Shown: positions 1 through 64,000 of the stretch, one piece after another
Numbering within the stretch: the stretch's first letter is position 1
Layout: every line of letters begins with the position of its first letter
From: Novispirillum itersonii subsp. itersonii ATCC 12639
Lineage (GTDB): Bacteria > Pseudomonadota > Alphaproteobacteria > Rhodospirillales > Rhodospirillaceae
DNA: 64,000 nucleotides
NCBI RefSeq assembly: GCF_000381985.1
Contig: NZ_KB907339.1
Span: 62,001-126,000 of the forward strand
Direction of reading: 5' to 3'
Position numbers and translations under genes: made by a program
Notes under the pieces: model-generated
The model's input: only the letters and a program-made list of their open reading frames with translations
The model's database searches: none
Told to the model about the DNA's origin: nothing

Positions 1-864
1 CTTTCCGGGGACGATCCACGGGAAAAAGCTGTAGGCAATGCCCAGAAACCCGAGACCGATGATGCCGGTGGTCAGGGCAAAAGGCAGCCAGCACCAGCGG
101 TCATCCTGACGGGGCAGGCGGGACAGCAGCAGAAACAGACCGATACAGAGGCCCGCCGCCATCAGCGGCACCGGGGCCAGCAGCAGAAATTCCGGCAGGC
201 TGAACCAGCGTGCAGCGACCATCGGGTTGACCAGCGGCGTCACCACCGAGACCGCCCCCAGCCCCAGCGCGCTGAGAATCAGCGCCGGGCGGGCCCAGCG
301 CAGGGCCCGCTGCTGCAGCGCCCCGTCGGCCTTCAGGATCAGCCACCCGGCCCCCAGCAGGGCGTAGGCCGCCAGCAGACAGACAGCAGTCAGGGCAGAG
401 AACAGCTCTGACCGCAGGGAGCCATCCAGCCCGGTGATGAACCGCCCGAGCATATAGCCCTGCGCCAGAGTGGCGGCAATCGACCCCACCGCGAACAGGC
501 GGTTCCAGCGCTGTTTGTGTCCGGCGCGGGCCTTGGTCCGGAAATCAAAGGCCACGCCGCGCAGGATCAGGCCGATCAGCAGCACCAGAACCGGCAGGTA
601 CAGGGTGCCGAGAATAGCCCCCTGTGCCATCGGAAAAGCCACCAGAAGCAGGCCGACCGCCAGCACCAGCCACGTTTCATTGGCATCCCAGAACGGGCCG
701 ATGGCGGCGATCATCACATCTTTCTCAGTCTCCGGTGCCAACCCGAGCAGAATGCCGATGCCAAGGTCATAACCGTCAAGGATCACATAGGCCAGGACTG
801 CCACCGCCATCAGAGCGGTAAAAATCAGTGGCAGGGTGTGGGCGTTGAGAAGGCTATCCATCAT
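1..864 (-). CDS. cydB: cytochrome bd ubiquinol oxidase subunit II, partial (C-terminus beyond window edge)
   Basis: Integral-membrane second subunit of a bd-type quinol oxidase, which reduces O2 at the cytoplasmic membrane without pumping protons. The reverse-strand frame is open from the window edge and begins MMDSLLNAHTLPL, followed by the family hallmark region ILDGYDLGIG and then GPFWDANETWLV. Several hydrophobic helices follow. An ATG pair lies at 864/861, with GGAGG five bases before the first. It starts 16 bases after the cydA stop, so the two subunits are in one operon behind the GbsR-type regulator. The C-terminal part and any small cydX gene lie outside the window. Confidence 0.95.
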   Translation of the reverse strand, partial: MMDSLLNAHTLPLIFTALMAVAVLAYVILDGYDLGIGILLGLAPETEKDVMIAAIGPFWDANETWLVLAVGLLLVAFPMAQGAILGTLYLPVLVLLIGLILRGVAFDFRTKARAGHKQRWNRLFAVGSIAATLAQGYMLGRFITGLDGSLRSELFSALTAVCLLAAYALLGAGWLILKADGALQQRALRWARPALILSALGLGAVSVVTPLVNPMVAARWFSLPEFLLLAPVPLMAAGLCIGLFLLLSRLPRQDDRWCWLPFALTTGIIGLGFLGIAYSFFPWIVPGK

Positions 865-880
865 CAGATCCTCCGTCCGG

Positions 881-2224
881 TTATTCCGCCGGCAGCGGCG
901 CAAGGGTGGGGGAGGGGGGTGCATCCGGCTTTGCGGCTTTTCCGGCCAGATGGAACAGTGTGCCGATATAGGCCACCAGCAACCCGGCATAGGTCAGCAG
1001 ATACACCGCCAGACTGATGCCGATATGCGCGGGGGGCACGGCTGAGGCGGCATCGGCGGTCCGCAGCACCCCGGTGACCAGCCACGGCTGGCGGCCGATT
1101 TCGGTGACGTACCAGCCTGCCAGCGTGGCAACCCAGCCGGAGAAGGTCATGCCAACCAGAATCTTAGCCATGACCCCGGACAGATCGCCGCGACGGCGGC
1201 GCAGATGCCACAGGGCCGCCCAGGACACCAGAAGCATCGCCATGCCGGTGCCGACCATCACCCGGAAGGACCAGAACACCGGGGCCACCGGCGGGTGATT
1301 GCCGACGTAATCATTCAGGCCGGGGACGACGCCGTCAGGATCATGCTTCAGGATCAGGCTGGCGACTCCGGGCAGGCCGATCTCAAAGCGGTTGCTGCGG
1401 GTGGTCTCGTCGGGCAGGGCAAACAGCAGCAGGGGGACTTTGGCCCCGGTTTCCCAGTTGCCTTCCATCGCCGCCACTTTCTGCGGCTGATGTTCCAGTG
1501 TGTTCAGGCCATGCATGTCTCCGGCGACAATCTGTACCGGCATCAGTACCGCCCCCATCACCAGCCCGGTCTTCAGGGCGGTCCGCACTGCGGCGGAGCG
1601 GTCACCCTTCAGCCAGCGCCATGCCGACAGTCCGGCGAGCAGGAAGGCACCGGTCAGGAAACTGGCCAGCAGCATGTGGGCCAGCCGGTAGGGGAAGGAC
1701 GGATTGAAAATAACCTGCATCCAGTCTGCCACATGGGCGACGCCATCACGGATCTCATGCCCCTGCGGGGTTTGCATCCAGGAATTGGCCGACAGAATCC
1801 AGAACGCCGACAGGAAAGTACCGACCGCCACCACGGCGGTGGCCAGCGTATGCAGCCATGACGGCACTTTTGAGCGCCCGAACAGCATGATACCGAGAAA
1901 GGCGGCTTCCAGAAAAAAGGCGGTCAGAATTTCGTATGACAGCAGGGGGCCGACGACATTGCCGACCCGTTCCATGAAGCCCGGCCAGTTGGTGCCGAAC
2001 TGGAACGACATGGTGATGCCCGAGACCACGCCAAGGGCAAAGGACAGGGCAAACACCTTGACCCAAAAGCTGTAACAGTCGATCCAGCGGCTTTCCCCGG
2101 TGCGGCTGTACTGCACCTTGAAAAACAGCAGCACCCACGCCAGCGCGATGGTGATGGTCGGAAACAGGATGTGAAAGGAGATATTCGCCGCGAACTGGAT
2201 CCGGGCGAGGACAAGGGCGTCCAT
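881..2224 (-). CDS. cydA: cytochrome bd ubiquinol oxidase subunit I (short Q-loop, CIO-like)
   Basis: Catalytic subunit of a bd-type terminal oxidase carrying haems b558, b595 and d. At 447 residues it is shorter than the E. coli type (about 520), which fits the short Q-loop, cyanide-insensitive (CioA) branch. Visible hallmarks are the N-terminal haem-ligand His in FHILFP (H18), the second His in YRLAHMLL, the Q-loop residues in QKVAAMEG, and the C-terminal GWYVTEIGRQPW motif. The short C-terminal tail is Pro/Ala rich. The gene lies 33 bases after gbsR and just before cydB. GGAGGGATCATCT precedes the ATG. The CIO assignment rests on length and Q-loop size and would need an alignment to confirm. 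Confidence 0.96.
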   Translation of the reverse strand: MDALVLARIQFAANISFHILFPTITIALAWVLLFFKVQYSRTGESRWIDCYSFWVKVFALSFALGVVSGITMSFQFGTNWPGFMERVGNVVGPLLSYEILTAFFLEAAFLGIMLFGRSKVPSWLHTLATAVVAVGTFLSAFWILSANSWMQTPQGHEIRDGVAHVADWMQVIFNPSFPYRLAHMLLASFLTGAFLLAGLSAWRWLKGDRSAAVRTALKTGLVMGAVLMPVQIVAGDMHGLNTLEHQPQKVAAMEGNWETGAKVPLLLFALPDETTRSNRFEIGLPGVASLILKHDPDGVVPGLNDYVGNHPPVAPVFWSFRVMVGTGMAMLLVSWAALWHLRRRRGDLSGVMAKILVGMTFSGWVATLAGWYVTEIGRQPWLVTGVLRTADAASAVPPAHIGISLAVYLLTYAGLLVAYIGTLFHLAGKAAKPDAPPSPTLAPLPAE

Positions 2225-2257
2225 AGATGATCCCTCCGGAGAGGGCGAGGCGTCGGA

Positions 2258-2887
2258 TTATGACCCCGAAGGAGGTCTGCGTCTGTCCGTCGTGTCGCCG
2301 CTATCGGCCGGGGCGGCGGGAACGGACCTGCCTGTCCGTTCCGGGCCACCGCCGGTCAGCCAATCTTTCACCTCGAAGATCTTCTGGACCTTCGCCCCCA
2401 GTGAAAGCAGTTGTGCCAGCCGCGATGGCTCGATGCGGTGGATGTCATCGTACCAGCGGGTCAGCAGTTCAATCAGGTCATGCATATCCTGCATGCGGGT
2501 CTGGGCATGGCGTTCCGCGTCAGAAGACGGGGTCTGCATCAGCACTTCCCGCAGCATGGTCAGGGTCGGGTCCACCTCGCGCTTCTTCCGTTCCTCAGCC
2601 AGCGTCCGCAGGATTTCCCACAGGTCGCCGGGGGTGGTGAAGTAATCGCGCCGGTCATCGGGCAGGTGCTGCAGGCGCACCAGATTCCAGGCCTGCAGTT
2701 CCTTCAGGCCCATGCTGACATTTGACCGCGAGAACCCAAGCTGCTGAACGATCTGTTCGGCATTCAGGGGATCAGGGGACAGAAACAGCAGGGCGTAGAT
2801 CTGCCCGACGGTCCGGTTGATGCCCCACCGGCTGCCCATTTCCCCAAAGTGGAGCACAAAGGTCTGGATCAGCGGTGGCAGGTTCAT
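2258..2887 (-). CDS. GbsR/MarR-family transcriptional regulator of the cyd operon
   Basis: A 209-residue winged-helix regulator of the GbsR branch of the MarR superfamily. The N-terminal half has the family pattern: FGEMGSRWGINRTVGQIYALL, a helix-turn-helix around LNAEQIVQQLGFSRSNVS, then the wing with LPDDRRDYFTTPGD. The C-terminal half is a long helical segment with a polar tail. It is the first gene of the gbsR-cydA-cydB operon, so it probably controls the oxidase and itself. Its promoter carries an array of 9-bp GAAATT repeats (see 2899-2961). The ligand is unknown: family members answer to choline, osmotic or redox signals, and nothing in the sequence decides between these. Confidence 0.88.
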   Translation of the reverse strand: MNLPPLIQTFVLHFGEMGSRWGINRTVGQIYALLFLSPDPLNAEQIVQQLGFSRSNVSMGLKELQAWNLVRLQHLPDDRRDYFTTPGDLWEILRTLAEERKKREVDPTLTMLREVLMQTPSSDAERHAQTRMQDMHDLIELLTRWYDDIHRIEPSRLAQLLSLGAKVQKIFEVKDWLTGGGPERTGRSVPAAPADSGDTTDRRRPPSGS

Positions 2888-2898
2888 CGGTATGTTCC

Positions 2899-2961
2899 GT
2901 AATTTCAGAAATTTGTGAAATTATAGAAATTCCAGAAAATCATTCAACCATAGAAATTTTA
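2899..2961 (-). promoter_or_regulatory. gbsR-cydAB promoter overlapped by 9-bp GAAATT repeats
   Basis: On the minus strand, TTGAAT (2947-2942) and a perfect TATAAT (2925-2920) are separated by 16 bases, a good sigma-70 promoter 30-odd bases before the gbsR ATG. On the plus strand, GAAATT occurs at 2908, 2917, 2926 and 2953, and GAAAAT at 2935, all in one exact 9-base register; only the unit at 2944 is lost. The inverted form AATTTC stands at 2901-2906. The repeats cover the -10 and -35 boxes, so they are likely operator sites, most simply for GbsR autoregulation. Who binds is inference. Confidence 0.7.
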
Positions 2962-3059
2962 TGGATGAATAGCCTCTCTGATGAAAGGGGGGTGGAGCGG
3001 GAAGGATTTGACCTATAGTCTAGAAAAGGCAGTTCACAGAGTTTCGGAGCCTATAGACC

Positions 3060-3839
3060 ATGACCGAGCTGCAGGCCCACACCGGGGCCCGTCCTTGCGG
3101 TGGCCGCTGCGGCAGTAAGCCGCCTTTTGATTTTACCATGGCGTTCCAGCCGGTTGTTGATGTCCGGGAACGGCGGATCTATGCCTACGAGGCACTGGTC
3201 CGCGGGCCGGCCGGGGAAGGCGCGGGTACTGTTCTCGCTCAGGTCACCGACGAAAACCGTTACGCCTTTGATCAGGCCTGCCGGGTCCGGGCGATTGAGC
3301 TGGCGGCCCGGCTGGGGCTGGACCGACGGCTGAACATCAATTTTTTGCCCAATGCTGTCTATCATCCCGAAGCCTGCCTGCAGGTGACGCTGGCGGCAGC
3401 GGCTGAGCATGGCTTCCCGCGGGATCTGATCACCTTCGAATTCACTGAAGATGAGCACATCATCGACCGGCGCCATCTGCGCAGTATTGTCGATACCTAC
3501 CGGCGTCACGGGTTTATGACCGCGCTTGATGATTTCGGGGCTGGCTATGCCGGGCTGTCTCTGCTGGCTGATTTTCAGACCGATGTTCTGAAGATTGACC
3601 GGATGCTGATCACCGGTATTCAGGCTGATCCATCCCGGCAGGCCGTGGTCGCCGGGGTGCTGCTGATTGCAGAGCGGCTTGGAATGTCGGTGGTTGCCGA
3701 AGGGGTGGAGACTGCAGAAGAAGCCTGTCATCTGCTGGGCATGGGGGTCCACCGCTTTCAGGGCTTCTTTTTTGCCCGTCCGCAGATTGAAACACTGTGT
3801 CCGGATTCGGCCATTCAATGGGATCTGGTCTGCCGCTGA
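3060..3839 (+). CDS. stand-alone EAL-domain c-di-GMP phosphodiesterase
   Basis: Predicted soluble enzyme that opens cyclic di-GMP to pGpG. The 259 residues are almost entirely one EAL domain with all catalytic signatures: EAL itself (E44-L46), NINF (N94), FEFTE (E127), DDFGAGY (D157-D158), LKIDR (K178), VVAEGVE (E214, E217) and FQGFFFA (Q234). There is no sensory domain or membrane segment, only about 20 extra residues at the N-terminus containing two Cys. Start ATG at 3060 has GGAG ten bases before it. It is transcribed away from gbsR and faces clpX, sharing a terminator with it. Activity is likely since no key residue is missing; the signal is unknown. Confidence 0.92.
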   Translation: MTELQAHTGARPCGGRCGSKPPFDFTMAFQPVVDVRERRIYAYEALVRGPAGEGAGTVLAQVTDENRYAFDQACRVRAIELAARLGLDRRLNINFLPNAVYHPEACLQVTLAAAAEHGFPRDLITFEFTEDEHIIDRRHLRSIVDTYRRHGFMTALDDFGAGYAGLSLLADFQTDVLKIDRMLITGIQADPSRQAVVAGVLLIAERLGMSVVAEGVETAEEACHLLGMGVHRFQGFFFARPQIETLCPDSAIQWDLVCR

Positions 3840-3859
3840 AGTCAGGGCCGATCTGAAGA

Positions 3860-3892
3860 AAAAACCCCCGGAGCAGAGCCCCGGGGGTTTTT
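3860..3892. terminator. bidirectional terminator between the EAL gene and clpX
   Basis: CCCCCGG (3865-3871) pairs with CCGGGGG (3881-3887). An A-run precedes and a T-run follows, so it works as an intrinsic terminator in both directions for the two convergent genes. Confidence 0.9.
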
Positions 3893-3913
3893 CTTTCAGC
3901 AGTCAGGCTGCGC

Positions 3914-5185
3914 TCAGGCGCTGCCCGCCTCTTCGCCTCGGGCGGTCTCGGAATAGATCATCAGCGGCTTGGCCCGCAGTTCAGCGGATTCGGCATTGAC
4001 GACCACTTCCTCAACACCTTCCATGCCCGGCAGATCGAACATGGTGTCGAGCAGAATGCCTTCCATGATCGACCGCAGGCCACGGGCACCGGTCTTACGG
4101 GCAATCGCCTTCTTGGCGACGGTCCGCAGGGCTTCCTCATGGAAGGACAGCTTGGTGTTTTCCATCTCGAACAGGCGCTGATACTGCTTTACCAGCGCAT
4201 TTTTCGGCTCGGTCAGAATCTGGATCAGGGCGGCTTCGTCCAGATCGTCCAGGGTGGCAACCACCGGCAGACGGCCGACGAATTCCGGGATCAGGCCGTA
4301 TTTCAGCAGATCTTCCGGCTCCACTTCCCGCAGCAGCTCACCGGTGCGGCGCTGTTCGGGGTCACGCACATCGGCACCGAAGCCGATGGAGCTGCCCTTG
4401 CCGCGCTGGCCGATGATGCGGTCCAGACCGGCGAACGCCCCGCCGACGATGAACAGGATGTTGGTGGTGTCAACTTGCAGGAATTCCTGCTGCGGATGCT
4501 TACGCCCGCCCTGCGGCGGCACAGAGGCAACGGTGCCTTCCATGATCTTCAGCAGGGCCTGCTGCACGCCTTCACCGGACACGTCGCGGGTGATCGACGG
4601 ATTGTCAGACTTGCGGCTGATCTTGTCGATTTCGTCGATGTAGACGATGCCGCGCTGGGCGCGTTCGACATTGTAGTCGGCGGCCTGCAGCAGCTTGAGG
4701 ATGATGTTCTCGACATCTTCCCCGACGTAGCCCGCTTCGGTCAGGGTGGTGGCATCAGCCATGGTGAACGGCACGTCAAGGATGCGGGCCAGTGTCTGGG
4801 CCAGCAGGGTCTTGCCGCAGCCGGTCGGGCCGACCAGCAGGATGTTGGACTTGGCAATCTCCACCTCATTGCCCTTGGCCCCCATGGCCGACAGGCGCTT
4901 GTAGTGGTTATGCACCGCGACCGACAGCACCCGCTTGGCGTGGCTCTGGCCGATCACATAATCATCCAGAACCTTCATGATGTCGCGCGGAGAAGGCACG
5001 CCGTCCCGCGTTTTCACCAGATGGGTTTTGTGTTCCTCACGGATGATGTCCATGCACAGCTCGACGCATTCATCGCAGATGAAAACCGTCGGTCCGGCAA
5101 TCAGCTTACGCACTTCGTGCTGGCTCTTGCCGCAGAACGAGCAATACAGGGTGTTCTTGGAATCGCCGCCGGAGGACTTGCTCAT
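3914..5185 (-). CDS. clpX: ATP-dependent Clp protease ATP-binding subunit ClpX
   Basis: AAA+ unfoldase that feeds ClpP, including ssrA-tagged proteins delivered by SspB. The 423-residue product has the N-terminal C4 zinc-binding domain (C15, C18, C37, C40), Walker [13 protein letters not shown], the pore loop GYVGED, the Walker B segment [10 protein letters not shown], and the C-terminal AAA+ small domain. The start chosen is ATG at 5185 ([10 protein letters not shown]), which matches the family; the frame stays open further upstream but has no homologous protein there. Unlike the usual alphaproteobacterial tig-clpP-clpX-lon block, clpX is separated from clpP by a DUF1835 gene on the opposite strand. 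Confidence 0.97.
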
Positions 5186-5571
5186 TGTATCTCCACTCCA
5201 TGCAACGACAGGCCGGAGGGGAGCGGGAAGATCCCCACAGAACCGGCTGCCGCCGCCAGGACAAAGTCTTGCCACGAAGTCGTAGCTTTCCCGCCATGTT
5301 AGCCGCTCCTGCGAGCGGGGCACAATCCCTAAATCATCGGCTTTTTCGCCCTCCTGCCGTTATATCGCCCGATTGTCGATATTCTGACGCACGAACGGGC
5401 CTGAAGACAGGAAGAAGCTTGACGATCCTGACCTCTCTGATTTAGGCCTGTGGTGGGCTTTCGCCAAGCCTTCCTGTCTGCGAAAAGGGCTCTGCCCACC
5501 GTCTTTGACGCATTTTTCGGATTTCCTCGCCTGTCAGGCAGACGCAGGCTGATCTCGACAGAGGGAATCCC
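5186..5571. other. divergent intergenic region between clpX and the DUF1835 gene
   Basis: 386 bases without a supportable gene. It must hold the clpX promoter (minus) and the promoter of the DUF1835 gene (plus). A small perfect hairpin, CCGCTC-CTGC-GAGCGG, lies at 5303-5318 in the clpX leader. No clear -35/-10 pair was identified. Confidence 0.5.
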
Positions 5572-6873
5572 ATGTCTACACCTATCTCTGACCATGATAA
5601 TACGGCTCCGCTGGCCGATGGATCTCTGAATCTGGAGTATTTGCGCAAGGCTGCCCGCCGTCTGCTGAAGGCGGTCAGGGCAGAAGAGCCGGACGCCATC
5701 CGCCGGGCTGTTACCGTACATCCCGCCTGCCCGCCAGAGGGCGCGCAGCTGGCCGATGCTTTGCTGGTGATCGCCCGCGAGAACGGTTTTTCCAGCTGGC
5801 CGAAGCTGCGTCATTATGTCAGCCGTCAGACGTTTCTGCGGCAGCAGATTGCTGCCGGTTCTGTCCGGCAGCCGGACACGGCGGAGACAGTACATCTCCG
5901 TTGCGGCAGTGATATCCGCCAGGCATTGCAGACTGCCGGTTTCCGGGGCCGGTTCGTCGAATTCTCCGACCCGTTCTGTCATGGTCCGGTTTCTGCCGGG
6001 GCTGATCTGCCCCTTCTGCGCCGGGCTTATCTGCAGGGGGCCTATGGCCTTGATCCGGCCGATGCCGCAGCGCGGGTTGCCCGGTCCTACAGTGACCTGA
6101 CGGCCGTTCTGGCAGGGGAGGGCGGCCCGGTGGTGCTGTGGTTTGAGCACGACGCGTATGACCAGCTGATACTGGCTTATCTGCTGTGGCGCCTGTCGAT
6201 GGCCCCGCCCCGCCGTATCATGGAGTTGGTCTGTGTCGATGCCGTCCCCGGGGTCGGGCAGTTTGTCGGACTGGGGCAACTGAACCCTGAGAGTTTGCTG
6301 ATGCTGTGGGAGGCCCGGCGGCGCCCGGTGCTGGCGCAGGATATTGCGGCGGGGGCCGCCGTCTGGCAGGCCTATGCCAGCGGAAACGTGATGGAGTTGA
6401 TGCGTCTGGCCGCCGATGGCCTTGCCGCCCTTCCGCCGATGGCCGGGGCGGTTGCCCGGCATGTGCAGGAACTTCCTTCGGTTCTCTCCGGCCTCAGTCT
6501 GACCCAACATCTGACGCTGACGCTATTGGCCGATGCGGGGCCAGAGGGGATGACTGCCGCCGGGCTGTTCCGCCGGCTTCTCCGGCAGGTTGAGCCGCTG
6601 CCGTGGCTGGGGGATATGATGTACTGGCGGGAGCTGGCGGACCTGCTGGCGGCGGACCCGTCGGTGATGATCTGCCCTGACGGAGCGGCGCGGTGGCCGG
6701 AACGCCGTCTGTTTCTGACGCCCGCCGGGGCTGAGGTTCTGGCGGGACGGATGGACTACATGGCCATCACCGCCGCCCGGCGCTGGTTCGGCCCGCTGGT
6801 GATCGGGCCGGGGTATGACGGTCCCCGCTGGGATCCGCAGGCGCGGCGGGTGGTGCCGGGCCTGCAGGGATAA
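5572..6873 (+). CDS. DUF1835 domain-containing protein
   Basis: A 433-residue cytoplasmic protein of unknown function. Residues about 18-85 form a short helical repeat-like region (KAARRLLKAV, then ENGFSSWPKLRHYV) of the type often found before DUF1835. From about residue 107 the DUF1835 pattern is clear: VHLRCGSDIRQAL, VEFSDPFCHGPV, then VVLWFEHDAYDQL. The C-terminal part (about 310-430) resembles the DUF3658-like partner region, including a winged-helix-like stretch with LTPAGAEVL. AGAGGGAATCCC precedes the ATG. It sits antisense between clpP and clpX, an unusual place. It is probably an insertion into the ancestral clpP-clpX pair rather than a functional Clp gene. Confidence 0.8.
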   Translation: MSTPISDHDNTAPLADGSLNLEYLRKAARRLLKAVRAEEPDAIRRAVTVHPACPPEGAQLADALLVIARENGFSSWPKLRHYVSRQTFLRQQIAAGSVRQPDTAETVHLRCGSDIRQALQTAGFRGRFVEFSDPFCHGPVSAGADLPLLRRAYLQGAYGLDPADAAARVARSYSDLTAVLAGEGGPVVLWFEHDAYDQLILAYLLWRLSMAPPRRIMELVCVDAVPGVGQFVGLGQLNPESLLMLWEARRRPVLAQDIAAGAAVWQAYASGNVMELMRLAADGLAALPPMAGAVARHVQELPSVLSGLSLTQHLTLTLLADAGPEGMTAAGLFRRLLRQVEPLPWLGDMMYWRELADLLAADPSVMICPDGAARWPERRLFLTPAGAEVLAGRMDYMAITAARRWFGPLVIGPGYDGPRWDPQARRVVPGLQG

Positions 6874-6905
6874 AAGCAAAGGGGGAGGCCGTTGTGGTCT
6901 CCCCC
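6874..6905 (-). terminator. clpP terminator
   Basis: GGGGGAGGCC (6881-6890) pairs with GGTCTCCCCC (6896-6905) with one G-T wobble. Read on the minus strand it is followed by TTTGCTTTTA, giving an intrinsic terminator for clpP. Confidence 0.8.
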
Positions 6906-6933
6906 CTGTTGTCTGCTGCCATCAGGCTGTGGA

Positions 6934-7584
6934 TTACTCGGCGGACTTTTCGCCGGTATCGACGGCCTTCGGGCGTTCCTGCACCACTTCGTCGATCAGG
7001 CCGAAGGCCTTGGCTTCGTCGGCGGTCATGAACTTGTCACGTTCCATCGCCGCTTCAACTTCTTCGATCGGCTTGTTGCAGTGCTTGGCATAGATGCTGT
7101 TCAGGCGCGACCGCAGGCTGAGGATTTCGCGGGCGTGGATTTCGATATCCGTGGCCTGCCCCTGGAAGCCGCCGGACGGCTGATGGATCATGATCCGCGA
7201 ATTGGGCAGCGAGAAGCGCTTGCCCGCTTCCCCGGCCATCAGCAGGAAGGAGCCCATGGAGGCGGCCTGCCCGATGCACAGGGTGGCGACGCTGCAACGG
7301 ATGTACTGCATGGTGTCGTACATCGCCAGACCGGAGGTCACCACCCCACCCGGCGAGTTGATGTAGAAAGCGATATCCTTGGACGGATTTTCCGACTCAA
7401 GGAACAGCAGCTGGGCGCAGACAAGGCTGGACACCACATCGTTGACCGGGCCGGTCAGGAAGATGATGCGTTCCTTCAGCAGCCGAGAGTAGATGTCGAA
7501 GCTGCGCTCGCCCCGGCTGGTCTGCTCGATGACCATCGGCACCAGGGTGTTCATATAGACATCATAAGGATCCCGCTCGCGCAT
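6934..7584 (-). CDS. clpP: ATP-dependent Clp protease proteolytic subunit ClpP
   Basis: Self-compartmentalised serine peptidase that degrades substrates unfolded by ClpX or ClpA. The 216-residue product shows the family core: INSPGG, the nucleophile Ser in GQAASMGS (S109), and the catalytic His in MIHQPSGG (H134), with the Asp further on. The start at 7584 ([16 protein letters not shown]) is preceded by GGCGGAAGA and fits the family; an upstream in-frame ATG at 7665 would add 27 residues with no family match. It has its own terminator on each side of the cistron, so it seems not to be co-transcribed with clpX. Confidence 0.97.
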
Positions 7585-7830
7585 TCTTCCGCCTTTCCAA
7601 AACAGGGCCCCGCCGGAAACCGGCGGGCAGGGATATAACATCGGGTCATCTGTCCGCAGGCGCATGCCTGACAGACCGTCCCCTGAAAAAAACCAACCCG
7701 CAGTAAAAAACCAAATCTATCAGGGATCAAGCGGCATTCGGCATCCGCAGCGTTTTCAGCGGACGGGAAGACCGGTTTTGCCGCCATCCCTGTCATATCT
7801 AAGGCAGCTGGACCGAAAAAAGAAGAGGGC

Positions 7831-7868
7831 CAAAAAGATCAGGGCCCCCGTCAGCGACGGAGGCCCTG
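7831..7868 (-). terminator. tig terminator
   Basis: Thirteen-base stem 7840-7852 / 7856-7868 with one mismatch and loop AGC, followed on the minus strand by ATCTTTTTGG. It closes tig before clpP. Confidence 0.85.
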
Positions 7869-7904
7869 TCTGATCACCGGACGGAACCGGAAACCGCGAA
7901 AAGC

Positions 7905-9323
7905 TTACGCTTCTTCGGTGGCTTCAGCGGTTTCGGCGTCTTTCTTCTTGGCCGGGGCCTTCTTCTTGGCGGCAGCCTTTTTCTTCGGCTTGTCGTCTTC
8001 GCCTTCGGCGTCGGCCTTCACCAGCTCTTCAGCGCTGACTTCCTGCTCGGTGGTCTTGGCCAGCTCGAGGATGAAGTCGACGACCTTGTCTTCATAGATC
8101 GGGGCGCGCAGCTGCTCAACGGCATCGCGGTTCTTCTGGAAGAACTCGAACACAGCGCGTTCCTGACCCGGGTAGCGCATGGCTTCCTGCATCACGGCAC
8201 GGTTCAGGTCTTCCTGAGTCACCTGAATGTTGTTCTTGCGGCCGGCATCGGCCAGCAGCAGACCCAGACGCACGCGACGCTCGGCGATGGCGCGGTATTC
8301 GGTCTTCAGCTCGTCTTCCGACTTGCCCTTGTCTTCTTCGTCCAGGCGGTCGGCCTTGATCGCCTGTTCGATCTGGGTCCAGATGCCGCCGAACTCGGCG
8401 TCAACCATGGATTCCGGAACCGGGAAGGAGACGATCTCGGCCAGCTTGTCCAGCAGGTCGCGCTTCATGCGGCCACGGGCGATACGGGTGTAGTCGCCTT
8501 CGATCTGCTCGCGCACGGCAGCCTTCAGGGCATCAACGTCTTCGAGGCCGACCGACTTGGCGAACTCTTCGTTGATTTCCGGGATCTGCATTTCCTTCAG
8601 GGCTTTGACGGTCACGGCGAACTGGGCGGCCTTACCGGCCAGATCCTTGGCGTGATAGTCTTCCGGGAAGGAGACGTTGACGGTGACCTGATCGTCAGCC
8701 TTGGCGCCGATCAGCTGGTCTTCGAAGCCCGGAATGAAAGAGCCGGAGCCCAGTTCCAGATCGTAGCCTTCGCCCTTGCCACCCGGGAATTCGACGCCGT
8801 CGACGGAGCCGACGAAATCGATCTCCAGCACGTCGCCCTTCTTGGCCTTACGCTTGGAGTCGGTGGCAACCGGGGTCTTGCGGCTTTCGGCGATGCGGGT
8901 CAGGGCTTCGTCGATCTCGGTGTCGGCAACCTTGACGACCGGCTTGGTCAGCTCGATACCGGCGTAGTCGACATCACCGATTTCCGGCAGGGCTTCGAAT
9001 TCGACGGTGAATTCCAGATCCTTGCCTTCGTCGAAGGAGACCACTTCGATCTTCGGCTGCATGGCCGGGGTCAGCTTGCGCTCTTCGAGGGTGGAGCGGA
9101 CGCCGTCCTGCACCGCGTCTTCCAGCACTTCGCCCATCACAGAGCCAGCATAGCGCTTGCGGACCATGGCCAGCGGCACCTTGCCCGGACGGAAGCCCGG
9201 CAGGCTGACCTTGGCGGAGAGTTCCTGAATGCGCGCATCAACCTTGGCGGCGATGGCGTCGGCCGGAACGACAATCTTGAAACCGTACTTCAGACCGTCG
9301 GCGGTGGTTTGAGTGACCTGCAT
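7905..9323 (-). CDS. tig: trigger factor
   Basis: Ribosome-associated chaperone and FKBP-type peptidyl-prolyl isomerase. The 472-residue product carries the ribosome-binding signature GFRPGKVPLAMVRKRY near residue 40, an FKBP domain from about 150 to 240 (DVLEIDFVGSVDGVEFPGG), and the helical C-terminal chaperone arms. The tail after about residue 440 is a low-complexity Lys/Ala/Glu extension common in alphaproteobacterial homologues. The start at 9323 (MQVTQTTADG) is the family start; the open frame upstream is not conserved in type. A tRNA-Leu lies 134 bases upstream on the same strand, a common alphaproteobacterial arrangement. Confidence 0.97.
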   Translation of the reverse strand: MQVTQTTADGLKYGFKIVVPADAIAAKVDARIQELSAKVSLPGFRPGKVPLAMVRKRYAGSVMGEVLEDAVQDGVRSTLEERKLTPAMQPKIEVVSFDEGKDLEFTVEFEALPEIGDVDYAGIELTKPVVKVADTEIDEALTRIAESRKTPVATDSKRKAKKGDVLEIDFVGSVDGVEFPGGKGEGYDLELGSGSFIPGFEDQLIGAKADDQVTVNVSFPEDYHAKDLAGKAAQFAVTVKALKEMQIPEINEEFAKSVGLEDVDALKAAVREQIEGDYTRIARGRMKRDLLDKLAEIVSFPVPESMVDAEFGGIWTQIEQAIKADRLDEEDKGKSEDELKTEYRAIAERRVRLGLLLADAGRKNNIQVTQEDLNRAVMQEAMRYPGQERAVFEFFQKNRDAVEQLRAPIYEDKVVDFILELAKTTEQEVSAEELVKADAEGEDDKPKKKAAAKKKAPAKKKDAETAEATEEA

Positions 9324-9457
9324 GGAAAATCCCGAATAAAAGTGCTTCGTTGCGTTTCCTGCCGGTCCGTTCCGCCCGTCATACAATCAGTGCGGCCGGT
9401 TCCGGCGTGTCTGAACAAGTGCCCTTCGGGGTTATCCCGCAAGGCAGGTAAATGTTT

Positions 9458-9542
9458 TGGTGCGGGCGAAGGGACTTGAACCCCCACGGACAAAGCCACC
9501 GGAACCTAAATCCGACGCGTCTACCAATTTCGCCACGCCCGC
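9458..9542 (-). tRNA. tRNA-Leu(UAG)
   Basis: Minus-strand cloverleaf with acceptor GCGGGCG/CGCCCGC, class II long variable arm, anticodon stem TCGGA/TCCGG and loop TTTAGGT, giving anticodon TAG (reads CUA and probably all CUN codons). The T arm contains GTTCAAGTC. The 3' CCA is encoded (9460-9458). It lies directly upstream of tig. Confidence 0.95.
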
Positions 9543-10095
9543 AGGCGGTGCGGGATCCCCGCTGTATGGCAGGACCCCGTACCCTGAAAACTTTTTGAGC
9601 CTCGGCCCTGTGTCCCGTCCGGGTCTCCGGCCACCGGCCCTGACATTCCCGGGAAAAGGATTTCCGGGGAGGCAGAACGGCAACGCAGAACCCGGCCGCC
9701 GGGACTCCGGCCGCCAGAACCCACATCACATAGACAATACGCCTCTCCGGGGCAACAAAAATGAATCCCGGAGGGGTCCGCTTTATTTCCGGCATGACCC
9801 GGGACCCTGCGGAAAACCGCAGGGAAGGGGTGGAACTCTCTGAAAAAGAAGGGGGAGGGTAAAGAGAGCCAGTTGGTTCCTGTCAGGTTGGCATAAATAA
9901 GTGTATGCACATTCGGAGTAAGACTAAATAACACCATTTTTTTTATTAAAATTTCGGTGTACACCTGCGCCTTCCTGAAACCCTTAAAAAAAGAAGGGGG
10001 GGTCGGGACTGCGCCCGGGCAGGGGGCAGGGCCAAGACAGGGGCCGGAGCATGGGCCGTATAATAAGGCCCGATGAAGGGGAAGGAGAGTGTCGG
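9543..10095. other. intergenic region, tRNA-Leu to globin-coupled receptor
   Basis: About 550 bases with no supportable gene. On the minus strand TTTTCA and CATACA, 16 bases apart near 9555-9585, could be the tRNA-Leu/tig promoter. A perfect stem-loop CCCTGCGG-AAAA-CCGCAGGG lies at 9805-9824 without a T-run. The AT-rich stretch 9890-9955 ends in a perfect palindrome GGTGTACACC (9956-9965) and probably holds the receptor promoter. Confidence 0.5.
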
Positions 10096-11448
10096 ATGCT
10101 GCGTGACGCGGGACTGGGGACCGACTTGGACCGGAATGGCCGGCTGGCCTATCTGCAGATGGATGAGGGCACCCGCGCGGCGCTTCTTGAAGTCCGTCCG
10201 CTGCTGGAACAGCACATAGACAGCGTTCTGGATACTTTCTATGGATATATTCTGCAAAATGACGGGCTGAAGAGTCTGTTTGCCGATCCGTCCCGGATTG
10301 CCCACGCCCGGTCTATGCAGCGCCATCACTGGCTTGACAACGTCTTCACCGGCGATTTCGGCGATGCCTATATGCGTCAGGTGGTGATCATCGGGCGTAC
10401 CCACGAGCGGATCGGTCTGGAGCCGCGCTGGTACATCGGCGGGTACTGCTTCACGCTCAACCGCATTGTGGCGATGGTGCAGCAGGCCTATCGCAAAAAG
10501 CCGGAGCGGGCGGGGGAAATTCTGGCCGCGATCAACAAGGCGGTCTTTCTGGATATGGATCTGGCGATCTCCGTCTATATCCAGACGGCCCGGGAAACGG
10601 CGGCGGATACCCTGAACGGTCATGCCAGCGTCTTTGAGCGCGAAGTCCACGGCATGGTGGAAATCGTGGCAGCGGCGGCCACCGAGCTGCAGGCGACCTC
10701 TCAAAGCATGGCTGAAACCGCCGAGGCGACCAGCGCGCAGGCCAGTCTGGTCGCCAACGCCGCTGAAAATGCGGCGGGAAATGTGCAGACGGTTGCCGCC
10801 GCCGCAGAGCAGTTGCATGGGTCGATCAGCGAAATTTCCCGCAAGGTGACGGATTCTAACCGGATTTCTGCCGATGCGGTGCAGGAGGCCGACCGGGCCA
10901 ACGCCCTGATCAACAGCCTTGCCGATGCGGTGGACCGGATTGGGCAGGTGGTGCGGCTGATTTCTGACATTGCCAGCCAGACCAATCTGCTGGCCCTGAA
11001 CGCCACGATCGAGGCTGCCCGCGCCGGTGAGGCCGGAAAAGGATTCGCGGTGGTCGCCAACGAAGTGAAAAGTCTGGCCAACCAGACGGCAAAGGCGACG
11101 GGTGACATTTCCTCGCAGATTTCATCGGTGCAGACGGCAACCAAAGATGCCGTTTCGGCAATTCAGGGAATCGGCGGCACCATCTCCCGGATCAATGGGA
11201 TTGCTGCGGCAATCACCGAGGCGGTGGAGCAGCAGGGGGCCGCAACCCGCGAGATTGCGCTGAATGTCCAGCAGGCTTCTGCCGGAACGGCGGAGGTTAC
11301 CGGCAATATCTGTCAGGTGACCGAAGCGTCTTCTGAAACCGGGATGGCGGCGCGGGAAGTGATGTCAGCCTCCCGCCAGCTGTCGCAGCAGTCGGAGCAG
11401 CTGAAGTCCCGGGTCGATGACTTCCTGCGCAGCATCCGGGTGGTGTGA
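10096..11448 (+). CDS. globin-coupled methyl-accepting chemotaxis protein (aerotaxis-type sensor)
   Basis: Soluble chemoreceptor predicted to bind haem and signal O2 or another gas to CheA. Residues about 15-170 form a protoglobin-like globin-sensor domain, with the proximal His in GRTHERIGL (H103) and the following PRWYIGGY. No membrane segment follows. The C-terminal half is an MCP signalling domain with the invariant hairpin tip around residues 295-330 ([26 protein letters not shown]). The 450-residue form starts at ATG 10096 after GGAGAGTGTCGG; a longer start at 10051 lacks a good ribosome site. It resembles HemAT. No CheR pentapeptide tail is visible. It stands alone, without che genes nearby. 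Confidence 0.93.
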
Positions 11449-11484
11449 TTTTCCGGCGTTTTGCCGGTCAGGCCGTTGTTCAGG

Positions 11485-11517
11485 CGCCGCTCCGGGGGGA
11501 TCCGGGGCGGCGTTTTT
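11485..11517 (+). terminator. terminator of the globin-coupled receptor
   Basis: CGCCGCTCCGG (11485-11495) pairs with CCGGGGCGGCG (11502-11512) with one wobble, followed by TTTTT. Confidence 0.85.
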
Positions 11518-11785
11518 GTATCCGCCCGCCGGAATGACGGATTGAAGACGGTTGTGTTTTCTGCACCAAAGGTCTGAAAAATGACCGCTTCCGCCATTCC
11601 ATCCACAGGAAATATGCTTTGGATCTGGCGTTTCCTTTGTATCTGCCTATATCACAGCGTAGAGTAAGGGTGCCGAAATCGTTTTTTGGCGTGCGGATGC
11701 CGCCTTTTTCACGCTTGCGGTGCTGTATTTGGCGTGGCGCGATGCCTCCAAGAGGGTTGCAGCCGCCTGAAAGAAGAGGTTCAGA
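11518..11785 (+). promoter_or_regulatory. lon upstream region
   Basis: About 270 bases between the receptor terminator and lon with no gene. Lon is often heat-shock controlled in proteobacteria, but I could not pick out a convincing sigma-32 or sigma-70 pair by eye. AAGAGG precedes the GTG start. Confidence 0.4.
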
Positions 11786-14194
11786 GTGGTGACGGGTTCT
11801 TCTCAGACCTACCCGGTCCTGCCGTTGCGGGATATCGTTGTCTTCCCCCACATGATCGTGCCGCTGTTTGTCGGCCGCGAGAAAAGTGTGCGGGCGCTTG
11901 AAGACGTCATGAATGACGACAAGCAGATCCTGCTGGTGGCACAGCGTAATGCCTCGCAGGATGATCCGGCGCCGCAGGACATCTACGACGTTGGCACGGT
12001 ATCGACCGTGCTGCAGCTGCTGAAACTGCCTGACGGCACCGTCAAGGTGCTGGTGGAAGGCGGCCAGCGGGCCAAAATCCTGCGCTATACCGACCGCGAA
12101 GACTTCTTCGAGGCCGAGGCCGCTGTTCTCGAGGAAGGGGAAGCCGACCGCCGGGAACAGGAAGCGCTGGCCCGCTCGGTGATTTCGCAGTTTGAACAGT
12201 ATGTCAAACTGAACAAAAAGATTCCGCCGGAAGTGCTGGTGTCGATCAACCAGATCGAAGAGCCTGCCAAGCTGGCCGACACGGTGGCCTCTCACCTGTC
12301 GCTGAAGATCGCTGAAAAGCAGGAACTGCTGGAGCTGCCGACCGTTGCCGAGCGGCTGGAGCATATCTTCGGTTTCATGGAAAATGAGATCGGGGTTCTG
12401 CAGGTCGAAAAGCGCATCCGCAACCGCGTCAAGCGGCAGATGGAAAAGACCCAGCGCGAGTACTATCTGAATGAGCAGATGAAGGCCATTCAGAAGGAAC
12501 TGGGCGAGGGCGAGGAAGGCCGGGACGAAACCGCCGAACTCGAAGAGCGCATCAAGAAGACCAAGCTGTCGAAGGAAGCCCGCGAAAAAGCGCTGGGTGA
12601 ACTGCGTAAGCTGAAGTCGATGAGCCCGATGTCGGCGGAAGCCACCGTGGTGCGCAACTACCTCGACTGGATGCTGACCATTCCCTGGAAGAAGCCTTCG
12701 CGTCTGAAAAACGACCTGAAGGGCGCCCAGAAGGTGCTGGATACCGATCACTTCGGCCTTGATAAGGTCAAGGAACGGATCCTTGAGTATCTTGCGGTCC
12801 AGCAGCGGACCCACAAGCTGAAGGGGCCGATTCTGTGCCTCGTCGGCCCGCCGGGCGTCGGTAAGACCTCTCTCGGGCAGTCGATTGCCAAGGCCACCAA
12901 CCGCGCCTTCGTCCGTGTGTCGCTGGGCGGCGTGCGGGATGAGTCCGAGATCCGTGGTCACCGCCGGACCTATATCGGCTCCATGCCGGGCAAGGTCATT
13001 CAGGGCATGAAGAAGGCCAAGACCTCTAACCCGCTGTTCCTTCTTGATGAAGTGGACAAGCTGGGGCAGGACTGGCGGGGAGATCCCTCCTCGGCCCTGC
13101 TGGAAGTGCTGGACCCGGAACAGAACGCCACCTTCCAGGATCATTACATGGAAGTGGATTACGATCTGTCTGACGTGATGTTCGTCTGTACCGCCAACAC
13201 CCTGCGCATGCCCCAGCCGTTGCTGGACCGCATGGAGGTGATCCGGCTGTCGGGCTACACCGAAGATGAGAAGGTCGAGATCTGCCGCCGTCACCTGATT
13301 CCGAAGCAGATGGACGCCCACGGTCTGAAGAAGACCGAATGGAGCATCAGCGATGCCGCCCTGCGGGATCTGGTGCGCTATTACACCCGGGAAGCCGGGG
13401 TGCGTAATCTGGAGCGTGAAATCGCCACCCTGACCCGCAAGGCGATCAAAGAGATCACCATGCGGAATCTGAAAAAGGTGACGGTGACGCCGAAGAATCT
13501 GGAAAAGTACGCCGGGGTGCGCAAGTACCGTTATGGTGAGGCCGAGATGGAAGATCTGGTCGGCACCGTCACCGGTCTGGCGTGGACCGAAGTGGGGGGC
13601 GACCTGCTGTCCATTGAAGCGGTCACCGTCCCGGGTAAGGGCAAGTTCACCGTCACCGGTCAGCTGGGTGACGTGATGAAGGAATCGATCGAGGCGGCAC
13701 GGTCTTACGTGCGGTCGCGGGCGACCACCTTCGGCCTGAAGCCGACGATTTTCGACCGGAAGGACATTCACGTTCACGTGCCGGAAGGGGCAACCCCGAA
13801 GGATGGTCCGTCGGCGGGGATTGCGATGTGCACTGCCATCGTGTCGACCCTGACCGGCATCAAAATCCGCGCTGATGTCGCCATGACCGGCGAAATCACC
13901 CTGCGCGGTCGGGTGCTGGCGATCGGCGGCCTGAAGGAAAAGCTGCTGGCTGCCCTGCGGGGCGGTATCAAGACCGTGCTGATCCCGCAGGAAAATGAAA
14001 AAGACCTGCCGGACATCCCGGATAATGTGAAGAAAGGGCTGAAGATCATCCCGGTTTCCACTGCCGATGAAGTGCTGAAGCATGCTCTGGTCGAGCAGCC
14101 GGTGCCGATCGAGTGGAACGAGGAGGAAGAAGCCGCTGCCGAGCTGGCCCGTCAGAAGGCCAAGGAGGCGGATGACGCCGTGATCACCCACTGA
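11786..14194 (+). CDS. lon: ATP-dependent endopeptidase La (Lon)
   Basis: Cytoplasmic AAA+ serine protease for misfolded and regulatory proteins. The 802-residue product has the N-terminal substrate domain ([15 protein letters not shown]), a coiled-coil middle, Walker A GPPGVGKT (354-361), and the S16 peptidase domain with the catalytic dyad S676 ([11 protein letters not shown]) and K719 ([13 protein letters not shown]). Start is GTG at 11786 after AGAGG; a second GTG follows directly. In most alphaproteobacteria lon follows clpX; here it is on the opposite strand about 6.6 kb away, beyond tig, tRNA-Leu and a chemoreceptor, so the block has been rearranged. Confidence 0.98.
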
Positions 14195-14215
14195 TCAGCG
14201 TCCTCTGAGTAAAAC

Positions 14216-14257
14216 AAAAAACCCCGCCTCTCCGATCTGGAAAGGCGGGGTTTTTTT
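14216..14257. terminator. bidirectional terminator between lon and rluD
   Basis: CCCCGCCT (14222-14229) pairs with AGGCGGGG (14243-14250), preceded by an A-run and followed by seven T. It serves lon on the plus strand and the pseudouridine synthase on the minus strand. Confidence 0.92.
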
Positions 14258-14323
14258 ATGCTTGCCCGGAGCCGTGTGCGTAAAGCGGATGCCGGTCTGA
14301 TGACCGGGGCCGGGGCCGGCCGC

Positions 14324-15457
14324 TTATTCGGTCGGGTCTCCGCCCAGAGCGGCCAGCAGGGCTGCCATGTCGTCGGGCATCGGGCTTTCAAAGCGCATCT
14401 GCTCACCGCTGACCGGGTGGGTGAAGCCCAGCAGCCAGGCATGCAGGGCCTGCCGGGGAAAAGCCTCGGCTGCGGCGCGGGCTTCGGTGGGCAGGCCGCG
14501 CACCCGCCGCCCGGCGCCGTACATCGGGTCACCGATCAGCCCGTGGCCGATGTGGGTCAGATGAACACGGATCTGGTGGGTCCGCCCGGTGGCCAGACGG
14601 CATTCAATCAGGGCTACCGCGTCGCCGCACAGCGATTGCAGGGTCCGGAAGCGGGTCAGGGCCGGTTTGCCGCCGTTGCGCAGCAGGGCCATTTTCTGAC
14701 GGTTCTGCGGGCTGCGGCCGATATTGCCTTCCACCTCCCCGGCGCGGGGCAGCGGGCAGCCCCACACCAGCGCCCAATAGGCCCGTTCGGCGGACTTATC
14801 GGCAAACTGGGCGGACAGGCCGTGATGGGCCCGGTCGCTTTTGGCGACCACCAGCAGCCCCGACGTATCCTTGTCGATGCGGTGCACGATGCCGGGACGG
14901 CGGACCCCGCCGATACCGGACAGGCGGTCGCCGCAATGGTACAGCAGGGCGTTGACCAGTGTGCCATCGGGGCTGCCGGGGGCAGGGTGCACCACCATCC
15001 CGGCCGGTTTGTCGATGACGATCAGGTCATCGTCCTCATAGACCACGGTCAGGGGGATGTCCTGCGGCACCGGCAGGGCCGGGGTGGCGGCAGGCAGGTC
15101 GATAACCCCGTGCTGTGCGGGTTTGACCCGGATCGAGGGGTCAACTATGGTGGCGCCGTCCAGACTGACCCGTCCGTCAAGGATCAGCGCTTTCAGGCGT
15201 GACCGTGACAGGGCCGGGGCAGCTTCGGCCAGCCACTTATCCAGCCGTGTTCCCGCCTGTTCGGCGGTAACCGGCGGCAGGGTCAGCGGCCCTTCACCCG
15301 GATAGTCTCCGGCAGGGGGCGCCCCGGCTGCATCGCCGGTCAGGTCATCATCGCCGCTTTCGTCGGCGGCGGAGATCAGGTCGTCATCCCATTCCTCGTC
15401 GGGCAGACCGACAGAGGTGGGGGGCAGGGCGCGGGAAGGGGGCTTGGATCGGGGCAC
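14324..15457 (-). CDS. rluD: RluA-family 23S rRNA pseudouridine synthase (RluD-like)
   Basis: Converts uridines of 23S rRNA (probably positions 1911/1915/1917 in helix 69) to pseudouridine. It carries an S4 RNA-binding domain (GTRLDKWLAEAAPALSRSRLK) and the RluA catalytic domain with the signature GIVHRIDKDTSGLL, whose Asp is the nucleophile. A 70-residue acidic N-terminal extension precedes S4. The start is uncertain: GTG at 15457 gives 377 residues, while the frame upstream would run into the divergent gene starting at 15542. RluD is favoured over RluC by the S4 domain and length, but this is inference. Confidence 0.88.
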   Translation of the reverse strand: MPRSKPPSRALPPTSVGLPDEEWDDDLISAADESGDDDLTGDAAGAPPAGDYPGEGPLTLPPVTAEQAGTRLDKWLAEAAPALSRSRLKALILDGRVSLDGATIVDPSIRVKPAQHGVIDLPAATPALPVPQDIPLTVVYEDDDLIVIDKPAGMVVHPAPGSPDGTLVNALLYHCGDRLSGIGGVRRPGIVHRIDKDTSGLLVVAKSDRAHHGLSAQFADKSAERAYWALVWGCPLPRAGEVEGNIGRSPQNRQKMALLRNGGKPALTRFRTLQSLCGDAVALIECRLATGRTHQIRVHLTHIGHGLIGDPMYGAGRRVRGLPTEARAAAEAFPRQALHAWLLGFTHPVSGEQMRFESPMPDDMAALLAALGGDPTE

Positions 15458-15541
15458 GGACAGGACTCTGAGTACGGGGTTGCGCGGCAGCAGGGCCTGA
15501 CCGTCAGCACCCCGGTTTCCGTTGAGGATCGGACCCCTGAG

Positions 15542-16021
15542 ATGACGACGTACCGCGATAACGATGATACCGAACAGGACGCCTTTGACCAGCAGCATGC
15601 CCGACGCCTGAGGACGGTCAAGGGCATTGCCCTTGGGATGGCTGTGCTGCTTGTGGTGGGCATCGGGGCTCTTGGCTATGGGATGTATTCCAAGGCTGAT
15701 AAGCTTGGCAAGTCTGCTGATGCCGCATCGTCGGCAGTGGTCCCGGCTGCCGGGGTGCCGGTGGCCGGGGCAACGGTGCCTCACGGCCCGGCCGTGACGC
15801 TGCCGGTGTTCGGGTCAATCACCCTTGATGCGGCGGATGGGGCTGAAATTGTCGATGTACAGACATCCGGCACCATCCTGACGGTGACGGTGCTGGAAGG
15901 CACCGGCCCCAGCCTGCATATCGTTGACCTCACCGCCGGGCGTGTTCTCGGGCGGGTCAGCCTGAAGGCCCCGGCACAGCAGGGGCATTCTCAGGGGCAG
16001 ACGCCGCATCCGGCACGCTAA
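15542..16021 (+). CDS. single-pass membrane protein of unknown function (DUF6476-like)
   Basis: A 159-residue protein with a charged N-terminus, one membrane helix at about residues 27-48 (TVKGIALGMAVLLVVGIGAL) and a periplasmic domain of about 110 residues rich in Ala, Val and Thr. The pattern of a short positively charged stretch before a single Val/Gly-rich helix resembles the DUF6476 proteins that neighbour rluD in related bacteria; this match is from memory and weak. It is divergent from rluD with 84 bases between them and is followed 21 bases later by the JAMM protein. No catalytic motif is visible. Confidence 0.55.
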   Translation: MTTYRDNDDTEQDAFDQQHARRLRTVKGIALGMAVLLVVGIGALGYGMYSKADKLGKSADAASSAVVPAAGVPVAGATVPHGPAVTLPVFGSITLDAADGAEIVDVQTSGTILTVTVLEGTGPSLHIVDLTAGRVLGRVSLKAPAQQGHSQGQTPHPAR

Positions 16022-16042
16022 CGGCGCGGTGGTGCCGGAGGA

Positions 16043-16528
16043 ATGCCGTTCCGTCGGCGATACCGGGTTCCCCGGGATCAGAGTCTGGTCCTGAGGGCGG
16101 AAGAACAGCAGGCCCTGCGTGAGCAGGCGCAGGCTGCCTTCCCGGCGGAATGCTGCGGCCTGCTGCTGTCGTGCTTTGATGGCCGTGTGCAGGCCATGCC
16201 GATGATAAACCGCTCGCCAACCCCGGACCGGTTTGAGATTGCCGTCTCAGACCTTCTGGGGGCGCACCGCCGTGCGCGGCAGGAGGGCGGGGCGGTTATC
16301 GGCCATTACCATTCGCACCCCAACGGGCTGGCCCGCCCCAGTGCCGCCGATGTTGCCGCCATTGCCGATCCGGCGGCGGTCTGGGTGATTGTCGCCGTTG
16401 ATCCGCAGACCGGGACGCCCGGGGCAATCACCGCCTGGCATCCTGTTGAGAGACAAGGGAAAGCCGGTTTCAGGCCGGTTTTGCTGCTGTCTGCCCGGCG
16501 GATTCTGCGGGATGACCCGGAAAAATGA
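16043..16528 (+). CDS. JAMM/MPN-domain metallopeptidase (M67 family)
   Basis: A 161-residue Mov34/MPN/PAD-1-like protein, probably a Zn-dependent isopeptidase or peptidase. The JAMM signature is complete: Glu in FPAECCGLLL, then GHYHSHP with the metal His pair, ten residues, and the metal Asp in SAADVAAI. Stand-alone bacterial members are known with ubiquitin-like sulfur carriers in cysteine or cofactor synthesis, but no such partner lies nearby. The ATG at 16043 has GGAGGA only one base upstream, an unusually tight spacing, and there is no better in-frame start. The last residues (RRILRDDPEK) are polar. Confidence 0.85.
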   Translation: MPFRRRYRVPRDQSLVLRAEEQQALREQAQAAFPAECCGLLLSCFDGRVQAMPMINRSPTPDRFEIAVSDLLGAHRRARQEGGAVIGHYHSHPNGLARPSAADVAAIADPAAVWVIVAVDPQTGTPGAITAWHPVERQGKAGFRPVLLLSARRILRDDPEK

Positions 16529-16595
16529 AAAAATGTCAAAAAAGGCCTTGACGGTGACCTGCTGAAAGTCTAAAAACCGCTCCTCTTCAGGCCGC

Positions 16596-16671
16596 GTCCC
16601 CATCGTCTAGAGGCCTAGGACACCGCCCTTTCACGGCGATAACCGGGGTTCGAATCCCCGTGGGGACGCCA
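16596..16671 (+). tRNA. tRNA-Glu(UUC), copy 1
   Basis: 76-base cloverleaf with acceptor GTCCCCA/TGGGGAC, T loop TTCGAAT, anticodon TTC in the loop after CCGCC, and encoded CCA. Identical to the copy at 16727-16802. Confidence 0.97.
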
Positions 16672-16726
16672 CTGAAGAGAACGGGAGCAATCCCACCCCG
16701 GCAGGGTTATGCACCATCTGCGGTCT

Positions 16727-16802
16727 GTCCCCATCGTCTAGAGGCCTAGGACACCGCCCTTTCACGGCGATAACCGGGGTTCGAATCCCCGTGGGGACGC
16801 CA
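16727..16802 (+). tRNA. tRNA-Glu(UUC), copy 2
   Basis: Identical in all 76 bases to copy 1, 55 bases downstream. The unrelated spacer shows that only the tRNA body is duplicated or kept identical. A terminator follows at 16841, so both are likely one transcript. Confidence 0.97.
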
Positions 16803-16840
16803 CCTGAGCGTCACGCGCTGTTTTCAGCAAGAAATTTCCG

Positions 16841-16868
16841 GGCTGCCGCAAGGCGGCCTTTTTTCTTT
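16841..16868 (+). terminator. terminator of the tRNA-Glu pair
   Basis: GGCTGCC (16841-16847), GNRA-type loop GCAA, GGCGGCC (16852-16858), followed by TTTTTTCTTTT. Confidence 0.85.
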
Positions 16869-16984
16869 TCTGCACCTGCGATACGCTCTTTGTCCGCCAC
16901 ATCCAGATCAAGTCGGTGTGGCGCGCAACTGGCCCCTGCTGCGCTGAGTGCTTTGACAGTGCCTTCCTCAGCGTTGCCGGCCAT

Positions 16985-17012
16985 GGCAGGCAGAACGCGC
17001 GCTCTGCCTGCC
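16985..17012. repeat. perfect inverted repeat upstream of the VOC gene
   Basis: GGCAGGCAGA (16985-16994) and TCTGCCTGCC (17003-17012) form a perfect ten-base stem with an eight-base GC-rich loop. No T-run follows, so it is not a standard terminator. It lies 53 bases before the VOC start. Confidence 0.6.
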
Positions 17013-17065
17013 TCTGTTATCCCGACCGGCCCTGACGGCCGTGCGGAAGCGAAGGGGGATAGCGC

Positions 17066-17464
17066 ATGCGTTTTGGTTACACCATCATTTATGTTGCCGA
17101 TGTTCCGGCCTCTCTGGCCTTTTTTGGCCGGGCTTTCGGGGTGGAAACCCGCTATCTGCACGACAGTTCTGATTATGGCGAGCTGGCAACTGGCGATACG
17201 GTGCTGGCCTTTGCCGCACATTCCGTCGCCAACGCCCTGCTGCCGCAAGGGTATGTGGCGGCTGATCAGTCCGACCGCCCGCTGGGGATGGAGGTGGCGC
17301 TGGTGACAGACGATGTCCCCGCCGCGCATGAGAAAGCGGTGGCTGCCGGTGCGGTTTCCCTTCAGGCGCCGGTGCGTCAGCCCTGGGGGCAGACGGTATC
17401 GCATCTGCGTTGCCCCGACGGCCTGCTGGTGGAGCTGTGCAGCCCGGTTCCGTCCTCCCCCTGA
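17066..17464 (+). CDS. VOC-superfamily (glyoxalase/bleomycin resistance-like) protein
   Basis: A 132-residue single VOC module with the fold's order: start MRFGYTIIYVADVPASLAFF, a middle LATGDTVLAFAAH, second repeat MEVALVTDDVPAAHEKAVAAG, and the C-terminal signature TVSHLRCPDGLLVELCSPV. AAGGGGGATAGCGC precedes the ATG. Members of this size act as dioxygenases, isomerases or antibiotic-binding proteins; the substrate cannot be told. The metal-ligand set is partial (Glu in LLVELC is present). It lies between tRNA-Glu and the tmRNA gene with no evident functional link. Confidence 0.85.
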   Translation: MRFGYTIIYVADVPASLAFFGRAFGVETRYLHDSSDYGELATGDTVLAFAAHSVANALLPQGYVAADQSDRPLGMEVALVTDDVPAAHEKAVAAGAVSLQAPVRQPWGQTVSHLRCPDGLLVELCSPVPSSP

Positions 17465-17517
17465 TTGCCTTGGCGGGGGTAAGGCTGAGGGAATTTCAGA
17501 TCCTTTTGCACAAACTC

Positions 17518-17545
17518 TTGCGCACTGCGGCGCAGCCTCTATATT
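17518..17545 (+). promoter_or_regulatory. tmRNA (ssrA) promoter
   Basis: TTGCGC (17518-17523) and TATATT (17540-17545) with a 16-base spacer. The expected start near 17552 coincides with the first stem of the acceptor piece. Confidence 0.7.
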
Positions 17546-17551
17546 GGGGGT

Positions 17552-17870
17552 GCCGGGCTTGCCCGGCTATGGTGCTAAACCCGTCACGGAATAGACGTTA
17601 CGGACCCGGGGGCGGTACCCGGCGTCTCCACCATCTTCCCTTCTGGTCCTGCGTTGCAGGTGCCTGACAGGGATAGGCCCTTAAAAGCCGACGGAATGGG
17701 GACGAAACAGGATCGACGTGCGTAGTAAAGGTTTCGGCTGTACTCGGCATGGTAGCCACCGTTATCGGGCCAATCTCAACAAGTGCCAACGACAACGTTG
17801 AACTTGCCGCTGCCGCTTAATTGCCGGTAAGCGCGGTCCGGGGGGCGCCGGGCAACAGAAGCCCCCCACT
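17552..17870 (+). ncRNA. ssrA: two-piece (circularly permuted) transfer-messenger RNA
   Basis: Rescues stalled ribosomes and tags the nascent chain for ClpXP. The gene is permuted as in other alphaproteobacteria. The acceptor piece runs from about 17552 (stem GCCGGGC/GCCCGGC) to the CCA at 17631-17633. A spacer to be removed covers 17634-17697. The coding piece begins GGGGACGAAAC at 17698. GGGGACG (17698-17704) pairs with CGTCTCC (17623-17629), leaving a G3-U70 pair, the alanine identity element. The tag frame is 17785-17820: ANDNVELAAAA then TAA. A stem GGGGGGC/GCCCCCC (17840-17867) ends the coding piece. The T loop (GGCGGTA, 17610-17616) departs from the usual TTC form. Exact mature ends are estimated. 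Confidence 0.93.
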
Positions 17871-18107
17871 TAAGTGCTGATGCCGCTTTAAGATGACTGA
17901 CCTGACCCAGAGAAACCGGCGGAACTCCGTTCCGGGGCGTATCGCCTGATCCGGTCCAGTCTGGTGGAGAAAGCGGGCTTTGGCTGATGTGTTTCCTCCC
18001 TCGGCCGCCGCTGTGTGCCTGTGCTGACTGTACCTGTGGCAACGGTGGATCCGGCCCGGGGTTTCAGCGTGGCGGTATGCCGCGCCTTTCTGGCGGAGTG
18101 ATTACAG
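17871..18107 (+). other. spacer between tmRNA and sspB
   Basis: About 240 bases without a gene. A small hairpin GGAAC-TCC-GTTCC is present near 17930. No strong terminator for the tmRNA and no clear sspB promoter were recognised, so read-through from ssrA into sspB cannot be excluded. Confidence 0.4.
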
Positions 18108-18635
18108 GTGGATACACCGGGTATTCAGTATGAAATGTTGGTGGAACGGGCGCTGCGCGGCGTTCTGCGGGATGCGTTGCGTCTGGTGCTGACCAGCGGT
18201 CTGCCGGGGCAGCATCATTTTTACATCACGTTCCGCACCACGCATGCCGGTGTGGCGATTCCGCCGCGTCTGAAGGCGCAGTACCCGGAAGAAATGACCA
18301 TCGTTCTGCAACATCAGTTCTGGAATCTGGAAGTCCACGAAGACTGGTTTGCGGTTGAGCTGTCGTTCCAGAATAAGGCAGAGCGTCTGGTTGTCCCGTT
18401 TGAGGCTGTTACCGGCTTCGCTGATCCGCATGCCCAGTTTGGTCTTCAGTTTCAGGGTGGTCTGGCGGCTGATGCCGACCTCTACGACGATGAAGACTTC
18501 GAGGATGATGAGGCTTTTTCCGATTCGGCGTCGCTGTTTGATGCTGATAATGGCGATGATGCCGGAAAAGGCAAAGAGACTGCCGATACGTCAGACAGCA
18601 AGGTGGTCACGCTGGACGCCTTCCGCAGAAAGTAA
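18108..18635 (+). CDS. sspB: SspB, ClpXP adaptor for ssrA-tagged proteins
   Basis: Tethers substrates ending in the ssrA tag to ClpX. The 175-residue protein has the SspB fold at residues about 5-115 (YEMLVERALRGVLRDAL, HHFYITFRTTHAGV, MTIVLQHQFWNLEV, LVVPFEAVTGFADP), then an acidic flexible linker, and ends in the ClpX-binding tail KVVTLDAFRRK (165-175). Start is GTG at 18108 after GGAGTGATTACAG. It sits directly downstream of the tmRNA gene, and clpX, clpP, tig and lon are also in the window, so tag, adaptor and protease are chromosomal neighbours. A strong terminator follows. Confidence 0.95.
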   Translation: MDTPGIQYEMLVERALRGVLRDALRLVLTSGLPGQHHFYITFRTTHAGVAIPPRLKAQYPEEMTIVLQHQFWNLEVHEDWFAVELSFQNKAERLVVPFEAVTGFADPHAQFGLQFQGGLAADADLYDDEDFEDDEAFSDSASLFDADNGDDAGKGKETADTSDSKVVTLDAFRRK

Positions 18636-18703
18636 TATCGGCGAAGGGATCATTACTTTCAGCAGATTACCGATTATATTGTAATCTTTCGATATTTTCA
18701 TAT

Positions 18704-18739
18704 GCGGAGATCGTCATGGGCGAACGATCTCCGCTTTTT
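18704..18739 (+). terminator. sspB terminator
   Basis: Perfect 11-base stem GCGGAGATCGT (18704-18714) / ACGATCTCCGC (18724-18734), followed by TTTTTC. Confidence 0.92.
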
Positions 18740-19123
18740 CATTTGTTTTGGTATGATCGAAAAACTGAGGTATAACCCTTTTGTCTCGGTGCTAAGGGCT
18801 ATATCGCTTTGATATAGTCTTAAGGTCTTATGATATGCAAATGGCTGTCTTGACTGGTCTAAGACTGCGAAAAGCGGCCCTGACGCAATAAAAACTGTAC
18901 TCATACAAAATTCGACCCGGATAAACCGGGAACCCGCCACCGGTCTTGTGGCGGGGGCGGTGTTTATACGCCGTTTCGATCTCAGGGAAGGCCAGAGGGG
19001 GACACAGGGCCAGACCGTGCAGCGGGCAGTCTGCGGGGATCTGGGCTGAATGGCATGGGTGAGCAGACCTTGCGGGAGGGGGAACTCCGGCCGGTCTGCG
19101 GAAACAGGGGAGGGGCGCTGACA
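18740..19123 (+). promoter_or_regulatory. long AT-rich upstream region with dyads before the GGDEF/EAL-like gene
   Basis: About 380 bases with no gene. It holds a perfect dyad CTATATC-GCTTT-GATATAG (18799-18817), an interrupted repeat GTCTT/AAGAC near 18847-18865, then two tandem hairpins, CCCGG-ATAAA-CCGGG (18916-18930) and CCCGCCAC-CGGTCTT-GTGGCGGG (18933-18955). The first looks like an operator in the promoter, the latter two like structured leader RNA. No known riboswitch was recognised. Confidence 0.5.
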
Positions 19124-20545
19124 ATGTCAAGCGCAGAGCTGATTCTTGACCAGGCTTTGGCGACACCGACCGGGGGGAAGACCGGGGTGGAACGCCTGCG
19201 GGAAGAACTGCTGTCCAAGACCGCCGATGTACTGCACCGTATGGCGGACCGTATTTACGCTGCTGATCTGATTGAGCCGGATGTTTCGGCCCTCGGTCCG
19301 CGCTTTGGTCTGGATAATATGCTGAAGACCTGTCTGCGCTATGCGGAGGAAGGGGTCAGCACGGTGCCTTTGCATCTTTATTCCTTACAGGAACTGAAGC
19401 TGGCCTTTGGCCCGGAATGGCCGCGCCTGTCGGCGAAGGCGATGAAAGTCGTTGAAATCGTGCTGCGCAAGCGGCTGGGGCCTGCCGATACCTTCCTGCG
19501 TCATGCTGACAATGCGTTTGTGGTCCATATGGGCGGCGAGCATGCCGATCAGGCCCCGCAGCGGGCCAGCCGTATTCTGGGGGAGCTGCGTCAGAATCTG
19601 CTGGGGCCTTCGACCCCGCAGGGGAAATCCTTTGGCATTCAGCTGGAGCGGGTGACGTTTGGCGATCTGCTGTCAAAGGGCATCGCCCCGGAACCGGCAC
19701 CGCTGGCCGACACCTCGCTGGCGGTTGCCGTCAGCGCGCCGAAGGTCGAGCTGTCGGTGGGGGAAGTGGCGGCCCGCCTGCACAAGCAGCTGTCGTTCAG
19801 TTTTTCTCCGGTCTGGGCACCGGGGAAGGAGACCGTGACCGGCTATCAGGCTTTGGCCCGGCGTCATACCGATTATGGGATTTACCGGGGGAAGTGGGTC
19901 CTGAACGGTGGGTACGAAGATCCGTTCTCGCTGGGGGTTGATCTGCGGATCATTGAAGCGGTCGCTCAGCAGATTACCCGGCTGCAGGATCTGCCGACCT
20001 TACCGAAGCTGTCGCTGCCGCTGCATAACCGTTCCCTGCTCGGCCGCAACCGTGACCGGATTTTGCGGGCGCTGGAAACCAATGTGCCGAAAGCCCTGCG
20101 GCTTGGCGTCGTGCCGGAGATTGTCGGTATTCTCGATGCCCATCCGCTGACCCTGCTGCCAGATACCATCAACGAGCTGCGGTCCCTGTTCGGGCAGGTG
20201 CATGTGCGGGTGCTGCATGGCGGTCTGGAAGGAATCACGCCGCATCTGGGCCGGGCCGATGGCATCGGGATTGATATGAACGAGCTCAGCCGCCATGGGG
20301 CAACCGCATCCCAGCGGCGTCTGGCACTGAAGGAGTTTGGTGCTGCGGTTAAGGCAATGAAGGGCAAGGCCCCGGAAACCCGGTATGTCTGGGATCTGCA
20401 TTCCGCTGGCGAGGTTAAGCTGGCGGTCGCCGAGGGCTTTACCGTGATTTCCGGCACCGCTGTGGGGATTGAGGATGCAGAGCCCCGGGCCCCCTTCGGG
20501 CTGGCGGCAGAAACCATCGGCCTGAAGAAGACCGATAAGGGCTGA
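19124..20545 (+). CDS. degenerate GGDEF/EAL-like protein (probable inactive c-di-GMP-type protein)
   Basis: A 473-residue soluble protein. Residues about 60-160 follow the GGDEF fold pattern but the signature position reads VVHMGGEHADQ, without a normal GGDEF motif. Residues about 230-465 follow the EAL fold: YQALARR stands where YEALLR is expected, LPKLSLPLHNRSL where the Asn strand is, VVPEIVGI for the Glu strand, VRVLHGGLEG for DDFG, and ADGIGIDMNEL for the IKID strand. All acidic catalytic residues and the Lys are lost, so enzymatic activity is unlikely. It may be a c-di-GMP effector or purely structural. Start ATG 19124 follows AGGGGAGGGG. The domain calls come from pattern reading and need a profile search. 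Confidence 0.65.
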   Translation: MSSAELILDQALATPTGGKTGVERLREELLSKTADVLHRMADRIYAADLIEPDVSALGPRFGLDNMLKTCLRYAEEGVSTVPLHLYSLQELKLAFGPEWPRLSAKAMKVVEIVLRKRLGPADTFLRHADNAFVVHMGGEHADQAPQRASRILGELRQNLLGPSTPQGKSFGIQLERVTFGDLLSKGIAPEPAPLADTSLAVAVSAPKVELSVGEVAARLHKQLSFSFSPVWAPGKETVTGYQALARRHTDYGIYRGKWVLNGGYEDPFSLGVDLRIIEAVAQQITRLQDLPTLPKLSLPLHNRSLLGRNRDRILRALETNVPKALRLGVVPEIVGILDAHPLTLLPDTINELRSLFGQVHVRVLHGGLEGITPHLGRADGIGIDMNELSRHGATASQRRLALKEFGAAVKAMKGKAPETRYVWDLHSAGEVKLAVAEGFTVISGTAVGIEDAEPRAPFGLAAETIGLKKTDKG

Positions 20546-20610
20546 CAACTCTGTTTTTGGCAGCCCTGTTTCCGGCAGACATATCATTCTGTTGCAGCAG
20601 ATAACTCCAG

Positions 20611-20640
20611 ACGGGGCAGTCCGACTGCCCCGTTTTCTTT
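20611..20640 (+). terminator. terminator after the GGDEF/EAL-like gene
   Basis: Perfect stem ACGGGGCAGT (20611-20620) / ACTGCCCCGT (20624-20633), loop CCG, followed by TTTCTTT. Confidence 0.9.
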
Positions 20641-20646
20641 ATGCCC

Positions 20647-21126
20647 TTACACCCGTTCCAGCTCTATTTTCGGGCAACGGTCCATGATGACGGTCAGCCC
20701 GGCGGCCTCGGCACGCAGGGCGGCGGCGTCATGCCGGATGCCCAGCTGCATCCAGACCACCCGGATCTGGCTATCGCCGGAGCGGCTGGCGTTCAGGGCG
20801 ATCGCCTCGTCTGCCACAGCGGCGGCGGCCTCGGCATTGCGGAAGATATCGATCATCTCAACGGGGTCGGGGATATCAGCCAGCGTGGCGTAAACAGTTT
20901 CTCCCAGCACGGTCTGCCCGGCCAGCCCCGGATTGACCGGAATCACCCGGAAGCCATGATCCTGCAGAAAATGCATCACATGATAACTGGGGCGGTCTTC
21001 CTTGGCGGAAATGCCGATCAGGGCAATGGTGCGCACCCCGGCCAGAACTGCCAGTGTGTAACCGTCCGGATAAGGGATCGGCGCATCGGCGGCACAGCGG
21101 TCATGGGTAAACCGGGGAAAGGTCAT
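20647..21126 (-). CDS. CoA-binding domain protein (YccU-like)
   Basis: A 159-residue Rossmann-like protein of the CoA-binding_2 family. The nucleotide-binding start is RTIALIGISAKEDRPSYHVMHFLQDHGFRVIPVNP, followed by DPVEMIDIFRNAEAA and WMQLGIRHDAAALRAEAAGL, and it ends with the family motif VIMDRCPKIEL. Members resemble the CoA-binding part of succinyl-CoA synthetase but act alone; the cellular role is unclear. GGAGCCGTTGCC precedes the ATG. The next gene upstream on the same strand ends 76 bases away (DUF3775), so a small operon is possible. Confidence 0.9.
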   Translation of the reverse strand: MTFPRFTHDRCAADAPIPYPDGYTLAVLAGVRTIALIGISAKEDRPSYHVMHFLQDHGFRVIPVNPGLAGQTVLGETVYATLADIPDPVEMIDIFRNAEAAAAVADEAIALNASRSGDSQIRVVWMQLGIRHDAAALRAEAAGLTVIMDRCPKIELERV

Positions 21127-21202
21127 GGCAACGGCTCCGGTAAGGCGGCATGGTCTGCCACTCTACCGGACCCGGCGGTGGTTTGACCAGCCTGCCCCGG
21201 GG

Positions 21203-21658
21203 TTACAGCCTCTCGCCGGGGTCTTCGGTCCGGTGCCCCAGTGTATCCAGTCCCTCCGCCAGATAGTCGGCGATCAGCGGGGTGCCGCACAGATAGTCGG
21301 TTCCGTCGCGCTCTTCCAGAATGTCGGCGGCGATACGGCGGGCTTCCTTCCAGTCTGCCCGCCCATAGTCTCCCCGCCCGACCCAGAGAATGGCGACCAG
21401 AGTGATCATCTGCTCTTCGTTCAGCAGTGAAAGAGCGCTGTGCAGATCATCGTACGGGGTTTCGTGGTCCTGCTGTGGCAGAAAGTCACCGTCAAGGTCG
21501 GGCAGCCGCAGGGCGTCGTCCGATTGCTCCTGCGCCGGATCCAGTGCGGCGTCAAACTCCCGGGCCCGGGCGATGATATAGGCCAGTGTCGGGGCCGGAA
21601 TGTTCAGGGGGACCGGTGGACGGTCCCGGGTCTTCAGAGAGGGGGATATGTCACGCAT
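21203..21658 (-). CDS. DUF3775 domain-containing protein
   Basis: A 151-residue acidic cytoplasmic protein. The recognised family region is central and C-terminal: YDDLHSALSLLNEEQMITLVAILWVGRGDY followed by WKEARRIAADILEER and LIADYLAEGLDTLG. The function is not known. GGAGCCGCCGCC precedes the ATG at 21658. It lies upstream of the CoA-binding protein on the same strand with no terminator seen between them. There is no signal peptide or membrane segment. Confidence 0.85.
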   Translation of the reverse strand: MRDISPSLKTRDRPPVPLNIPAPTLAYIIARAREFDAALDPAQEQSDDALRLPDLDGDFLPQQDHETPYDDLHSALSLLNEEQMITLVAILWVGRGDYGRADWKEARRIAADILEERDGTDYLCGTPLIADYLAEGLDTLGHRTEDPGERL

Positions 21659-22232
21659 GGCGGCGGCTCCGGTGTTGCACGGCGGGCGCTTCGGCGCCGG
21701 ACTGACACTTCTGTGCGACCTGTATGGCGGAGGGGGGGGAGGGCCGGGCGTGACAGACCACCGGGCTTCCCGGTTGCAGTATGCCAGTTTTCGCCGGTGA
21801 AGGACAGAGACCGCGGGCGCTCCGGGACTGGATACTGGGACCGGAGACTTGGACCGGAGAAAAAAATTGAGCGCTCAGGCTTTTCCTGTCCGGTTCCATT
21901 CTAAACTGGAAGTAACCGGGATACAGCCGGGGAAGCCCTTTTTTATCATATGGATATAACTCTGACAGAACGCCAGAGGGCCTGACAGGGGCTGTGCTGT
22001 TCTAAATTAGAGTGATTTGAAGGTTTGATATGCCTCAATGTTCCCACACCTCCTGTGGGGAATAGTGGGGTCACGGCGCGGCGGACCCTGTCTTCTGCTC
22101 CGGCTGGCCGGTCCGGCTGCGGTGCAGGCACCGCTCCACCGGCTTACACGTCAAAGATGAGACCCCGATGGTCCGTTGCCGGTCAGGCAGGCGGTTGGCG
22201 GAGCTTTGCCGGGGATCGGGAGAGGAGAGCGC
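21659..22232. other. intergenic region upstream of cytochrome c peroxidase
   Basis: About 570 bases without a gene. It contains a near-consensus FNR box (22025-22038) and a stem-loop TTCCCACA-CCTCC-TGTGGGGAA (22041-22062). TTCTAAATTAGAG near 22002 vaguely resembles an Irr/Fur-type half site but is not a full match. The remainder shows nothing recognisable. Confidence 0.5.
22025..22038 (+). promoter_or_regulatory. FNR/FixK-type box upstream of ccp
   Basis: TTGAT-ATGC-CTCAA matches the FNR consensus TTGAT-N4-ATCAA at nine of ten positions. Bacterial cytochrome c peroxidases are classic FNR-family targets. It lies about 195 bases before the start codon, so a long leader is implied. Confidence 0.55.
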
Positions 22233-23249
22233 ATGATGAAAACCGTATTTCTGGGGCCGGTGATTGCGGCCGGGGTAGCGCTGGCGACGGCGGTGGCTGT
22301 GGCGCAGGCGGCAGCCCCCCGCACCGATGAGCCGATCCAGCCGCTGGCGGCGGCCAAGGTCAGCAATCCGGCGCTGGCAGAGCTGGGGAAGAAGCTGTAC
22401 TTCGATCCGCGCCTGTCCAAGTCGGGCTTCATTTCCTGCAACTCGTGTCACAATCTGTCGATGGGCGGTACCGATAATCTCAAGACCTCCATCGGTCACA
22501 ACTGGCAGAAGGGGCCGATCAATTCCCCGACGGTCCTGAATTCCAGCCTGAACGTTGCCCAGTTCTGGGATGGCCGTGCCGCTGACCTGCAGGCGCAGGC
22601 CGGGGGGCCGATCGCCAATCCCGGCGAAATGGCGTTCACCCACAAGCTGGCGGTTGATGTGCTGGAATCGATCCCCGGGTATGTCACCGAATTCGGGGCG
22701 GTGTTCGGCACCGGCAAGATCACCATCGAGGAGGTGACCAAGGCCATCGCTGCCTTTGAGGAAACACTGGTGACCCCCAACGCCCGCTTCGATAAATGGC
22801 TGCTGGGTGACGACACTGCGCTGACCGCCGATGAAAAGGCAGGGTACGAACTGTTCCGTGACAGTGGCTGTGTCGCCTGCCACAACGGCCCGGCGGTGGG
22901 GGGCAACTCCTTCCAGAAGATGGGGGTGGTGGAGCCCTATAAGGCGACCAGTCCGGCGGAAGGCCGGGTGGCGGTGACCAAGGATGAGGCGGACCGCTTC
23001 AACTTCAAGGTGCCGACCCTGCGCAACGTCGAAATGACCTACCCGTACTTCCACGACGGCGAGGCTGCAACCCTGTCCGACGCGGTCGAGACCATGGGGC
23101 GGATCCAGCTCGGCCGGGTGTTCAATAAGGACGAGAATGCCAAAATTGTGGCCTTCCTGAAGACCCTGACCGGTGATCAGCCGGACTTCAGGCTGCCGAT
23201 CCTGCCGCCGTCGTCGGACGCGACACCGCGCCCGACCCCGTTTGAATAA
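22233..23249 (+). CDS. ccpA: di-haem cytochrome c peroxidase
   Basis: Periplasmic enzyme reducing H2O2 to water with electrons from cytochrome c. The 338-residue precursor has an N-terminal signal peptide (MKTVFLGPVIAAGVALATAV, cleaved after an Ala-rich stretch) and two CXXCH haem sites: CNSCH near residue 71 and CVACH near residue 215. The family motifs NSPTVLNS, FWDGRA and VPTLRNVEMTYPYFHDG are present. The tail is Pro-rich. The start is one of two adjacent ATGs (22233/22236) after AGGAGAGC. Expression under low oxygen is suggested by the upstream FNR box. It converges on the crotonase-like gene 30 bases away. Confidence 0.95.
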   Translation: MMKTVFLGPVIAAGVALATAVAVAQAAAPRTDEPIQPLAAAKVSNPALAELGKKLYFDPRLSKSGFISCNSCHNLSMGGTDNLKTSIGHNWQKGPINSPTVLNSSLNVAQFWDGRAADLQAQAGGPIANPGEMAFTHKLAVDVLESIPGYVTEFGAVFGTGKITIEEVTKAIAAFEETLVTPNARFDKWLLGDDTALTADEKAGYELFRDSGCVACHNGPAVGGNSFQKMGVVEPYKATSPAEGRVAVTKDEADRFNFKVPTLRNVEMTYPYFHDGEAATLSDAVETMGRIQLGRVFNKDENAKIVAFLKTLTGDQPDFRLPILPPSSDATPRPTPFE

Positions 23250-23279
23250 GCCTGTTTTAATAAGAAAGAGAGTGGGGTT

Positions 23280-24056
23280 TCAGGCCCCGCACCAGACCGG
23301 CTCGCGCTTGCCGAGGAAGGCATCAATCCCTTCTTCGGCATCGCGGGCCATCATATTTTCCGTCATGACCCGGCTGGCGTAGGCATAGGCATCGTCCATC
23401 GGCTGTTCCAGCTGCCGGTAAAAGGCTTCTTTCCCGATTTTCAGGGTCAGGGGGGATTTGGCGGCAATGGTGGCGGCCATGGCGGCAACGTGACTGTCCA
23501 GTTCTTCGGCGGGCAGGGCGGCATTGATCAGGCCGTGACGCACCGCATCGGCGGCCAGCACCGGCTGGCCGGACAGCAGCATTTCCATCGCGGCCTTACG
23601 GGGCACCGCCCGGGACAGAGCGACCATCGGCGTGGAGCAGAACAGCCCGATGTTGACCCCGGGCGTGGCAAAGCGGGCGGTGTCCGTGGCATAGGCCAGA
23701 TCGCAGGAGGTGACAAGCTGGCATCCTGCGGCTGTGGCGATGCCGTGAACCCGGGCGATCACCGGCTGCGGCAGGCGCACCACGGTCATCATCAGGCGGG
23801 AGCATTGCTCGAACAGCGGCAGATATTCGGCCTGATCCAGCCCGCGGACTTCTTTCAGGTCATGTCCGGCGCAGAAAGCCGGGCCAGATCCGGTCAGCAC
23901 CACCACCCGCACGCTGCTGTCAGCGGCGATGCGGTCCAGCTCCGCCTGCAGGGCGGCCATCAGCGGGCGTGACAGGGCATTCCGCGCTTCGGGGCGGTTG
24001 AGGGTCAGGGTACAGACGCCGTCGGCATCGGTGCGCAGCAGCAGGGGGGCTGACAT
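23280..24056 (-). CDS. enoyl-CoA hydratase/isomerase family protein (ECHDC3-like)
   Basis: A 258-residue crotonase-fold protein. The oxyanion-hole segments are FCAGHDLKEV and HGIATAAGCQLVTSCDLA. The overall text, including FATPGVNIGLFCSTPMVALSRAVPRKAAMEMLLSG and the ending FLGKREPVW, follows the ECHDC3 group. At the two positions where true hydratases carry catalytic Glu, this protein has Gln (AAGCQL) and Gly (VNIGL), so hydration of enoyl-CoA is unlikely. CoA-ester binding remains probable, but the reaction is unknown. It is transcribed toward ccpA. No partner fatty-acid genes are adjacent apart from the thioesterase starting 204 bases away on the other strand. Confidence 0.88.
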   Translation of the reverse strand: MSAPLLLRTDADGVCTLTLNRPEARNALSRPLMAALQAELDRIAADSSVRVVVLTGSGPAFCAGHDLKEVRGLDQAEYLPLFEQCSRLMMTVVRLPQPVIARVHGIATAAGCQLVTSCDLAYATDTARFATPGVNIGLFCSTPMVALSRAVPRKAAMEMLLSGQPVLAADAVRHGLINAALPAEELDSHVAAMAATIAAKSPLTLKIGKEAFYRQLEQPMDDAYAYASRVMTENMMARDAEEGIDAFLGKREPVWCGA

Positions 24057-24260
24057 GGGTGAGGACTCCTCCCGTTAAAAAAGAACCACATTTTTCTGCC
24101 CGGCTTGACGCTGGGGCACCGTGGATTGGCCCGGACCGGGCGTGTAGGCTTCTCGGGCATTTTCAGGAACCGTCGAGACAGACGGCACTCCTGACAATGA
24201 TCACGCAGGCCCGCAAAAAACTGTGCCGCAAAAAGGCCGGGCTGAAAACCGGGAGGATGC

Positions 24261-24686
24261 ATGTCAAAAATCACGATTGCTGAAATTCAGGATATTCTGG
24301 ATGCGGAACTGCCGCTGGCCAGCCTGTTAGGCTGTACCTTTGAAGAGATCGGCGAGGGGCGCTGCACGGTGCGTATGGCCTTCAAGCCTGATCTGATCCG
24401 TCCTGGCGGCACCATTGCCGGTCCGGCAACCATGGCGCTGGCCGATCTGGCCCTGTATGGGGTGGTTCTGTCGCTGGTGGGGCGGGTTGAACTGGCGGTG
24501 ACGACCAGCCTGACGGTCAACTTTCTCCGGAAGCCGGGGCAGGAAGACATGATTGCCAAAGGATCAATCCTGAAGCGTGGCAAGCGTCTGGTCGTGGCTG
24601 AGGTGGAGCTGTATTCTGCCGGTGACCCGGAGGCGATGGTTGCCCATGTGACGGGGACCTATTCCGTCCCGCCGGAGGCCGGATAA
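24261..24686 (+). CDS. PaaI-type hotdog-fold thioesterase
   Basis: A 141-residue single hotdog domain, predicted to hydrolyse acyl- or aryl-CoA thioesters. The family core is RPGGTIAGPATMALADLALYGVVLS, with the Asp of ALADLA at the active-site position, then AVTTSLTVNFLRKP and the closing strand AHVTGTYSVP. GGGAGGATGC precedes the ATG at 24261. It is divergent from the ECHDC3-like gene and may share its substrates. The stop lies ten bases from the convergent antiporter gene's stop, with no terminator between them. Confidence 0.9.
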   Translation: MSKITIAEIQDILDAELPLASLLGCTFEEIGEGRCTVRMAFKPDLIRPGGTIAGPATMALADLALYGVVLSLVGRVELAVTTSLTVNFLRKPGQEDMIAKGSILKRGKRLVVAEVELYSAGDPEAMVAHVTGTYSVPPEAG

Positions 24687-24696
24687 GACGCGGCTG

Positions 24697-26493
24697 TCAG
24701 GCGGCCCGGCGCGGACGCCAGCGGCGGATCCGGGTCAGCAGGCGGTGGGGAACCACGGTTTCCCACGCCGCGCCCCGGTCCGGCTCCAGCCGGATCCCGA
24801 CCGAGGCAATGCGGTCGCCTTCCATCTGCACCACAACCAGCTCGACCGCTCCCGCCAGCAGGCAGTCGCCGATCCCGGCGGTGCCGCCAAGGGTGTCGGC
24901 AACAAACTGGCCGATGGTTTTCTGGCGCTGGTCATCCGGCACGCTGATTTCATAGGCATCGCAGACCGATCCCAGCGGTGCGGCACCGGGGATGACAAAG
25001 TCGGCCAGCGCCACCCGCCGGGTCTTTTTGTCTTTGGGCAGAAACAGCCGGTCAAGCGTCAGGCCCTGCTCCGGCGGGGTCAGCAGCAGCACAAAGTCGC
25101 CGGGCTGGAAGCTGTCGAGCCCCTGTTCAGGGACCACCACATTGCCGCGCAGCACCGACAGCAGGCGGCTGCGCCCCGGCAGGCGCAGATCTTCCCGCGC
25201 CATTCCGGCAGCCGGGCTTGCCGGGGTGATGGTGTAGCCGACGATGTCCTGATCCATGTTCGACGGGATGTCGATGTCAAGGCGGCCCTGCGGTTCCGGC
25301 GCCGGAGGAATTTCCACCCGCAGCAGCCGGGCAACGGCAGAGATGCTCCACCCCTGCAACACCAGAGAGACCAGCACGACAATAAAGGTGACGTTAAAGA
25401 TCAGCCCGGCCTCGGGCACGCCGGACAGGACCGGGATGATTGCCATGTAGATCGGCATGCCGCCGCGCAGACCGACCCAGGCGACAAACAGCCGTTCGCG
25501 GATGGTCAGGCGGCTGCGCCACAGGCACAGGGCGACGGCAATCGGGCGGGCGATAAACACCATTGCCAGTGCGGTCAGTCCGGCTGGGATCAGGTCGGGC
25601 AGCAGCTTATGGGGGGTGACCAGCAGACCCAGCATAACCAGCAGCAGAATCTGGCTGATCCAGGCGATACCGTCATGAAACCGCCGGATCACCACCTGCG
25701 CCCGCAGGCGTTGGTTGCCGACCACGATCCCGGCGACATAAACGGTCAGGAAGCCGGATCCGCCAAGCGTATGGCTGAGGCCGAACAGGGTCAGCGCCCC
25801 GGCAATCACCAGCACCGGATACAGCCCCGGGGCCAGCATCAGGCGGTTGACCGCCCAGCTGATCGCCTGTCCGCCCGCCAGCCCGAGGAGACCGCCGACG
25901 GCAAAGGCCTTGGCGAGCGACAGGACGACGCTGATCCCCATGCCCTCTGCCTGAAGGGTGCCGGTGGCGGCGCTGACCAGCAGCATGGTCAGCAGGATTG
26001 CCATCGGATCGTTGGCCCCGGACTCCAGCTCCAGCGTCGCCGATACCCGCTCCCGGATCTCCAGCCCGCGCTGGTGCAGCAGCAGGAACACGGCGGCGGC
26101 ATCGGTGGAGGCGACGACGGTGCCGATCAGCAGGGCGATCACCGGCGGCACGGAAAAGACTGACCACGCGGCGGCGGCAGTGATGCCGGCGGTGATGACC
26201 ACCCCGACGGTGGCCAGCCACGCGGCGGGCCCCCACGATCGCCGCACGGTGCGGAACGAGGTGCGCAGCCCGCCGTCAAACAGGATCACCGCCACCGCCA
26301 GACTGGCCAGCGTATAGACCGTGCCGTAGTCGGCATACTGGATGCCGCCGGGCCCGTCTTCGCCGACCAGCATACCGGCCCCCAGGAAAACCAACAGCAG
26401 CGGGGCGCCGATGCGGGTGGACAGGGCCCCGGTGAGAATCGCTGCCAGCATCAGGCCACCGCCGAGCAGGATGAAATGGTTGGCTGCGTCCAT
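24697..26493 (-). CDS. potassium/proton antiporter (CPA1, NhaP2/CvrA type)
   Basis: Cytoplasmic-membrane K+/H+ antiporter, 598 residues. The N-terminal two-thirds form a CPA1 exchanger of about 12-13 helices, with GTVVASTDAAAVF and ELESGANDPMAIL as ion-binding signatures, and GGSGFLTVYVAGIV further on. After residue about 400 a TrkA-C domain follows (LLSVLRGNVVVPEQGLDSFQPGDFVLLLTP), then a CorC/HlyC-like end domain (GDCLLAGAVELVVVQMEGDRIASVGIRL). This arrangement marks NhaP2. Start ATG 26493 (MDAANHFILLG) follows AGAGGGGG; the longer frame upstream has no family support. K+ specificity is by analogy. Confidence 0.93.
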   Translation of the reverse strand: MDAANHFILLGGGLMLAAILTGALSTRIGAPLLLVFLGAGMLVGEDGPGGIQYADYGTVYTLASLAVAVILFDGGLRTSFRTVRRSWGPAAWLATVGVVITAGITAAAAWSVFSVPPVIALLIGTVVASTDAAAVFLLLHQRGLEIRERVSATLELESGANDPMAILLTMLLVSAATGTLQAEGMGISVVLSLAKAFAVGGLLGLAGGQAISWAVNRLMLAPGLYPVLVIAGALTLFGLSHTLGGSGFLTVYVAGIVVGNQRLRAQVVIRRFHDGIAWISQILLLVMLGLLVTPHKLLPDLIPAGLTALAMVFIARPIAVALCLWRSRLTIRERLFVAWVGLRGGMPIYMAIIPVLSGVPEAGLIFNVTFIVVLVSLVLQGWSISAVARLLRVEIPPAPEPQGRLDIDIPSNMDQDIVGYTITPASPAAGMAREDLRLPGRSRLLSVLRGNVVVPEQGLDSFQPGDFVLLLTPPEQGLTLDRLFLPKDKKTRRVALADFVIPGAAPLGSVCDAYEISVPDDQRQKTIGQFVADTLGGTAGIGDCLLAGAVELVVVQMEGDRIASVGIRLEPDRGAAWETVVPHRLLTRIRRWRPRRAA

Positions 26494-26670
26494 GCTCTGC
26501 CCCCTCTGTGCCCCGGAGTGGTGTGACTGCCCCGATAATAATAAAGAGAGTCGTGGCAGCGCGAAGGACAAAGTACGGAGTTTTCAAGGTTTTTTTGCGG
26601 GTCCGGACCCAAAGAGGGCCGTCAGTCAACGATCTGCCTCAAAGGCAGGCCCCGGGCGGGTTTGGAATGA

Positions 26671-26695
26671 GGTATCATTATACCGCATTATAATG
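26671..26695. promoter_or_regulatory. two small dyads upstream of rplM
   Basis: GGTAT-CATT-ATACC (26671-26684) and the palindrome CATTATAATG (26686-26695) lie side by side about 35 bases upstream of the rplM promoter. They may be regulatory or belong to the divergent antiporter promoter. Function is not known. Confidence 0.4.
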
Positions 26696-26721
26696 AATTG
26701 ATTTTATTGAATTAAAAGACG

Positions 26722-26749
26722 TTGACGCTGTTGTTTTTCGTGGCATACT
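26722..26749 (+). promoter_or_regulatory. rplM-rpsI promoter
   Basis: TTGACG (26722-26727) and CATACT (26744-26749), 16-base spacer, about 95 bases before the rplM ATG. Confidence 0.65.
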
Positions 26750-26846
26750 CCGCGGCCTGGATTCACTGGGGCGGACGGCTCAATCACGGGCTCCGCTCGT
26801 CACATGGAGCCGCAACCGGTTCCCCAGCGACTGAGAAGTGAGAACA

Positions 26847-27311
26847 ATGAAGACCTATTCCGCCAAGCCGACGGATGTGCAACGGAAGTGGTACGTGATC
26901 GATGCCGAAGGCATCGTTCTCGGCCGCCTTGCCGCGACCGTCGCAAACATCCTGCGGGGCAAGCACAAGCCGATGTTCACCCCGCACATCGACACCGGTG
27001 ATCACGTGATCATCATCAACGCCGAGAAGGTCGCCCTGACCGGTCGCAAGCTGACCCAGAAGCGCTTCTACTGGCACACCGGCCATCCGGGCGGTATCAA
27101 AGACCGCACCATGGAACAGCTGCTGACCGGTCCGTACCCGAACCGCGTCATTGAAAAGGCCGTTGAACGCATGGTTCCGCGTGGCCCGCTCGGTCGCGCC
27201 CAGCTGAAGAAGCTGCGCGTGTACGCTGGCCCGACCCATGGTCACGACGCCCAGAACCCGGAAGTTCTGGACATCGCTGCCCGGAACCCGAAGAACAAGC
27301 GGAGCGCGTAA
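26847..27311 (+). CDS. rplM: 50S ribosomal protein L13
   Basis: Early-assembly protein of the large ribosomal subunit. The 154-residue sequence has the usual start [19 protein letters not shown], the core [18 protein letters not shown], and the family signature [21 protein letters not shown]. The preferred start is ATG 26847; the GTG three codons earlier is less likely. It is followed three bases later by rpsI, the universal L13-S9 pair. The cistron has its own sigma-70 promoter and its leader shows no obvious autoregulatory fold. Confidence 0.98.
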
Positions 27312-27314
27312 TCC

Positions 27315-27767
27315 ATGTCCCTCGAAGATCTCAAGGGCGTCGTTCAGCAGCCCGCCAAGGCCGAACCGAAGCGCGATGCGCTGGGTCGTTCCTACGCCAC
27401 CGGCCGTCGTAAGGACGCCGTGGCCCGCGTGTGGGTGAAGGCCGGTTCCGGCAAGTTCATCGTTAACGGCCGCGAGCTGGACAACTACCTGCCGCGCCCG
27501 GTGCTGCGCATGATGGTCAACCAGCCGTTCTCGATCGCCAATGTTGTCGGCCAGTTCGACATCATGTGCACCGTGACCGGTGGTGGTCTGTCCGGTCAGG
27601 CCGGCGCGATCCGTCACGGTCTGAGCCGCGCTCTGACCCTGTTCGATCCGGCTCTGCGCCCGGCCCTGAAGGCCGCTGGCTTCCTGACCCGCGATCCGCG
27701 CGTTGTCGAGCGTAAGAAGTACGGTAAGCCGAAGGCCCGCCGTTCCTTCCAGTTCTCGAAGCGTTAA
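27315..27767 (+). CDS. rpsI: 30S ribosomal protein S9
   Basis: Small-subunit protein whose C-terminal tail contacts tRNA in the P site. The 150-residue sequence has an N-terminal extension typical of alphaproteobacteria, the core [16 protein letters not shown] and [19 protein letters not shown], and the invariant basic end [11 protein letters not shown]. It is translated directly after rplM and closed by a strong terminator. Confidence 0.98.
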
Positions 27768-27808
27768 TCTCGACGGATCCTGTATCCAGTCCTGGTTATC
27801 CGGCAGGA

Positions 27809-27834
27809 AGGCCCGCCCCACGGCGGGCCTTTTT
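27809..27834 (+). terminator. rpsI terminator
   Basis: Stem GGCCCGCC (27810-27817) / GGCGGGCC (27822-27829), loop CCAC, then TTTTT. Confidence 0.93.
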
Positions 27835-27950
27835 GCATGGGTGTTTTGGCTGATAGGCGGCTTGGGAAAAGAAGACTATCCTGCGGGGGTCTGTGCATGT
27901 CAGAACACAGACAGACGGGGCATTGCTAAACAAAAGGGGGCGACGCGCCA

Positions 27951-30900
27951 ATGAAGCGGCTGCTGGCAGGACTGGTCTTCACGCTGGGGATGGGTACCAC
28001 CGTCCTTCTGGCGGAGGTCGTGACCGGCAACGCAGAAACAGCGATGCATCTGGTCCTGCAGGCTGAAAGCCGGGCAATCGCCGAGACCCTGCGGCAGAAG
28101 CTGGAAGACCGGACCGGGGCCCTGTCGCGTCTGGCAGACCGCTGGGCAACACGCGGCGGCACCCCGGAGGCAGAGTGGCGGCAGGATGTGCGCCGCTATC
28201 TTAAAGATTATAACGCGCTGGAAGCCATCGAATGGGTGGATCAGGGCCATATCGTCCGCTGGGCGGAGCCGCAGGAAATCCGTCAGCCGATGATCGGGCA
28301 GAATCTGGCAACCGAACAGCGCCGGCGTCAGGCTTTGATGACCGCCATTGAAACCCGGCGTCCGCAGCTGTCTGCGCCGTTGCAGCTTCTGGGGGGCGGG
28401 ACCGGTTTTCTGATTTACGCACCGATTTTTTCCAACGAGAGTTTTCTTGGCACCATCGTTGCGGTCAACCGCAGCAGTATCCTGACAGAGCAGATCGCCG
28501 CAGCGGTGATCAGCGACAAGGATATCGCCCTGACTGTCCGTCATGAGGACGCTGTTGTGCTGTCCCCGCGCATCGCCCCGGCCCGGGGCGCGGACGCTGT
28601 GGTGACTCCGGTGTCCGTCGCAAACGGGACCTGGACAGTCGAGACCAGACCGTCTCTGGCGATGATGAAGGCCTATGCGGGAAACAGCGAGACTCTGGTG
28701 CTGGCGGTCGGTTCCGGCCTGACCCTGCTGACCGCCCTGCTGCTGTGGCTGCACGGCAAGTCACGGGAACGCCTGCAGGATGTGCAGGTCCGGGAAGGGC
28801 GGCTGGGGCTGATCCTTGATACGGCCCCTGATGCGATCCTGACCTTTAATGAGCACGGGGTCATTGAAACCAGCAATGCCGCCGCCGGGCGTATTTTTGG
28901 CCTGTCGGCGGGCGACGTGCCGGGCCTGCACCTGAATCGCCTGATTATCCGCCGTACCCCTGACGGCTGCGAGGTGACTGACGACCGGGTGTGGGAAGCG
29001 GTCGGTGATGCGGCGGTTCATGGCACGCTTTATGGGGTGCGGGGCTGGGTTGAGGAGTTTCCCATTGAAATGTCGGTGGCTGAACGGTCGGTCGGGGCCC
29101 GCACCGTTTTCACGGCGATTGTCCGCGACATTTCGGTGCGGGTTGCGACAGAAGCCGCCCGCCGCCGGGCCGAGGATATTCTCAAAGTCGCCCTCGACAC
29201 GATCCCGGAAGGGTTTGTGGTCTATGACGACCATGACCGTCTGGTGATCTGCAATGAGGCCTACCGGAAGATCTATGCCCTGTCGGCCCCGGCGATCCGG
29301 GAAGGCAGCAGCTTTGAAGAGATCCTGCGCTACGGTCTCAGCCGGGGTCAGTACCCGCAGGCCGGATATACCCCGGAGGAACGCCAGCGCTGGCTGATGC
29401 AGCGTCTGCGGCAGCACCGGGTTCCGCCGGGGCAGCTGACCCAGCAGACCGCCGATGGTCGCTGGCTGCGGATTGAGGAGCGGGTCACCGATCAGGGCTA
29501 TGTGGTCGGGCTGCGGGCCGATATCACCGACATGATGCGGGCGGAAGAGACGGTCCGTGCCAACGAAAACCGGCTGCGGGCCCTGATGGAAACCTCGCCG
29601 GTCGGGGCGGTGCTGCTGACCGAGCAGGATGTGGTGCTGTATGCCAACCGCCGGATTGCGGAACTGTTCCGCATGCCGGACCGGCATTTTTCACTCGATT
29701 TTCCGCCATCGCTGTACGCCGATCCGCTGGAGCGGAAAAGTCTGCTGGCGGATTTTGAGCGGCTGGGGGCGGTCTGGGACCGGCCAATGCGGATGCGCCG
29801 GCAGACCGGAGAGGTGTTCTGGGCGCTGGTGTCGGTCAGCCGGGCGCGGGAGGAGCTGAATGCCCACCGCATCGTCTGGGTTTATGACATTGACGAGTCC
29901 AAGCGTCTGGCGATGGAGCTGGAGGCCAGCAGGGACCTGTTGCAGCAGCAGGCGGCGGAACTGACGGCGCTGGCGGAGCTGAATGCCAAGGAGCGGCTGA
30001 GGGCGGAGGAGGCAACCCGCCTGAAAAGCGAGTTTCTGGCCAACGTCAGCCACGAGATCCGTACCCCGATGACCGGGGTTCTGGGGCTGACGGATCTGCT
30101 GCTGGCTTCTCCGCTGGATTCTGAGCAGACGGTTTATGCGACCCGTCTGAAGCGATCGGGGCAGACCCTGCTGACCCTGCTGAACGACATCCTCGACTTT
30201 TCCAAGATCGAGGCCGGACAGTTGAGTCTGGAGGAAGTCGATTTCATCCCGGCGGATGTGATTGACGATGTGGTGACGTTCCTGCGTCCGAAGGCTGAGG
30301 AAAAGCGGCTGACCCTGCGCGTCGATCTGCCGGAGGAGGGCGGCGACAGGCCGGTGGTGGTGGTCGGCGATCCAACCCGCCTGCGGCAGATTCTGTTTAA
30401 TCTGGTCGGCAATGCCCTGAAATTCACTGAGGATGGCGGAGTGACCGTCCGCCTGCGGTCCGCCCCGGGGATGCAGCCGGGAACCGTTGATCTGATGCTG
30501 GATGTGCAGGATACCGGCATTGGCATTCCGCCGGACCGGCAGCAGCAGATTTTTGAGCCGTTCCGGCAGGCTGATTCCTCCACCACCCGACGGTTCGGCG
30601 GTACCGGACTGGGGCTGGCGATCTGCCGCCGTCTGGCGGAGCTGATGGGGGGCGAGATCCGGGTGTTCAGCCGGGTCGGGCATGGCACCACGTTTGCCAT
30701 CACCCTGTGTCTTCCCGCCGGAAATCCTGAGATGGCGGTCAGCGCCTCGACCGTCGATGCGCCGATGCCGGCGGCGGTACCGGGGCAGTCCTACCGCCTG
30801 CTGCTGGCGGAGGATGAAGAAACCAACCGCATGCTGATCACCATCGGGCTGGAACGGCTGGGCCATGTGGTGCGGGCGGTCCCCAACGGGCGCGAGGCGA

Positions 30901-31613
30901 TTGCCGCGATTGAGGATGAAGACTTCGACCTGCTGCTGCTGGATATGCATATGCCGCTGCTGGACGGGCCGGGGGTGGCCAGCTATGTCCGGATGTTGCC
31001 GCCGCCCCGCTGTTCGATGCCGGTTCTGGCCCTGACCGCCGATGTTCTGGCGGATCAGCGCCGCCATTATGAACAGATCGGGCTGGATGGGTATCTGACC
31101 AAACCGGTGGACTGGAAGCGGATGCAGGAAACGATTCTGTACTGGTGCCAGAAAACCGGGGCCGCACCGCAGGCTGTACCGGACCGGGTGATGGATCTGT
31201 CGCCGGGGGCCCCGTTGCTGCTGACGGAGCCCACGCCGCTACCACGCCCCGCTGTGCCGCCCCCCTGGCTGCGGGAACTGCTGGAGCTGGTTGGCCCGGC
31301 CCGGGTTCTGCCGTTGATGGCTTCCGCCCGCCAGAAGCTGGAAGACGGGGGGGCGCAGGTGTCCTGTGCCTTCCTGCGTGACGGTATGACCGCCGGGCGC
31401 GAGGCGGCCCACAGCCTGAAAGGGGTGGCCCGGCAGTTCGGGGCGCACCGCACCGGCGATCTGGCGGAAGAGTTGGAGCTTGCCCGTTATCTTGGGCAGG
31501 AGGATGGCCGCCTGATTGATGCCCTCAGCCGTCTGGATGGCGTAACGCAGGAGGATGCGGCCGTGCTGGCCGGGTTGATCCACGATGTCGAGACCGGGGC
31601 CTGGCCGCTGTAA
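27951..31613 (+). CDS. CHASE-domain hybrid sensor histidine kinase with receiver and HPt
   Basis: Large membrane-bound sensor, 1220 residues, carrying a full phosphorelay in one chain. In order: membrane helix 4-22; periplasmic CHASE domain about 35-245 (IEWVDQGHIVRWAEP, GFLIYAPIF); helix about 246-266; three PAS domains about 280-390, 400-520 and 535-640; a coiled coil; HisKA with phospho-acceptor H701 (NVSHEIRTP); HATPase with the N box and GTGLGLAICRRL; receiver with D998 (LLDMHMPLLDG); and HPt with H1154 (AAHSLKGVARQFGA). All phosphotransfer residues are present. CHASE domains bind small extracellular ligands, here unknown. No DNA-binding partner lies beside it, so the relay output is elsewhere. 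It is monocistronic. Confidence 0.94.
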   Translation: MKRLLAGLVFTLGMGTTVLLAEVVTGNAETAMHLVLQAESRAIAETLRQKLEDRTGALSRLADRWATRGGTPEAEWRQDVRRYLKDYNALEAIEWVDQGHIVRWAEPQEIRQPMIGQNLATEQRRRQALMTAIETRRPQLSAPLQLLGGGTGFLIYAPIFSNESFLGTIVAVNRSSILTEQIAAAVISDKDIALTVRHEDAVVLSPRIAPARGADAVVTPVSVANGTWTVETRPSLAMMKAYAGNSETLVLAVGSGLTLLTALLLWLHGKSRERLQDVQVREGRLGLILDTAPDAILTFNEHGVIETSNAAAGRIFGLSAGDVPGLHLNRLIIRRTPDGCEVTDDRVWEAVGDAAVHGTLYGVRGWVEEFPIEMSVAERSVGARTVFTAIVRDISVRVATEAARRRAEDILKVALDTIPEGFVVYDDHDRLVICNEAYRKIYALSAPAIREGSSFEEILRYGLSRGQYPQAGYTPEERQRWLMQRLRQHRVPPGQLTQQTADGRWLRIEERVTDQGYVVGLRADITDMMRAEETVRANENRLRALMETSPVGAVLLTEQDVVLYANRRIAELFRMPDRHFSLDFPPSLYADPLERKSLLADFERLGAVWDRPMRMRRQTGEVFWALVSVSRAREELNAHRIVWVYDIDESKRLAMELEASRDLLQQQAAELTALAELNAKERLRAEEATRLKSEFLANVSHEIRTPMTGVLGLTDLLLASPLDSEQTVYATRLKRSGQTLLTLLNDILDFSKIEAGQLSLEEVDFIPADVIDDVVTFLRPKAEEKRLTLRVDLPEEGGDRPVVVVGDPTRLRQILFNLVGNALKFTEDGGVTVRLRSAPGMQPGTVDLMLDVQDTGIGIPPDRQQQIFEPFRQADSSTTRRFGGTGLGLAICRRLAELMGGEIRVFSRVGHGTTFAITLCLPAGNPEMAVSASTVDAPMPAAVPGQSYRLLLAEDEETNRMLITIGLERLGHVVRAVPNGREAIAAIEDEDFDLLLLDMHMPLLDGPGVASYVRMLPPPRCSMPVLALTADVLADQRRHYEQIGLDGYLTKPVDWKRMQETILYWCQKTGAAPQAVPDRVMDLSPGAPLLLTEPTPLPRPAVPPPWLRELLELVGPARVLPLMASARQKLEDGGAQVSCAFLRDGMTAGREAAHSLKGVARQFGAHRTGDLAEELELARYLGQEDGRLIDALSRLDGVTQEDAAVLAGLIHDVETGAWPL

Positions 31614-31778
31614 GCAGGGCCGGTGGGGTCAGGCTGAGCGGAGATTGGGCTGAGGCCCTATAAAAAACACTGTCCTTTATGGCGGTCTTTGCTATGACCA
31701 GAGGGGACGCGCCCCGTCTCCGCCTGCCGGAACAGGGGCCCGCCTGATTTTTGACCCGACGCAGAAGGAGTTGACGGG

Positions 31779-32822
31779 ATGTCGGACGTGGTGAACATCG
31801 CCATTCTGGGTGCCAGCGGTTATACGGGGGCAGAGCTGGTGCGTCTGCTGGTCCGTCATCCGCGTGCCCGAATCGTCGCCCTCACCGCCGACCGCCGCGC
31901 CGGACAGCCGATGGAAGCGGTGTTCCCGCATCTCGGCGGGCTTGGGCTGCCGACGATGGTGACCATCGCCGAGGTGGACTGGGCCGGTGTTGATGTCTGC
32001 TTCTGCGCGCTGCCGCACGGCACGACGCAGGAGGTGATCGCCGGTCTGCCGGAGCATGTGAAGGTCGTCGATCTGTCCGCTGATTTCCGTCTGTTCGACC
32101 CGGAAGCCTATGCCCAGTGGTATGGCCATGCGCATATGGCGACCGACCTGCAGAAGTCGGTGGTCTATGGCCTGACCGAAATCCACCGCGAGAAGGTGAA
32201 GGGGGCCCGTGTGGTTGCCAATCCCGGCTGCTACCCGACCGCGTCGCAGCTGCCGCTGATCCCGCTGCTGGAACAGGGACTGGTGCAGGCTGAAGATATC
32301 ATCATCGATGCCAAGTCCGGGGTTTCCGGGGCCGGGCGCTCCGCCAAGGAAGCCAATCTGTTCACTGAAGTGGCGGAAGGGATCCATCCCTATGGTGTCG
32401 CCAGTCACCGCCACAGCCCGGAGATCGAGCAGGGCCTTGGCTGGGCCAGCGGTAAGGATGTGCTGGTGAACTTCACCCCGCACCTGATGCCGATGAGCCG
32501 GGGCATCCTGTCCAGCATTTACGTCAAGCTGGCAGGGGCGGCAACGGCGGAAGACCTGCATGCCGCACTGGTGAAGCGCTATGCCGGGGAGCCGTTCGTG
32601 CGTGTTCTGCCGTTTGGCACCGCGCCGCAGACCCGTTTTGTCCGGGGCTCCAACTTCTGTCTGATCGGGGTGTTCAAGGACCGGGTGCCGGGCCGCGCCA
32701 TCCTGTTCGGGGCGATCGACAATCTGGTGAAGGGGGCGTCGGGGCAGGCGATTCAGAACATGAACGTCATGCTCGGCTTCCCGGAAGACATGGGGCTGGA
32801 GCAGCAGCCGCTGTTCCCGTAA
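31779..32822 (+). CDS. argC: N-acetyl-gamma-glutamyl-phosphate reductase
   Basis: Third step of arginine synthesis: NADPH-dependent reduction of N-acetylglutamyl phosphate. The 347-residue product has the nucleotide-binding start IAILGASGYTGAELVRLL, the active-site Cys in VANPGCYPTASQLPLIPLL, and the substrate loop GVASHRHSPEIEQ. It is the long bacterial type 1. AAGGAGTTGACGGG precedes the ATG. It is followed 46 bases later by the gamma-carbonic anhydrase-like gene. No ARG box or attenuator was recognised upstream. Confidence 0.97.
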   Translation: MSDVVNIAILGASGYTGAELVRLLVRHPRARIVALTADRRAGQPMEAVFPHLGGLGLPTMVTIAEVDWAGVDVCFCALPHGTTQEVIAGLPEHVKVVDLSADFRLFDPEAYAQWYGHAHMATDLQKSVVYGLTEIHREKVKGARVVANPGCYPTASQLPLIPLLEQGLVQAEDIIIDAKSGVSGAGRSAKEANLFTEVAEGIHPYGVASHRHSPEIEQGLGWASGKDVLVNFTPHLMPMSRGILSSIYVKLAGAATAEDLHAALVKRYAGEPFVRVLPFGTAPQTRFVRGSNFCLIGVFKDRVPGRAILFGAIDNLVKGASGQAIQNMNVMLGFPEDMGLEQQPLFP

Positions 32823-32868
32823 TCCTGTTTCCGTACTCCCGGTTCCGTTCTGGTGTGAGGGTCATGAG

Positions 32869-33423
32869 ATGACAGCGTCCCCGATTATCCTGCCGTGGCA
32901 GGGCGTTTCTCCGGTGCTTGACCCCAGCGTGTTTGTCGCGCCGGGGGCCAGTGTGATCGGTGACGTGGTGATCGGGGATGCCTCCTCTGTCTGGTTCGGC
33001 TGTGTGGTGCGCGGTGATGTGCACGAGATCCGTATCGGTGCCCGCACCAATATTCAGGATGGTACCGTCGTGCATGTGTCGAAAGGCAAATTCGGCACCT
33101 ACATCGGTGATGATGTGCTGATCGGCCATAACTGCACCATTCATGCCTGCACGCTGGAAAGCGGCTCGTTCATTGGCATGGGGGCGACCATTCTGGATGG
33201 TGCGGTGGTCGAAGGGGGGGCGCTGGTGGCCGCCGGGGCGCTGGTGTCGCCGGGCAAGCGGGTGCCGCGCGGCGAGCTGTGGGCCGGGAACCCGGCCAGA
33301 AAGCTGCGGGATCTGCGCCCGGAAGAGATGGACTTTTTTATCCGTCAGTGTGCCCATTACGCCGAAAATGCCGCCCAGTATAAAGCGATGCTGGAGCAGA
33401 TGGCCTCGCCGGGGGCGTTGTAA
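32869..33423 (+). CDS. gamma-carbonic anhydrase-like hexapeptide-repeat protein
   Basis: A 184-residue left-handed beta-helix protein of the gamma-CA/YrdA/PaaY group. Hexapeptide repeats cover residues about 20-130 (VFVAPGASVIGDVVIGDASSVWFG). Metal-ligand positions are visible as His in DGTVVHVS and in IGHNCTIHACTL. The C-terminal helix (MDFFIRQCAHYAENAAQYKAML) caps the trimer. Members bind Zn or Fe and may hydrate CO2, though YrdA-type proteins are often inactive. It follows argC and probably shares its transcript. Confidence 0.9.
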   Translation: MTASPIILPWQGVSPVLDPSVFVAPGASVIGDVVIGDASSVWFGCVVRGDVHEIRIGARTNIQDGTVVHVSKGKFGTYIGDDVLIGHNCTIHACTLESGSFIGMGATILDGAVVEGGALVAAGALVSPGKRVPRGELWAGNPARKLRDLRPEEMDFFIRQCAHYAENAAQYKAMLEQMASPGAL

Positions 33424-33436
33424 ACCGACGCTCTGT

Positions 33437-33466
33437 ACCGTCTCTGTCTGACGGTCCCGTTTTTCT
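33437..33466 (+). terminator. probable terminator of argC/gamma-CA unit
   Basis: ACCGTC (33437-33442) pairs with GACGGT (33450-33455); after four bases a TTTTTCTTT run follows. The gap between stem and T-run weakens the call. Confidence 0.5.
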
Positions 33467-33611
33467 TTCAAGGAGATGTATGCGCAGAAGCCCTCTCCCG
33501 GACGGTTTTCGTTCGGCCTGACAGCCCGGAAGGATTTTTCCGGGGCGATTTGGCGTGTCTGGCCATCGGTTTTCTGCGGCGGTGACACACCGCTTTCTCT
33601 GGACAAAGACG

Positions 33612-34079
33612 ATGACTTTTACAGGTCTGATCCGGTGCGCGACACCGGATGATTTTCCCTGCCTTCTTGATCTCTGGCTGCGGGCGTCACGGCACGGCCA
33701 CCCTTTTCTGTCTGCCGAGCAGATTGACCGGCAGTATCAGTTGGTCCGCGATGTTTACATTCCCAAGGCGGAGATGTGGGTGACCGAGGAAGAAGGGCGG
33801 CTGACCGGCTTTGTTGCCCTGCTCGATCATCTGGTCGGCGGACTGTTCGTGGATCCGCACGATCACGGCCGGGGCATAGGCCGGGCCCTGATCGCCCATG
33901 CGCTGACCCTGCGGGGGCACCTGCTGCTGGGGGTTTATACCCGCAATGAAGGGGCGGTTGCTTTCTATCGCCGCCTCGGCTTTACCGAAGTCGGGCGCCA
34001 GCCACACGATGATGACGGCCTGCCTTTTGAGGTCATGGCCATGGCCCTGATCCCGCCGGACGGGCAGGGCGGCGGCTGA
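33612..34079 (+). CDS. GNAT-family N-acetyltransferase
   Basis: A 155-residue acetyl-CoA-dependent acyltransferase of the YjaB/PhnO-like size. The acetyl-CoA motif is GGLFVDPHDHGRGIGRALIAHAL, where RGIGRA is the pyrophosphate loop. The C-terminal strand-helix pair is LGVYTRNEGAVAFYRRLGFTEVGR. The substrate is unknown. The start ATG 33612 begins the fold properly; a GTG at 33555 would add 19 residues of unlikely sequence. A terminator shared with phaC follows. Confidence 0.88.
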   Translation: MTFTGLIRCATPDDFPCLLDLWLRASRHGHPFLSAEQIDRQYQLVRDVYIPKAEMWVTEEEGRLTGFVALLDHLVGGLFVDPHDHGRGIGRALIAHALTLRGHLLLGVYTRNEGAVAFYRRLGFTEVGRQPHDDDGLPFEVMAMALIPPDGQGGG

Positions 34080-34084
34080 AAATA

Positions 34085-34119
34085 AAAAACGGCGCAGGGA
34101 AAAATCTCTGCGCCGTTTT
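34085..34119. terminator. bidirectional terminator between GNAT gene and phaC
   Basis: ACGGCGCAG (34089-34097) pairs with CTGCGCCGT (34108-34116), flanked by an A-run and TTTTC. It works for both convergent genes. Confidence 0.92.
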
Positions 34120-34136
34120 CAGTCTGTCTTAGGGGC

Positions 34137-35948
34137 TTAAACCGCCCGCACTTTCACGTAGCGCCCCGGAGCGGGTTCGATCACTCCCAGCGGACCATCC
34201 TCCGGCTTGCGGGCCGGAATCTGCGGGCCGGAGGCAGGCTTCAGCCATTCGATCCAGTCACTCCACCAGCTGCCGTCATGCTGCTCGGCTCCCTTCAGCC
34301 AGGTGTCGGCAGACTTCACCTTCTTGCTGTTGGTCCAGTAGCAGTACTTTTTCGAAACCGGGGGATTGACCACTCCGGCGATATGGCCGCTGGCCCCCAG
34401 CACAAAGCGGACCTTGCCGGAGAACACCTGCGTGGCGGCAAAAGTCGATTTCCACGGGGCGATATGGTCTTCCCGCGCGGAAAGCATATAGACCGGAACC
34501 TTAATATCCCGCAGATCCAGCGGCGTACCGCACAGGGTGATGCCACCCGGTTTGATCAGGTTGTTTTCCTGATACATGTTGTGCAGGTAGAAGCTGTGCA
34601 TGGCGGCGGGCATCCGGGTGGAGTCGCCGTTCCAGTACAGCAGATCGAAGGGGAAGGGCTCCTTGCCCAGCAGATAGTTGTTGATGACGAACGACCAGAC
34701 CAGATCATTGGACCGCAGCATGTTGAAGCTGGTCGCCATATCCGAGCCGTCAAGGTAGCCGGTGCGCTGCATCCGCTCGTCCAGCGCCTTAAGCTGTTCA
34801 TCGTCGATGAACACGCCGATTTCGCCGGGGTCGGTGAAGTCGGTCAGGGTGGTCAGCAGGGTGCCGCAGCCCAGACGGTCGTCTTTGGTGGCGGCCATGT
34901 AGGCCATTGTCGAAGCCAGTAGGGTGCCGCCAAGGCAATAGCCGACCGCATTGACTTTCGGCGATCCGGTCTGGCGGATGATCGCCTCAATAGCGGCAAG
35001 GCTGCCTTCCAGCATGTAGTTTTCAAAAGACTTGTCTGCCAGGGTCTCGTCGGGGTTAACCCACGAGATCACAAAGACGGTCAGTCCCTGATCGACACAC
35101 CATTTGATGAAGCTGTTCTTGTCCCGCAGGTCGAGGATGTAGAACTTGTTGATCCACGGCGGCACGATCAGCAGCGGCACGGTGCCGACGGTTTCGGTGG
35201 TCGGGCTGTACTGCAGCAGCTGGATCAGGTCATTTTCAAAGACCACGCTGCCGGGGGTGGTGGCGACATTGCGGCCCACCTCAAACGCGGTTTCATCCGT
35301 CATCGAAATGCGCAGACGGCCATTCCCGCGTTCCAGATCGCTCAGCAGGTGCTCCAGCCCCTTCAGCAGGTTCTCCCCGCCGGTTTCGGCGGTGACCCGC
35401 AGCACTTCCGGGTTGGTCAGCACAAAGTTCGACGGGGCCATCGCGTCGATGAACTGCCGGGTATAAAAATCGACCTTCTGGGCCGATTTGTCATCCAGAC
35501 CATCGACATCGTTGACCAGCGACTGCACCCAGCGGGAGGTCAGCAGGTAGGACTGCTTGATGAAGTCAAAGACATCATTGTCCTTCCAGGCGTCATCCTT
35601 GAAGCGGCGGTCGGATTTGTCCGGCTCCACCACCGGAGTGGGGTCCTCACCCATCATCCGGCGGGCGGTGCTCTGCCACAGGTTCATATAGTCCTGCCAC
35701 AGTGACACCTGAGCTTCCACCAGCTTGGCCGGATCGGACATCAGGCGGGTGGTCATCTCCAGAAAGGCCCCGGCGATGTTCAGCGGATCAAACGTCGGCG
35801 TTTCCGGCTGGGCGCTTTGCCGGGCAATGAAATCGTTGATCAGGCGCTGGCTGCGTTCGGCGATATTGGTCATTGCCGCCGAAACTTCTGCGGGGTCCGG
35901 CATTTTGATGTCCGGGGTTTCAGGCTTGCCAGCATGTCTGTCTGCCAT
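34137..35948 (-). CDS. phaC: class I poly(3-hydroxyalkanoate) synthase
   Basis: Polymerises (R)-3-hydroxyacyl-CoA into PHA granules. The 603-residue length fits class I, which works without PhaE or PhaR subunits. The PhaC N-terminal domain (about 90-260) precedes the alpha/beta-hydrolase domain with lipase-like box GYCLGGTLL, catalytic C338, and the catalytic His in LGASGHIAGVVNPP. The start at 35948 (MADRHAGKPETPD) follows GGAAAGGCGCACCT; the frame continues upstream but without family support. The usual phaA/phaB genes are not adjacent. The gene is divergent from the OmpA-like lipoprotein gene across a region with two perfect dyads. Confidence 0.96.
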   Translation of the reverse strand: MADRHAGKPETPDIKMPDPAEVSAAMTNIAERSQRLINDFIARQSAQPETPTFDPLNIAGAFLEMTTRLMSDPAKLVEAQVSLWQDYMNLWQSTARRMMGEDPTPVVEPDKSDRRFKDDAWKDNDVFDFIKQSYLLTSRWVQSLVNDVDGLDDKSAQKVDFYTRQFIDAMAPSNFVLTNPEVLRVTAETGGENLLKGLEHLLSDLERGNGRLRISMTDETAFEVGRNVATTPGSVVFENDLIQLLQYSPTTETVGTVPLLIVPPWINKFYILDLRDKNSFIKWCVDQGLTVFVISWVNPDETLADKSFENYMLEGSLAAIEAIIRQTGSPKVNAVGYCLGGTLLASTMAYMAATKDDRLGCGTLLTTLTDFTDPGEIGVFIDDEQLKALDERMQRTGYLDGSDMATSFNMLRSNDLVWSFVINNYLLGKEPFPFDLLYWNGDSTRMPAAMHSFYLHNMYQENNLIKPGGITLCGTPLDLRDIKVPVYMLSAREDHIAPWKSTFAATQVFSGKVRFVLGASGHIAGVVNPPVSKKYCYWTNSKKVKSADTWLKGAEQHDGSWWSDWIEWLKPASGPQIPARKPEDGPLGVIEPAPGRYVKVRAV

Positions 35949-36368
35949 AGGTGCGCCTTTCCTGACTGTTTCTGTCCCTGTGTGCCTTCGGCTATCGTGC
36001 GCCGAATTTTTGATTTTGCCCACAGATGTTTGATGGGGATCCCGATGTCTGCAGCCTGCGGCCCCGGGTATATTCCCGGCGGGAAATTTTACCCAGGGTG
36101 GTGTCTGGGAGGATGGTTCGGCCAGCAGCCCCCGGGATCCGTTCCCCTGCATCAGGGTATACCTGTTTTTAAGGCGGCTGTTAAGCTGAAGCACCGGGTC
36201 GGTCTTTTTCCGTTTCAAACGGAAAAATAGTGTATGGTTTGCCGCAATCACGTTTTATTTTTGTGGCGGCCACAAACGGGTTTGACCGTGGTGCGCGTGT
36301 ATGTCATGGGCTGTGTACGGTATCGGGCCCGTGTGGGGTTTATAAGGTATCCCTGTAGGAGTTTCAGC
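35949..36368. promoter_or_regulatory. divergent promoter region, phaC and OmpA-type lipoprotein
   Basis: About 420 bases without a gene. It contains two perfect odd-centred palindromes. TTTTTCCGTTT-C-AAACGGAAAAA occupies 36205-36227. TTTGTGGC-G-GCCACAAA occupies 36260-36276. Their centres are 52 bases apart, about five helical turns. They are good operator candidates; neither matches a regulator I can name. TAGGAG precedes the lipoprotein GTG. Confidence 0.6.
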
Positions 36369-37352
36369 GTGATCACCGATCGTTTCCGTTCGTCCAGCCT
36401 GCTTCCGCTGTTCCGGGGGAATCTGTCCCGGGGGCTGTTGCGGTCCGGCAGCCGCCCTGCGGTTCTTCTGGCGATGGCGCTGATGGTCAGCGGGTGTTCC
36501 TCGGTCGGCGGGGCGTGGGATTCCATGTTCGGCAGTGACGGCGGGTCCTCGCACGGGGCCTCCTCGTCTGCTTCCGGCCCGGTAGACACCACGGTTGACG
36601 GGCTGATTGCCCCGTCTGACCGCCCCGGATATGCCACCGGCAAAGGCCGGAAGGAACCGACCACTGCCCGCGCCCTGACCGAGCCGAAGCCGAAAGCCCA
36701 GCCGGAAGCCCGCACCGCCCCGGCGGCGGAGCCTGCACCCGCGCCCGCTCCGGCCCCTGCGCCCGAGCCTGTTCCGGCTCCGGCCCCCGCGCCGGTGGCT
36801 GAACCCGCCCCGGCACCGGTGCCGCTGACCCCGGAACCGACGCCGGTGGCCCCGGCCCCGCTGATGGGGTCGATGATGGGAAGCCCGTACGGGGATGACA
36901 CCGTGGTGATCGGCGGCGATGGCCGGACCTATGCGCATTCTGCCTCAGCCCTGCCGGATGATGGTTTTGATCCGCTGGCGGCGATCAGCGGGGGTGCCGG
37001 GCAGCTGGTGGCCACCATTCAGTTCGCCAATGGCTCTTCGGTGCTGTCCGGGGTGGATCAGAGTATTCTGCGGCAGGTTGCTGCCCTGCAGAAGCAGCGG
37101 GGGGCGAAGGTGCGGGTGATCGGCCATGCCTCCGGCCGCACCGGGGATATGGATTTTGCCCGCCAGCAGGCGGTTAACCTTGAGGTTTCGCTGCGGCGTG
37201 CGGATGCAGTGGCGCAGGCTCTTGCCGGTTATGGGGTGCCGCGCCGGTCGATTTCCACCGCTGCCGCCGGGGCTGCTGATCCGGTGTATGTGGAAAGCAT
37301 GCCGTCCGGCGAGGCCGGAAACCGCCGGACCGAGATCTATCTGGACTACTAA
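36369..37352 (+). CDS. OmpA-family lipoprotein with Pro/Ala-rich linker
   Basis: Predicted outer-membrane lipoprotein that binds peptidoglycan. The 327-residue product begins with a basic N-region, a hydrophobic stretch and a lipobox LMVSGC, giving acylated C43. A low-complexity linker at 119-165 alternates Pro and Ala with a few Glu, probably spanning the periplasm. The C-terminal OmpA domain (about 225-327) shows IQFANGSSVLSGVDQSIL, VRVIGHASGRTGD and the end GEAGNRRTEIYLDY with the peptidoglycan-binding Arg. Start is GTG at 36369 after TAGGAG; the longer frame would place the signal too far inside. It resembles Pal-like proteins but lies outside any tol-pal cluster. Confidence 0.88.
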   Translation: MITDRFRSSSLLPLFRGNLSRGLLRSGSRPAVLLAMALMVSGCSSVGGAWDSMFGSDGGSSHGASSSASGPVDTTVDGLIAPSDRPGYATGKGRKEPTTARALTEPKPKAQPEARTAPAAEPAPAPAPAPAPEPVPAPAPAPVAEPAPAPVPLTPEPTPVAPAPLMGSMMGSPYGDDTVVIGGDGRTYAHSASALPDDGFDPLAAISGGAGQLVATIQFANGSSVLSGVDQSILRQVAALQKQRGAKVRVIGHASGRTGDMDFARQQAVNLEVSLRRADAVAQALAGYGVPRRSISTAAAGAADPVYVESMPSGEAGNRRTEIYLDY

Positions 37353-37385
37353 GGCGGCAGCGGTCGAAAAAACCTGTCTGTCATC

Positions 37386-37420
37386 GGGGCGTGAACGTCG
37401 GTTCACGCCCCTTTGCTTTT
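37386..37420 (+). terminator. terminator of the OmpA-type lipoprotein gene
   Basis: GGGGCGTGAAC (37386-37396) pairs with GTTCACGCCCC (37401-37411), followed by TTTGCTTTT. Confidence 0.88.
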
Positions 37421-37725
37421 GGTTCTCCTGCGGTTTTTAGTTTCGCCCTGTTGCCGGAGGGGCGAAAAACCGGTGGATTGCGGTGAATTTGATAAAATAG
37501 CAATCCTATGCGATGGTTTTGCATATTTTATGAATATTATTCCAAATTAAGGCATTTCAGTTCATTCGTGTGGAATGATCTGCGGCAAACCAGAGGGTTT
37601 TGCCGAAACAAACTGTCGCATTTGCCCGGCAGCCGGGGTAAACAGACCGATGGCCCCTGCCGTGAGTGTTGCGGGCCGTCAGCAATTGTGCTGTTTGTTT
37701 AACCCCTCTGTCTCGGGAAAATATC
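37421..37725 (+). promoter_or_regulatory. upstream region of the alaC-like aminotransferase
   Basis: AT-rich, no gene. GGATTGC (37475-37481) and GCAATCC (37500-37506) form a perfect seven-base dyad around TTTGATAAAAT, a likely -10 region, so it may be an operator. A stem TTTCGCCC/GGGCGAAA (37441-37467) and a hairpin around 37583-37605 are also present. No SAM, SAH or T-box riboswitch features were recognised. Confidence 0.45.
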
Positions 37726-38964
37726 ATGGAACAGGAATTCCATCGTATTAAGCGTCTGCCGCCGTACGTCTTCGCTGAAGTCAACGCGATGAAGGCACGC
37801 GCCCGAGCTGCCGGCGAAGACATCATCGACCTCGGCATGGGGAACCCCGATCAGCCCACCCCGCAGCACATCGTTGATAAGCTGGCGGAAGCCGCTGCCA
37901 ATCCGCGGGCCCACGGATATTCCACCTCCAAGGGGATTCCCGGGCTGCGCAAGGCCCTCTGCGGGTATTACGAGCGCCGCTTTAATGTGACGCTGGACCC
38001 GGAGACCGAGGTGATCGCCACCCTGGGCTCCAAGGAAGGTCTGGCCAATCTGGCGCAGGCGATCACCAGCCCCGGTGACATCATCATGTCACCGAACCCC
38101 AGCTACCCGATCCATGCCTTTGGCTTTATCATCGCCGGTGGCTCCGTGCGGTCGATCCCGGCTGCCCCGAATGAAGACTTTCTGCGGGCGCTTGACCGTG
38201 GGGTGCGCCACAGTGTGCCCAAGCCGGTGGCGGTGATCGTCAACTTCCCGTCCAACCCGACGGCGATGGTGGCGGATCTGGCCTTTTATAAGGAAATCGT
38301 TGATTTCTGCCGCCAGCACGAAATCTATGTGCTGTCCGATATCGCGTACTGCGAAATCTACTTCGACGACAATCCGCCGCCGTCGATCCTGCAGATTCCG
38401 GGGGCCAAGGATGTGGCGGTTGAATTCTCCTCCATGTCCAAAAGCTACAATATGGCGGGCTGGCGCGTCGGCTTTGCGGCGGGCAACCGCCGCCTGATCT
38501 CGGCACTGGCACGGGTGAAGAGCTATGTCGATTACGGGGCGTTCACCCCGATTCAGGTGGCGGCCAGCGCGGCGCTGAACGGCCCGCAGGATTGCGTTGA
38601 ACAGATCCGCAATACCTATAAAGAGCGCCGCGACGTGCTGATTGAAGGCCTGCACCAGATGGGCTGGATGGTTCCGCCGCCCCCGGCGTCGATGTTTGCC
38701 TGGGCCCCGATCCCGCCGGCATTCCAGCATCTCGGGTCGGTGGAATTTGCCAAGCTGCTGATGCGTGAGGCCAAGGTGGCGGTGGCCCCGGGGCTTGGCT
38801 TCGGCGAGCAGGGTGACAGTCACGTCCGTATCGGTCTGGTGGAAAACAAGCACCGGATCCGTCAGGCCCTGCGTAATATCAAGGGCTTCTTCCAGAACTA
38901 CGATCAGGTTCTGGCCAATTCCGAAGAGCATCGTCTTAAAGCGAACGAGTGGTGGGTGAAGTGA
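37726..38964 (+). CDS. class I/II PLP aminotransferase, AlaC-like
   Basis: A 412-residue fold-type I aminotransferase, closest in pattern to AlaC (glutamate-pyruvate) and LL-diaminopimelate-like enzymes. It has GMGNPDQPTPQHIV near the start, the PLP-phosphate region GSKEGLANL, NFPSNPTA, the Schiff-base Lys in SSMSKSYNMAGWRVGF, and a C-terminal carboxylate Arg in SHVRIGLVEN. ATG 37726 begins MEQEFHRIKRLPPYVF. The hom gene overlaps its stop, so the two are translationally coupled. That context suggests a role in the aspartate-family or alanine pathway. Confidence 0.9.
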   Translation: MEQEFHRIKRLPPYVFAEVNAMKARARAAGEDIIDLGMGNPDQPTPQHIVDKLAEAAANPRAHGYSTSKGIPGLRKALCGYYERRFNVTLDPETEVIATLGSKEGLANLAQAITSPGDIIMSPNPSYPIHAFGFIIAGGSVRSIPAAPNEDFLRALDRGVRHSVPKPVAVIVNFPSNPTAMVADLAFYKEIVDFCRQHEIYVLSDIAYCEIYFDDNPPPSILQIPGAKDVAVEFSSMSKSYNMAGWRVGFAAGNRRLISALARVKSYVDYGAFTPIQVAASAALNGPQDCVEQIRNTYKERRDVLIEGLHQMGWMVPPPPASMFAWAPIPPAFQHLGSVEFAKLLMREAKVAVAPGLGFGEQGDSHVRIGLVENKHRIRQALRNIKGFFQNYDQVLANSEEHRLKANEWWVK

Positions 38965-40265
38965 ACAGCGTTGCCAAAAACCCCCTGAAAGTCGCCGTCG
39001 CCGGTCTGGGCACGGTGGGCGCCGAAACGGTCAAGGTTCTGCAGAAGCAGGCGAATCTGATGGCGGCCCGCTATGGTCGAACTATTAAGGTGGTCGCGGT
39101 GTCGGCCCGGTCCCGGCGGGACCGGGGCTTCGCCATGGACGGCATCGACTGGTACGATGATCCGGTGCTGATGGCATCTTCTGCTGACGCTGATGTGGTG
39201 TGCGAGCTGATCGGCGGCTCTGACGGGGTGGCTAAGGCCGTGGTCGAAGCGGCTCTGGCTGCCGGGCGCCACGTGGTCACCGCCAACAAGGCGCTGCTGG
39301 CCCATCACGGTGTGGCCCTTGCGAAGACCGCTGAAAGCAAGGGGCTGACCCTTGGGTTCGAGGCGGCGGTGGCCGGGGGCATCCCGATCATCAAGGCCCT
39401 GCGCGAAGGTTTGGCCGGAAACACCATCGGCCGCGTTTACGGCATCATGAACGGGACGTGTAATTACATCCTGACCACGATGCGCGAGACCGGGCGGGAT
39501 TTCGCCGACGTTCTGGCCGATGCCCAGCGTCTCGGCTATGCCGAAGCTGATCCGTCGTTCGACGTTGACGGGGTGGATACCGCGCACAAGCTGTCGCTGC
39601 TGACCAGCCTTGCCTTCGGGACGCAGGTTGACTTTGACAGCATCCATATCGAAGGCATCCGCCACGTTTCGGCGACCGACATCGCTTTTGCCGAAGAGCT
39701 GGGCTACCGGATCAAGCTGCTGGGCATTGCCCGCAAGACTGCCTCCGGCGCCATTGAGCAGCGGGTGCATCCGTGCATGGTCCGTAAGGACGAACCGATC
39801 GCCACCGTCGAAGGGGTGTTCAACTCCGTCGTGGTGGAAGGTGATTCCGTTGGCCGGTCGGTTTCGATCGGACGGGGCGCCGGGGCCGGTCCCACCGCGT
39901 CGGCGGTGGTGGCAGACCTGATCGATATCGTTGCCAACCGTCAGACCCCGACCTTCGGGATTCCGGCAGACCTGCTGGAACCGCTGCCCGCGTGGTCGAT
40001 GGATCAGCATGTCGGTGCCTATTACATCCGCCTGATGGTCGAAGACCATCCGGGTGTATTCGCCGATATCGCCGCGGCGCTGCGGGACTCCGACGTGTCG
40101 ATGGAGGCGGTGATCCAGCGGGGCCGTTCGCCGGATGAGGTGGTGCCGGTGGTGCTGACCCTGCACGAGACCGAAGAGGTGCGGCTGAATGATGCGTTGC
40201 AGCGGATTTCGGCCATTGCCGCAGTGGTCGAGCCGCCGCGCGTCATCCGTATCGAAACCCTGTGA
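38961..40265 (+). CDS. hom: homoserine dehydrogenase
   Basis: NAD(P)H-dependent reduction of aspartate semialdehyde to homoserine, toward threonine and methionine. The 434-residue product has a Rossmann start VAVAGLGTVGAETV, the catalytic-domain motifs ANKALLAHHG, EAAVAGGIPIIKAL and GIMNGTCNYIL, and a C-terminal ACT domain (YYIRLMVEDHPGVFADIAAAL) for feedback control by threonine. The start is taken at GTG 38961, whose GTGA overlaps the stop of the aminotransferase; GTGs at 38949 and 38952 are alternatives. A strong terminator follows the stop. Confidence 0.96.
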   Translation: MNSVAKNPLKVAVAGLGTVGAETVKVLQKQANLMAARYGRTIKVVAVSARSRRDRGFAMDGIDWYDDPVLMASSADADVVCELIGGSDGVAKAVVEAALAAGRHVVTANKALLAHHGVALAKTAESKGLTLGFEAAVAGGIPIIKALREGLAGNTIGRVYGIMNGTCNYILTTMRETGRDFADVLADAQRLGYAEADPSFDVDGVDTAHKLSLLTSLAFGTQVDFDSIHIEGIRHVSATDIAFAEELGYRIKLLGIARKTASGAIEQRVHPCMVRKDEPIATVEGVFNSVVVEGDSVGRSVSIGRGAGAGPTASAVVADLIDIVANRQTPTFGIPADLLEPLPAWSMDQHVGAYYIRLMVEDHPGVFADIAAALRDSDVSMEAVIQRGRSPDEVVPVVLTLHETEEVRLNDALQRISAIAAVVEPPRVIRIETL

Positions 40266-40272
40266 TGATTGG

Positions 40273-40310
40273 GCCGGATCGGGGCAGGACACGCCCCGGT
40301 CCGGCTTTTT
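40273..40310 (+). terminator. hom terminator
   Basis: Thirteen-base stem 40273-40285 / 40293-40305 with one wobble, followed by TTTTT. It separates hom from glpX. Confidence 0.93.
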
Positions 40311-40406
40311 CTGTGCTTGCGGCCTGTTCGCGCAGCCTGTAAATGCCGTCCCGCAGGCACCTTAAGACCAACCAGAGATAACAAGCTCGTACTGAAGGGG
40401 ATCTCC

Positions 40407-41399
40407 ATGTCCGACCAGACCGAAACCAATCTGCTGGAACGCAATCTGGCGCTGGAAATGTGCCGCGTGACCGAAGCGGCGGCGCTGGCATCGTCACTGT
40501 GGATGGGCCGTGGGGATGAGAAGGCCGCCGATCAGGCCGCCGTGGACGCCATGCGCCGCGCCCTGAATGCCCTGAACATCGACGGTACCGTGGTGATCGG
40601 GGAAGGGGAACGTGACGAAGCCCCGATGCTCTACATCGGTGAGAAGGTCGGCTCCGGCAGCGGCCCGAAGGTTGATATCGCCCTTGATCCGCTGGAAGGC
40701 ACCACCATCACCGCCACCGGCGGCCCCAACGCGCTGGCCGTGGTTGCCTGCGCTGAAAAGGGCGGATTCCTGAATGCACCGGACGTCTACATGGATAAGA
40801 TCGCCGTCGGCGGCGGTCTGCCGGACGGGGTGGTCGATCTGGATAACAGCGTCGATACCAACCTGAAGAATCTCGCTGCTGCCAAGAATGCCGAAATCTC
40901 CGACCTGCTGGTCTGCATTCTCAACCGTCCGCGCCATGAAGAGCTGATCGCCCGCGTGCGGGAAGCCGGGGCCCGCATCATGCTGATCCCCGATGGCGAC
41001 GTTTCGGGCGTTATCGCCACCTCGACCCCGGAGTCGGGCGTGGACCTTTACATCGGCTCCGGCGGTGCCCCGGAAGGCGTGCTGGCGGCTGCGGCGCTGC
41101 GCTGCATCGGCGGGCAGATGCAGGGCCGTCTGCTGTTCCGGAATGATGACGAGCGTGGCCGGGCCGAGCGTTGGGGGATCAAGGACCTCAGCCGTAAGTA
41201 CACCCTGCATGACATGGCCCGTGGTGACGTGATGTTCGCGGCTTCGGGCGTGACCGACGGGGCGATGCTGCGCGGTGTCCGCCGCTGGCACAACGGGGCC
41301 AAGACCCATTCGCTGGTCATGCGGTCCAAGTCCGGCACCGTGCGGTGGATCGAAGCCCAGCATAACTTTGACCGCAAGGTCATGCTGCCGAAGGTCTGA
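40407..41399 (+). CDS. glpX: class II fructose-1,6-bisphosphatase
   Basis: Mg/Mn-dependent gluconeogenic phosphatase, also able to act on sedoheptulose bisphosphate in some bacteria. The 330-residue product starts MSDQTETNLLERNLALEM and carries VIGEGERDEAPMLYIGE and DIALDPLEGTT, which hold the metal-binding acidic residues, and IGSGGAPEGVLAAAAL. AAGGGGATCTCC precedes the ATG. RecJ follows 23 bases later. The order aminotransferase, hom, glpX, recJ is common in related alphaproteobacteria. Confidence 0.97.
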   Translation: MSDQTETNLLERNLALEMCRVTEAAALASSLWMGRGDEKAADQAAVDAMRRALNALNIDGTVVIGEGERDEAPMLYIGEKVGSGSGPKVDIALDPLEGTTITATGGPNALAVVACAEKGGFLNAPDVYMDKIAVGGGLPDGVVDLDNSVDTNLKNLAAAKNAEISDLLVCILNRPRHEELIARVREAGARIMLIPDGDVSGVIATSTPESGVDLYIGSGGAPEGVLAAAALRCIGGQMQGRLLFRNDDERGRAERWGIKDLSRKYTLHDMARGDVMFAASGVTDGAMLRGVRRWHNGAKTHSLVMRSKSGTVRWIEAQHNFDRKVMLPKV

Positions 41400-41422
41400 T
41401 CACGGCACAGGCGGTAACAACC

Positions 41423-43201
41423 ATGACGGCAGGATCCTTCCTTTCGGTGGATCACTCCTACGGCGGGCGGCGCTGGGTGCTGCGCGCCGGGGATGAGCGG
41501 CAGGCGATGACGATGAGTCAGCGCCTCGGCCTGCCGGAAATTGTCGGGCGGGTGCTGGCAGCCCGTGGGGTTTCCCCCGACGAGGCTGACCGGTTCCTGT
41601 CCCCGACCCTGAAAGAGCTGCTGCCCGATCCGTCCCATCTGCGGGATATGGACCGGGCGGTGCAGCGTCTGGTTCAGGCTCTGAAAGAAGACGAGACCAT
41701 CGCCGTCTTCGGGGATTATGACGTGGACGGGGCGACGTCTTCCGCCCTGCTGATGCGGTTTCTGCGGGCGGCGGGGGCCGATCCGGTCCTGTATATTCCT
41801 GACCGCATGACCGAAGGCTATGGCCCGAATGCCCCGGCCCTGCTCAGCCTGCGGGAGCGTGGTGCCTCTGTCGTCATTACGGTGGACTGCGGGATCACAG
41901 CCTTTGTGCCCTTGCAGGCGGCGGCGGATGCCGGGCTGGATGTGATTGTCGTTGACCATCATGAGGCGGAGCCCCGTCTGCCCGCGGCAGCGGCGGTGAT
42001 CAACCCCAAGCGTCTTGATGACGCCAGCCCGCATAAGCACATGGCGGCGGTGGGGGTGGCCTTTCTGCTGGTGGTGGCGGTCAACCGTGCCCTGCGGGCG
42101 ATGGGCTGGTTTGGGCCGCACCGGGCCGAACCCAACCTGATGGACTGGCTGGATATCGTCGCGCTGGGCACCGTCTGCGATGTGGTGCCGCTGACCGGGG
42201 TGAACCGGGCGCTGGTCACACAGGGCCTGAAGGTGATGGCCCGGCGGGGGAACCCGGGGATTGCCGCCCTGTCGGATGTGGCCGGAATCAAAGAACGGCC
42301 GGACGCCTATCACCTTGGCTATGTGCTGGGGCCACGGGTCAATGCCGGGGGGCGGGTCGGTCAGTCTGATCTGGGCAGCCGCCTGCTGTGGACGGACAGC
42401 GCGGAAGAAGCCGTCGCGCTGGCCCTGCGTCTGCACGAATACAACCTCGACCGTCAGGAGATTGAGGCGGCGGTGCTGTTCGAGGCCATCGAGCAGGCCG
42501 AGAGTGCCGCCGATGACGGATCGCCTCTGATTATGGTTTCGGGGGAAAACTGGCACCCCGGCGTGATCGGCATTGTCGCCAGCCGCCTGAAGGAGCGCTA
42601 TGCCCGCCCGGCCTGCGTGGTGGCCCTGGATGGGGGACTGGCCAAGGGGTCTGGCCGGTCAGTGGCCGGTCTTGATCTGGGGCGGGCGGTGATTGCCGCC
42701 CGTGAGGCCGGGTTGCTGGAGGCCGGTGGCGGCCATGCAATGGCAGCCGGGTTCTCGCTGAAGCCGGAGAAACTGCCGGAATTCCGGGCTTTTCTGGCCG
42801 AGCGGTTGCGCAACCAGCTTGATGGCGGTGATCTGAGCCCGACGCTGGAAGTGGATGGAGCAGTGGCCCTGTCCGGTGTGACGCCGGATCTTCTGGGTCT
42901 GATTGACCGGGTCGGCCCGTTCGGGGCCGGGAATGAACAGCCGCGTTTTGTGATCCCCAATGTCCGGGTCGGCAAGGCTGATGTGGTTGGCAGCGGCCAT
43001 GTCCGTGCCTTCCTGACCACCCCCGGCGGCGGACGGCTGAAGGCGATTGCTTTCAAATGTGTGGATACAGACCTTGGTGTGGCCCTGCTGGGCTCGGCGG
43101 GGATGGCGATGCACGTTGCCGGCACGCTGCGTCTGGATACCTGGAATGGTCGCAATGAATGCCAGCTGGTGATCGACGACGCTGCCCCGGTCACCCCGTA
43201 A
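41423..43201 (+). CDS. recJ: single-stranded-DNA-specific exonuclease RecJ
   Basis: 5'-3' exonuclease acting on single-stranded DNA in recombination and repair. The 592-residue product has the DHH motifs AVFGDYDVDGATSSALL and VVDHHEA, the middle LGPRVNAGGRVG, the DHHA1 domain with HPGVIGIVASRLKERY and GGGHAMAAGFSL, and a C-terminal OB domain. Start ATG 41423 is 23 bases after glpX, implying an operon. A later ATG at 41510 is less likely since it would remove conserved N-terminal residues. Confidence 0.97.
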   Translation: MTAGSFLSVDHSYGGRRWVLRAGDERQAMTMSQRLGLPEIVGRVLAARGVSPDEADRFLSPTLKELLPDPSHLRDMDRAVQRLVQALKEDETIAVFGDYDVDGATSSALLMRFLRAAGADPVLYIPDRMTEGYGPNAPALLSLRERGASVVITVDCGITAFVPLQAAADAGLDVIVVDHHEAEPRLPAAAAVINPKRLDDASPHKHMAAVGVAFLLVVAVNRALRAMGWFGPHRAEPNLMDWLDIVALGTVCDVVPLTGVNRALVTQGLKVMARRGNPGIAALSDVAGIKERPDAYHLGYVLGPRVNAGGRVGQSDLGSRLLWTDSAEEAVALALRLHEYNLDRQEIEAAVLFEAIEQAESAADDGSPLIMVSGENWHPGVIGIVASRLKERYARPACVVALDGGLAKGSGRSVAGLDLGRAVIAAREAGLLEAGGGHAMAAGFSLKPEKLPEFRAFLAERLRNQLDGGDLSPTLEVDGAVALSGVTPDLLGLIDRVGPFGAGNEQPRFVIPNVRVGKADVVGSGHVRAFLTTPGGGRLKAIAFKCVDTDLGVALLGSAGMAMHVAGTLRLDTWNGRNECQLVIDDAAPVTP

Positions 43202-43325
43202 GACTGCCCTTAACAACTGCGTGAGCGGCTGTTTCCGGGCTGGGCATTGTCTCTGCCTCTACGTATGGTGATCCGGCACCGTGATCTGTCGGTCCGGTGA
43301 GATTCTCTGCGGGGGCAGGCTGATT

Positions 43326-44807
43326 ATGGCGTTACCGGCTGAATTTTATGACCGTCTGTATCGGGTGGCGTTCCGGCAGGGGGTTTCCCCGCAGGATGCG
43401 CAGGCCTTTACACAGGCATACAGCACTCTGTCACCGTTGGAAGCGGCGCGGATCAACCCGCCGCTGCTGGCCCGCAAGGCAGGGCTGGCGGACGATACGG
43501 CGTTGACCCTGCTGATTGCCGGGGCCCGCGAAGGCCTGTTCAGCTTCGAATGGGGGCTGGTCTGTCCCGGTTGCGGCAGCTTTGCCCATACCATGGACAC
43601 GATTTCCGGCGTGACCGATGATTTCCACTGTGGTTTCTGCGACAACACCACCACCACGACACTCGATGAAACGGTGGAAGTGACGTTTGCCTGCCCCAGT
43701 AACAGTTTTGATCCGCTTGCGGATCTGCATGACCATGTCTGCTATCACACCTCGCAGAGCTATCCTTATCAAACGGAACTGGCCGCCTATCACCAGCGGA
43801 ATACCGTTGCCGAGGCCCGGATTGACCCCGGCCAGACAGTCGATCTGACGTTTACGGCACAGCCGGGGCAGGATTACCGCCTGATTTCGCTGGAATCCCA
43901 CGCTTCCCGCACGCTGTATACGACGGCAGACGGTGCCGCGACGCTGGATGTGGTGGTGGATGGCAGCGGCTTCTGTGGCCCCGGCCCGTCTCTGGGGGCC
44001 GGTCCGGTCCGGCTGGGGGTGACCAATCATTGCGAAGACCGGATCTGGGTACAGGTGATCCGCCGTGTTCCGCAGGAGATTGCCGCCTATTCTGCCGACG
44101 GGCGTCCGCCGCAGCCGCGCCTGAGCGGGAAGAACCTGCTGACCAATCAGGTTTTCCGTGATCTGTTTGGTATTCAGGAGCTGATCCCCGATCTGCACAT
44201 CCGGGTACAGGCGATCACGCTGCTGTTCACCGATCTCAAAGGCTCGACCGAGCTGTACGACCGGGCGGGTGATCTGCCTGCCTATGATCTGGTGCAGAAG
44301 CATTTTCAGGTTCTGCGGCAGGCGGTACAGGCCCATTCCGGGGCGATTGTTAAAACCATGGGCGATGCCATCATGGCGGCCTTTCCCGACCCGGCGCAGG
44401 CCGTCCGGGCCGGCATGGCGATGATGGAGGGCATCCGCGCCCTGTCAGAAGACTGGAAGCCGGAACAGCCGGGTCTGAAGGTTGGCCTGCATACCGGCCC
44501 GGCCCTGACCGTCAACACCGGGGGGGCGCTGGATTTCTTCGGTCAGACCGTCAATATTGCCGCCCGGGTGCAGGGGCTGGCAGAGGCGGGGGAAATCGTG
44601 CTCAGCACGGCAGTGCAGGCCGCCACCCCGGAGGTGACCGCGCTGCTGACGGCAGGGGGGTATCACCTCAGCCCGGAAACGTCGCGCCTGAAGGGCGTGG
44701 CACAGGCCCATGGCGTGCTGCGCTGCCGCCCCGGCGGAGCGCCTGTGGCGTTGGGGGCGGCAGGCTCACGGAAAGGCTTTTTCAGCCGGCTTCTGCAAGG
44801 AAAGTAA
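43326..44807 (+). CDS. DUF5939 domain-containing class III adenylate/guanylate cyclase
   Basis: A 493-residue soluble cyclase. The N-terminal two-thirds is a DUF5939-type region with a Cys pair set resembling a zinc ribbon (LVCPGCGSF, then FHCGFCDN) and a beta-rich part. The catalytic domain begins near residue 300: LLFTDLKGSTELYD carries the first metal Asp, VKTMGDAIMAAF the base-selecting Lys and second Asp, and FGQTVNIAARVQGLA the Asn and Arg for the transition state. The enzyme therefore looks active and, from the Lys, probably makes cAMP. Start ATG 43326. Its stop overlaps the convergent hydrolase by 26 bases. The N-terminal sensor's ligand is unknown. Confidence 0.9.
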   Translation: MALPAEFYDRLYRVAFRQGVSPQDAQAFTQAYSTLSPLEAARINPPLLARKAGLADDTALTLLIAGAREGLFSFEWGLVCPGCGSFAHTMDTISGVTDDFHCGFCDNTTTTTLDETVEVTFACPSNSFDPLADLHDHVCYHTSQSYPYQTELAAYHQRNTVAEARIDPGQTVDLTFTAQPGQDYRLISLESHASRTLYTTADGAATLDVVVDGSGFCGPGPSLGAGPVRLGVTNHCEDRIWVQVIRRVPQEIAAYSADGRPPQPRLSGKNLLTNQVFRDLFGIQELIPDLHIRVQAITLLFTDLKGSTELYDRAGDLPAYDLVQKHFQVLRQAVQAHSGAIVKTMGDAIMAAFPDPAQAVRAGMAMMEGIRALSEDWKPEQPGLKVGLHTGPALTVNTGGALDFFGQTVNIAARVQGLAEAGEIVLSTAVQAATPEVTALLTAGGYHLSPETSRLKGVAQAHGVLRCRPGGAPVALGAAGSRKGFFSRLLQGK

Positions 44808-45567
44808 GCAGATGTTCGGTGAAGGCGGCGGGCTGCTCGGCATGGGGCCAGTGGCCGCAGCCATCCATCACCGTCAGGGTATGATCCAGAAACAGCCGCT
44901 GCATCGCCGGGGCAGCGTCGGGCTTTACATAGTCTGAGGCCCCACCGGCCAGAAACAGGGTCGGGTTGCCGAAGGGCTCCATGGTGGCTTCCAGCGGGAA
45001 GTCCATCAGATTACCCATGTTTTCCCCCAGTGCCGCCAGATTGATCTGCCATTCCAGATGCCCGGTTGTCTCGTTCTGCACCAGATTCTGCATCAGGAAT
45101 TTGCGGATGGCATCAAGGGGGATGGCATCCGTCAGCTCGGCTTCAACTTCTGCCCGGCGGCTGAAGCGGGTCAGGTCTACGCCCTGCATGGCGCGGATGT
45201 AAGACAGGTGTTCCCGCCCGGTGTAGCTGACCGGGGCAATATCGATCACCATCAGCGCATCGACTTTGTCGCCGTGGTTCAAGGCCAGCTGCATGGCGGT
45301 CTTGCCCCCCATGGAATGCCCGAGGACCAGCGCGGAGGCCATGCCCTGCGCCTCCATCCAGTCCCGCACCGCGTCGGCCATCTGCGGGTAAGTGACGGAC
45401 TCAATCCACGGGCTGCGGCCATGATTGGGCAGGTCAAGCGCATAGACCCGGTAGCTGTTGGCAAGGCGCTTGGCGATGGCCCCCCAGTTGCGTCCCGATC
45501 CGAACAGGCCATGCAGAATCAGCAGCGGCTGGCCGTGGTCTCCGGTCTGGATATGGGCGAGGGGCAT
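44782..45567 (-). CDS. alpha/beta-fold hydrolase (YbfF-like)
   Basis: A 261-residue esterase-type hydrolase. The oxyanion region is LLILHGLFGSGRNW, the nucleophile elbow GHSMGGKTAM, the Asp lies after the cap, and the catalytic His is in MDGCGHWPHAEQP. It resembles YbfF, an acyl-CoA or ester hydrolase. AAGGACCTGACG precedes the ATG at 45567; the long frame upstream overlaps the DUF1489 gene and is discarded. It is the last gene of the yaaA-DUF1489-hydrolase operon. Its end overlaps the cyclase gene on the other strand. Confidence 0.92.
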   Translation of the reverse strand: MPLAHIQTGDHGQPLLILHGLFGSGRNWGAIAKRLANSYRVYALDLPNHGRSPWIESVTYPQMADAVRDWMEAQGMASALVLGHSMGGKTAMQLALNHGDKVDALMVIDIAPVSYTGREHLSYIRAMQGVDLTRFSRRAEVEAELTDAIPLDAIRKFLMQNLVQNETTGHLEWQINLAALGENMGNLMDFPLEATMEPFGNPTLFLAGGASDYVKPDAAPAMQRLFLDHTLTVMDGCGHWPHAEQPAAFTEHLLTFLAEAG

Positions 45568-45602
45568 CGTCAGGTCCTTCTGTCGCGGCAGGTGAGAAAA
45601 AA

Positions 45603-46019
45603 TCAGAGCAGGCCAAGGGCCCGCAGGTGGGCAGCCATTTCCGGCGGTGGCGGGGTATGGGCGGCATCCCCGCCGACATCGGGCGGGGCCTCGTCGGGTT
45701 TCAGATAGCGCCAGCCCTGAAACGGGCGGCGGGGATAGGCGGCAACGGTGACAGCCGGGCCAAGGATGATCAGGCAGTACGGGCGGCCTTCCTCGTCCCG
45801 TTCGTACATCTCGATATCGAGAATGGGTTGACGGACCCCGGTAAAGCCTTTGATCACCCAGTACAGCGATCCACCGTCCAGCAGCTCCTCCACCCGTTTG
45901 GGGATCATCCGGGTATGGGCGAACAGACGGCCATGGGTCCGCATCCGCTCGGCGTGACGCTCTTTCAGGTGTTCGGCGCTGTCGATGCCGACGCACAGCT
46001 TGATCAGGTTCAGGGGCAT
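45603..46019 (-). CDS. DUF1489 family protein
   Basis: A 138-residue protein of a family known mainly from alphaproteobacteria, function unknown. It begins MPLNLIKLCVGIDSAEHL and has GSLYWVIKGFTGVRQPILDIE and GWRYLKPDEAPPD. GGGGAG precedes the ATG at 46019. It lies 22 bases after yaaA and 35 bases before the hydrolase, so the three are one transcript. No signal peptide or catalytic motif is visible. Confidence 0.9.
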   Translation of the reverse strand: MPLNLIKLCVGIDSAEHLKERHAERMRTHGRLFAHTRMIPKRVEELLDGGSLYWVIKGFTGVRQPILDIEMYERDEEGRPYCLIILGPAVTVAAYPRRPFQGWRYLKPDEAPPDVGGDAAHTPPPPEMAAHLRALGLL

Positions 46020-46041
46020 GGCGGTCCGCTCCCCGGTCCGG

Positions 46042-46815
46042 TTATGGCTGCGGGCGGGCAAACACCCACACGCTGTCGCCGGACTCTGCAGGCCGGAAGG
46101 CGTAGCCGCCATCGCTGAAATCTTTCAGCTGTTCGGGGTCTTCCAGCCGGTTGAGGATGATGTGGCGGGCCATCATGCCCCGCGCCCGCTTGGCCATCAG
46201 CCCGATCACCCGGGCCTTTCCGTCGCGTTCCTCATGAAAGACCGGGGTAATCACCCGCCGGGTCAGCAGGCCGTCATCGGCAGCCTTATAGTATTCCGAC
46301 GAGGCCAGATTGATGATCACCGGGTGGGCGTGGCCGTCGACGGCGGCGTTCAGTACGGCTGAAATCCGGCCTTTCCAGAAGGCATACAGGTCTTTCCCGC
46401 GCGGATTATCCAGCTTGGTCCCCATTTCCAGCCGGTACGGTTCCATCAGGTCGAGCGGACGCAGCGCCCCATACAGGCCGGACAGAATCCGCAGATGGTT
46501 CTGCGCCCAGCCGAGATCATCGGCTGACATCTCCCCGGCGCGCAGACCGATGTAGGTATCCCCGGCAAAGGCCAGCGCCGCCTGCTTGGCCGACGCACGG
46601 GACTCCGCGCTGCCCAGAACCTGAAAGCGGGCATGATTGAGATCAGCCAGCTTGTCAGAAATATCCATCAGCCGCCGCAGGTCGGCGGGAGTCAGGCTAC
46701 GGGTCCGCCCGGCCAGTTCCGCGGTGTCGGCGGCCAGATCGGGCAGGGTATGGGGCAGGGCCGGATCGGCGGCGGTGAAATCAAGGTTCTTGGCGGGGGA
46801 CAGAACAGCAAGCAT
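46042..46815 (-). CDS. yaaA: peroxide stress protein YaaA
   Basis: A 257-residue DUF328 protein. In E. coli YaaA limits free iron and DNA damage during H2O2 stress. The family start MLAVLSPAKNLDF is intact, with FAGDTYIGLRAGEMS, LRILSGLYGALRPLDLMEPYRLEMG and the end VIGLMAKRARGMMARHIIL. It heads a three-gene operon. A possible shared theme with ccpA (peroxide handling) is only thematic, as they lie 23 kb apart. Confidence 0.95.
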   Translation of the reverse strand: MLAVLSPAKNLDFTAADPALPHTLPDLAADTAELAGRTRSLTPADLRRLMDISDKLADLNHARFQVLGSAESRASAKQAALAFAGDTYIGLRAGEMSADDLGWAQNHLRILSGLYGALRPLDLMEPYRLEMGTKLDNPRGKDLYAFWKGRISAVLNAAVDGHAHPVIINLASSEYYKAADDGLLTRRVITPVFHEERDGKARVIGLMAKRARGMMARHIILNRLEDPEQLKDFSDGGYAFRPAESGDSVWVFARPQP

Positions 46816-46907
46816 CGGGCGGATCCGGTCGGTTGTTCAGGGGTGTCTCCCCCGATATCTGGACCGAACCGGGCGCGGGCGCAACCCTTGTTATGAAAGG
46901 GAGATGG

Positions 46908-47627
46908 TCAGATCCCGGTTTCCAGCGTTTCGGCCAGATCTCTGGCGGAGGGAATGGTGATGGTCGCCCCCTGTGCATCAATGCCCATGTCTTTCAGCTT
47001 GGCCAGTGCGCGGGAGAAACTTTCCGGGGTCATGCCCAGACGGGCGGCGATCAGGGCCTTGTCATAGGGCAGACGCAGGGTGATCGGCCCGCTTTCCCGC
47101 GCCAGATCAGGGTCGGCCTTGACCAGATCGAGCAGAAAGGCGGCCACCCGCAGCGGTGTCGAGAGAAACTGGCGGCGCTCGGTCTCGGCGACCATGGTGT
47201 TCAGGCGCTGGGCGAAAACACCGATCAGCTTCAGGGCGAGACCGCTGTCCTGTTCCAGCGCGGTCTTCAGGGCAGATCCGGGAACGGCCAGCAGGCGGCT
47301 GTCTGCCGCAGCTTCAGCCGAGGCCGGATAGCGGCCCAGACCGAACACGGCCGGTTCCGCAAAACTCTCCCCGGCGCGGAAGATGTGCAGAACGGTCTGT
47401 CCGCCCTCAGCCGTCAGGCGGAAGACTTTGATCCACCCTTCCAGCACGATGAACAGCCGGTCGGCAGTATCCCCCTGTACAAACAGGGTTTCCCCCCGGC
47501 TGAGGGACAGCACGCCGCTGCGGTCGAGCACGGTCGAACGGACCGGATCGGGCAGCCCGGACAACAGCGGGATGCGGGCGAGCTGAAGCTGATCGTGGCG
47601 GGTCAGGGCGGTCATGGCAGCCGTCAT
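46908..47627 (-). CDS. Crp/Fnr-family transcriptional regulator
   Basis: A 239-residue cyclic-nucleotide-domain regulator. The effector domain (about 20-135) has GETLFVQGDTADRLFIVLEGWIKV and FGLGRYPASAEA. The C-terminal winged helix has YDKALIAARLGMTPESFSRALAKLKDMG. The N-terminus has no Cys cluster, so it is not an oxygen-sensing FNR with a 4Fe-4S centre; a Dnr/NnrR-like haem or NO sensor is possible. The helix residues ESFSR match the E-SR pattern that reads FNR-like TTGAT sites. GGAGAC precedes the ATG. The target genes are not shown by position. Confidence 0.9.
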   Translation of the reverse strand: MTAAMTALTRHDQLQLARIPLLSGLPDPVRSTVLDRSGVLSLSRGETLFVQGDTADRLFIVLEGWIKVFRLTAEGGQTVLHIFRAGESFAEPAVFGLGRYPASAEAAADSRLLAVPGSALKTALEQDSGLALKLIGVFAQRLNTMVAETERRQFLSTPLRVAAFLLDLVKADPDLARESGPITLRLPYDKALIAARLGMTPESFSRALAKLKDMGIDAQGATITIPSARDLAETLETGI

Positions 47628-47684
47628 GTCTCCGTCGGAAAGAAGGGGGGGGATCCGACCAAAGGGGGATCCCCGCAGACTGCC

Positions 47685-47704
47685 GCAGACTGCCGGGCGG
47701 GGGC
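47685..47704 (+). repeat. tandem 10-bp direct repeat
   Basis: GCAGACTGCC occurs twice in immediate succession (47685-47694 and 47695-47704), in the short gap between the GNAT and Crp/Fnr genes. An adjacent inverted repeat GGGGATC/GATCCCC lies just before it. Confidence 0.6.
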
Positions 47705-47723
47705 AAGCAAAAAGGCTGCCGGG

Positions 47724-48701
47724 TCAGGCCCGCCGCTGGCTGCTCATCAGGCGGTCAATGATCATGCCGTCAAGATGGGCATGGGGGGCAAAGTGCCGTT
47801 CCAGCAGCGCCCACATATCGGGGGTGTCGTAAGACGTTTCAAAGGCGGCGATGGCATCCGGCCCCTGTTCGCGGTGCAGGCGCAGGGTGACATCGGCCAG
47901 TGTCAGCATCAGGATTCCCTTGCCGGTCAGATCCGGCCTGACCCACCCCAGCGGAAACAGCCAGCGCTGGGGGCTGGTGTGGTGCAGGCAGGTGATCCAG
48001 CCGCCGATCCCGTCCGCCCCCGCTCCGGTGCGCAGCAACAGCGCGTAAGGGGAAGGGGCAGCCGTCAGCGCCGGGCGCGGGTCGGCCCAGTCGGGCAGAT
48101 CTCCCGCAGCGTCCCAGCGGTCGCAGGCGGTCGCCAGATCGGCCCGGTCCTGCGCTGTCAGCTCTGTCCACGGGGTCAGGGTTATGCCGTTGCGATTGGC
48201 CCGGGCCAGCATCGCTTCCCGCCGGGGGATCATCAGCGGGGTATGGCGTACCGGCCCCTGAATCCGCAGCAGCGAGGCATGGGGCGGGCTCCATCCGGCG
48301 GCGGCCAGTGTGGCGGCAAAGGCCTGCCGTGCGGGCAGGCGGTCTGACCACTCCGTCCGCAGCGGCCAGCCCGGCTGCATCGGCAGCAGGGTCGGTGCTG
48401 CCTCCAGCAGGGCCCGGCCCAGACCCTGACGGCGGAAAGCGGTCCTGACCATCAGGGAATGCACCTGTAGCCCGGGTTCCCTGTTCAGGGGCGGGCCCAG
48501 CAGCAGCAGCCCGGCACACTGCCCGCTGGCGGTATGCCCGGCAATGGCGGCGGCGCAGGGAAAGGGGCGTTCGCGTTCTGGCAGGCAGGCGGTTTCCAGC
48601 AGGGATGACAGGGCCCGGAAGGTCAGCGGCAGGCAGGCGGAAAGATCTGCCGGGACCGCAGGGCGGATCTGAAAACCGGGAGAAAGGCTGGGACAGGACA
48701 T
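47724..48701 (-). CDS. GNAT-family acetyltransferase with C-terminal extension
   Basis: A 325-residue protein. The first half is a GNAT domain, with acetyl-CoA motif VHSLMVRTAFRRQGLGRALLEA near residues 80-100. The second half (about 155-325) is less clear and may be a second, degenerate GNAT-like domain (LFPLGWVRPDLTGKGILMLTLADV). The substrate is unknown. It lies upstream of the Crp/Fnr gene on the same strand; the 96-base gap contains direct and inverted repeats. The sequence is rich in Pro and Arg in the middle, unlike typical short GNATs. Confidence 0.8.
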   Translation of the reverse strand: MSCPSLSPGFQIRPAVPADLSACLPLTFRALSSLLETACLPERERPFPCAAAIAGHTASGQCAGLLLLGPPLNREPGLQVHSLMVRTAFRRQGLGRALLEAAPTLLPMQPGWPLRTEWSDRLPARQAFAATLAAAGWSPPHASLLRIQGPVRHTPLMIPRREAMLARANRNGITLTPWTELTAQDRADLATACDRWDAAGDLPDWADPRPALTAAPSPYALLLRTGAGADGIGGWITCLHHTSPQRWLFPLGWVRPDLTGKGILMLTLADVTLRLHREQGPDAIAAFETSYDTPDMWALLERHFAPHAHLDGMIIDRLMSSQRRA

Positions 48702-48828
48702 GGCACCTGCTGCACGGCGGAGGGGAGGGCACAGACGCTGTTGTACCGTGTCGGTGCCGTGCAGGAAACCGGTGTGTCTACCAATGCCATAACCTTCAAC
48801 CCGTGGTCATGAAACGGGTATCAGCAGA

Positions 48829-48869
48829 AGAAAACGGCCTTCCGCAGCGGGGTGCCACTGCGGAAGGCC
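48829..48869 (-). terminator. ackA terminator
   Basis: Perfect 12-base stem GGCCTTCCGCAG (48836-48847) / CTGCGGAAGGCC (48858-48869), followed on the minus strand by GTTTTCTTCT. Confidence 0.9.
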
Positions 48870-48887
48870 GGGCGATGGTCTTTAACG

Positions 48888-50078
48888 TTATCCCAGCACC
48901 AGCCTGCGGGTGTGGCGGGCAATCATCAGCTCTTCATTGGTCGGGATTGCCCAGACCCCATAGTGGCTGTCGGCGGCGCTGACCTTCAGGGCGTGACTGT
49001 CGTTGGCAGCGGCATCCAGCCGCACCCCGGTCCAGCCCAGCAGATCACAGACCCGCTGACGGACGACGGCGGAGTGTTCGCCGATCCCGGCGGTAAACAC
49101 CAGAGCATCGACGCCGCCGATGGCGGTTGCCAGCGCCCCGACTTCCTTGGCAACGCGATAGATGAACAGATCGACCGCCTGCTTTGCCTCCGGGGCGTCA
49201 CTGTCCATCAACACCCGCATGTCATTGGACAGACCGCCGGAAACGCCAAGCAGGCCGGATTCCTTGTAGAACAGTTTTTCCAGTGCCTTGGCATCCAGAC
49301 CGTCCTGCTGCATCAGGTGCAGCACCACACCGACATCCAGCGACCCGCAGCGGGTGCCCATCATCAGGCCGTCGACAGCGGTGAACCCGATGGACGTATC
49401 CACCGACCGCCCTTCTTTGATGGCGCACATGCTGACACCGCTGCCCAGATGGGCAACGATCACCCGGCCCCGTGCCGCCTGCGGGTCCAGATCCTCCAGC
49501 CGGTGGGTAATGTACTCATACGACAGCCCGTGGAAGCCGTACCGCTTGATCCCGGCGTCATAGTACTTGCGCGGCAGGCCGAACATTTCAGCTTCCAGCC
49601 GTTTATGGGCATGGAAGGCGGTATCGAAACACACCACCTGCGGCAGATCAGGGTGCAGTTCAGCCAGGGCGGCAATCGGGGCCAGATTGTGCGGCTGGTG
49701 CAGCGGGGCCAGCGAGGTCAGGGCCCGCAGGTCATCAAGAACGGTCTTGTTCACCAGCACCGGCGCGGAATAACCGGACCCGCCATGCACCACCCGGTGC
49801 CCGGCGGCGCGCAGGGTGGCATCGCCCAGATGATCTTCGATCCAGTCAATCAGCCGCCCGAGCAGAGCCGACTGCTTCCCGACCTCCACCGCCGGCCACA
49901 GATCATCGGCGACCACGTTGCCAGCGGCATCTTTGGCGAAGAAATGGGGGGTGATCCCCACGCCCAGCCCTTCCAGCTGGCCGTTACAGACCAGACGCTG
50001 GTCGCTGTTATCGGTGATATAGACCGAAAACTTGATCGACGACGACCCGGCGTTGATTACGAGCAATCCGTCAGACAT
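48888..50078 (-). CDS. ackA: acetate (short-chain acyl) kinase
   Basis: Interconverts acetyl phosphate plus ADP with acetate plus ATP. The 396-residue product has the ASKHA start LLVINAGSSSIKFSVY, the second signature VVHGGSGYSAPVLVN, RYGFHGLSYEYI, the phosphate motif VIVAHLGSGVSMCAI, and FTAGIGEHSAVVRQRV. The start is three bases after the MaoC-phosphate acyltransferase gene, so they form one unit. The pair suggests acyl-CoA to acyl phosphate to acid with ATP gain; butyrate or propionate use cannot be excluded. Confidence 0.96.
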   Translation of the reverse strand: MSDGLLVINAGSSSIKFSVYITDNSDQRLVCNGQLEGLGVGITPHFFAKDAAGNVVADDLWPAVEVGKQSALLGRLIDWIEDHLGDATLRAAGHRVVHGGSGYSAPVLVNKTVLDDLRALTSLAPLHQPHNLAPIAALAELHPDLPQVVCFDTAFHAHKRLEAEMFGLPRKYYDAGIKRYGFHGLSYEYITHRLEDLDPQAARGRVIVAHLGSGVSMCAIKEGRSVDTSIGFTAVDGLMMGTRCGSLDVGVVLHLMQQDGLDAKALEKLFYKESGLLGVSGGLSNDMRVLMDSDAPEAKQAVDLFIYRVAKEVGALATAIGGVDALVFTAGIGEHSAVVRQRVCDLLGWTGVRLDAAANDSHALKVSAADSHYGVWAIPTNEELMIARHTRRLVLG

Positions 50079-50081
50079 GGG

Positions 50082-51506
50082 TTATTCCGCCCCTCCGCCG
50101 GTCATCAGCTTTTTCTTTCCGGTGCGGCGGGCCTGCGCGTACAGCGCTGCCACCGCGCAGGAGGCCAGACGGGCCTTCACAGTGTCGGCCCGGCTGGTCA
50201 GGATGATCGGCACCCGTGCCCCCAGCACGATCCCGGCGGCTTCGGCCTCGGCCAGATAGCACAGCTGCTTGGCCAGCATGTTTCCGGCTTCCAGATCCGG
50301 CACCAGCAGGATATCGGCATTGCCGGCCACCGGGCTGGTGATCTTCTTGATCCGTGCCGCTTCCGGCGAAATGGCATTGTCGAAGGCCAGCGGGCCGTCA
50401 AGGATGGCGCCTTTGATCTGGCCACGGTCGGCCATTTTGCACAGGGCGGCGGCCTCGATGGTTGAGGTGATCTTCGGGTAAACCGTTTCCACCGCTGACA
50501 GGATCGCCACCAGCGGGGTGGCCACCCCCATCACCTGCACCAGATCAATGGCGTTCTGGCAGATATCGACCTTGTCTTCCAGCGTCGGATAGATGTTGAT
50601 CGCGGCATCGGTGATGAACAGCGGCTTGGGATAGGTCGGGGTATCCATGATGTAGACATGGCTGATCCGCCGCCCGGTGCGCAGGCCGGTGTCGCGTTTG
50701 GCGACCTCGTGCATCATTTCGTCGGTGTGCAGGCTGCCCTTCATCAGCGCCTCGCACTCCCCGGTGCGGCACAGCGAAACCGACACCTCAGCCGAGCCGT
50801 GCGAATGCTCGGTATTGACGATGCGCAGGCCGGTCAGATCCTGCCCGAACTGTTCAGCGGTTTCGCGGATCTTGTCTTCCGGCCCCACCAGAACCGGGGT
50901 GATGATACCGTTGCGGTAGGCATCCAGGGCCCCGGTCAGCGAGATTTCGTCGCAGGGGTGGCACACCGCCACCGAGACCGGCGGCATCGACTGGACCTTG
51001 GTGATAATGTCTTCGTAGACATGCGAGCGGCGGCGCACTTTGGCTTCCGGCACAAAGGCCTCGGCAATGCGCACTTTCTCGGTCGGGGCCTCGACCACCG
51101 CCTGACCGTCAATCACGGTTTCGCCACGCTGGTTGATGGCAAGACAGGCCAGAGTGATGCTGCGGGTGGCATCTTCTTTGGCGGTGACGGTGATGGTCAG
51201 GGTCAGGGTGTCACCCAGTTCCACCGGGCGATGGAAGCTGAAGCTCTGGGTTTTATAGACGCTTCCGGGGCCGGGCAGCTCGTTGCCCAGCAGGGCGGAA
51301 AACAGGGAGCCGCCCCACATGCCATGCCCGCTGATCTTCTGGGATTTCAGCAGGCGGCTCGCCCATTCCTCATCCAGATGGGTCGGGTTGTAATCCGCCG
51401 ACAGGGCGGCGAACATCTCGGTATCTTCCTTGGTCAGGGTCCGCACCAGCGAGGCCTTGTCTCCGATCGAGATTTCGGCATAGGTCCGGTTTTCGATACT
51501 CTGCAT
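50082..51506 (-). CDS. MaoC-like hydratase / phosphate acyltransferase fusion protein
   Basis: A 474-residue bifunctional protein. The N-terminal domain (about 8-155) is a MaoC-type (R)-enoyl-CoA hydratase fold with DYNPTHLDEEWA and ISGHGMWGGSLFSALLG, where the Asp and His form the catalytic pair. The C-terminal domain (about 165-470) is a phosphate acetyl/butyryltransferase (VAVCHPCDEISLTGALDA, AILDGPLAFDNAIS, VPDLEAGNMLAKQL). This fusion is a known annotated type in proteobacteria. GGGGAG precedes the ATG at 51506. Together with ackA it could link (R)-hydroxyacyl-CoA or PHA metabolism to acyl phosphate; that link is inference. Confidence 0.93.
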   Translation of the reverse strand: MQSIENRTYAEISIGDKASLVRTLTKEDTEMFAALSADYNPTHLDEEWASRLLKSQKISGHGMWGGSLFSALLGNELPGPGSVYKTQSFSFHRPVELGDTLTLTITVTAKEDATRSITLACLAINQRGETVIDGQAVVEAPTEKVRIAEAFVPEAKVRRRSHVYEDIITKVQSMPPVSVAVCHPCDEISLTGALDAYRNGIITPVLVGPEDKIRETAEQFGQDLTGLRIVNTEHSHGSAEVSVSLCRTGECEALMKGSLHTDEMMHEVAKRDTGLRTGRRISHVYIMDTPTYPKPLFITDAAINIYPTLEDKVDICQNAIDLVQVMGVATPLVAILSAVETVYPKITSTIEAAALCKMADRGQIKGAILDGPLAFDNAISPEAARIKKITSPVAGNADILLVPDLEAGNMLAKQLCYLAEAEAAGIVLGARVPIILTSRADTVKARLASCAVAALYAQARRTGKKKLMTGGGAE

Positions 51507-51720
51507 GGTTTACTCCCCTAAAGTGTCCGGCAGCGGGCCGGGCAGCGGTGCGGACGGTTCCCCGTTACCGTCATGTTCTAAGCCATAATACTAATATGGA
51601 TTTTTGCAACAGCGAAGGAGAAAGCGGCGGAAGGGTTTATGACACTTTTCTGATCAGATGCGGCCTGTGGTCCCGCCGTTTGCCAAGGGGCAGGGCCCGT
51701 GGCAGGATTGCCCGCAAAAT

Positions 51721-51760
51721 CCTGAAACAATGCTGAATGGCCTGAAACAATGCTGAATGG
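51721..51760 (+). repeat. perfect 20-bp tandem duplication at the start of the hybrid kinase gene
   Basis: Bases 51721-51740 and 51741-51760 are identical (each begins CCTGAAACAA and ends GCTGAATGG). The second copy contains the likely start ATG at 51757. Twenty bases is not a multiple of three, so gain or loss of a copy would move upstream frames but leave the ATG itself. Confidence 0.9.
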
Positions 51761-53802
51761 GTTGTGAAATGAAACCGGCGGATGATGACATTCTGGTGTA
51801 TCAGCCCGAGGTCGATGAGGTTTCCGGGCCTGACGTCGGCCTGCCCTGGAAAGTGCTGGTGGTGGATGATGATGCCGAGATCCACCATGTGACCCGGATT
51901 GTGCTGGACGGTTTTGTTTTTCGCAACCGTGAATTGAAAATTCTTTCTGCCTTCTCTGCCCGTGGCGCGCGGGAGGTGCTGGCAGAACATCCCGATACCG
52001 CCGTCATGCTGCTGGATGTGGTGATGGAAACCGACGACGCCGGTCTGGCGCTGGTGTCTGAGGTGCGTGGCAAAATGGGGCTGGAAGCCCTGCGGATCGT
52101 CCTGCGGACCGGTCAGCCCGGACAGGCGCCGGAGCGCGACGTGATCCTGCGCTATGACATCAACGATTACAAAAGCAAGACAGAGCTGACCGCCCAGAAG
52201 CTGCTGACGGTGACGGTGGCAGCCCTGCGGGCGTATGAAGGGATTTCCAGCCTGCATGACAGCCAGCGGATTCTTGCCAGTGCCAATGCCGAGCTGGAGC
52301 GGCAGGTTGAAGCCCGGACCCGCGAACTGGCGGCGTCAGAGGCCCATTACCGCACGCTGTTGCAGGCAATCCCGGAAGGGGTGATCGCCATTGACGGCTG
52401 GGGGCTGATCCGCTCGGTCAGCCCATCGGCGGAACGGGTGTTCGGCCTGACCGCCGACAGCCTGCTCGGCAAGCCGTTTACCCTGCTGTTTGACAGTGCG
52501 ACCGCTACTGATCTGAAGCCCCTGTGGGGGCCTGCGGCCTGTGCCGGGGCGGAAGGGCTGGTCGGGAGCGGCCCGTCAGAGGTGCGGGGCCGCCATGCCG
52601 ATGGCCGCCTGTTCCCGATGGATCTGTCGATCAACCGGCTCGATCTTGGCGGAACCGTGCAATACGTCGCAACCGTGCGCGATGTCACGTCCCGCCATGA
52701 TTATCAGGAGGCCCTGCGGCAGGCCAAGCGCGATGCCGAGCAGGCGTCCCGCGCCAAGTCTGAGTTTCTGGCAGTGATGAGCCATGAAATCCGGACTCCC
52801 CTGAACGGCATTATCGGCATGGCGCAGCTGCTGTGCGACAGCCTGACGGAGGAAGAGCTGCAGGAGTTTTCCCGCATCATTCTGACGTCGGGGGAAAACC
52901 TGCTGAAAGTGCTGAACGATATCCTTGATTTCTCCAAACTGGAGTCCGGGCGGCTTAGCCTTGAGGACCACCCCTTTTCCGTCGCCCGGATGGTGGAGGA
53001 AACCGCTGCCCTGATGGAGGCCCCGGCCCGCGAAAAGGGAATTGAGCTGGCTGTTGTCCTGCAGGGGGATGTGGCGGTACAGGTCACCGGGGATGAGGGG
53101 CGGCTGCGGCAGGTGCTGCTGAATCTGCTGTCCAATGCCGTCAAGTTTACGGAAACCGGCGGTGTACGGGTGGAGATGCGCTGTCATGCGGCGGAAGACG
53201 GCCTGTCGGCAACCGTTGACCTGTCGGTCACGGATACCGGCATCGGTATCGCCCCGGAAGATCAGGCGCATCTGTTCCAGCATTTCATTCAGGCCAACAG
53301 CACAATTTCCCGCCGCTTTGGCGGTACCGGGCTGGGGTTGGCGATCTGCCAGAAAATCATTGCGGCGATGGGAGGCACCATCGAGGTCCGCAGTGCCCCC
53401 GGTCAGGGGGCGTGCTTTACGGTCCGGGTGGAATTGCCGGTTGCCGGTGCCGATCTGGCGGTCTTTGACGACGCGGCGCTGGATGTGCTGGGGATGGCGC
53501 TGGGGGCGGATGGCATCACGGATCTGATGCGGCTGTTCCTGAACGATGCCGACCGGTTGCTGCAGGCAATCGGTGAGTGCCTGAACGGTGAGGAGGGCGG
53601 CTTCGTGATGACCCCGGCGACCGAGCTGGCACGCACCGCCGACCGTCTGGGCTGCACGATGCTGGCGGCACAGGCCCGCCAGTTGCTGGTGGAGGAAGAC
53701 CCGGCCCGTCTGGCGGCCCATGCCAAGGGGTTGTGGCTGGTCATGGCCCGTACCCGGCAGGGGCTGATGGCGCGGTTCCCGGATCTGGAGGGGACTGGCT
53801 GA
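51757..53802 (+). CDS. hybrid histidine kinase: REC-PAS-HisKA-HATPase-degenerate HPt
   Basis: A 681-residue soluble signalling protein. Receiver first, about 30-150, with D87 (MLLDVVMETDDAG) and Lys in NDYKSKTEL; it is of the type also found before DUF3369. Then a PAS domain about 205-320, HisKA with H343 (VMSHEIRTPLNG), HATPase about 440-570 with GTGLGLAICQKI, and a C-terminal HPt-like bundle. At the HPt site the sequence is PATELARTADRLGC, with Thr where the phosphoryl-accepting His belongs, so that module looks inactive. Start ATG 51757 or 51769; neither has a strong ribosome site. It ends about 230 bases before the bufferin-type operon. Confidence 0.9.
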   Translation: MGCEMKPADDDILVYQPEVDEVSGPDVGLPWKVLVVDDDAEIHHVTRIVLDGFVFRNRELKILSAFSARGAREVLAEHPDTAVMLLDVVMETDDAGLALVSEVRGKMGLEALRIVLRTGQPGQAPERDVILRYDINDYKSKTELTAQKLLTVTVAALRAYEGISSLHDSQRILASANAELERQVEARTRELAASEAHYRTLLQAIPEGVIAIDGWGLIRSVSPSAERVFGLTADSLLGKPFTLLFDSATATDLKPLWGPAACAGAEGLVGSGPSEVRGRHADGRLFPMDLSINRLDLGGTVQYVATVRDVTSRHDYQEALRQAKRDAEQASRAKSEFLAVMSHEIRTPLNGIIGMAQLLCDSLTEEELQEFSRIILTSGENLLKVLNDILDFSKLESGRLSLEDHPFSVARMVEETAALMEAPAREKGIELAVVLQGDVAVQVTGDEGRLRQVLLNLLSNAVKFTETGGVRVEMRCHAAEDGLSATVDLSVTDTGIGIAPEDQAHLFQHFIQANSTISRRFGGTGLGLAICQKIIAAMGGTIEVRSAPGQGACFTVRVELPVAGADLAVFDDAALDVLGMALGADGITDLMRLFLNDADRLLQAIGECLNGEEGGFVMTPATELARTADRLGCTMLAAQARQLLVEEDPARLAAHAKGLWLVMARTRQGLMARFPDLEGTG

Positions 53803-53944
53803 TAACAGATGCGTGAGGAACCCCTGTCTCACGCGGCTGTGAATTCCTGAAATGATCCGGTGTTGATAGGGTTTGTTCAAGGCCGAAAGATAAGGATGAG
53901 GGCGGAATACAAGAGTTTCTGTCTTCTGGTTACGGTCTGATGAT

Positions 53945-53970
53945 CAGGTAATTTCCTCTGATATTTCCTG
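53945..53970 (+). promoter_or_regulatory. imperfect dyad upstream of the bufferin-type operon
   Basis: CAGGTAATTT and ATATTTCCTG, six bases apart, match in eight of ten positions as an inverted repeat about 65 bases before the precursor ATG. It may be an operator. I could not identify an ECF-type promoter by eye. Confidence 0.35.
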
Positions 53971-54032
53971 AGTTCTGTCTTCACCGGAAAAATCTGCCCC
54001 GGCAGGTTTCATTTTTATGGGAGTTTTCAGCT

Positions 54033-54302
54033 ATGACTGTAACTGTTGCCCGCCCGCTGTCGCTGGCCGCTGCTGCCCTGTCTGTTGCCCTTGGGGCTGC
54101 CGCTGTCTCCGCCCCGGCTTCTGCCGCCGGGGATATGGAAAAGTGCTTCGGGATTGCCGCCGCTGGTAAGAATGACTGTGCGACGGCGACGTCGTCCTGC
54201 GCTGGAACCTCCAAGGTCGACCGTCAGGGGGATGCCTTTGTGGCGGTCCCGAAGGGCACCTGCGTCAAGCTTTCCGGTGGCAGTCTGGAACCGAAGAAGT
54301 AA
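54033..54302 (+). CDS. bufA: bufferin-type RiPP metallophore precursor (DUF2282)
   Basis: An 89-residue secreted precursor. The N-terminal 31-32 residues are a signal peptide ([20 protein letters not shown], cleaved near ASAA-GD). The mature part of about 57 residues has the DUF2282 pattern MEKCFG, GKNDCA, SSCAGTS, VPKGTC, with four Cys: C38, C49, C56, C77. In studied bufferins the two central Cys are oxidised to thiooxazole groups by the DUF692 enzyme and the peptide binds copper in the periplasm. Those facts come from the family; the four Cys and the neighbours are seen here. The gene is followed by a stem-loop and then by the maturase genes. Confidence 0.92.
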
Positions 54303-54330
54303 GTCCGGCGGCTGACGGCCTGCCAGTCTG

Positions 54331-54370
54331 GACCGGTCGGCGAAGGGGGGATGCCTTCGCCGGGCCGTCC
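54331..54370 (+). promoter_or_regulatory. stem-loop between bufA and bufB (possible attenuator)
   Basis: GGCGAAGG (54339-54346) pairs with CCTTCGCC (54354-54361) and the stem can extend outward with wobble and a bulge. A weak T-rich stretch follows further on. In RiPP operons such hairpins often protect the precursor message or partly stop transcription before maturase genes; here that is inference. Confidence 0.55.
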
Positions 54371-54509
54371 TGCTGTTTCCCCGGAATCGGGTTCTGGTTC
54401 CGGTTCTGGGGCCGTGAAGATGCTTTTCTTTGCAAACTGAGCATGCCTTCTGTGGGCTGGCACCGGGATGGCCGGGGCAATGCTCCTGCGTCGGGCGGAC
54501 CCTGCCATC

Positions 54510-55418
54510 ATGACACTGCATTTCAGCGGCAATGGCGAAACCTCTGGTTTACCGCGCCGGGCCGGTATTGGCCTGAAGCCGGAACACTATGCGGATATTC
54601 TGCAGGCTGGGCCGCAGGGGCTGCCCAATGTCGGCTGGTTTGAGGCGCATCCGGAAAATTATATGGGGGAAGGTGGCCCGCCACATCGCTGGCTGACAGC
54701 CATCTGCGGGCATTGGCCGCTGTCGCTGCATGCCGTCGGTCTGTCCCTTGGGTCTGCCGGTGGGGTTGATCCGGCGCATCTGGCCCGCCTGAAAGCCCTG
54801 ACCGACCGGTATCAGCCTGCGATGGTGTCGGATCATCTGGCCTGGAGTCAGGTTGACGGGCTGTATCTCAACGATTTGCTGCCGGTCCCGCTGACCGCCG
54901 TGGCGCGGGATGTGTTCGCCGCCAACATTGACCGGGTGCAGACCGTACTTCAGCGCCCTATTCTGATCGAAAATCCGTCACTGTATCTGCGCTGGGCCGG
55001 GGCGGAGATGACCGAGACTTCCCTGTTGCGGGATCTGGTCCGCCGGACCGGCTGCGGCCTGCTGCTGGACGTGAACAATGTGGCGGTCAGCTGCGGCAAT
55101 CTGGGGGATGACCCGGAAGCATATCTGCGGGCGTTTCCGCTGGACGCGGTGCAGGAAATCCATCTGGCCGGGCATGCGGTGCGGCAGGTGGAAGGCCAGA
55201 CCCTGCGGCTGGATGATCATGGTAGTCCGGTCCGCCCTGAGGTGTGGGCGCTCTATACCCTGACCCTGCGGCTGTTGCGGGACCGTGGTCTACCGCCACC
55301 GCCGACCCTGATTGAATGGGATACCGAGATCCCCACGCTGTCCTGCTGGCAGCAGGAGGCAGCGGAGGCTGACCGCCTGCTGGCCGCCGTATGGGATGAG
55401 GAGAGGGCCGATGTCTGA
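54510..55418 (+). CDS. bufB: DUF692 multinuclear non-haem iron oxidase (bufferin maturase)
   Basis: A 302-residue TIM-barrel enzyme of the MNIO family (formerly DUF692), related to MbnB of methanobactin synthesis. Metal-ligand motifs are all visible: GIGLKPEHY (H27), WFEAHPENY (E45, H47), LSLHAVGLSLGS (H74), VSDHLAW (D108, H109), LIENPS (E154), LLLDVNN (D187), EIHLAGH (H218, H222), DDHGSP (D236, H237) and a late IEWD. Expected role: oxidative conversion of precursor Cys. The start is taken as ATG 54510; ATGs at 54468 and 54480 are possible. Its last eight bases overlap the DUF2063 gene. Confidence 0.93.
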   Translation: MTLHFSGNGETSGLPRRAGIGLKPEHYADILQAGPQGLPNVGWFEAHPENYMGEGGPPHRWLTAICGHWPLSLHAVGLSLGSAGGVDPAHLARLKALTDRYQPAMVSDHLAWSQVDGLYLNDLLPVPLTAVARDVFAANIDRVQTVLQRPILIENPSLYLRWAGAEMTETSLLRDLVRRTGCGLLLDVNNVAVSCGNLGDDPEAYLRAFPLDAVQEIHLAGHAVRQVEGQTLRLDDHGSPVRPEVWALYTLTLRLLRDRGLPPPPTLIEWDTEIPTLSCWQQEAAEADRLLAAVWDEERADV

Positions 55419-56187
55419 CGCTGTTCAGGCCTTGCAGGACATTCAGCGCCGGTTTGCCCGCTGGGTGCTGGGGCAGGATGACGGGGCCGGTCTGGCCGGT
55501 CTGGTGGAAGGGCCGGGCCTGTGGGTTCACCGGAATACGGTCCGCCTGACTCTGAGCGATGCGCTGGGTGATCTCTACCCGGTCACCCGGCAGGTGGTGG
55601 GGGATGACTTTTTTGCGCAGGCGGCCAGACTTTTCCTGCGTGATCAGCCCCCCGTGGCCGCGACGCTGTTGCTGTGGGGCGGGCGGTTTCCTGCCTTTCT
55701 GGAAGAACTGCCCCCGGCGCAGGGGCTTCCCTATCTGCCGGATCTGGCCCGTCTGGAATGGCGGCGCCATCAGGCCCTGCACGGCCCGGAGGCCCCGGTT
55801 CTGACCGCCGGTGATCTGGCCGCCCTGCCGGTGGATCAGGCGGATGGGCTGGCCCTGACCCTGCACCCGACCGCCGGACTTGTGGTGTCTGACTGGCCGG
55901 TGCTGGATCTGTGGCAGGCCCATCAGGGGCCGGATGACTTTGACCGGCTCAGGTTCTCTCCCCGGCGGCAGGACATTGTGATTGTCCGCCCGCAGGCACA
56001 GGTGCTGTTACAGGCCCTGCCACCGGGCGGGGCGCGCTTTCTGGCGTGTCTTGATCAGGGGATCGGACCGGCCATTGCCCGGGCGGTGGAGGAGGAGCCG
56101 GGCTTTAATGCCGGGGCCCTGCTGGCTCAGGCCCTCAGCGCAGGTTGGTTCCGGCGTGATGCTGCGGTACAGAAGGAGCAGGTCTGA
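55411..56187 (+). CDS. bufC: DUF2063 protein, MNIO partner (BufC-like)
   Basis: A 258-residue protein. The N-terminal half is the DUF2063 domain: LQDIQRRFARWVLG, then VHRNTVRLTLSDALGDLYPVTRQVVGDDFFAQAARLFLRDQPP. The C-terminal half is a winged-helix-like RRE-type region ending GALLAQALSAGWFR. In the methanobactin and bufferin systems such partners bind the precursor and present it to the oxidase. GAGGAGAGGGCCG precedes the ATG, which lies inside the end of bufB. Its stop overlaps the next start by one base. Coupling of the three genes implies fixed protein ratios. Confidence 0.9.
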   Translation: MSDAVQALQDIQRRFARWVLGQDDGAGLAGLVEGPGLWVHRNTVRLTLSDALGDLYPVTRQVVGDDFFAQAARLFLRDQPPVAATLLLWGGRFPAFLEELPPAQGLPYLPDLARLEWRRHQALHGPEAPVLTAGDLAALPVDQADGLALTLHPTAGLVVSDWPVLDLWQAHQGPDDFDRLRFSPRRQDIVIVRPQAQVLLQALPPGGARFLACLDQGIGPAIARAVEEEPGFNAGALLAQALSAGWFRRDAAVQKEQV

Positions 56188-56621
56188 TGAAAGCGGTCTC
56201 AGAGGTTTTATCGTCATCCCTGTCCCGGATTCCTGATGCCGGATTGAGTCTGTTGGCCCGGCTGGGCATGGCGGGCATTTTCTGGCGCTCCGGCCAGACC
56301 AAGGTTGATGGTTGGTCCGTCACCGACGGCACGATTTATCTGTTCGCTGAAGAATATCGTCTGCCGCTGCTGCCGCCGGAGGTCGCGGCATGGCTGGCGG
56401 CAGGGGCCGAGCATCTGTTTCCCGTTCTGCTGGTGCTGGGGCTGCTGACCCGGCTGTCGGCGCTGGCGCTGGCGGCAATGACGCTGGTGATTCAGGTGTT
56501 TGTGTACCCCGGGCTGTGGCCGGATCATCTGACATGGCTGTCGGCGCTGCTGCTGATCGCGGTGAAGGGGGCGGGGCCGGTTGCGCTGGATGCGCTGCTG
56601 CCGTCACGCTTCCGGTTCTGA
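56187..56621 (+). CDS. DoxX-family membrane protein of the bufferin-type operon
   Basis: A 144-residue inner-membrane protein with four predicted helices (LSLLARLGMAGIFWRSGQTK, VAAWLAAGAEHLFPVLLVL, LTRLSALALAAMTLVIQVF, LTWLSALLLIAVKGAG). It matches the DoxX family, including the first-helix GIFWRSG and EHLFPVLLVLG segments. DoxX proteins often close DUF2282-DUF692-DUF2063 operons; a redox or quinone-linked role is suspected but unproved. The ATG overlaps the bufC stop (TGATGA). No terminator was found before the kinase gene 103 bases downstream. Confidence 0.9.
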   Translation: MKAVSEVLSSSLSRIPDAGLSLLARLGMAGIFWRSGQTKVDGWSVTDGTIYLFAEEYRLPLLPPEVAAWLAAGAEHLFPVLLVLGLLTRLSALALAAMTLVIQVFVYPGLWPDHLTWLSALLLIAVKGAGPVALDALLPSRFRF

Positions 56622-56724
56622 GCGCAGGATCCGGCAAGGAAACAAAAACACTGACGGAAGAAAACTGTACGGCCTGCCCCCGATCAGATTATGGTGGTGA
56701 CGGAGTGTTTCGGGGGCCGGTCCG

Positions 56725-59700
56725 GTGCGTGATTACAGGTCTGTCTTGTCGATTTTTGCCATCGCGCTGCTGGTTCTGGCGGCGTGGACCTCTTGGTTTG
56801 AGTGGCAGAACCGTCAGAATATCCGGCAACTGGCCCGGGTTGAGCTGAACGCCCGCGCGGATTCCCTGACCGGCACATTTCTGTCGACCTTTCAGGTGGT
56901 GGAAAACACTCTGGTGGCGGTGGTCACCCGGCGGCAGGAGAATCTGCGCGCCGGGAATGGCATTGACCCGGATGTGCAGGCCACTGTCGAGGCGCTCGGT
57001 CAGTTCGTTGCGCAGGTCCGGGGGCTGGTCATCTTCGATCAGGCCGGCAATTCCGTTTACGATTCAACGGCATTTCCGGTTCCGCCGGTCAATGTCGCCG
57101 ACCGTGACTATTTCACCCATTTCTCCCGCAGTGATCATGGCAATGGCCGCGATACCTTCCTCGGGACCCCGGTGGTCGGGCGGACCAGCGGGACGTGGTT
57201 CCTGAGTATGAGCCGCGAGGTGGTGAATGCCGGTGGCCGTTTTTCCGGGGTGGCGCTGGGGGTGATTGATGTCGGGTTTCTCCAGCGCCTGCTGCGGGAA
57301 TCCCGCCGACCGGAAGATGCCGCACTGGCGCTGGTGACGCCGGACAATGTGATCATTGCGGCTTTTGTCCCCGGTGATGATACCTCGCTGACCGGCAAGC
57401 GCCTTGAGGAAACCCGTGTTTTCGGCGATGCGGCCCTGCGGTTTGCCAATGCACCGTCACCGTATGGGGTCTTTGATGGTGACGATACGCTGGTCGCTGT
57501 GTCTCCGGTATCGGGGATGCCGGTGCGGGTGGTGATGATGCGCACCTGGGACCGTGCGGACAGCCAGTGGCATGCCTCCCTGTCCCGGCAGCTGTTCCTG
57601 ATGGCCGGGACCCTGATCGTCCTGTTTCTGGTGTGGGCACCGGTGTCGCGGGTGATCCGTGACCGCGACCGCCTGTTTACCCTGTCGCCGGATCCGGTGT
57701 GCGTGCTGGAGGCCGATGGCCGGTTCCTGTCAGTCAATCCGGCGTGGGAATCCGCCCTGAAGCTGCCTCGTGCCGAGATACTCGGTCAGTCGGTGCTGGA
57801 TTTCGTCCACAGCGAAGACCGCAGCCGTCTGGCTGATATTCTGTTGCGGCTGTCCGTCGGCGGGCGGGTGGAAGAATTTACCCTGTGCTTCCGTGATCAC
57901 AGCAACGGGCAGATTTATCTGTCGATGGTGGCGGTGGCGGAAAACAGCCGGGTCTTTGCGATTGCCCGGAATGTCACCCAGCGCCTGCTGTCGGAAGAGG
58001 CGCTCCGCCGCAGCGAGCAGCGGTTCCGCGATGTGGCGGAAGCCTCCGGTGAGTTCATCTGGGAAACCGATGGCTCCGGCACGTTGGTCTTTGTGACGGA
58101 ACGGGCGCGGGCCGCCCTTGGTGTGGCGGGGTCGGAACTGATGGGACGACCACTGGCCGACCTGATCGGCGAGAATGACCGCCCCCGGGTGGCCGCGGCA
58201 CTGCGGCGTTACAGCCCGTTTCATTATGAGGTGGAAACCCGGCGCGCCAACGGGGGGCGGGTGATCCTGCGCCTGTCCGGGGTGCCGGTGGTGGATGGCA
58301 GTGACCGGCTGACCGGCTTTCGCGGTGCGGCGCTGGATGTGACGGAACGGCGACAGGCCCGGCAGGCCCTTCTGGAAAGCGAGGCCCGGTTCCGCAGCAT
58401 CGTCAACACCGTGATCGACGGTATTCTGACCGTTGACGAATATGGGATCATAGAATCGGTCAATCCGGCGATTGAGCGGATGTTTGAATACTCCGCCCGG
58501 GAAATGGTCGGCCGGGCCGTCTCCATGCTGTTTGCCGGGGATGCGGCCTTGCCGCATCCGGATTTTATGGCGCTCTACAGCCACTCGGGGGAGGAAGGGG
58601 TGCCGGGGAATGGCCGCGAAATCCTCGCCCGGCGGAAATCGGGGCTGGAATTTCCGCTGGAGCTGGGCGTCAGCGAGGTCTGGTTCGGCGGCAAGCGGCT
58701 GTTCATCGGCGTCTGCCGTGATATTTCCGAGCGCAAGCGAATTGACCGTCTGAAAGATGAATTCGTTTCAACCGTCAGCCACGAACTGCGGACCCCGCTG
58801 ACCTCTATCCGCGGGGCGCTGGGCCTGATTAACGGCGGTGCGGTGGGCGAGCTGCCGCCGAAAGCCCGTAATCTTGTCGGTATCGCCTATTCAAACAGCG
58901 AACGCCTGATCACGCTGGTCAATGATATCCTCGATATGCAGAAGATCGAGTCCGGCCGGATGGTCTATGACATGCGCCCGCTTGACCTCAGTGCGCTGTT
59001 GCGGCGGGCGGTGACGGAGATCAATGCCTTTGCCGGGCAATACGGTGTACGCGTTACGCTGACCGTCCCCGAAGACAACGGTGATACGGCGGTGATGGTT
59101 TCCGGTGATGCCGACCGTCTGGTGCAGGTGTCCATTAATCTGCTGTCCAACGCCATCAAGTTCTCGCCGGAAGGGGGGGAAGTGACCGTGGCGCTGCAGA
59201 CCCGGGGGCGGATGGCAGAGGTGCTGATCACCGATCAGGGGCCGGGCATTCCGGAGGAGTTTCAGCCTCAGATTTTCCAGAAGTTCTCGCAGGCGGATGC
59301 TACGGATACCCGTGCCAAGGGCGGGACCGGGCTTGGTCTGTCGATCGCCAAGGCGATTGTCGATCATCATCACGGCACGATTTCGTTTGAGAGCGTTGCC
59401 GGGCAGGGCACCACGTTTGTTCTGGCCCTGCCGATGACCGCCCCGGCTGTGGAGGTGGAGCCTGCACCGCTTCCCCCGCCGTTGTCGCAGTCTTTGCTGA
59501 TCGTTGAGGATGATCCGGTGATCTCTGACCTGCTGACAGAATATCTGGGGCAGGACGGCTACCGGGTTTCTGTCGCCTCAACGGTGGCCGAGGCCCGGAC
59601 CATGCTGGGGCAGACGCACTTTGACGGCATCACGCTTGATCTGATGCTGCCTGATGGCGACGGCCTGACGCTGGTGGATGAAATGCGCCGTCAGGGACGT

Positions 59701-60261
59701 CTGGGGGCGGTGCCGGTGGTGGTGGTGTCAGCGATTGCCGATGAACGGCGGGTGCTGGGCGAGGCGCTGGGGATCCATGACTGGGTCCGTAAGCCGATTG
59801 ATCCGAGTCTGCTGCGGGAGTCTGTCCGTCGGGCGATTCCGGCGGGAAGCCGGGCCAGAGCCCTGTATGTCGAGGATGACAGTGATCTGCGCAGTACCCT
59901 GCAGGAGGTTTTGTCCGAGCAGGTTGACCTGATCGGTGCCTCGACGGTGCAGGAGGCCCGGCGGTATCTGACCCGGGGCGATGCCTTTGATCTGGTGCTG
60001 CTTGATCTGCATCTGCCTGACGGGCGTGGCGAGGACCTTTTCCCCGATATCCGGGCGCACCCGTCGCATCCGGCGGTGGTGATCCTGTCCGCTTTGCCCG
60101 GCAGCCCGCCGGTTGACACCGTGGTATCGGCGGCATTGGTCAAGAGTATGGTCAGTAACGAAGAACTGGTTGAAACGGTGCGGACCCTGATCCGCGGACG
60201 CCGCGATCACTCTGCCGCCAGTCCGGCGGCGGACGGCGAAGAGGGGAGTGAAACGGTATGA
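56725..60261 (+). CDS. dCACHE-domain hybrid histidine kinase with two receivers
   Basis: An 1178-residue membrane sensor. Helix 8-27; periplasmic double-CACHE domain about 35-285 (ADRDYFTHFSRS, GTPVVGRTSGTWFLSMSREV); helix about 292-312; three PAS domains about 320-430, 435-550 and 560-675; HisKA with H686 (TVSHELRTPLTS); HATPase with GTGLGLSIAKAI; receiver 1 with D972 (LDLMLPDGDG); receiver 2 with D1094 (LDLHLPDGRG). Start is GTG at 56725 with a weak ribosome site. Its stop overlaps the single-receiver gene (ATGA). Position 103 bases after the DoxX gene, on the same strand without a terminator, allows co-transcription with the bufferin-type genes. The CACHE ligand is unknown. Confidence 0.92.
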   Translation: MRDYRSVLSIFAIALLVLAAWTSWFEWQNRQNIRQLARVELNARADSLTGTFLSTFQVVENTLVAVVTRRQENLRAGNGIDPDVQATVEALGQFVAQVRGLVIFDQAGNSVYDSTAFPVPPVNVADRDYFTHFSRSDHGNGRDTFLGTPVVGRTSGTWFLSMSREVVNAGGRFSGVALGVIDVGFLQRLLRESRRPEDAALALVTPDNVIIAAFVPGDDTSLTGKRLEETRVFGDAALRFANAPSPYGVFDGDDTLVAVSPVSGMPVRVVMMRTWDRADSQWHASLSRQLFLMAGTLIVLFLVWAPVSRVIRDRDRLFTLSPDPVCVLEADGRFLSVNPAWESALKLPRAEILGQSVLDFVHSEDRSRLADILLRLSVGGRVEEFTLCFRDHSNGQIYLSMVAVAENSRVFAIARNVTQRLLSEEALRRSEQRFRDVAEASGEFIWETDGSGTLVFVTERARAALGVAGSELMGRPLADLIGENDRPRVAAALRRYSPFHYEVETRRANGGRVILRLSGVPVVDGSDRLTGFRGAALDVTERRQARQALLESEARFRSIVNTVIDGILTVDEYGIIESVNPAIERMFEYSAREMVGRAVSMLFAGDAALPHPDFMALYSHSGEEGVPGNGREILARRKSGLEFPLELGVSEVWFGGKRLFIGVCRDISERKRIDRLKDEFVSTVSHELRTPLTSIRGALGLINGGAVGELPPKARNLVGIAYSNSERLITLVNDILDMQKIESGRMVYDMRPLDLSALLRRAVTEINAFAGQYGVRVTLTVPEDNGDTAVMVSGDADRLVQVSINLLSNAIKFSPEGGEVTVALQTRGRMAEVLITDQGPGIPEEFQPQIFQKFSQADATDTRAKGGTGLGLSIAKAIVDHHHGTISFESVAGQGTTFVLALPMTAPAVEVEPAPLPPPLSQSLLIVEDDPVISDLLTEYLGQDGYRVSVASTVAEARTMLGQTHFDGITLDLMLPDGDGLTLVDEMRRQGRLGAVPVVVVSAIADERRVLGEALGIHDWVRKPIDPSLLRESVRRAIPAGSRARALYVEDDSDLRSTLQEVLSEQVDLIGASTVQEARRYLTRGDAFDLVLLDLHLPDGRGEDLFPDIRAHPSHPAVVILSALPGSPPVDTVVSAALVKSMVSNEELVETVRTLIRGRRDHSAASPAADGEEGSETV

Positions 60262-60653
60262 ACGCGCCTTTGGAACGGATCCTGTATGTCGAGGATGACA
60301 GTGATATTCAGGAAATCGCCCGTCTGGCGCTGGTTGATCTGGGGGGGCTTGATGTTACGGTCTGCTCTTCAGGCCGCGAGGCACTGGCTGCCTTCGCCGC
60401 CGTACGCCCGCAGATGGTGCTGCTGGATGTGATGATGCCGGGAATGGATGGCCCGACGACGATGACGTCGTTGCGGGCCCTGCCGGGGGGAGAAACGATT
60501 CCGGTGGCCTTCATGACTGCCAAGGTGCAGTCGCACGAGGTCAGCCGCTATCGTGACATGGGGGCGATCGGGGTTATCAGCAAGCCGTTTGATCCGATGA
60601 CGCTTGCTGATCAGGTCCGGGCGCTGTGGGCTGAATGGGGGGCTCAATGCTGA
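60258..60653 (+). CDS. single-domain response regulator
   Basis: A 131-residue CheY-like receiver with no output domain. It has the acidic pair in LYVEDDSD, phospho-acceptor D57 (VLLDVMMPGMDG), Thr in FMTAK and Lys in ISKPFDP, so it should be phosphorylated normally. It overlaps the stop of the dCACHE kinase by four bases and its own stop overlaps the next start. It probably shuttles phosphate between that kinase and the HPt domain of the following protein. Confidence 0.94.
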   Translation: MNAPLERILYVEDDSDIQEIARLALVDLGGLDVTVCSSGREALAAFAAVRPQMVLLDVMMPGMDGPTTMTSLRALPGGETIPVAFMTAKVQSHEVSRYRDMGAIGVISKPFDPMTLADQVRALWAEWGAQC

Positions 60654-62374
60654 ATGAAAAACTGCGTGGACTGTTGACCCGGTATTGCGACTCTCTGGCC
60701 GAGCGGCGGGACAGTCTGCAGAGCTGCGCCGCCGCGCTGGAGGCCGCCGCCGCTGCCGGAGACGATCTGCGGCAGGATCCGGCCTACCCGCTGTTCCGGC
60801 GTGATGCCCATCAGCTGGCCGGATCCGGTGGCAGCATGGGCTTTCCCGAACTGGGGCGGACGGCCCTGTATCTGGATGTGGCGCTGGTGGCGCTGACCGA
60901 AAGCCCGGACCGTCCGGGCCCGGCAGAGGCTGCCCAGCTGCGTCTGTTGACCGGTGCGGTGCTGAAGCGGATGGCCGGACTGCAACCGGACCACAGTTCG
61001 TTGCTGCAGCCGGCGGATGAGCAGGCGGAAGCGATCCTGATGGCCGGGGATGTGGCGCCGGGGTTTGCCCCGCCGGGGGTCCGGGCCCGGCAGTCCCTGC
61101 GGCTGGGGACCGAGATCATCCTGATCTCGCAGGATGAGGTGGTGATCAACCATCTGCAGAAGGATCTTGCCCCCTATGGGTTGATCCTGACGGTCCGGCC
61201 TGCCCCTGCGGCTCTGGCGGCGGCACAGTCGGGGATGACCACGCTGGTGATCCTTGACCGCGATGCCTGCCCCGCGACGGATCCCGAGGAAGGGGGAGTC
61301 CTGCCCGCCGATGTCACCGCCGGTCTGGCCACGGATATCCCGGTGGCGGTGATGGATCATGATGACAGTCTGCAGCGGCGTATTGATGCCCGTCAGGCCG
61401 GGGCTGTTGCCTTTGTCGGCAAGCCGGTCAATGCGGCGGTGATTGTCGATCTTCTGGACCGTCTGCATCATGTGCCGGATACCCGCCCGCCGTCGGTGGT
61501 GGTGCTGGGCGATGACAGTATGGAAAAGGCGCTGTGCCTGCATGCCCTGCAGGCTGCGGGGATGACCTGCATCAGTCCCGATGATCCCGATGATCTGTTG
61601 CAGTGCCTGACCGATGCCCGGCCTGATCTACTGATCTTGCTGCGCCGCTGTGCCGGGTTGCCCGCCGGTGATATTCTGGGGGCGCTGCGCCAGCATCCGG
61701 CGTATGTCAGCCTGCCCGCGCTGATCCTCGGGGGGCGTGACGCTGATCTGCACGCCGACAGCGTCGCCGGGGCTGATGTGGCGGTGGCGCTGCCGTTTGA
61801 CCCCGATGTACTGGTGCTGTCGGTCTGGCACCGGGTGCAGCGGTTCCGCGAGGTGCAGGCGCTGATCACCCGTGATTCCCTGTGCAATCTGCTGACCCAT
61901 GGGGCTTTCATCAATCAGCTGGAACGCGAGCTGTCTCTGGCCCGCCGTGGCCGGTCTGATCTGTCGGTCGCCCTGCTGGATATTGATGGCCTGCGGGAAA
62001 TCAACGAGCTGTGGGGCCATCAGACCGGTGATGCGGTGCTGCAGGGCTTTTCCCGCCTGTTGCGGCAGCGGATGCGCAAAACCGACATCATCGGCCGTCT
62101 GGGCGGTGAAACCTTCGCGATCATTCTGCCGGGGGCTTCGAAAACGCAGGCCCGGCAGGTGATCACCGATATCGCCGGGGCCTTCCGCAGCCTTGACCAG
62201 CCGTGCCGTGACGGGGTGTTTCAGGCGACGGTCAGTGCCGGGATTGCCGGTTTTGCCGATGGCGCGGGAACGGTGCGCGATTGCCTGCGGGCTGCCGATT
62301 CCGCCTTGTTTGCAGCCAAGAACCGGGGTCGGGATCAGGTCTGTCTGGCCACCCCGTCCCACGCTGAGGCCTGA
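60647..62374 (+). CDS. HPt-(pseudo-receiver)x2-GGDEF protein, putative diguanylate cyclase
   Basis: A 575-residue soluble protein. HPt about 5-115 with H55 (DAHQLAGSGGSMGF). Receiver-like domain about 155-275 keeps an Asp (VILDRDA) but lacks the normal acidic pair (LISQDE). A second receiver-like domain about 285-400 has no phospho-acceptor Asp (LLILLRRC). The GGDEF domain about 410-570 has LLDIDGLREINELWGHQTGDAVL and the active-site loop GGETF (486-490): the catalytic third position is acidic, the fourth is Thr instead of Glu. Activity is therefore plausible but not certain. Start ATG 60647 overlaps the receiver gene. It would connect the upstream kinase to c-di-GMP. Confidence 0.88.
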   Translation: MLNEKLRGLLTRYCDSLAERRDSLQSCAAALEAAAAAGDDLRQDPAYPLFRRDAHQLAGSGGSMGFPELGRTALYLDVALVALTESPDRPGPAEAAQLRLLTGAVLKRMAGLQPDHSSLLQPADEQAEAILMAGDVAPGFAPPGVRARQSLRLGTEIILISQDEVVINHLQKDLAPYGLILTVRPAPAALAAAQSGMTTLVILDRDACPATDPEEGGVLPADVTAGLATDIPVAVMDHDDSLQRRIDARQAGAVAFVGKPVNAAVIVDLLDRLHHVPDTRPPSVVVLGDDSMEKALCLHALQAAGMTCISPDDPDDLLQCLTDARPDLLILLRRCAGLPAGDILGALRQHPAYVSLPALILGGRDADLHADSVAGADVAVALPFDPDVLVLSVWHRVQRFREVQALITRDSLCNLLTHGAFINQLERELSLARRGRSDLSVALLDIDGLREINELWGHQTGDAVLQGFSRLLRQRMRKTDIIGRLGGETFAIILPGASKTQARQVITDIAGAFRSLDQPCRDGVFQATVSAGIAGFADGAGTVRDCLRAADSALFAAKNRGRDQVCLATPSHAEA

Positions 62375-62414
62375 GGAGCCAAACAGACAAGTGGACAGTG
62401 ACAGGAACCGGACC

Positions 62415-64000
62415 GTGACAACACCGACCCTTGCCGTTCCCCTGACCGCGGAACGGATTCTGGAGACGCTCGGCGATATGGTGGTGGTGGTCGATCCCCG
62501 CTGCCGGGTGGTGTTTCAGGGCCGAGGTCTGTGCCGGGCGCTTGGTTATGCCGAGGGTGGATTACTGGGGCGTCTGCTGCCTGAATTCGTCCATGTCGAT
62601 GATCAGGACCGGATGCTGGCGGTTCTCGATCCCCTGCTGACGGCACCGCTTTCCGGCGGGGCTGTCCCTGTGGAAGAGGCCCGCTGCACGGTTCGCTGGG
62701 CGCATGTGAGCGGAGAGTGGCAGGCCGTATCAATGGTGGCGCGGCGGCAGGCCGAGACCGGGCATGTGGTGATCACGGGCCGCGATGTCACCGACAGCCA
62801 CCAGCGGGAGCAGGGCCTGCAGCAGGCGCGGGCCCGGGCCGAGGAAAGCGGGCAGGCCAAGGCCGATTTTCTGGCGATGATGAGCCATGAAATCCGCACC
62901 CCGATGAGTGGAATTATCGGCCTGATTGATCTGCTGCGGGGGACTGAACTGAATACCCGCCAGCAGGATTATGTGCGGGCGCTGGTGCAGGCAGGGGAGC
63001 ACCTCTCCGACCTTCTGAACGACATCCTTGATTTCTCGAAGATCGAGGCCAACCATCTGGAAATTGAGACGGTCGCCTTTGACCTGCGGAAGCTGGCAGG
63101 GGCGGTGATGGATATTTTCCGCGCCCGTGCCGAGGCGAAGGGGGTTGCCCTGCGGGGCAGTGTTGCCCCCGATCTGTCGCGCTGGTGGAAAGGTGATGCC
63201 CGTCATCTGCGGCAGGTTCTGGCCAATCTGATCGGCAATGCGGTCAAATTTACCGACAACGGCCATGTCGAGGTCAAGGTGACAGCCCGCGGCACGCCGG
63301 GGCCGGGGGGGCTTCAGATGCTGGAGTTCTCGATTTCCGATACCGGGATCGGGATCGCGGAAGCCCAGAAACCCCAGTTGTTTCAGCCCTTTGTGCAGGC
63401 TGATATCAGCAATACCCGCCGTCATGGCGGAACCGGACTCGGGCTGGCCATCAGCAAGCGTCTGGTAGAGGCAATGGGCGGGGCGATCAGCGTCACCAGT
63501 CAGCGTCATGTGGGGTCAACCTTTCATTTCACCCTGCCGGTGCAGCCGATTGAGGCCCCGCGCGGGCAGGTGGTGCCCCTGGATCCGGCCCGGCCATTCG
63601 ACGGGCGGATTCTGGTGGTCGATGATTCTGATCTCAACCGGATGGTGCTGGGGGATATGCTGGAACGGTTCGGTCTGTCGGTCAGTACCGCCCTGAACGG
63701 ACTGGAAGCGCTGGACAAAGTCCGGAAGGAACCGGGGTTTTCCCTGATCTTCATGGATATCCAGATGCCGGTGATGGATGGTTTTTCGGCGATTGAGGCG
63801 ATCCGGCGGCAGGAAAAAGCCAGCGGTGCCACGCCAGTGCCGATTTTGGCCCTGTCTGCGACCGCCCTGCGCGAAGACCGCGAGCGGGCGCTGGCACTGG
63901 GCTGCAACGACTACGTTGTTAAACCGCTGCGGAAGGATGTTCTGCTGACCTTGTTGCGGACCTATTGCCCGGCGAAGGACGGCAACAGATCCCTGTCCGA
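62415..64000 (+). CDS. hybrid sensor histidine kinase, partial (C-terminus beyond window edge)
   Basis: Open frame running to the right edge, at least 528 residues. PAS about 12-130 (DMVVVVDPRCRVVFQG, LPEFVHVDDQDRML); HisKA with H158 (MMSHEIRTPMSG); HATPase about 260-375 (ISDTGIGIAEAQ, HGGTGLGLAISKRL); receiver about 395-515 with D448 (IFMDIQMPVMDGF) and Lys in NDYVVKPLRK. No membrane segment is present, so it is cytosolic. The start is GTG 62415 after AGGAACCGGACC; an in-frame GTG at 62391 after GAGGAG is an alternative. It belongs to the same signalling cluster as the three genes before it. Confidence 0.92.
   Translation, partial: MTTPTLAVPLTAERILETLGDMVVVVDPRCRVVFQGRGLCRALGYAEGGLLGRLLPEFVHVDDQDRMLAVLDPLLTAPLSGGAVPVEEARCTVRWAHVSGEWQAVSMVARRQAETGHVVITGRDVTDSHQREQGLQQARARAEESGQAKADFLAMMSHEIRTPMSGIIGLIDLLRGTELNTRQQDYVRALVQAGEHLSDLLNDILDFSKIEANHLEIETVAFDLRKLAGAVMDIFRARAEAKGVALRGSVAPDLSRWWKGDARHLRQVLANLIGNAVKFTDNGHVEVKVTARGTPGPGGLQMLEFSISDTGIGIAEAQKPQLFQPFVQADISNTRRHGGTGLGLAISKRLVEAMGGAISVTSQRHVGSTFHFTLPVQPIEAPRGQVVPLDPARPFDGRILVVDDSDLNRMVLGDMLERFGLSVSTALNGLEALDKVRKEPGFSLIFMDIQMPVMDGFSAIEAIRRQEKASGATPVPILALSATALREDRERALALGCNDYVVKPLRKDVLLTLLRTYCPAKDGNRSLS

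Follow-up and report, generated by a model that had tools for sequence, protein, structure and literature searches.

A Four-Gene Operon Identified, with High Probability, as a Core Bufferin 1 (Buf1) Gene Cluster

Gene Organization of the Operon

Four genes are found on the forward strand between positions 54033 and 56621 of the window (the whole 64,000-nucleotide stretch of DNA that was analyzed). These genes, the RNA hairpin found among them, and the two flanking genes are listed below.

51757-53802, sensor kinase, flanking the operon
54033..54302, + strand, bufA1 (bufA), DUF2282 bufferin-1 precursor, 89 aa, Pfam PF10048 (E = 1.7e-24)
54339..54365, + strand, RNA hairpin between bufA and bufB, stem GGCGAAGG/CCTTCGCC inside a longer helix
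54468..55418, + strand, bufB, MNIO (DUF692) bufferin maturase, 316 aa, Pfam MbnB_TglH_ChrH (3.2e-93)
55411..56187, + strand, bufC, DUF2063/PME-type 1 partner, 258 aa from the ATG, Pfam PF09836 (1e-18)
56187..56621, + strand, doxX, small membrane protein of the bufferin cluster, 144 aa, Pfam PF07681 (7.7e-20)
56725-60261, large PAS/kinase/receiver protein, flanking the operon

The Pfam matches of all four proteins exceed the curated cut-offs, and together with the positions of the open reading frames they bear out the four-gene operon proposed in an earlier note on this DNA. The last three genes overlap, as that note had stated; bufB and bufC share 8 bases (55411-55418), and bufC and doxX share 1 base (56187). 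The overlaps are confined to these three genes, and bufA and bufB are separated by approximately 165 bases.

Among the named organisms in the collection, Novispirillum itersonii is the closest; its operon (L032) shares the gene content and gene order of the window, with amino acid identities of 89%, 82%, 69%, and 81% for BufA, BufB, BufC, and DoxX, respectively. Most of the nucleotide differences that separate the window from L032 are at third codon positions, and this applies to each of the four genes. The differences at codon positions 1, 2, and 3 number 7, 5, and 43 for bufA; 41, 23, and 108 for bufB; 55, 44, and 118 for bufC; and 21, 13, and 56 for doxX. This bias indicates that each of the four is a genuine gene maintained by purifying selection.

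The order precursor-MNIO-partner, followed by DoxX where the flank reaches that far, is the same in most of the approximately 50 loci compared from relatives. The bufC gene is 3′ of bufB in nearly all of them, and doxX is placed likewise in L032 and many others. The genome (4.29 Mb) contains one DUF2282 gene and one MNIO gene, and both are also present in the one other genome of the genus in the collection. DUF2282 is carried by 27 of the 61 related genomes. Plasmid records with relatives of BufB number 353, all of them below 60% identity, and added no further insight.

Precursor Peptide BufA1

BufA1 matches PF10048 with a score of 85.9 bits against a cut-off of 22.4. A Sec-type signal can be read directly from the sequence as an N-terminal arginine, a hydrophobic stretch rich in Ala, Leu, and Val, and an A-S-A-A cleavage site. 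Cleavage is predicted near residue 31-32, which would release a mature form of about 57-58 residues. The secreted 57-residue peptide with four cysteines that had been described earlier corresponds to this predicted mature form; the open reading frame itself encodes 89 residues.

The four cysteines of BufA1 appear in the contexts EKCFG, NDCAT, SSCAG, and GTCVK. The cysteines and their flanking residues are conserved in an alignment of BufA1 with 56 relatives, and the flanks of BufA1 rank as the 14th most typical among the 57 sequences. L004 and L032 have an almost identical central core of the peptide.

The NCBIfam model for BufA2 was also compared with BufA1 and returned 37 bits, below its cut-off of 60. 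A Buf2 assignment was ruled out because this score is below the cut-off and because BufA1 has four cysteines instead of six; BufA1 is assigned to Buf1.

A second DUF2282-like precursor (2571-2855) is located next to the MNIO gene in two Acidithiobacillus clusters (L045 and L046) and aligns without the third cysteine. A four-cysteine precursor followed by DoxX is found further upstream in both clusters.

BufB and the Partner Proteins

BufB passes the NCBIfam MNIO_BufB model with 339 bits against a cut-off of 310 and matches the solved di-iron MNIO structure 3BWW at 9.6e-31. Among 51 BufB sequences, 46 positions are at least 95% conserved, and residues H61, H88, H123, E168, D201, N203, N204, H232, D249, H251, and E283 are each conserved in 50 or 51 of the 51. 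The activity of HvfB requires N175, D242, and H244 (PMC13419390); the counterparts of the Asn and the D-x-H pair in BufB, matched by motif, are N203/N204 and D249-x-H251. The MNIO oxidase with a full set of ligand motifs proposed earlier is thus confirmed at the level of the family cut-off and of the conserved His, Asp, Glu, and Asn residues. The true start of bufB may be located further downstream, for example at the ATG at 54510.

The presence of a DUF2063 partner and a DoxX protein, also proposed earlier, is supported by scores of 67.8 bits for BufC (PF09836, cut-off 27.2) and 71.8 bits for DoxX (PF07681, cut-off 23.6). The matches of these two proteins to the NCBIfam partner and DoxX models (the HvfC and HvfX families) fall under the cut-offs.

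Intergenic Hairpin and Regulation

The hairpin between bufA and bufB is strong, with a z of -3.06 for a 46-base fold. The hairpin is kept in L032 with one A-U to G-U change, within a shorter bufA-bufB spacer, and has a z there of only -1.52. No known RNA family was matched. A dispersed repeat was ruled out; the genome contains a single exact copy, and matches with at most 2 mismatches number 20 versus 46 in the backward control. The longer precursor-MNIO spacers of L012, L043, L045, and L051 also seem, by eye, to hold hairpins.

The genome yielded no NrsF anti-sigma gene, and neither a sigma factor gene nor an NrsF gene is present among the neighbors tested; control of the sigma-factor/NrsF type is therefore probably absent. 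Such control is an optional feature that is reported for some Buf1 clusters, and its absence therefore does not count against membership in Buf1. The neighbors tested also contain no recognizable metal-responsive regulator. No sigma-70-type promoter was found for the operon, and the promoter region is diverged and poorly conserved relative to the sister species L032. The one terminator-like match, a hairpin with a T-rich tail immediately ahead of bufA (53990-54009), was considered and set aside; it is no more than chance would give and has no evident counterpart in L032.

The bufA-bufB hairpin may allow more precursor than enzyme to be made, and one guess is that it acts as an attenuator or as a stabilizer of the 3′ end. 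A tentative possibility, somewhat less probable than an even chance, is that the cluster is controlled by something other than a sigma factor and NrsF, that the hairpin keeps the precursor in large excess over the enzyme, and that similar hairpins recur in other lineages.

Identification and Proposed Function

The locus at 54033-56621 (+ strand) is very probably the core gene cluster that has been published for Buf1 (bufferin 1), a captophorin. This identification is made because all four proteins match their families and because the gene order, the catalytic-type residues, and the four-cysteine pattern agree with it. Counting against it are the sub-threshold HvfC and HvfX matches, the lack of an NrsF gene in the genome and of a recognizable metal-responsive regulator among the neighbors tested, and the failure to find a sigma-70-type promoter. 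The operon is complete and ordinary, probably functional, and of a kind that is already known and widespread.

A close counterpart by features is the Buf1 cluster characterized in Caulobacter vibrioides (PMC12452194, PMC13097082), which likewise has a four-cysteine DUF2282 precursor with a Sec signal, an MNIO, a DUF2063 partner, and a DoxX protein. The differences are that C. vibrioides has an NrsF anti-sigma gene and that in the window bufA and bufB are set about 165 bases apart with a hairpin between them. The GIG operons of Cupriavidus metallidurans and Legionella pneumophila are alike by composition, with the identical four families, and have a measured response to Au and Cu (PMC5413113).

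The following pathway is proposed by analogy with characterized relatives. BufA1 would carry a Sec signal that also serves as the leader, a dual role in bufferin synthesis that is cited in PMC13419390. BufC, as an RRE-type partner, would present BufA1 to the di-iron enzyme BufB, which would oxidize the two central cysteines (NDC and SSC) to 5-thiooxazoles. The first and last cysteines would be joined by a disulfide. In Buf1 the modifications are on the two central cysteines and a disulfide links the outer pair (PMC12452194), and the PME1-type MNIO clusters that have been characterized to date introduce 5-thiooxazoles and in general bind Cu (PMC13097082). The peptide would then be exported to the periplasm with removal of the signal, and the mature form would chelate surplus copper and possibly further soft metals. 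DoxX may have an accessory membrane or redox role. The product is most likely a peptide with two altered cysteines that soaks up excess copper. The family matches, gene order, conserved residues, and Buf1 literature agree with the modified periplasmic metal-binding peptide that the earlier note had anticipated; the novelty claimed for the product was not upheld.

That claim was based on a precursor thought to be unusual around its cysteines, from which BufB would make a distinct product. The chemistry of MNIO enzymes varies, and activity can be affected by flanking residues (PMC13097082). However, the family-typical flanks found in the 56-relative alignment speak against an unusual cysteine context, and BufB is above the bufferin maturase cut-off. 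A difference in the flanks would not have been remarkable in any case, because the cysteine surroundings of DUF2282 precursors are generally little conserved (PMC13097082). A distinct product is thus very unlikely. An operon that is decaying or silent would be consistent with the lack of a promoter fitting the sigma-70 consensus, but it is extremely unlikely given that every frame is open, that the differences from the sister species favor third positions, and that the two genomes of the genus in the collection both retain the operon.

A genuine bufferin operon might instead respond mainly to a metal or stress other than copper, such as gold, mercury, zinc, or oxidative/sulfur stress; the main clue to this would be DoxX. 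The related GIG operons are gold-responsive (PMC5413113), and MerC fusions and DoxX point to other stresses (PMC12452194). Characterized bufferins, however, work under copper stress (PMC12452194), and neither a metal-specific gene nor another pointer to a different metal was found among the neighbors tested. This assignment is considered unlikely, and the copper-binding Buf1 product is preferred. As an intact single-copy operon of the Novispirillum group, the cluster joins a class for which descriptions already cover thousands of bacteria; the single copy offers a clean genetic system for bufferin function, and the known picture is unchanged.

Flanking Regions

A conserved stretch that can form a hairpin (GCGTGAGG...CTCACGC) follows the upstream kinase gene at 53803-53850 and is common to N. 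itersonii; it is probably the terminator of that gene. Further upstream, positions 50082-51506 (- strand) encode a fusion of a MaoC-like domain with a phosphate acetyl/butyryl transferase and adjoin an acetate kinase gene (48888-50078).
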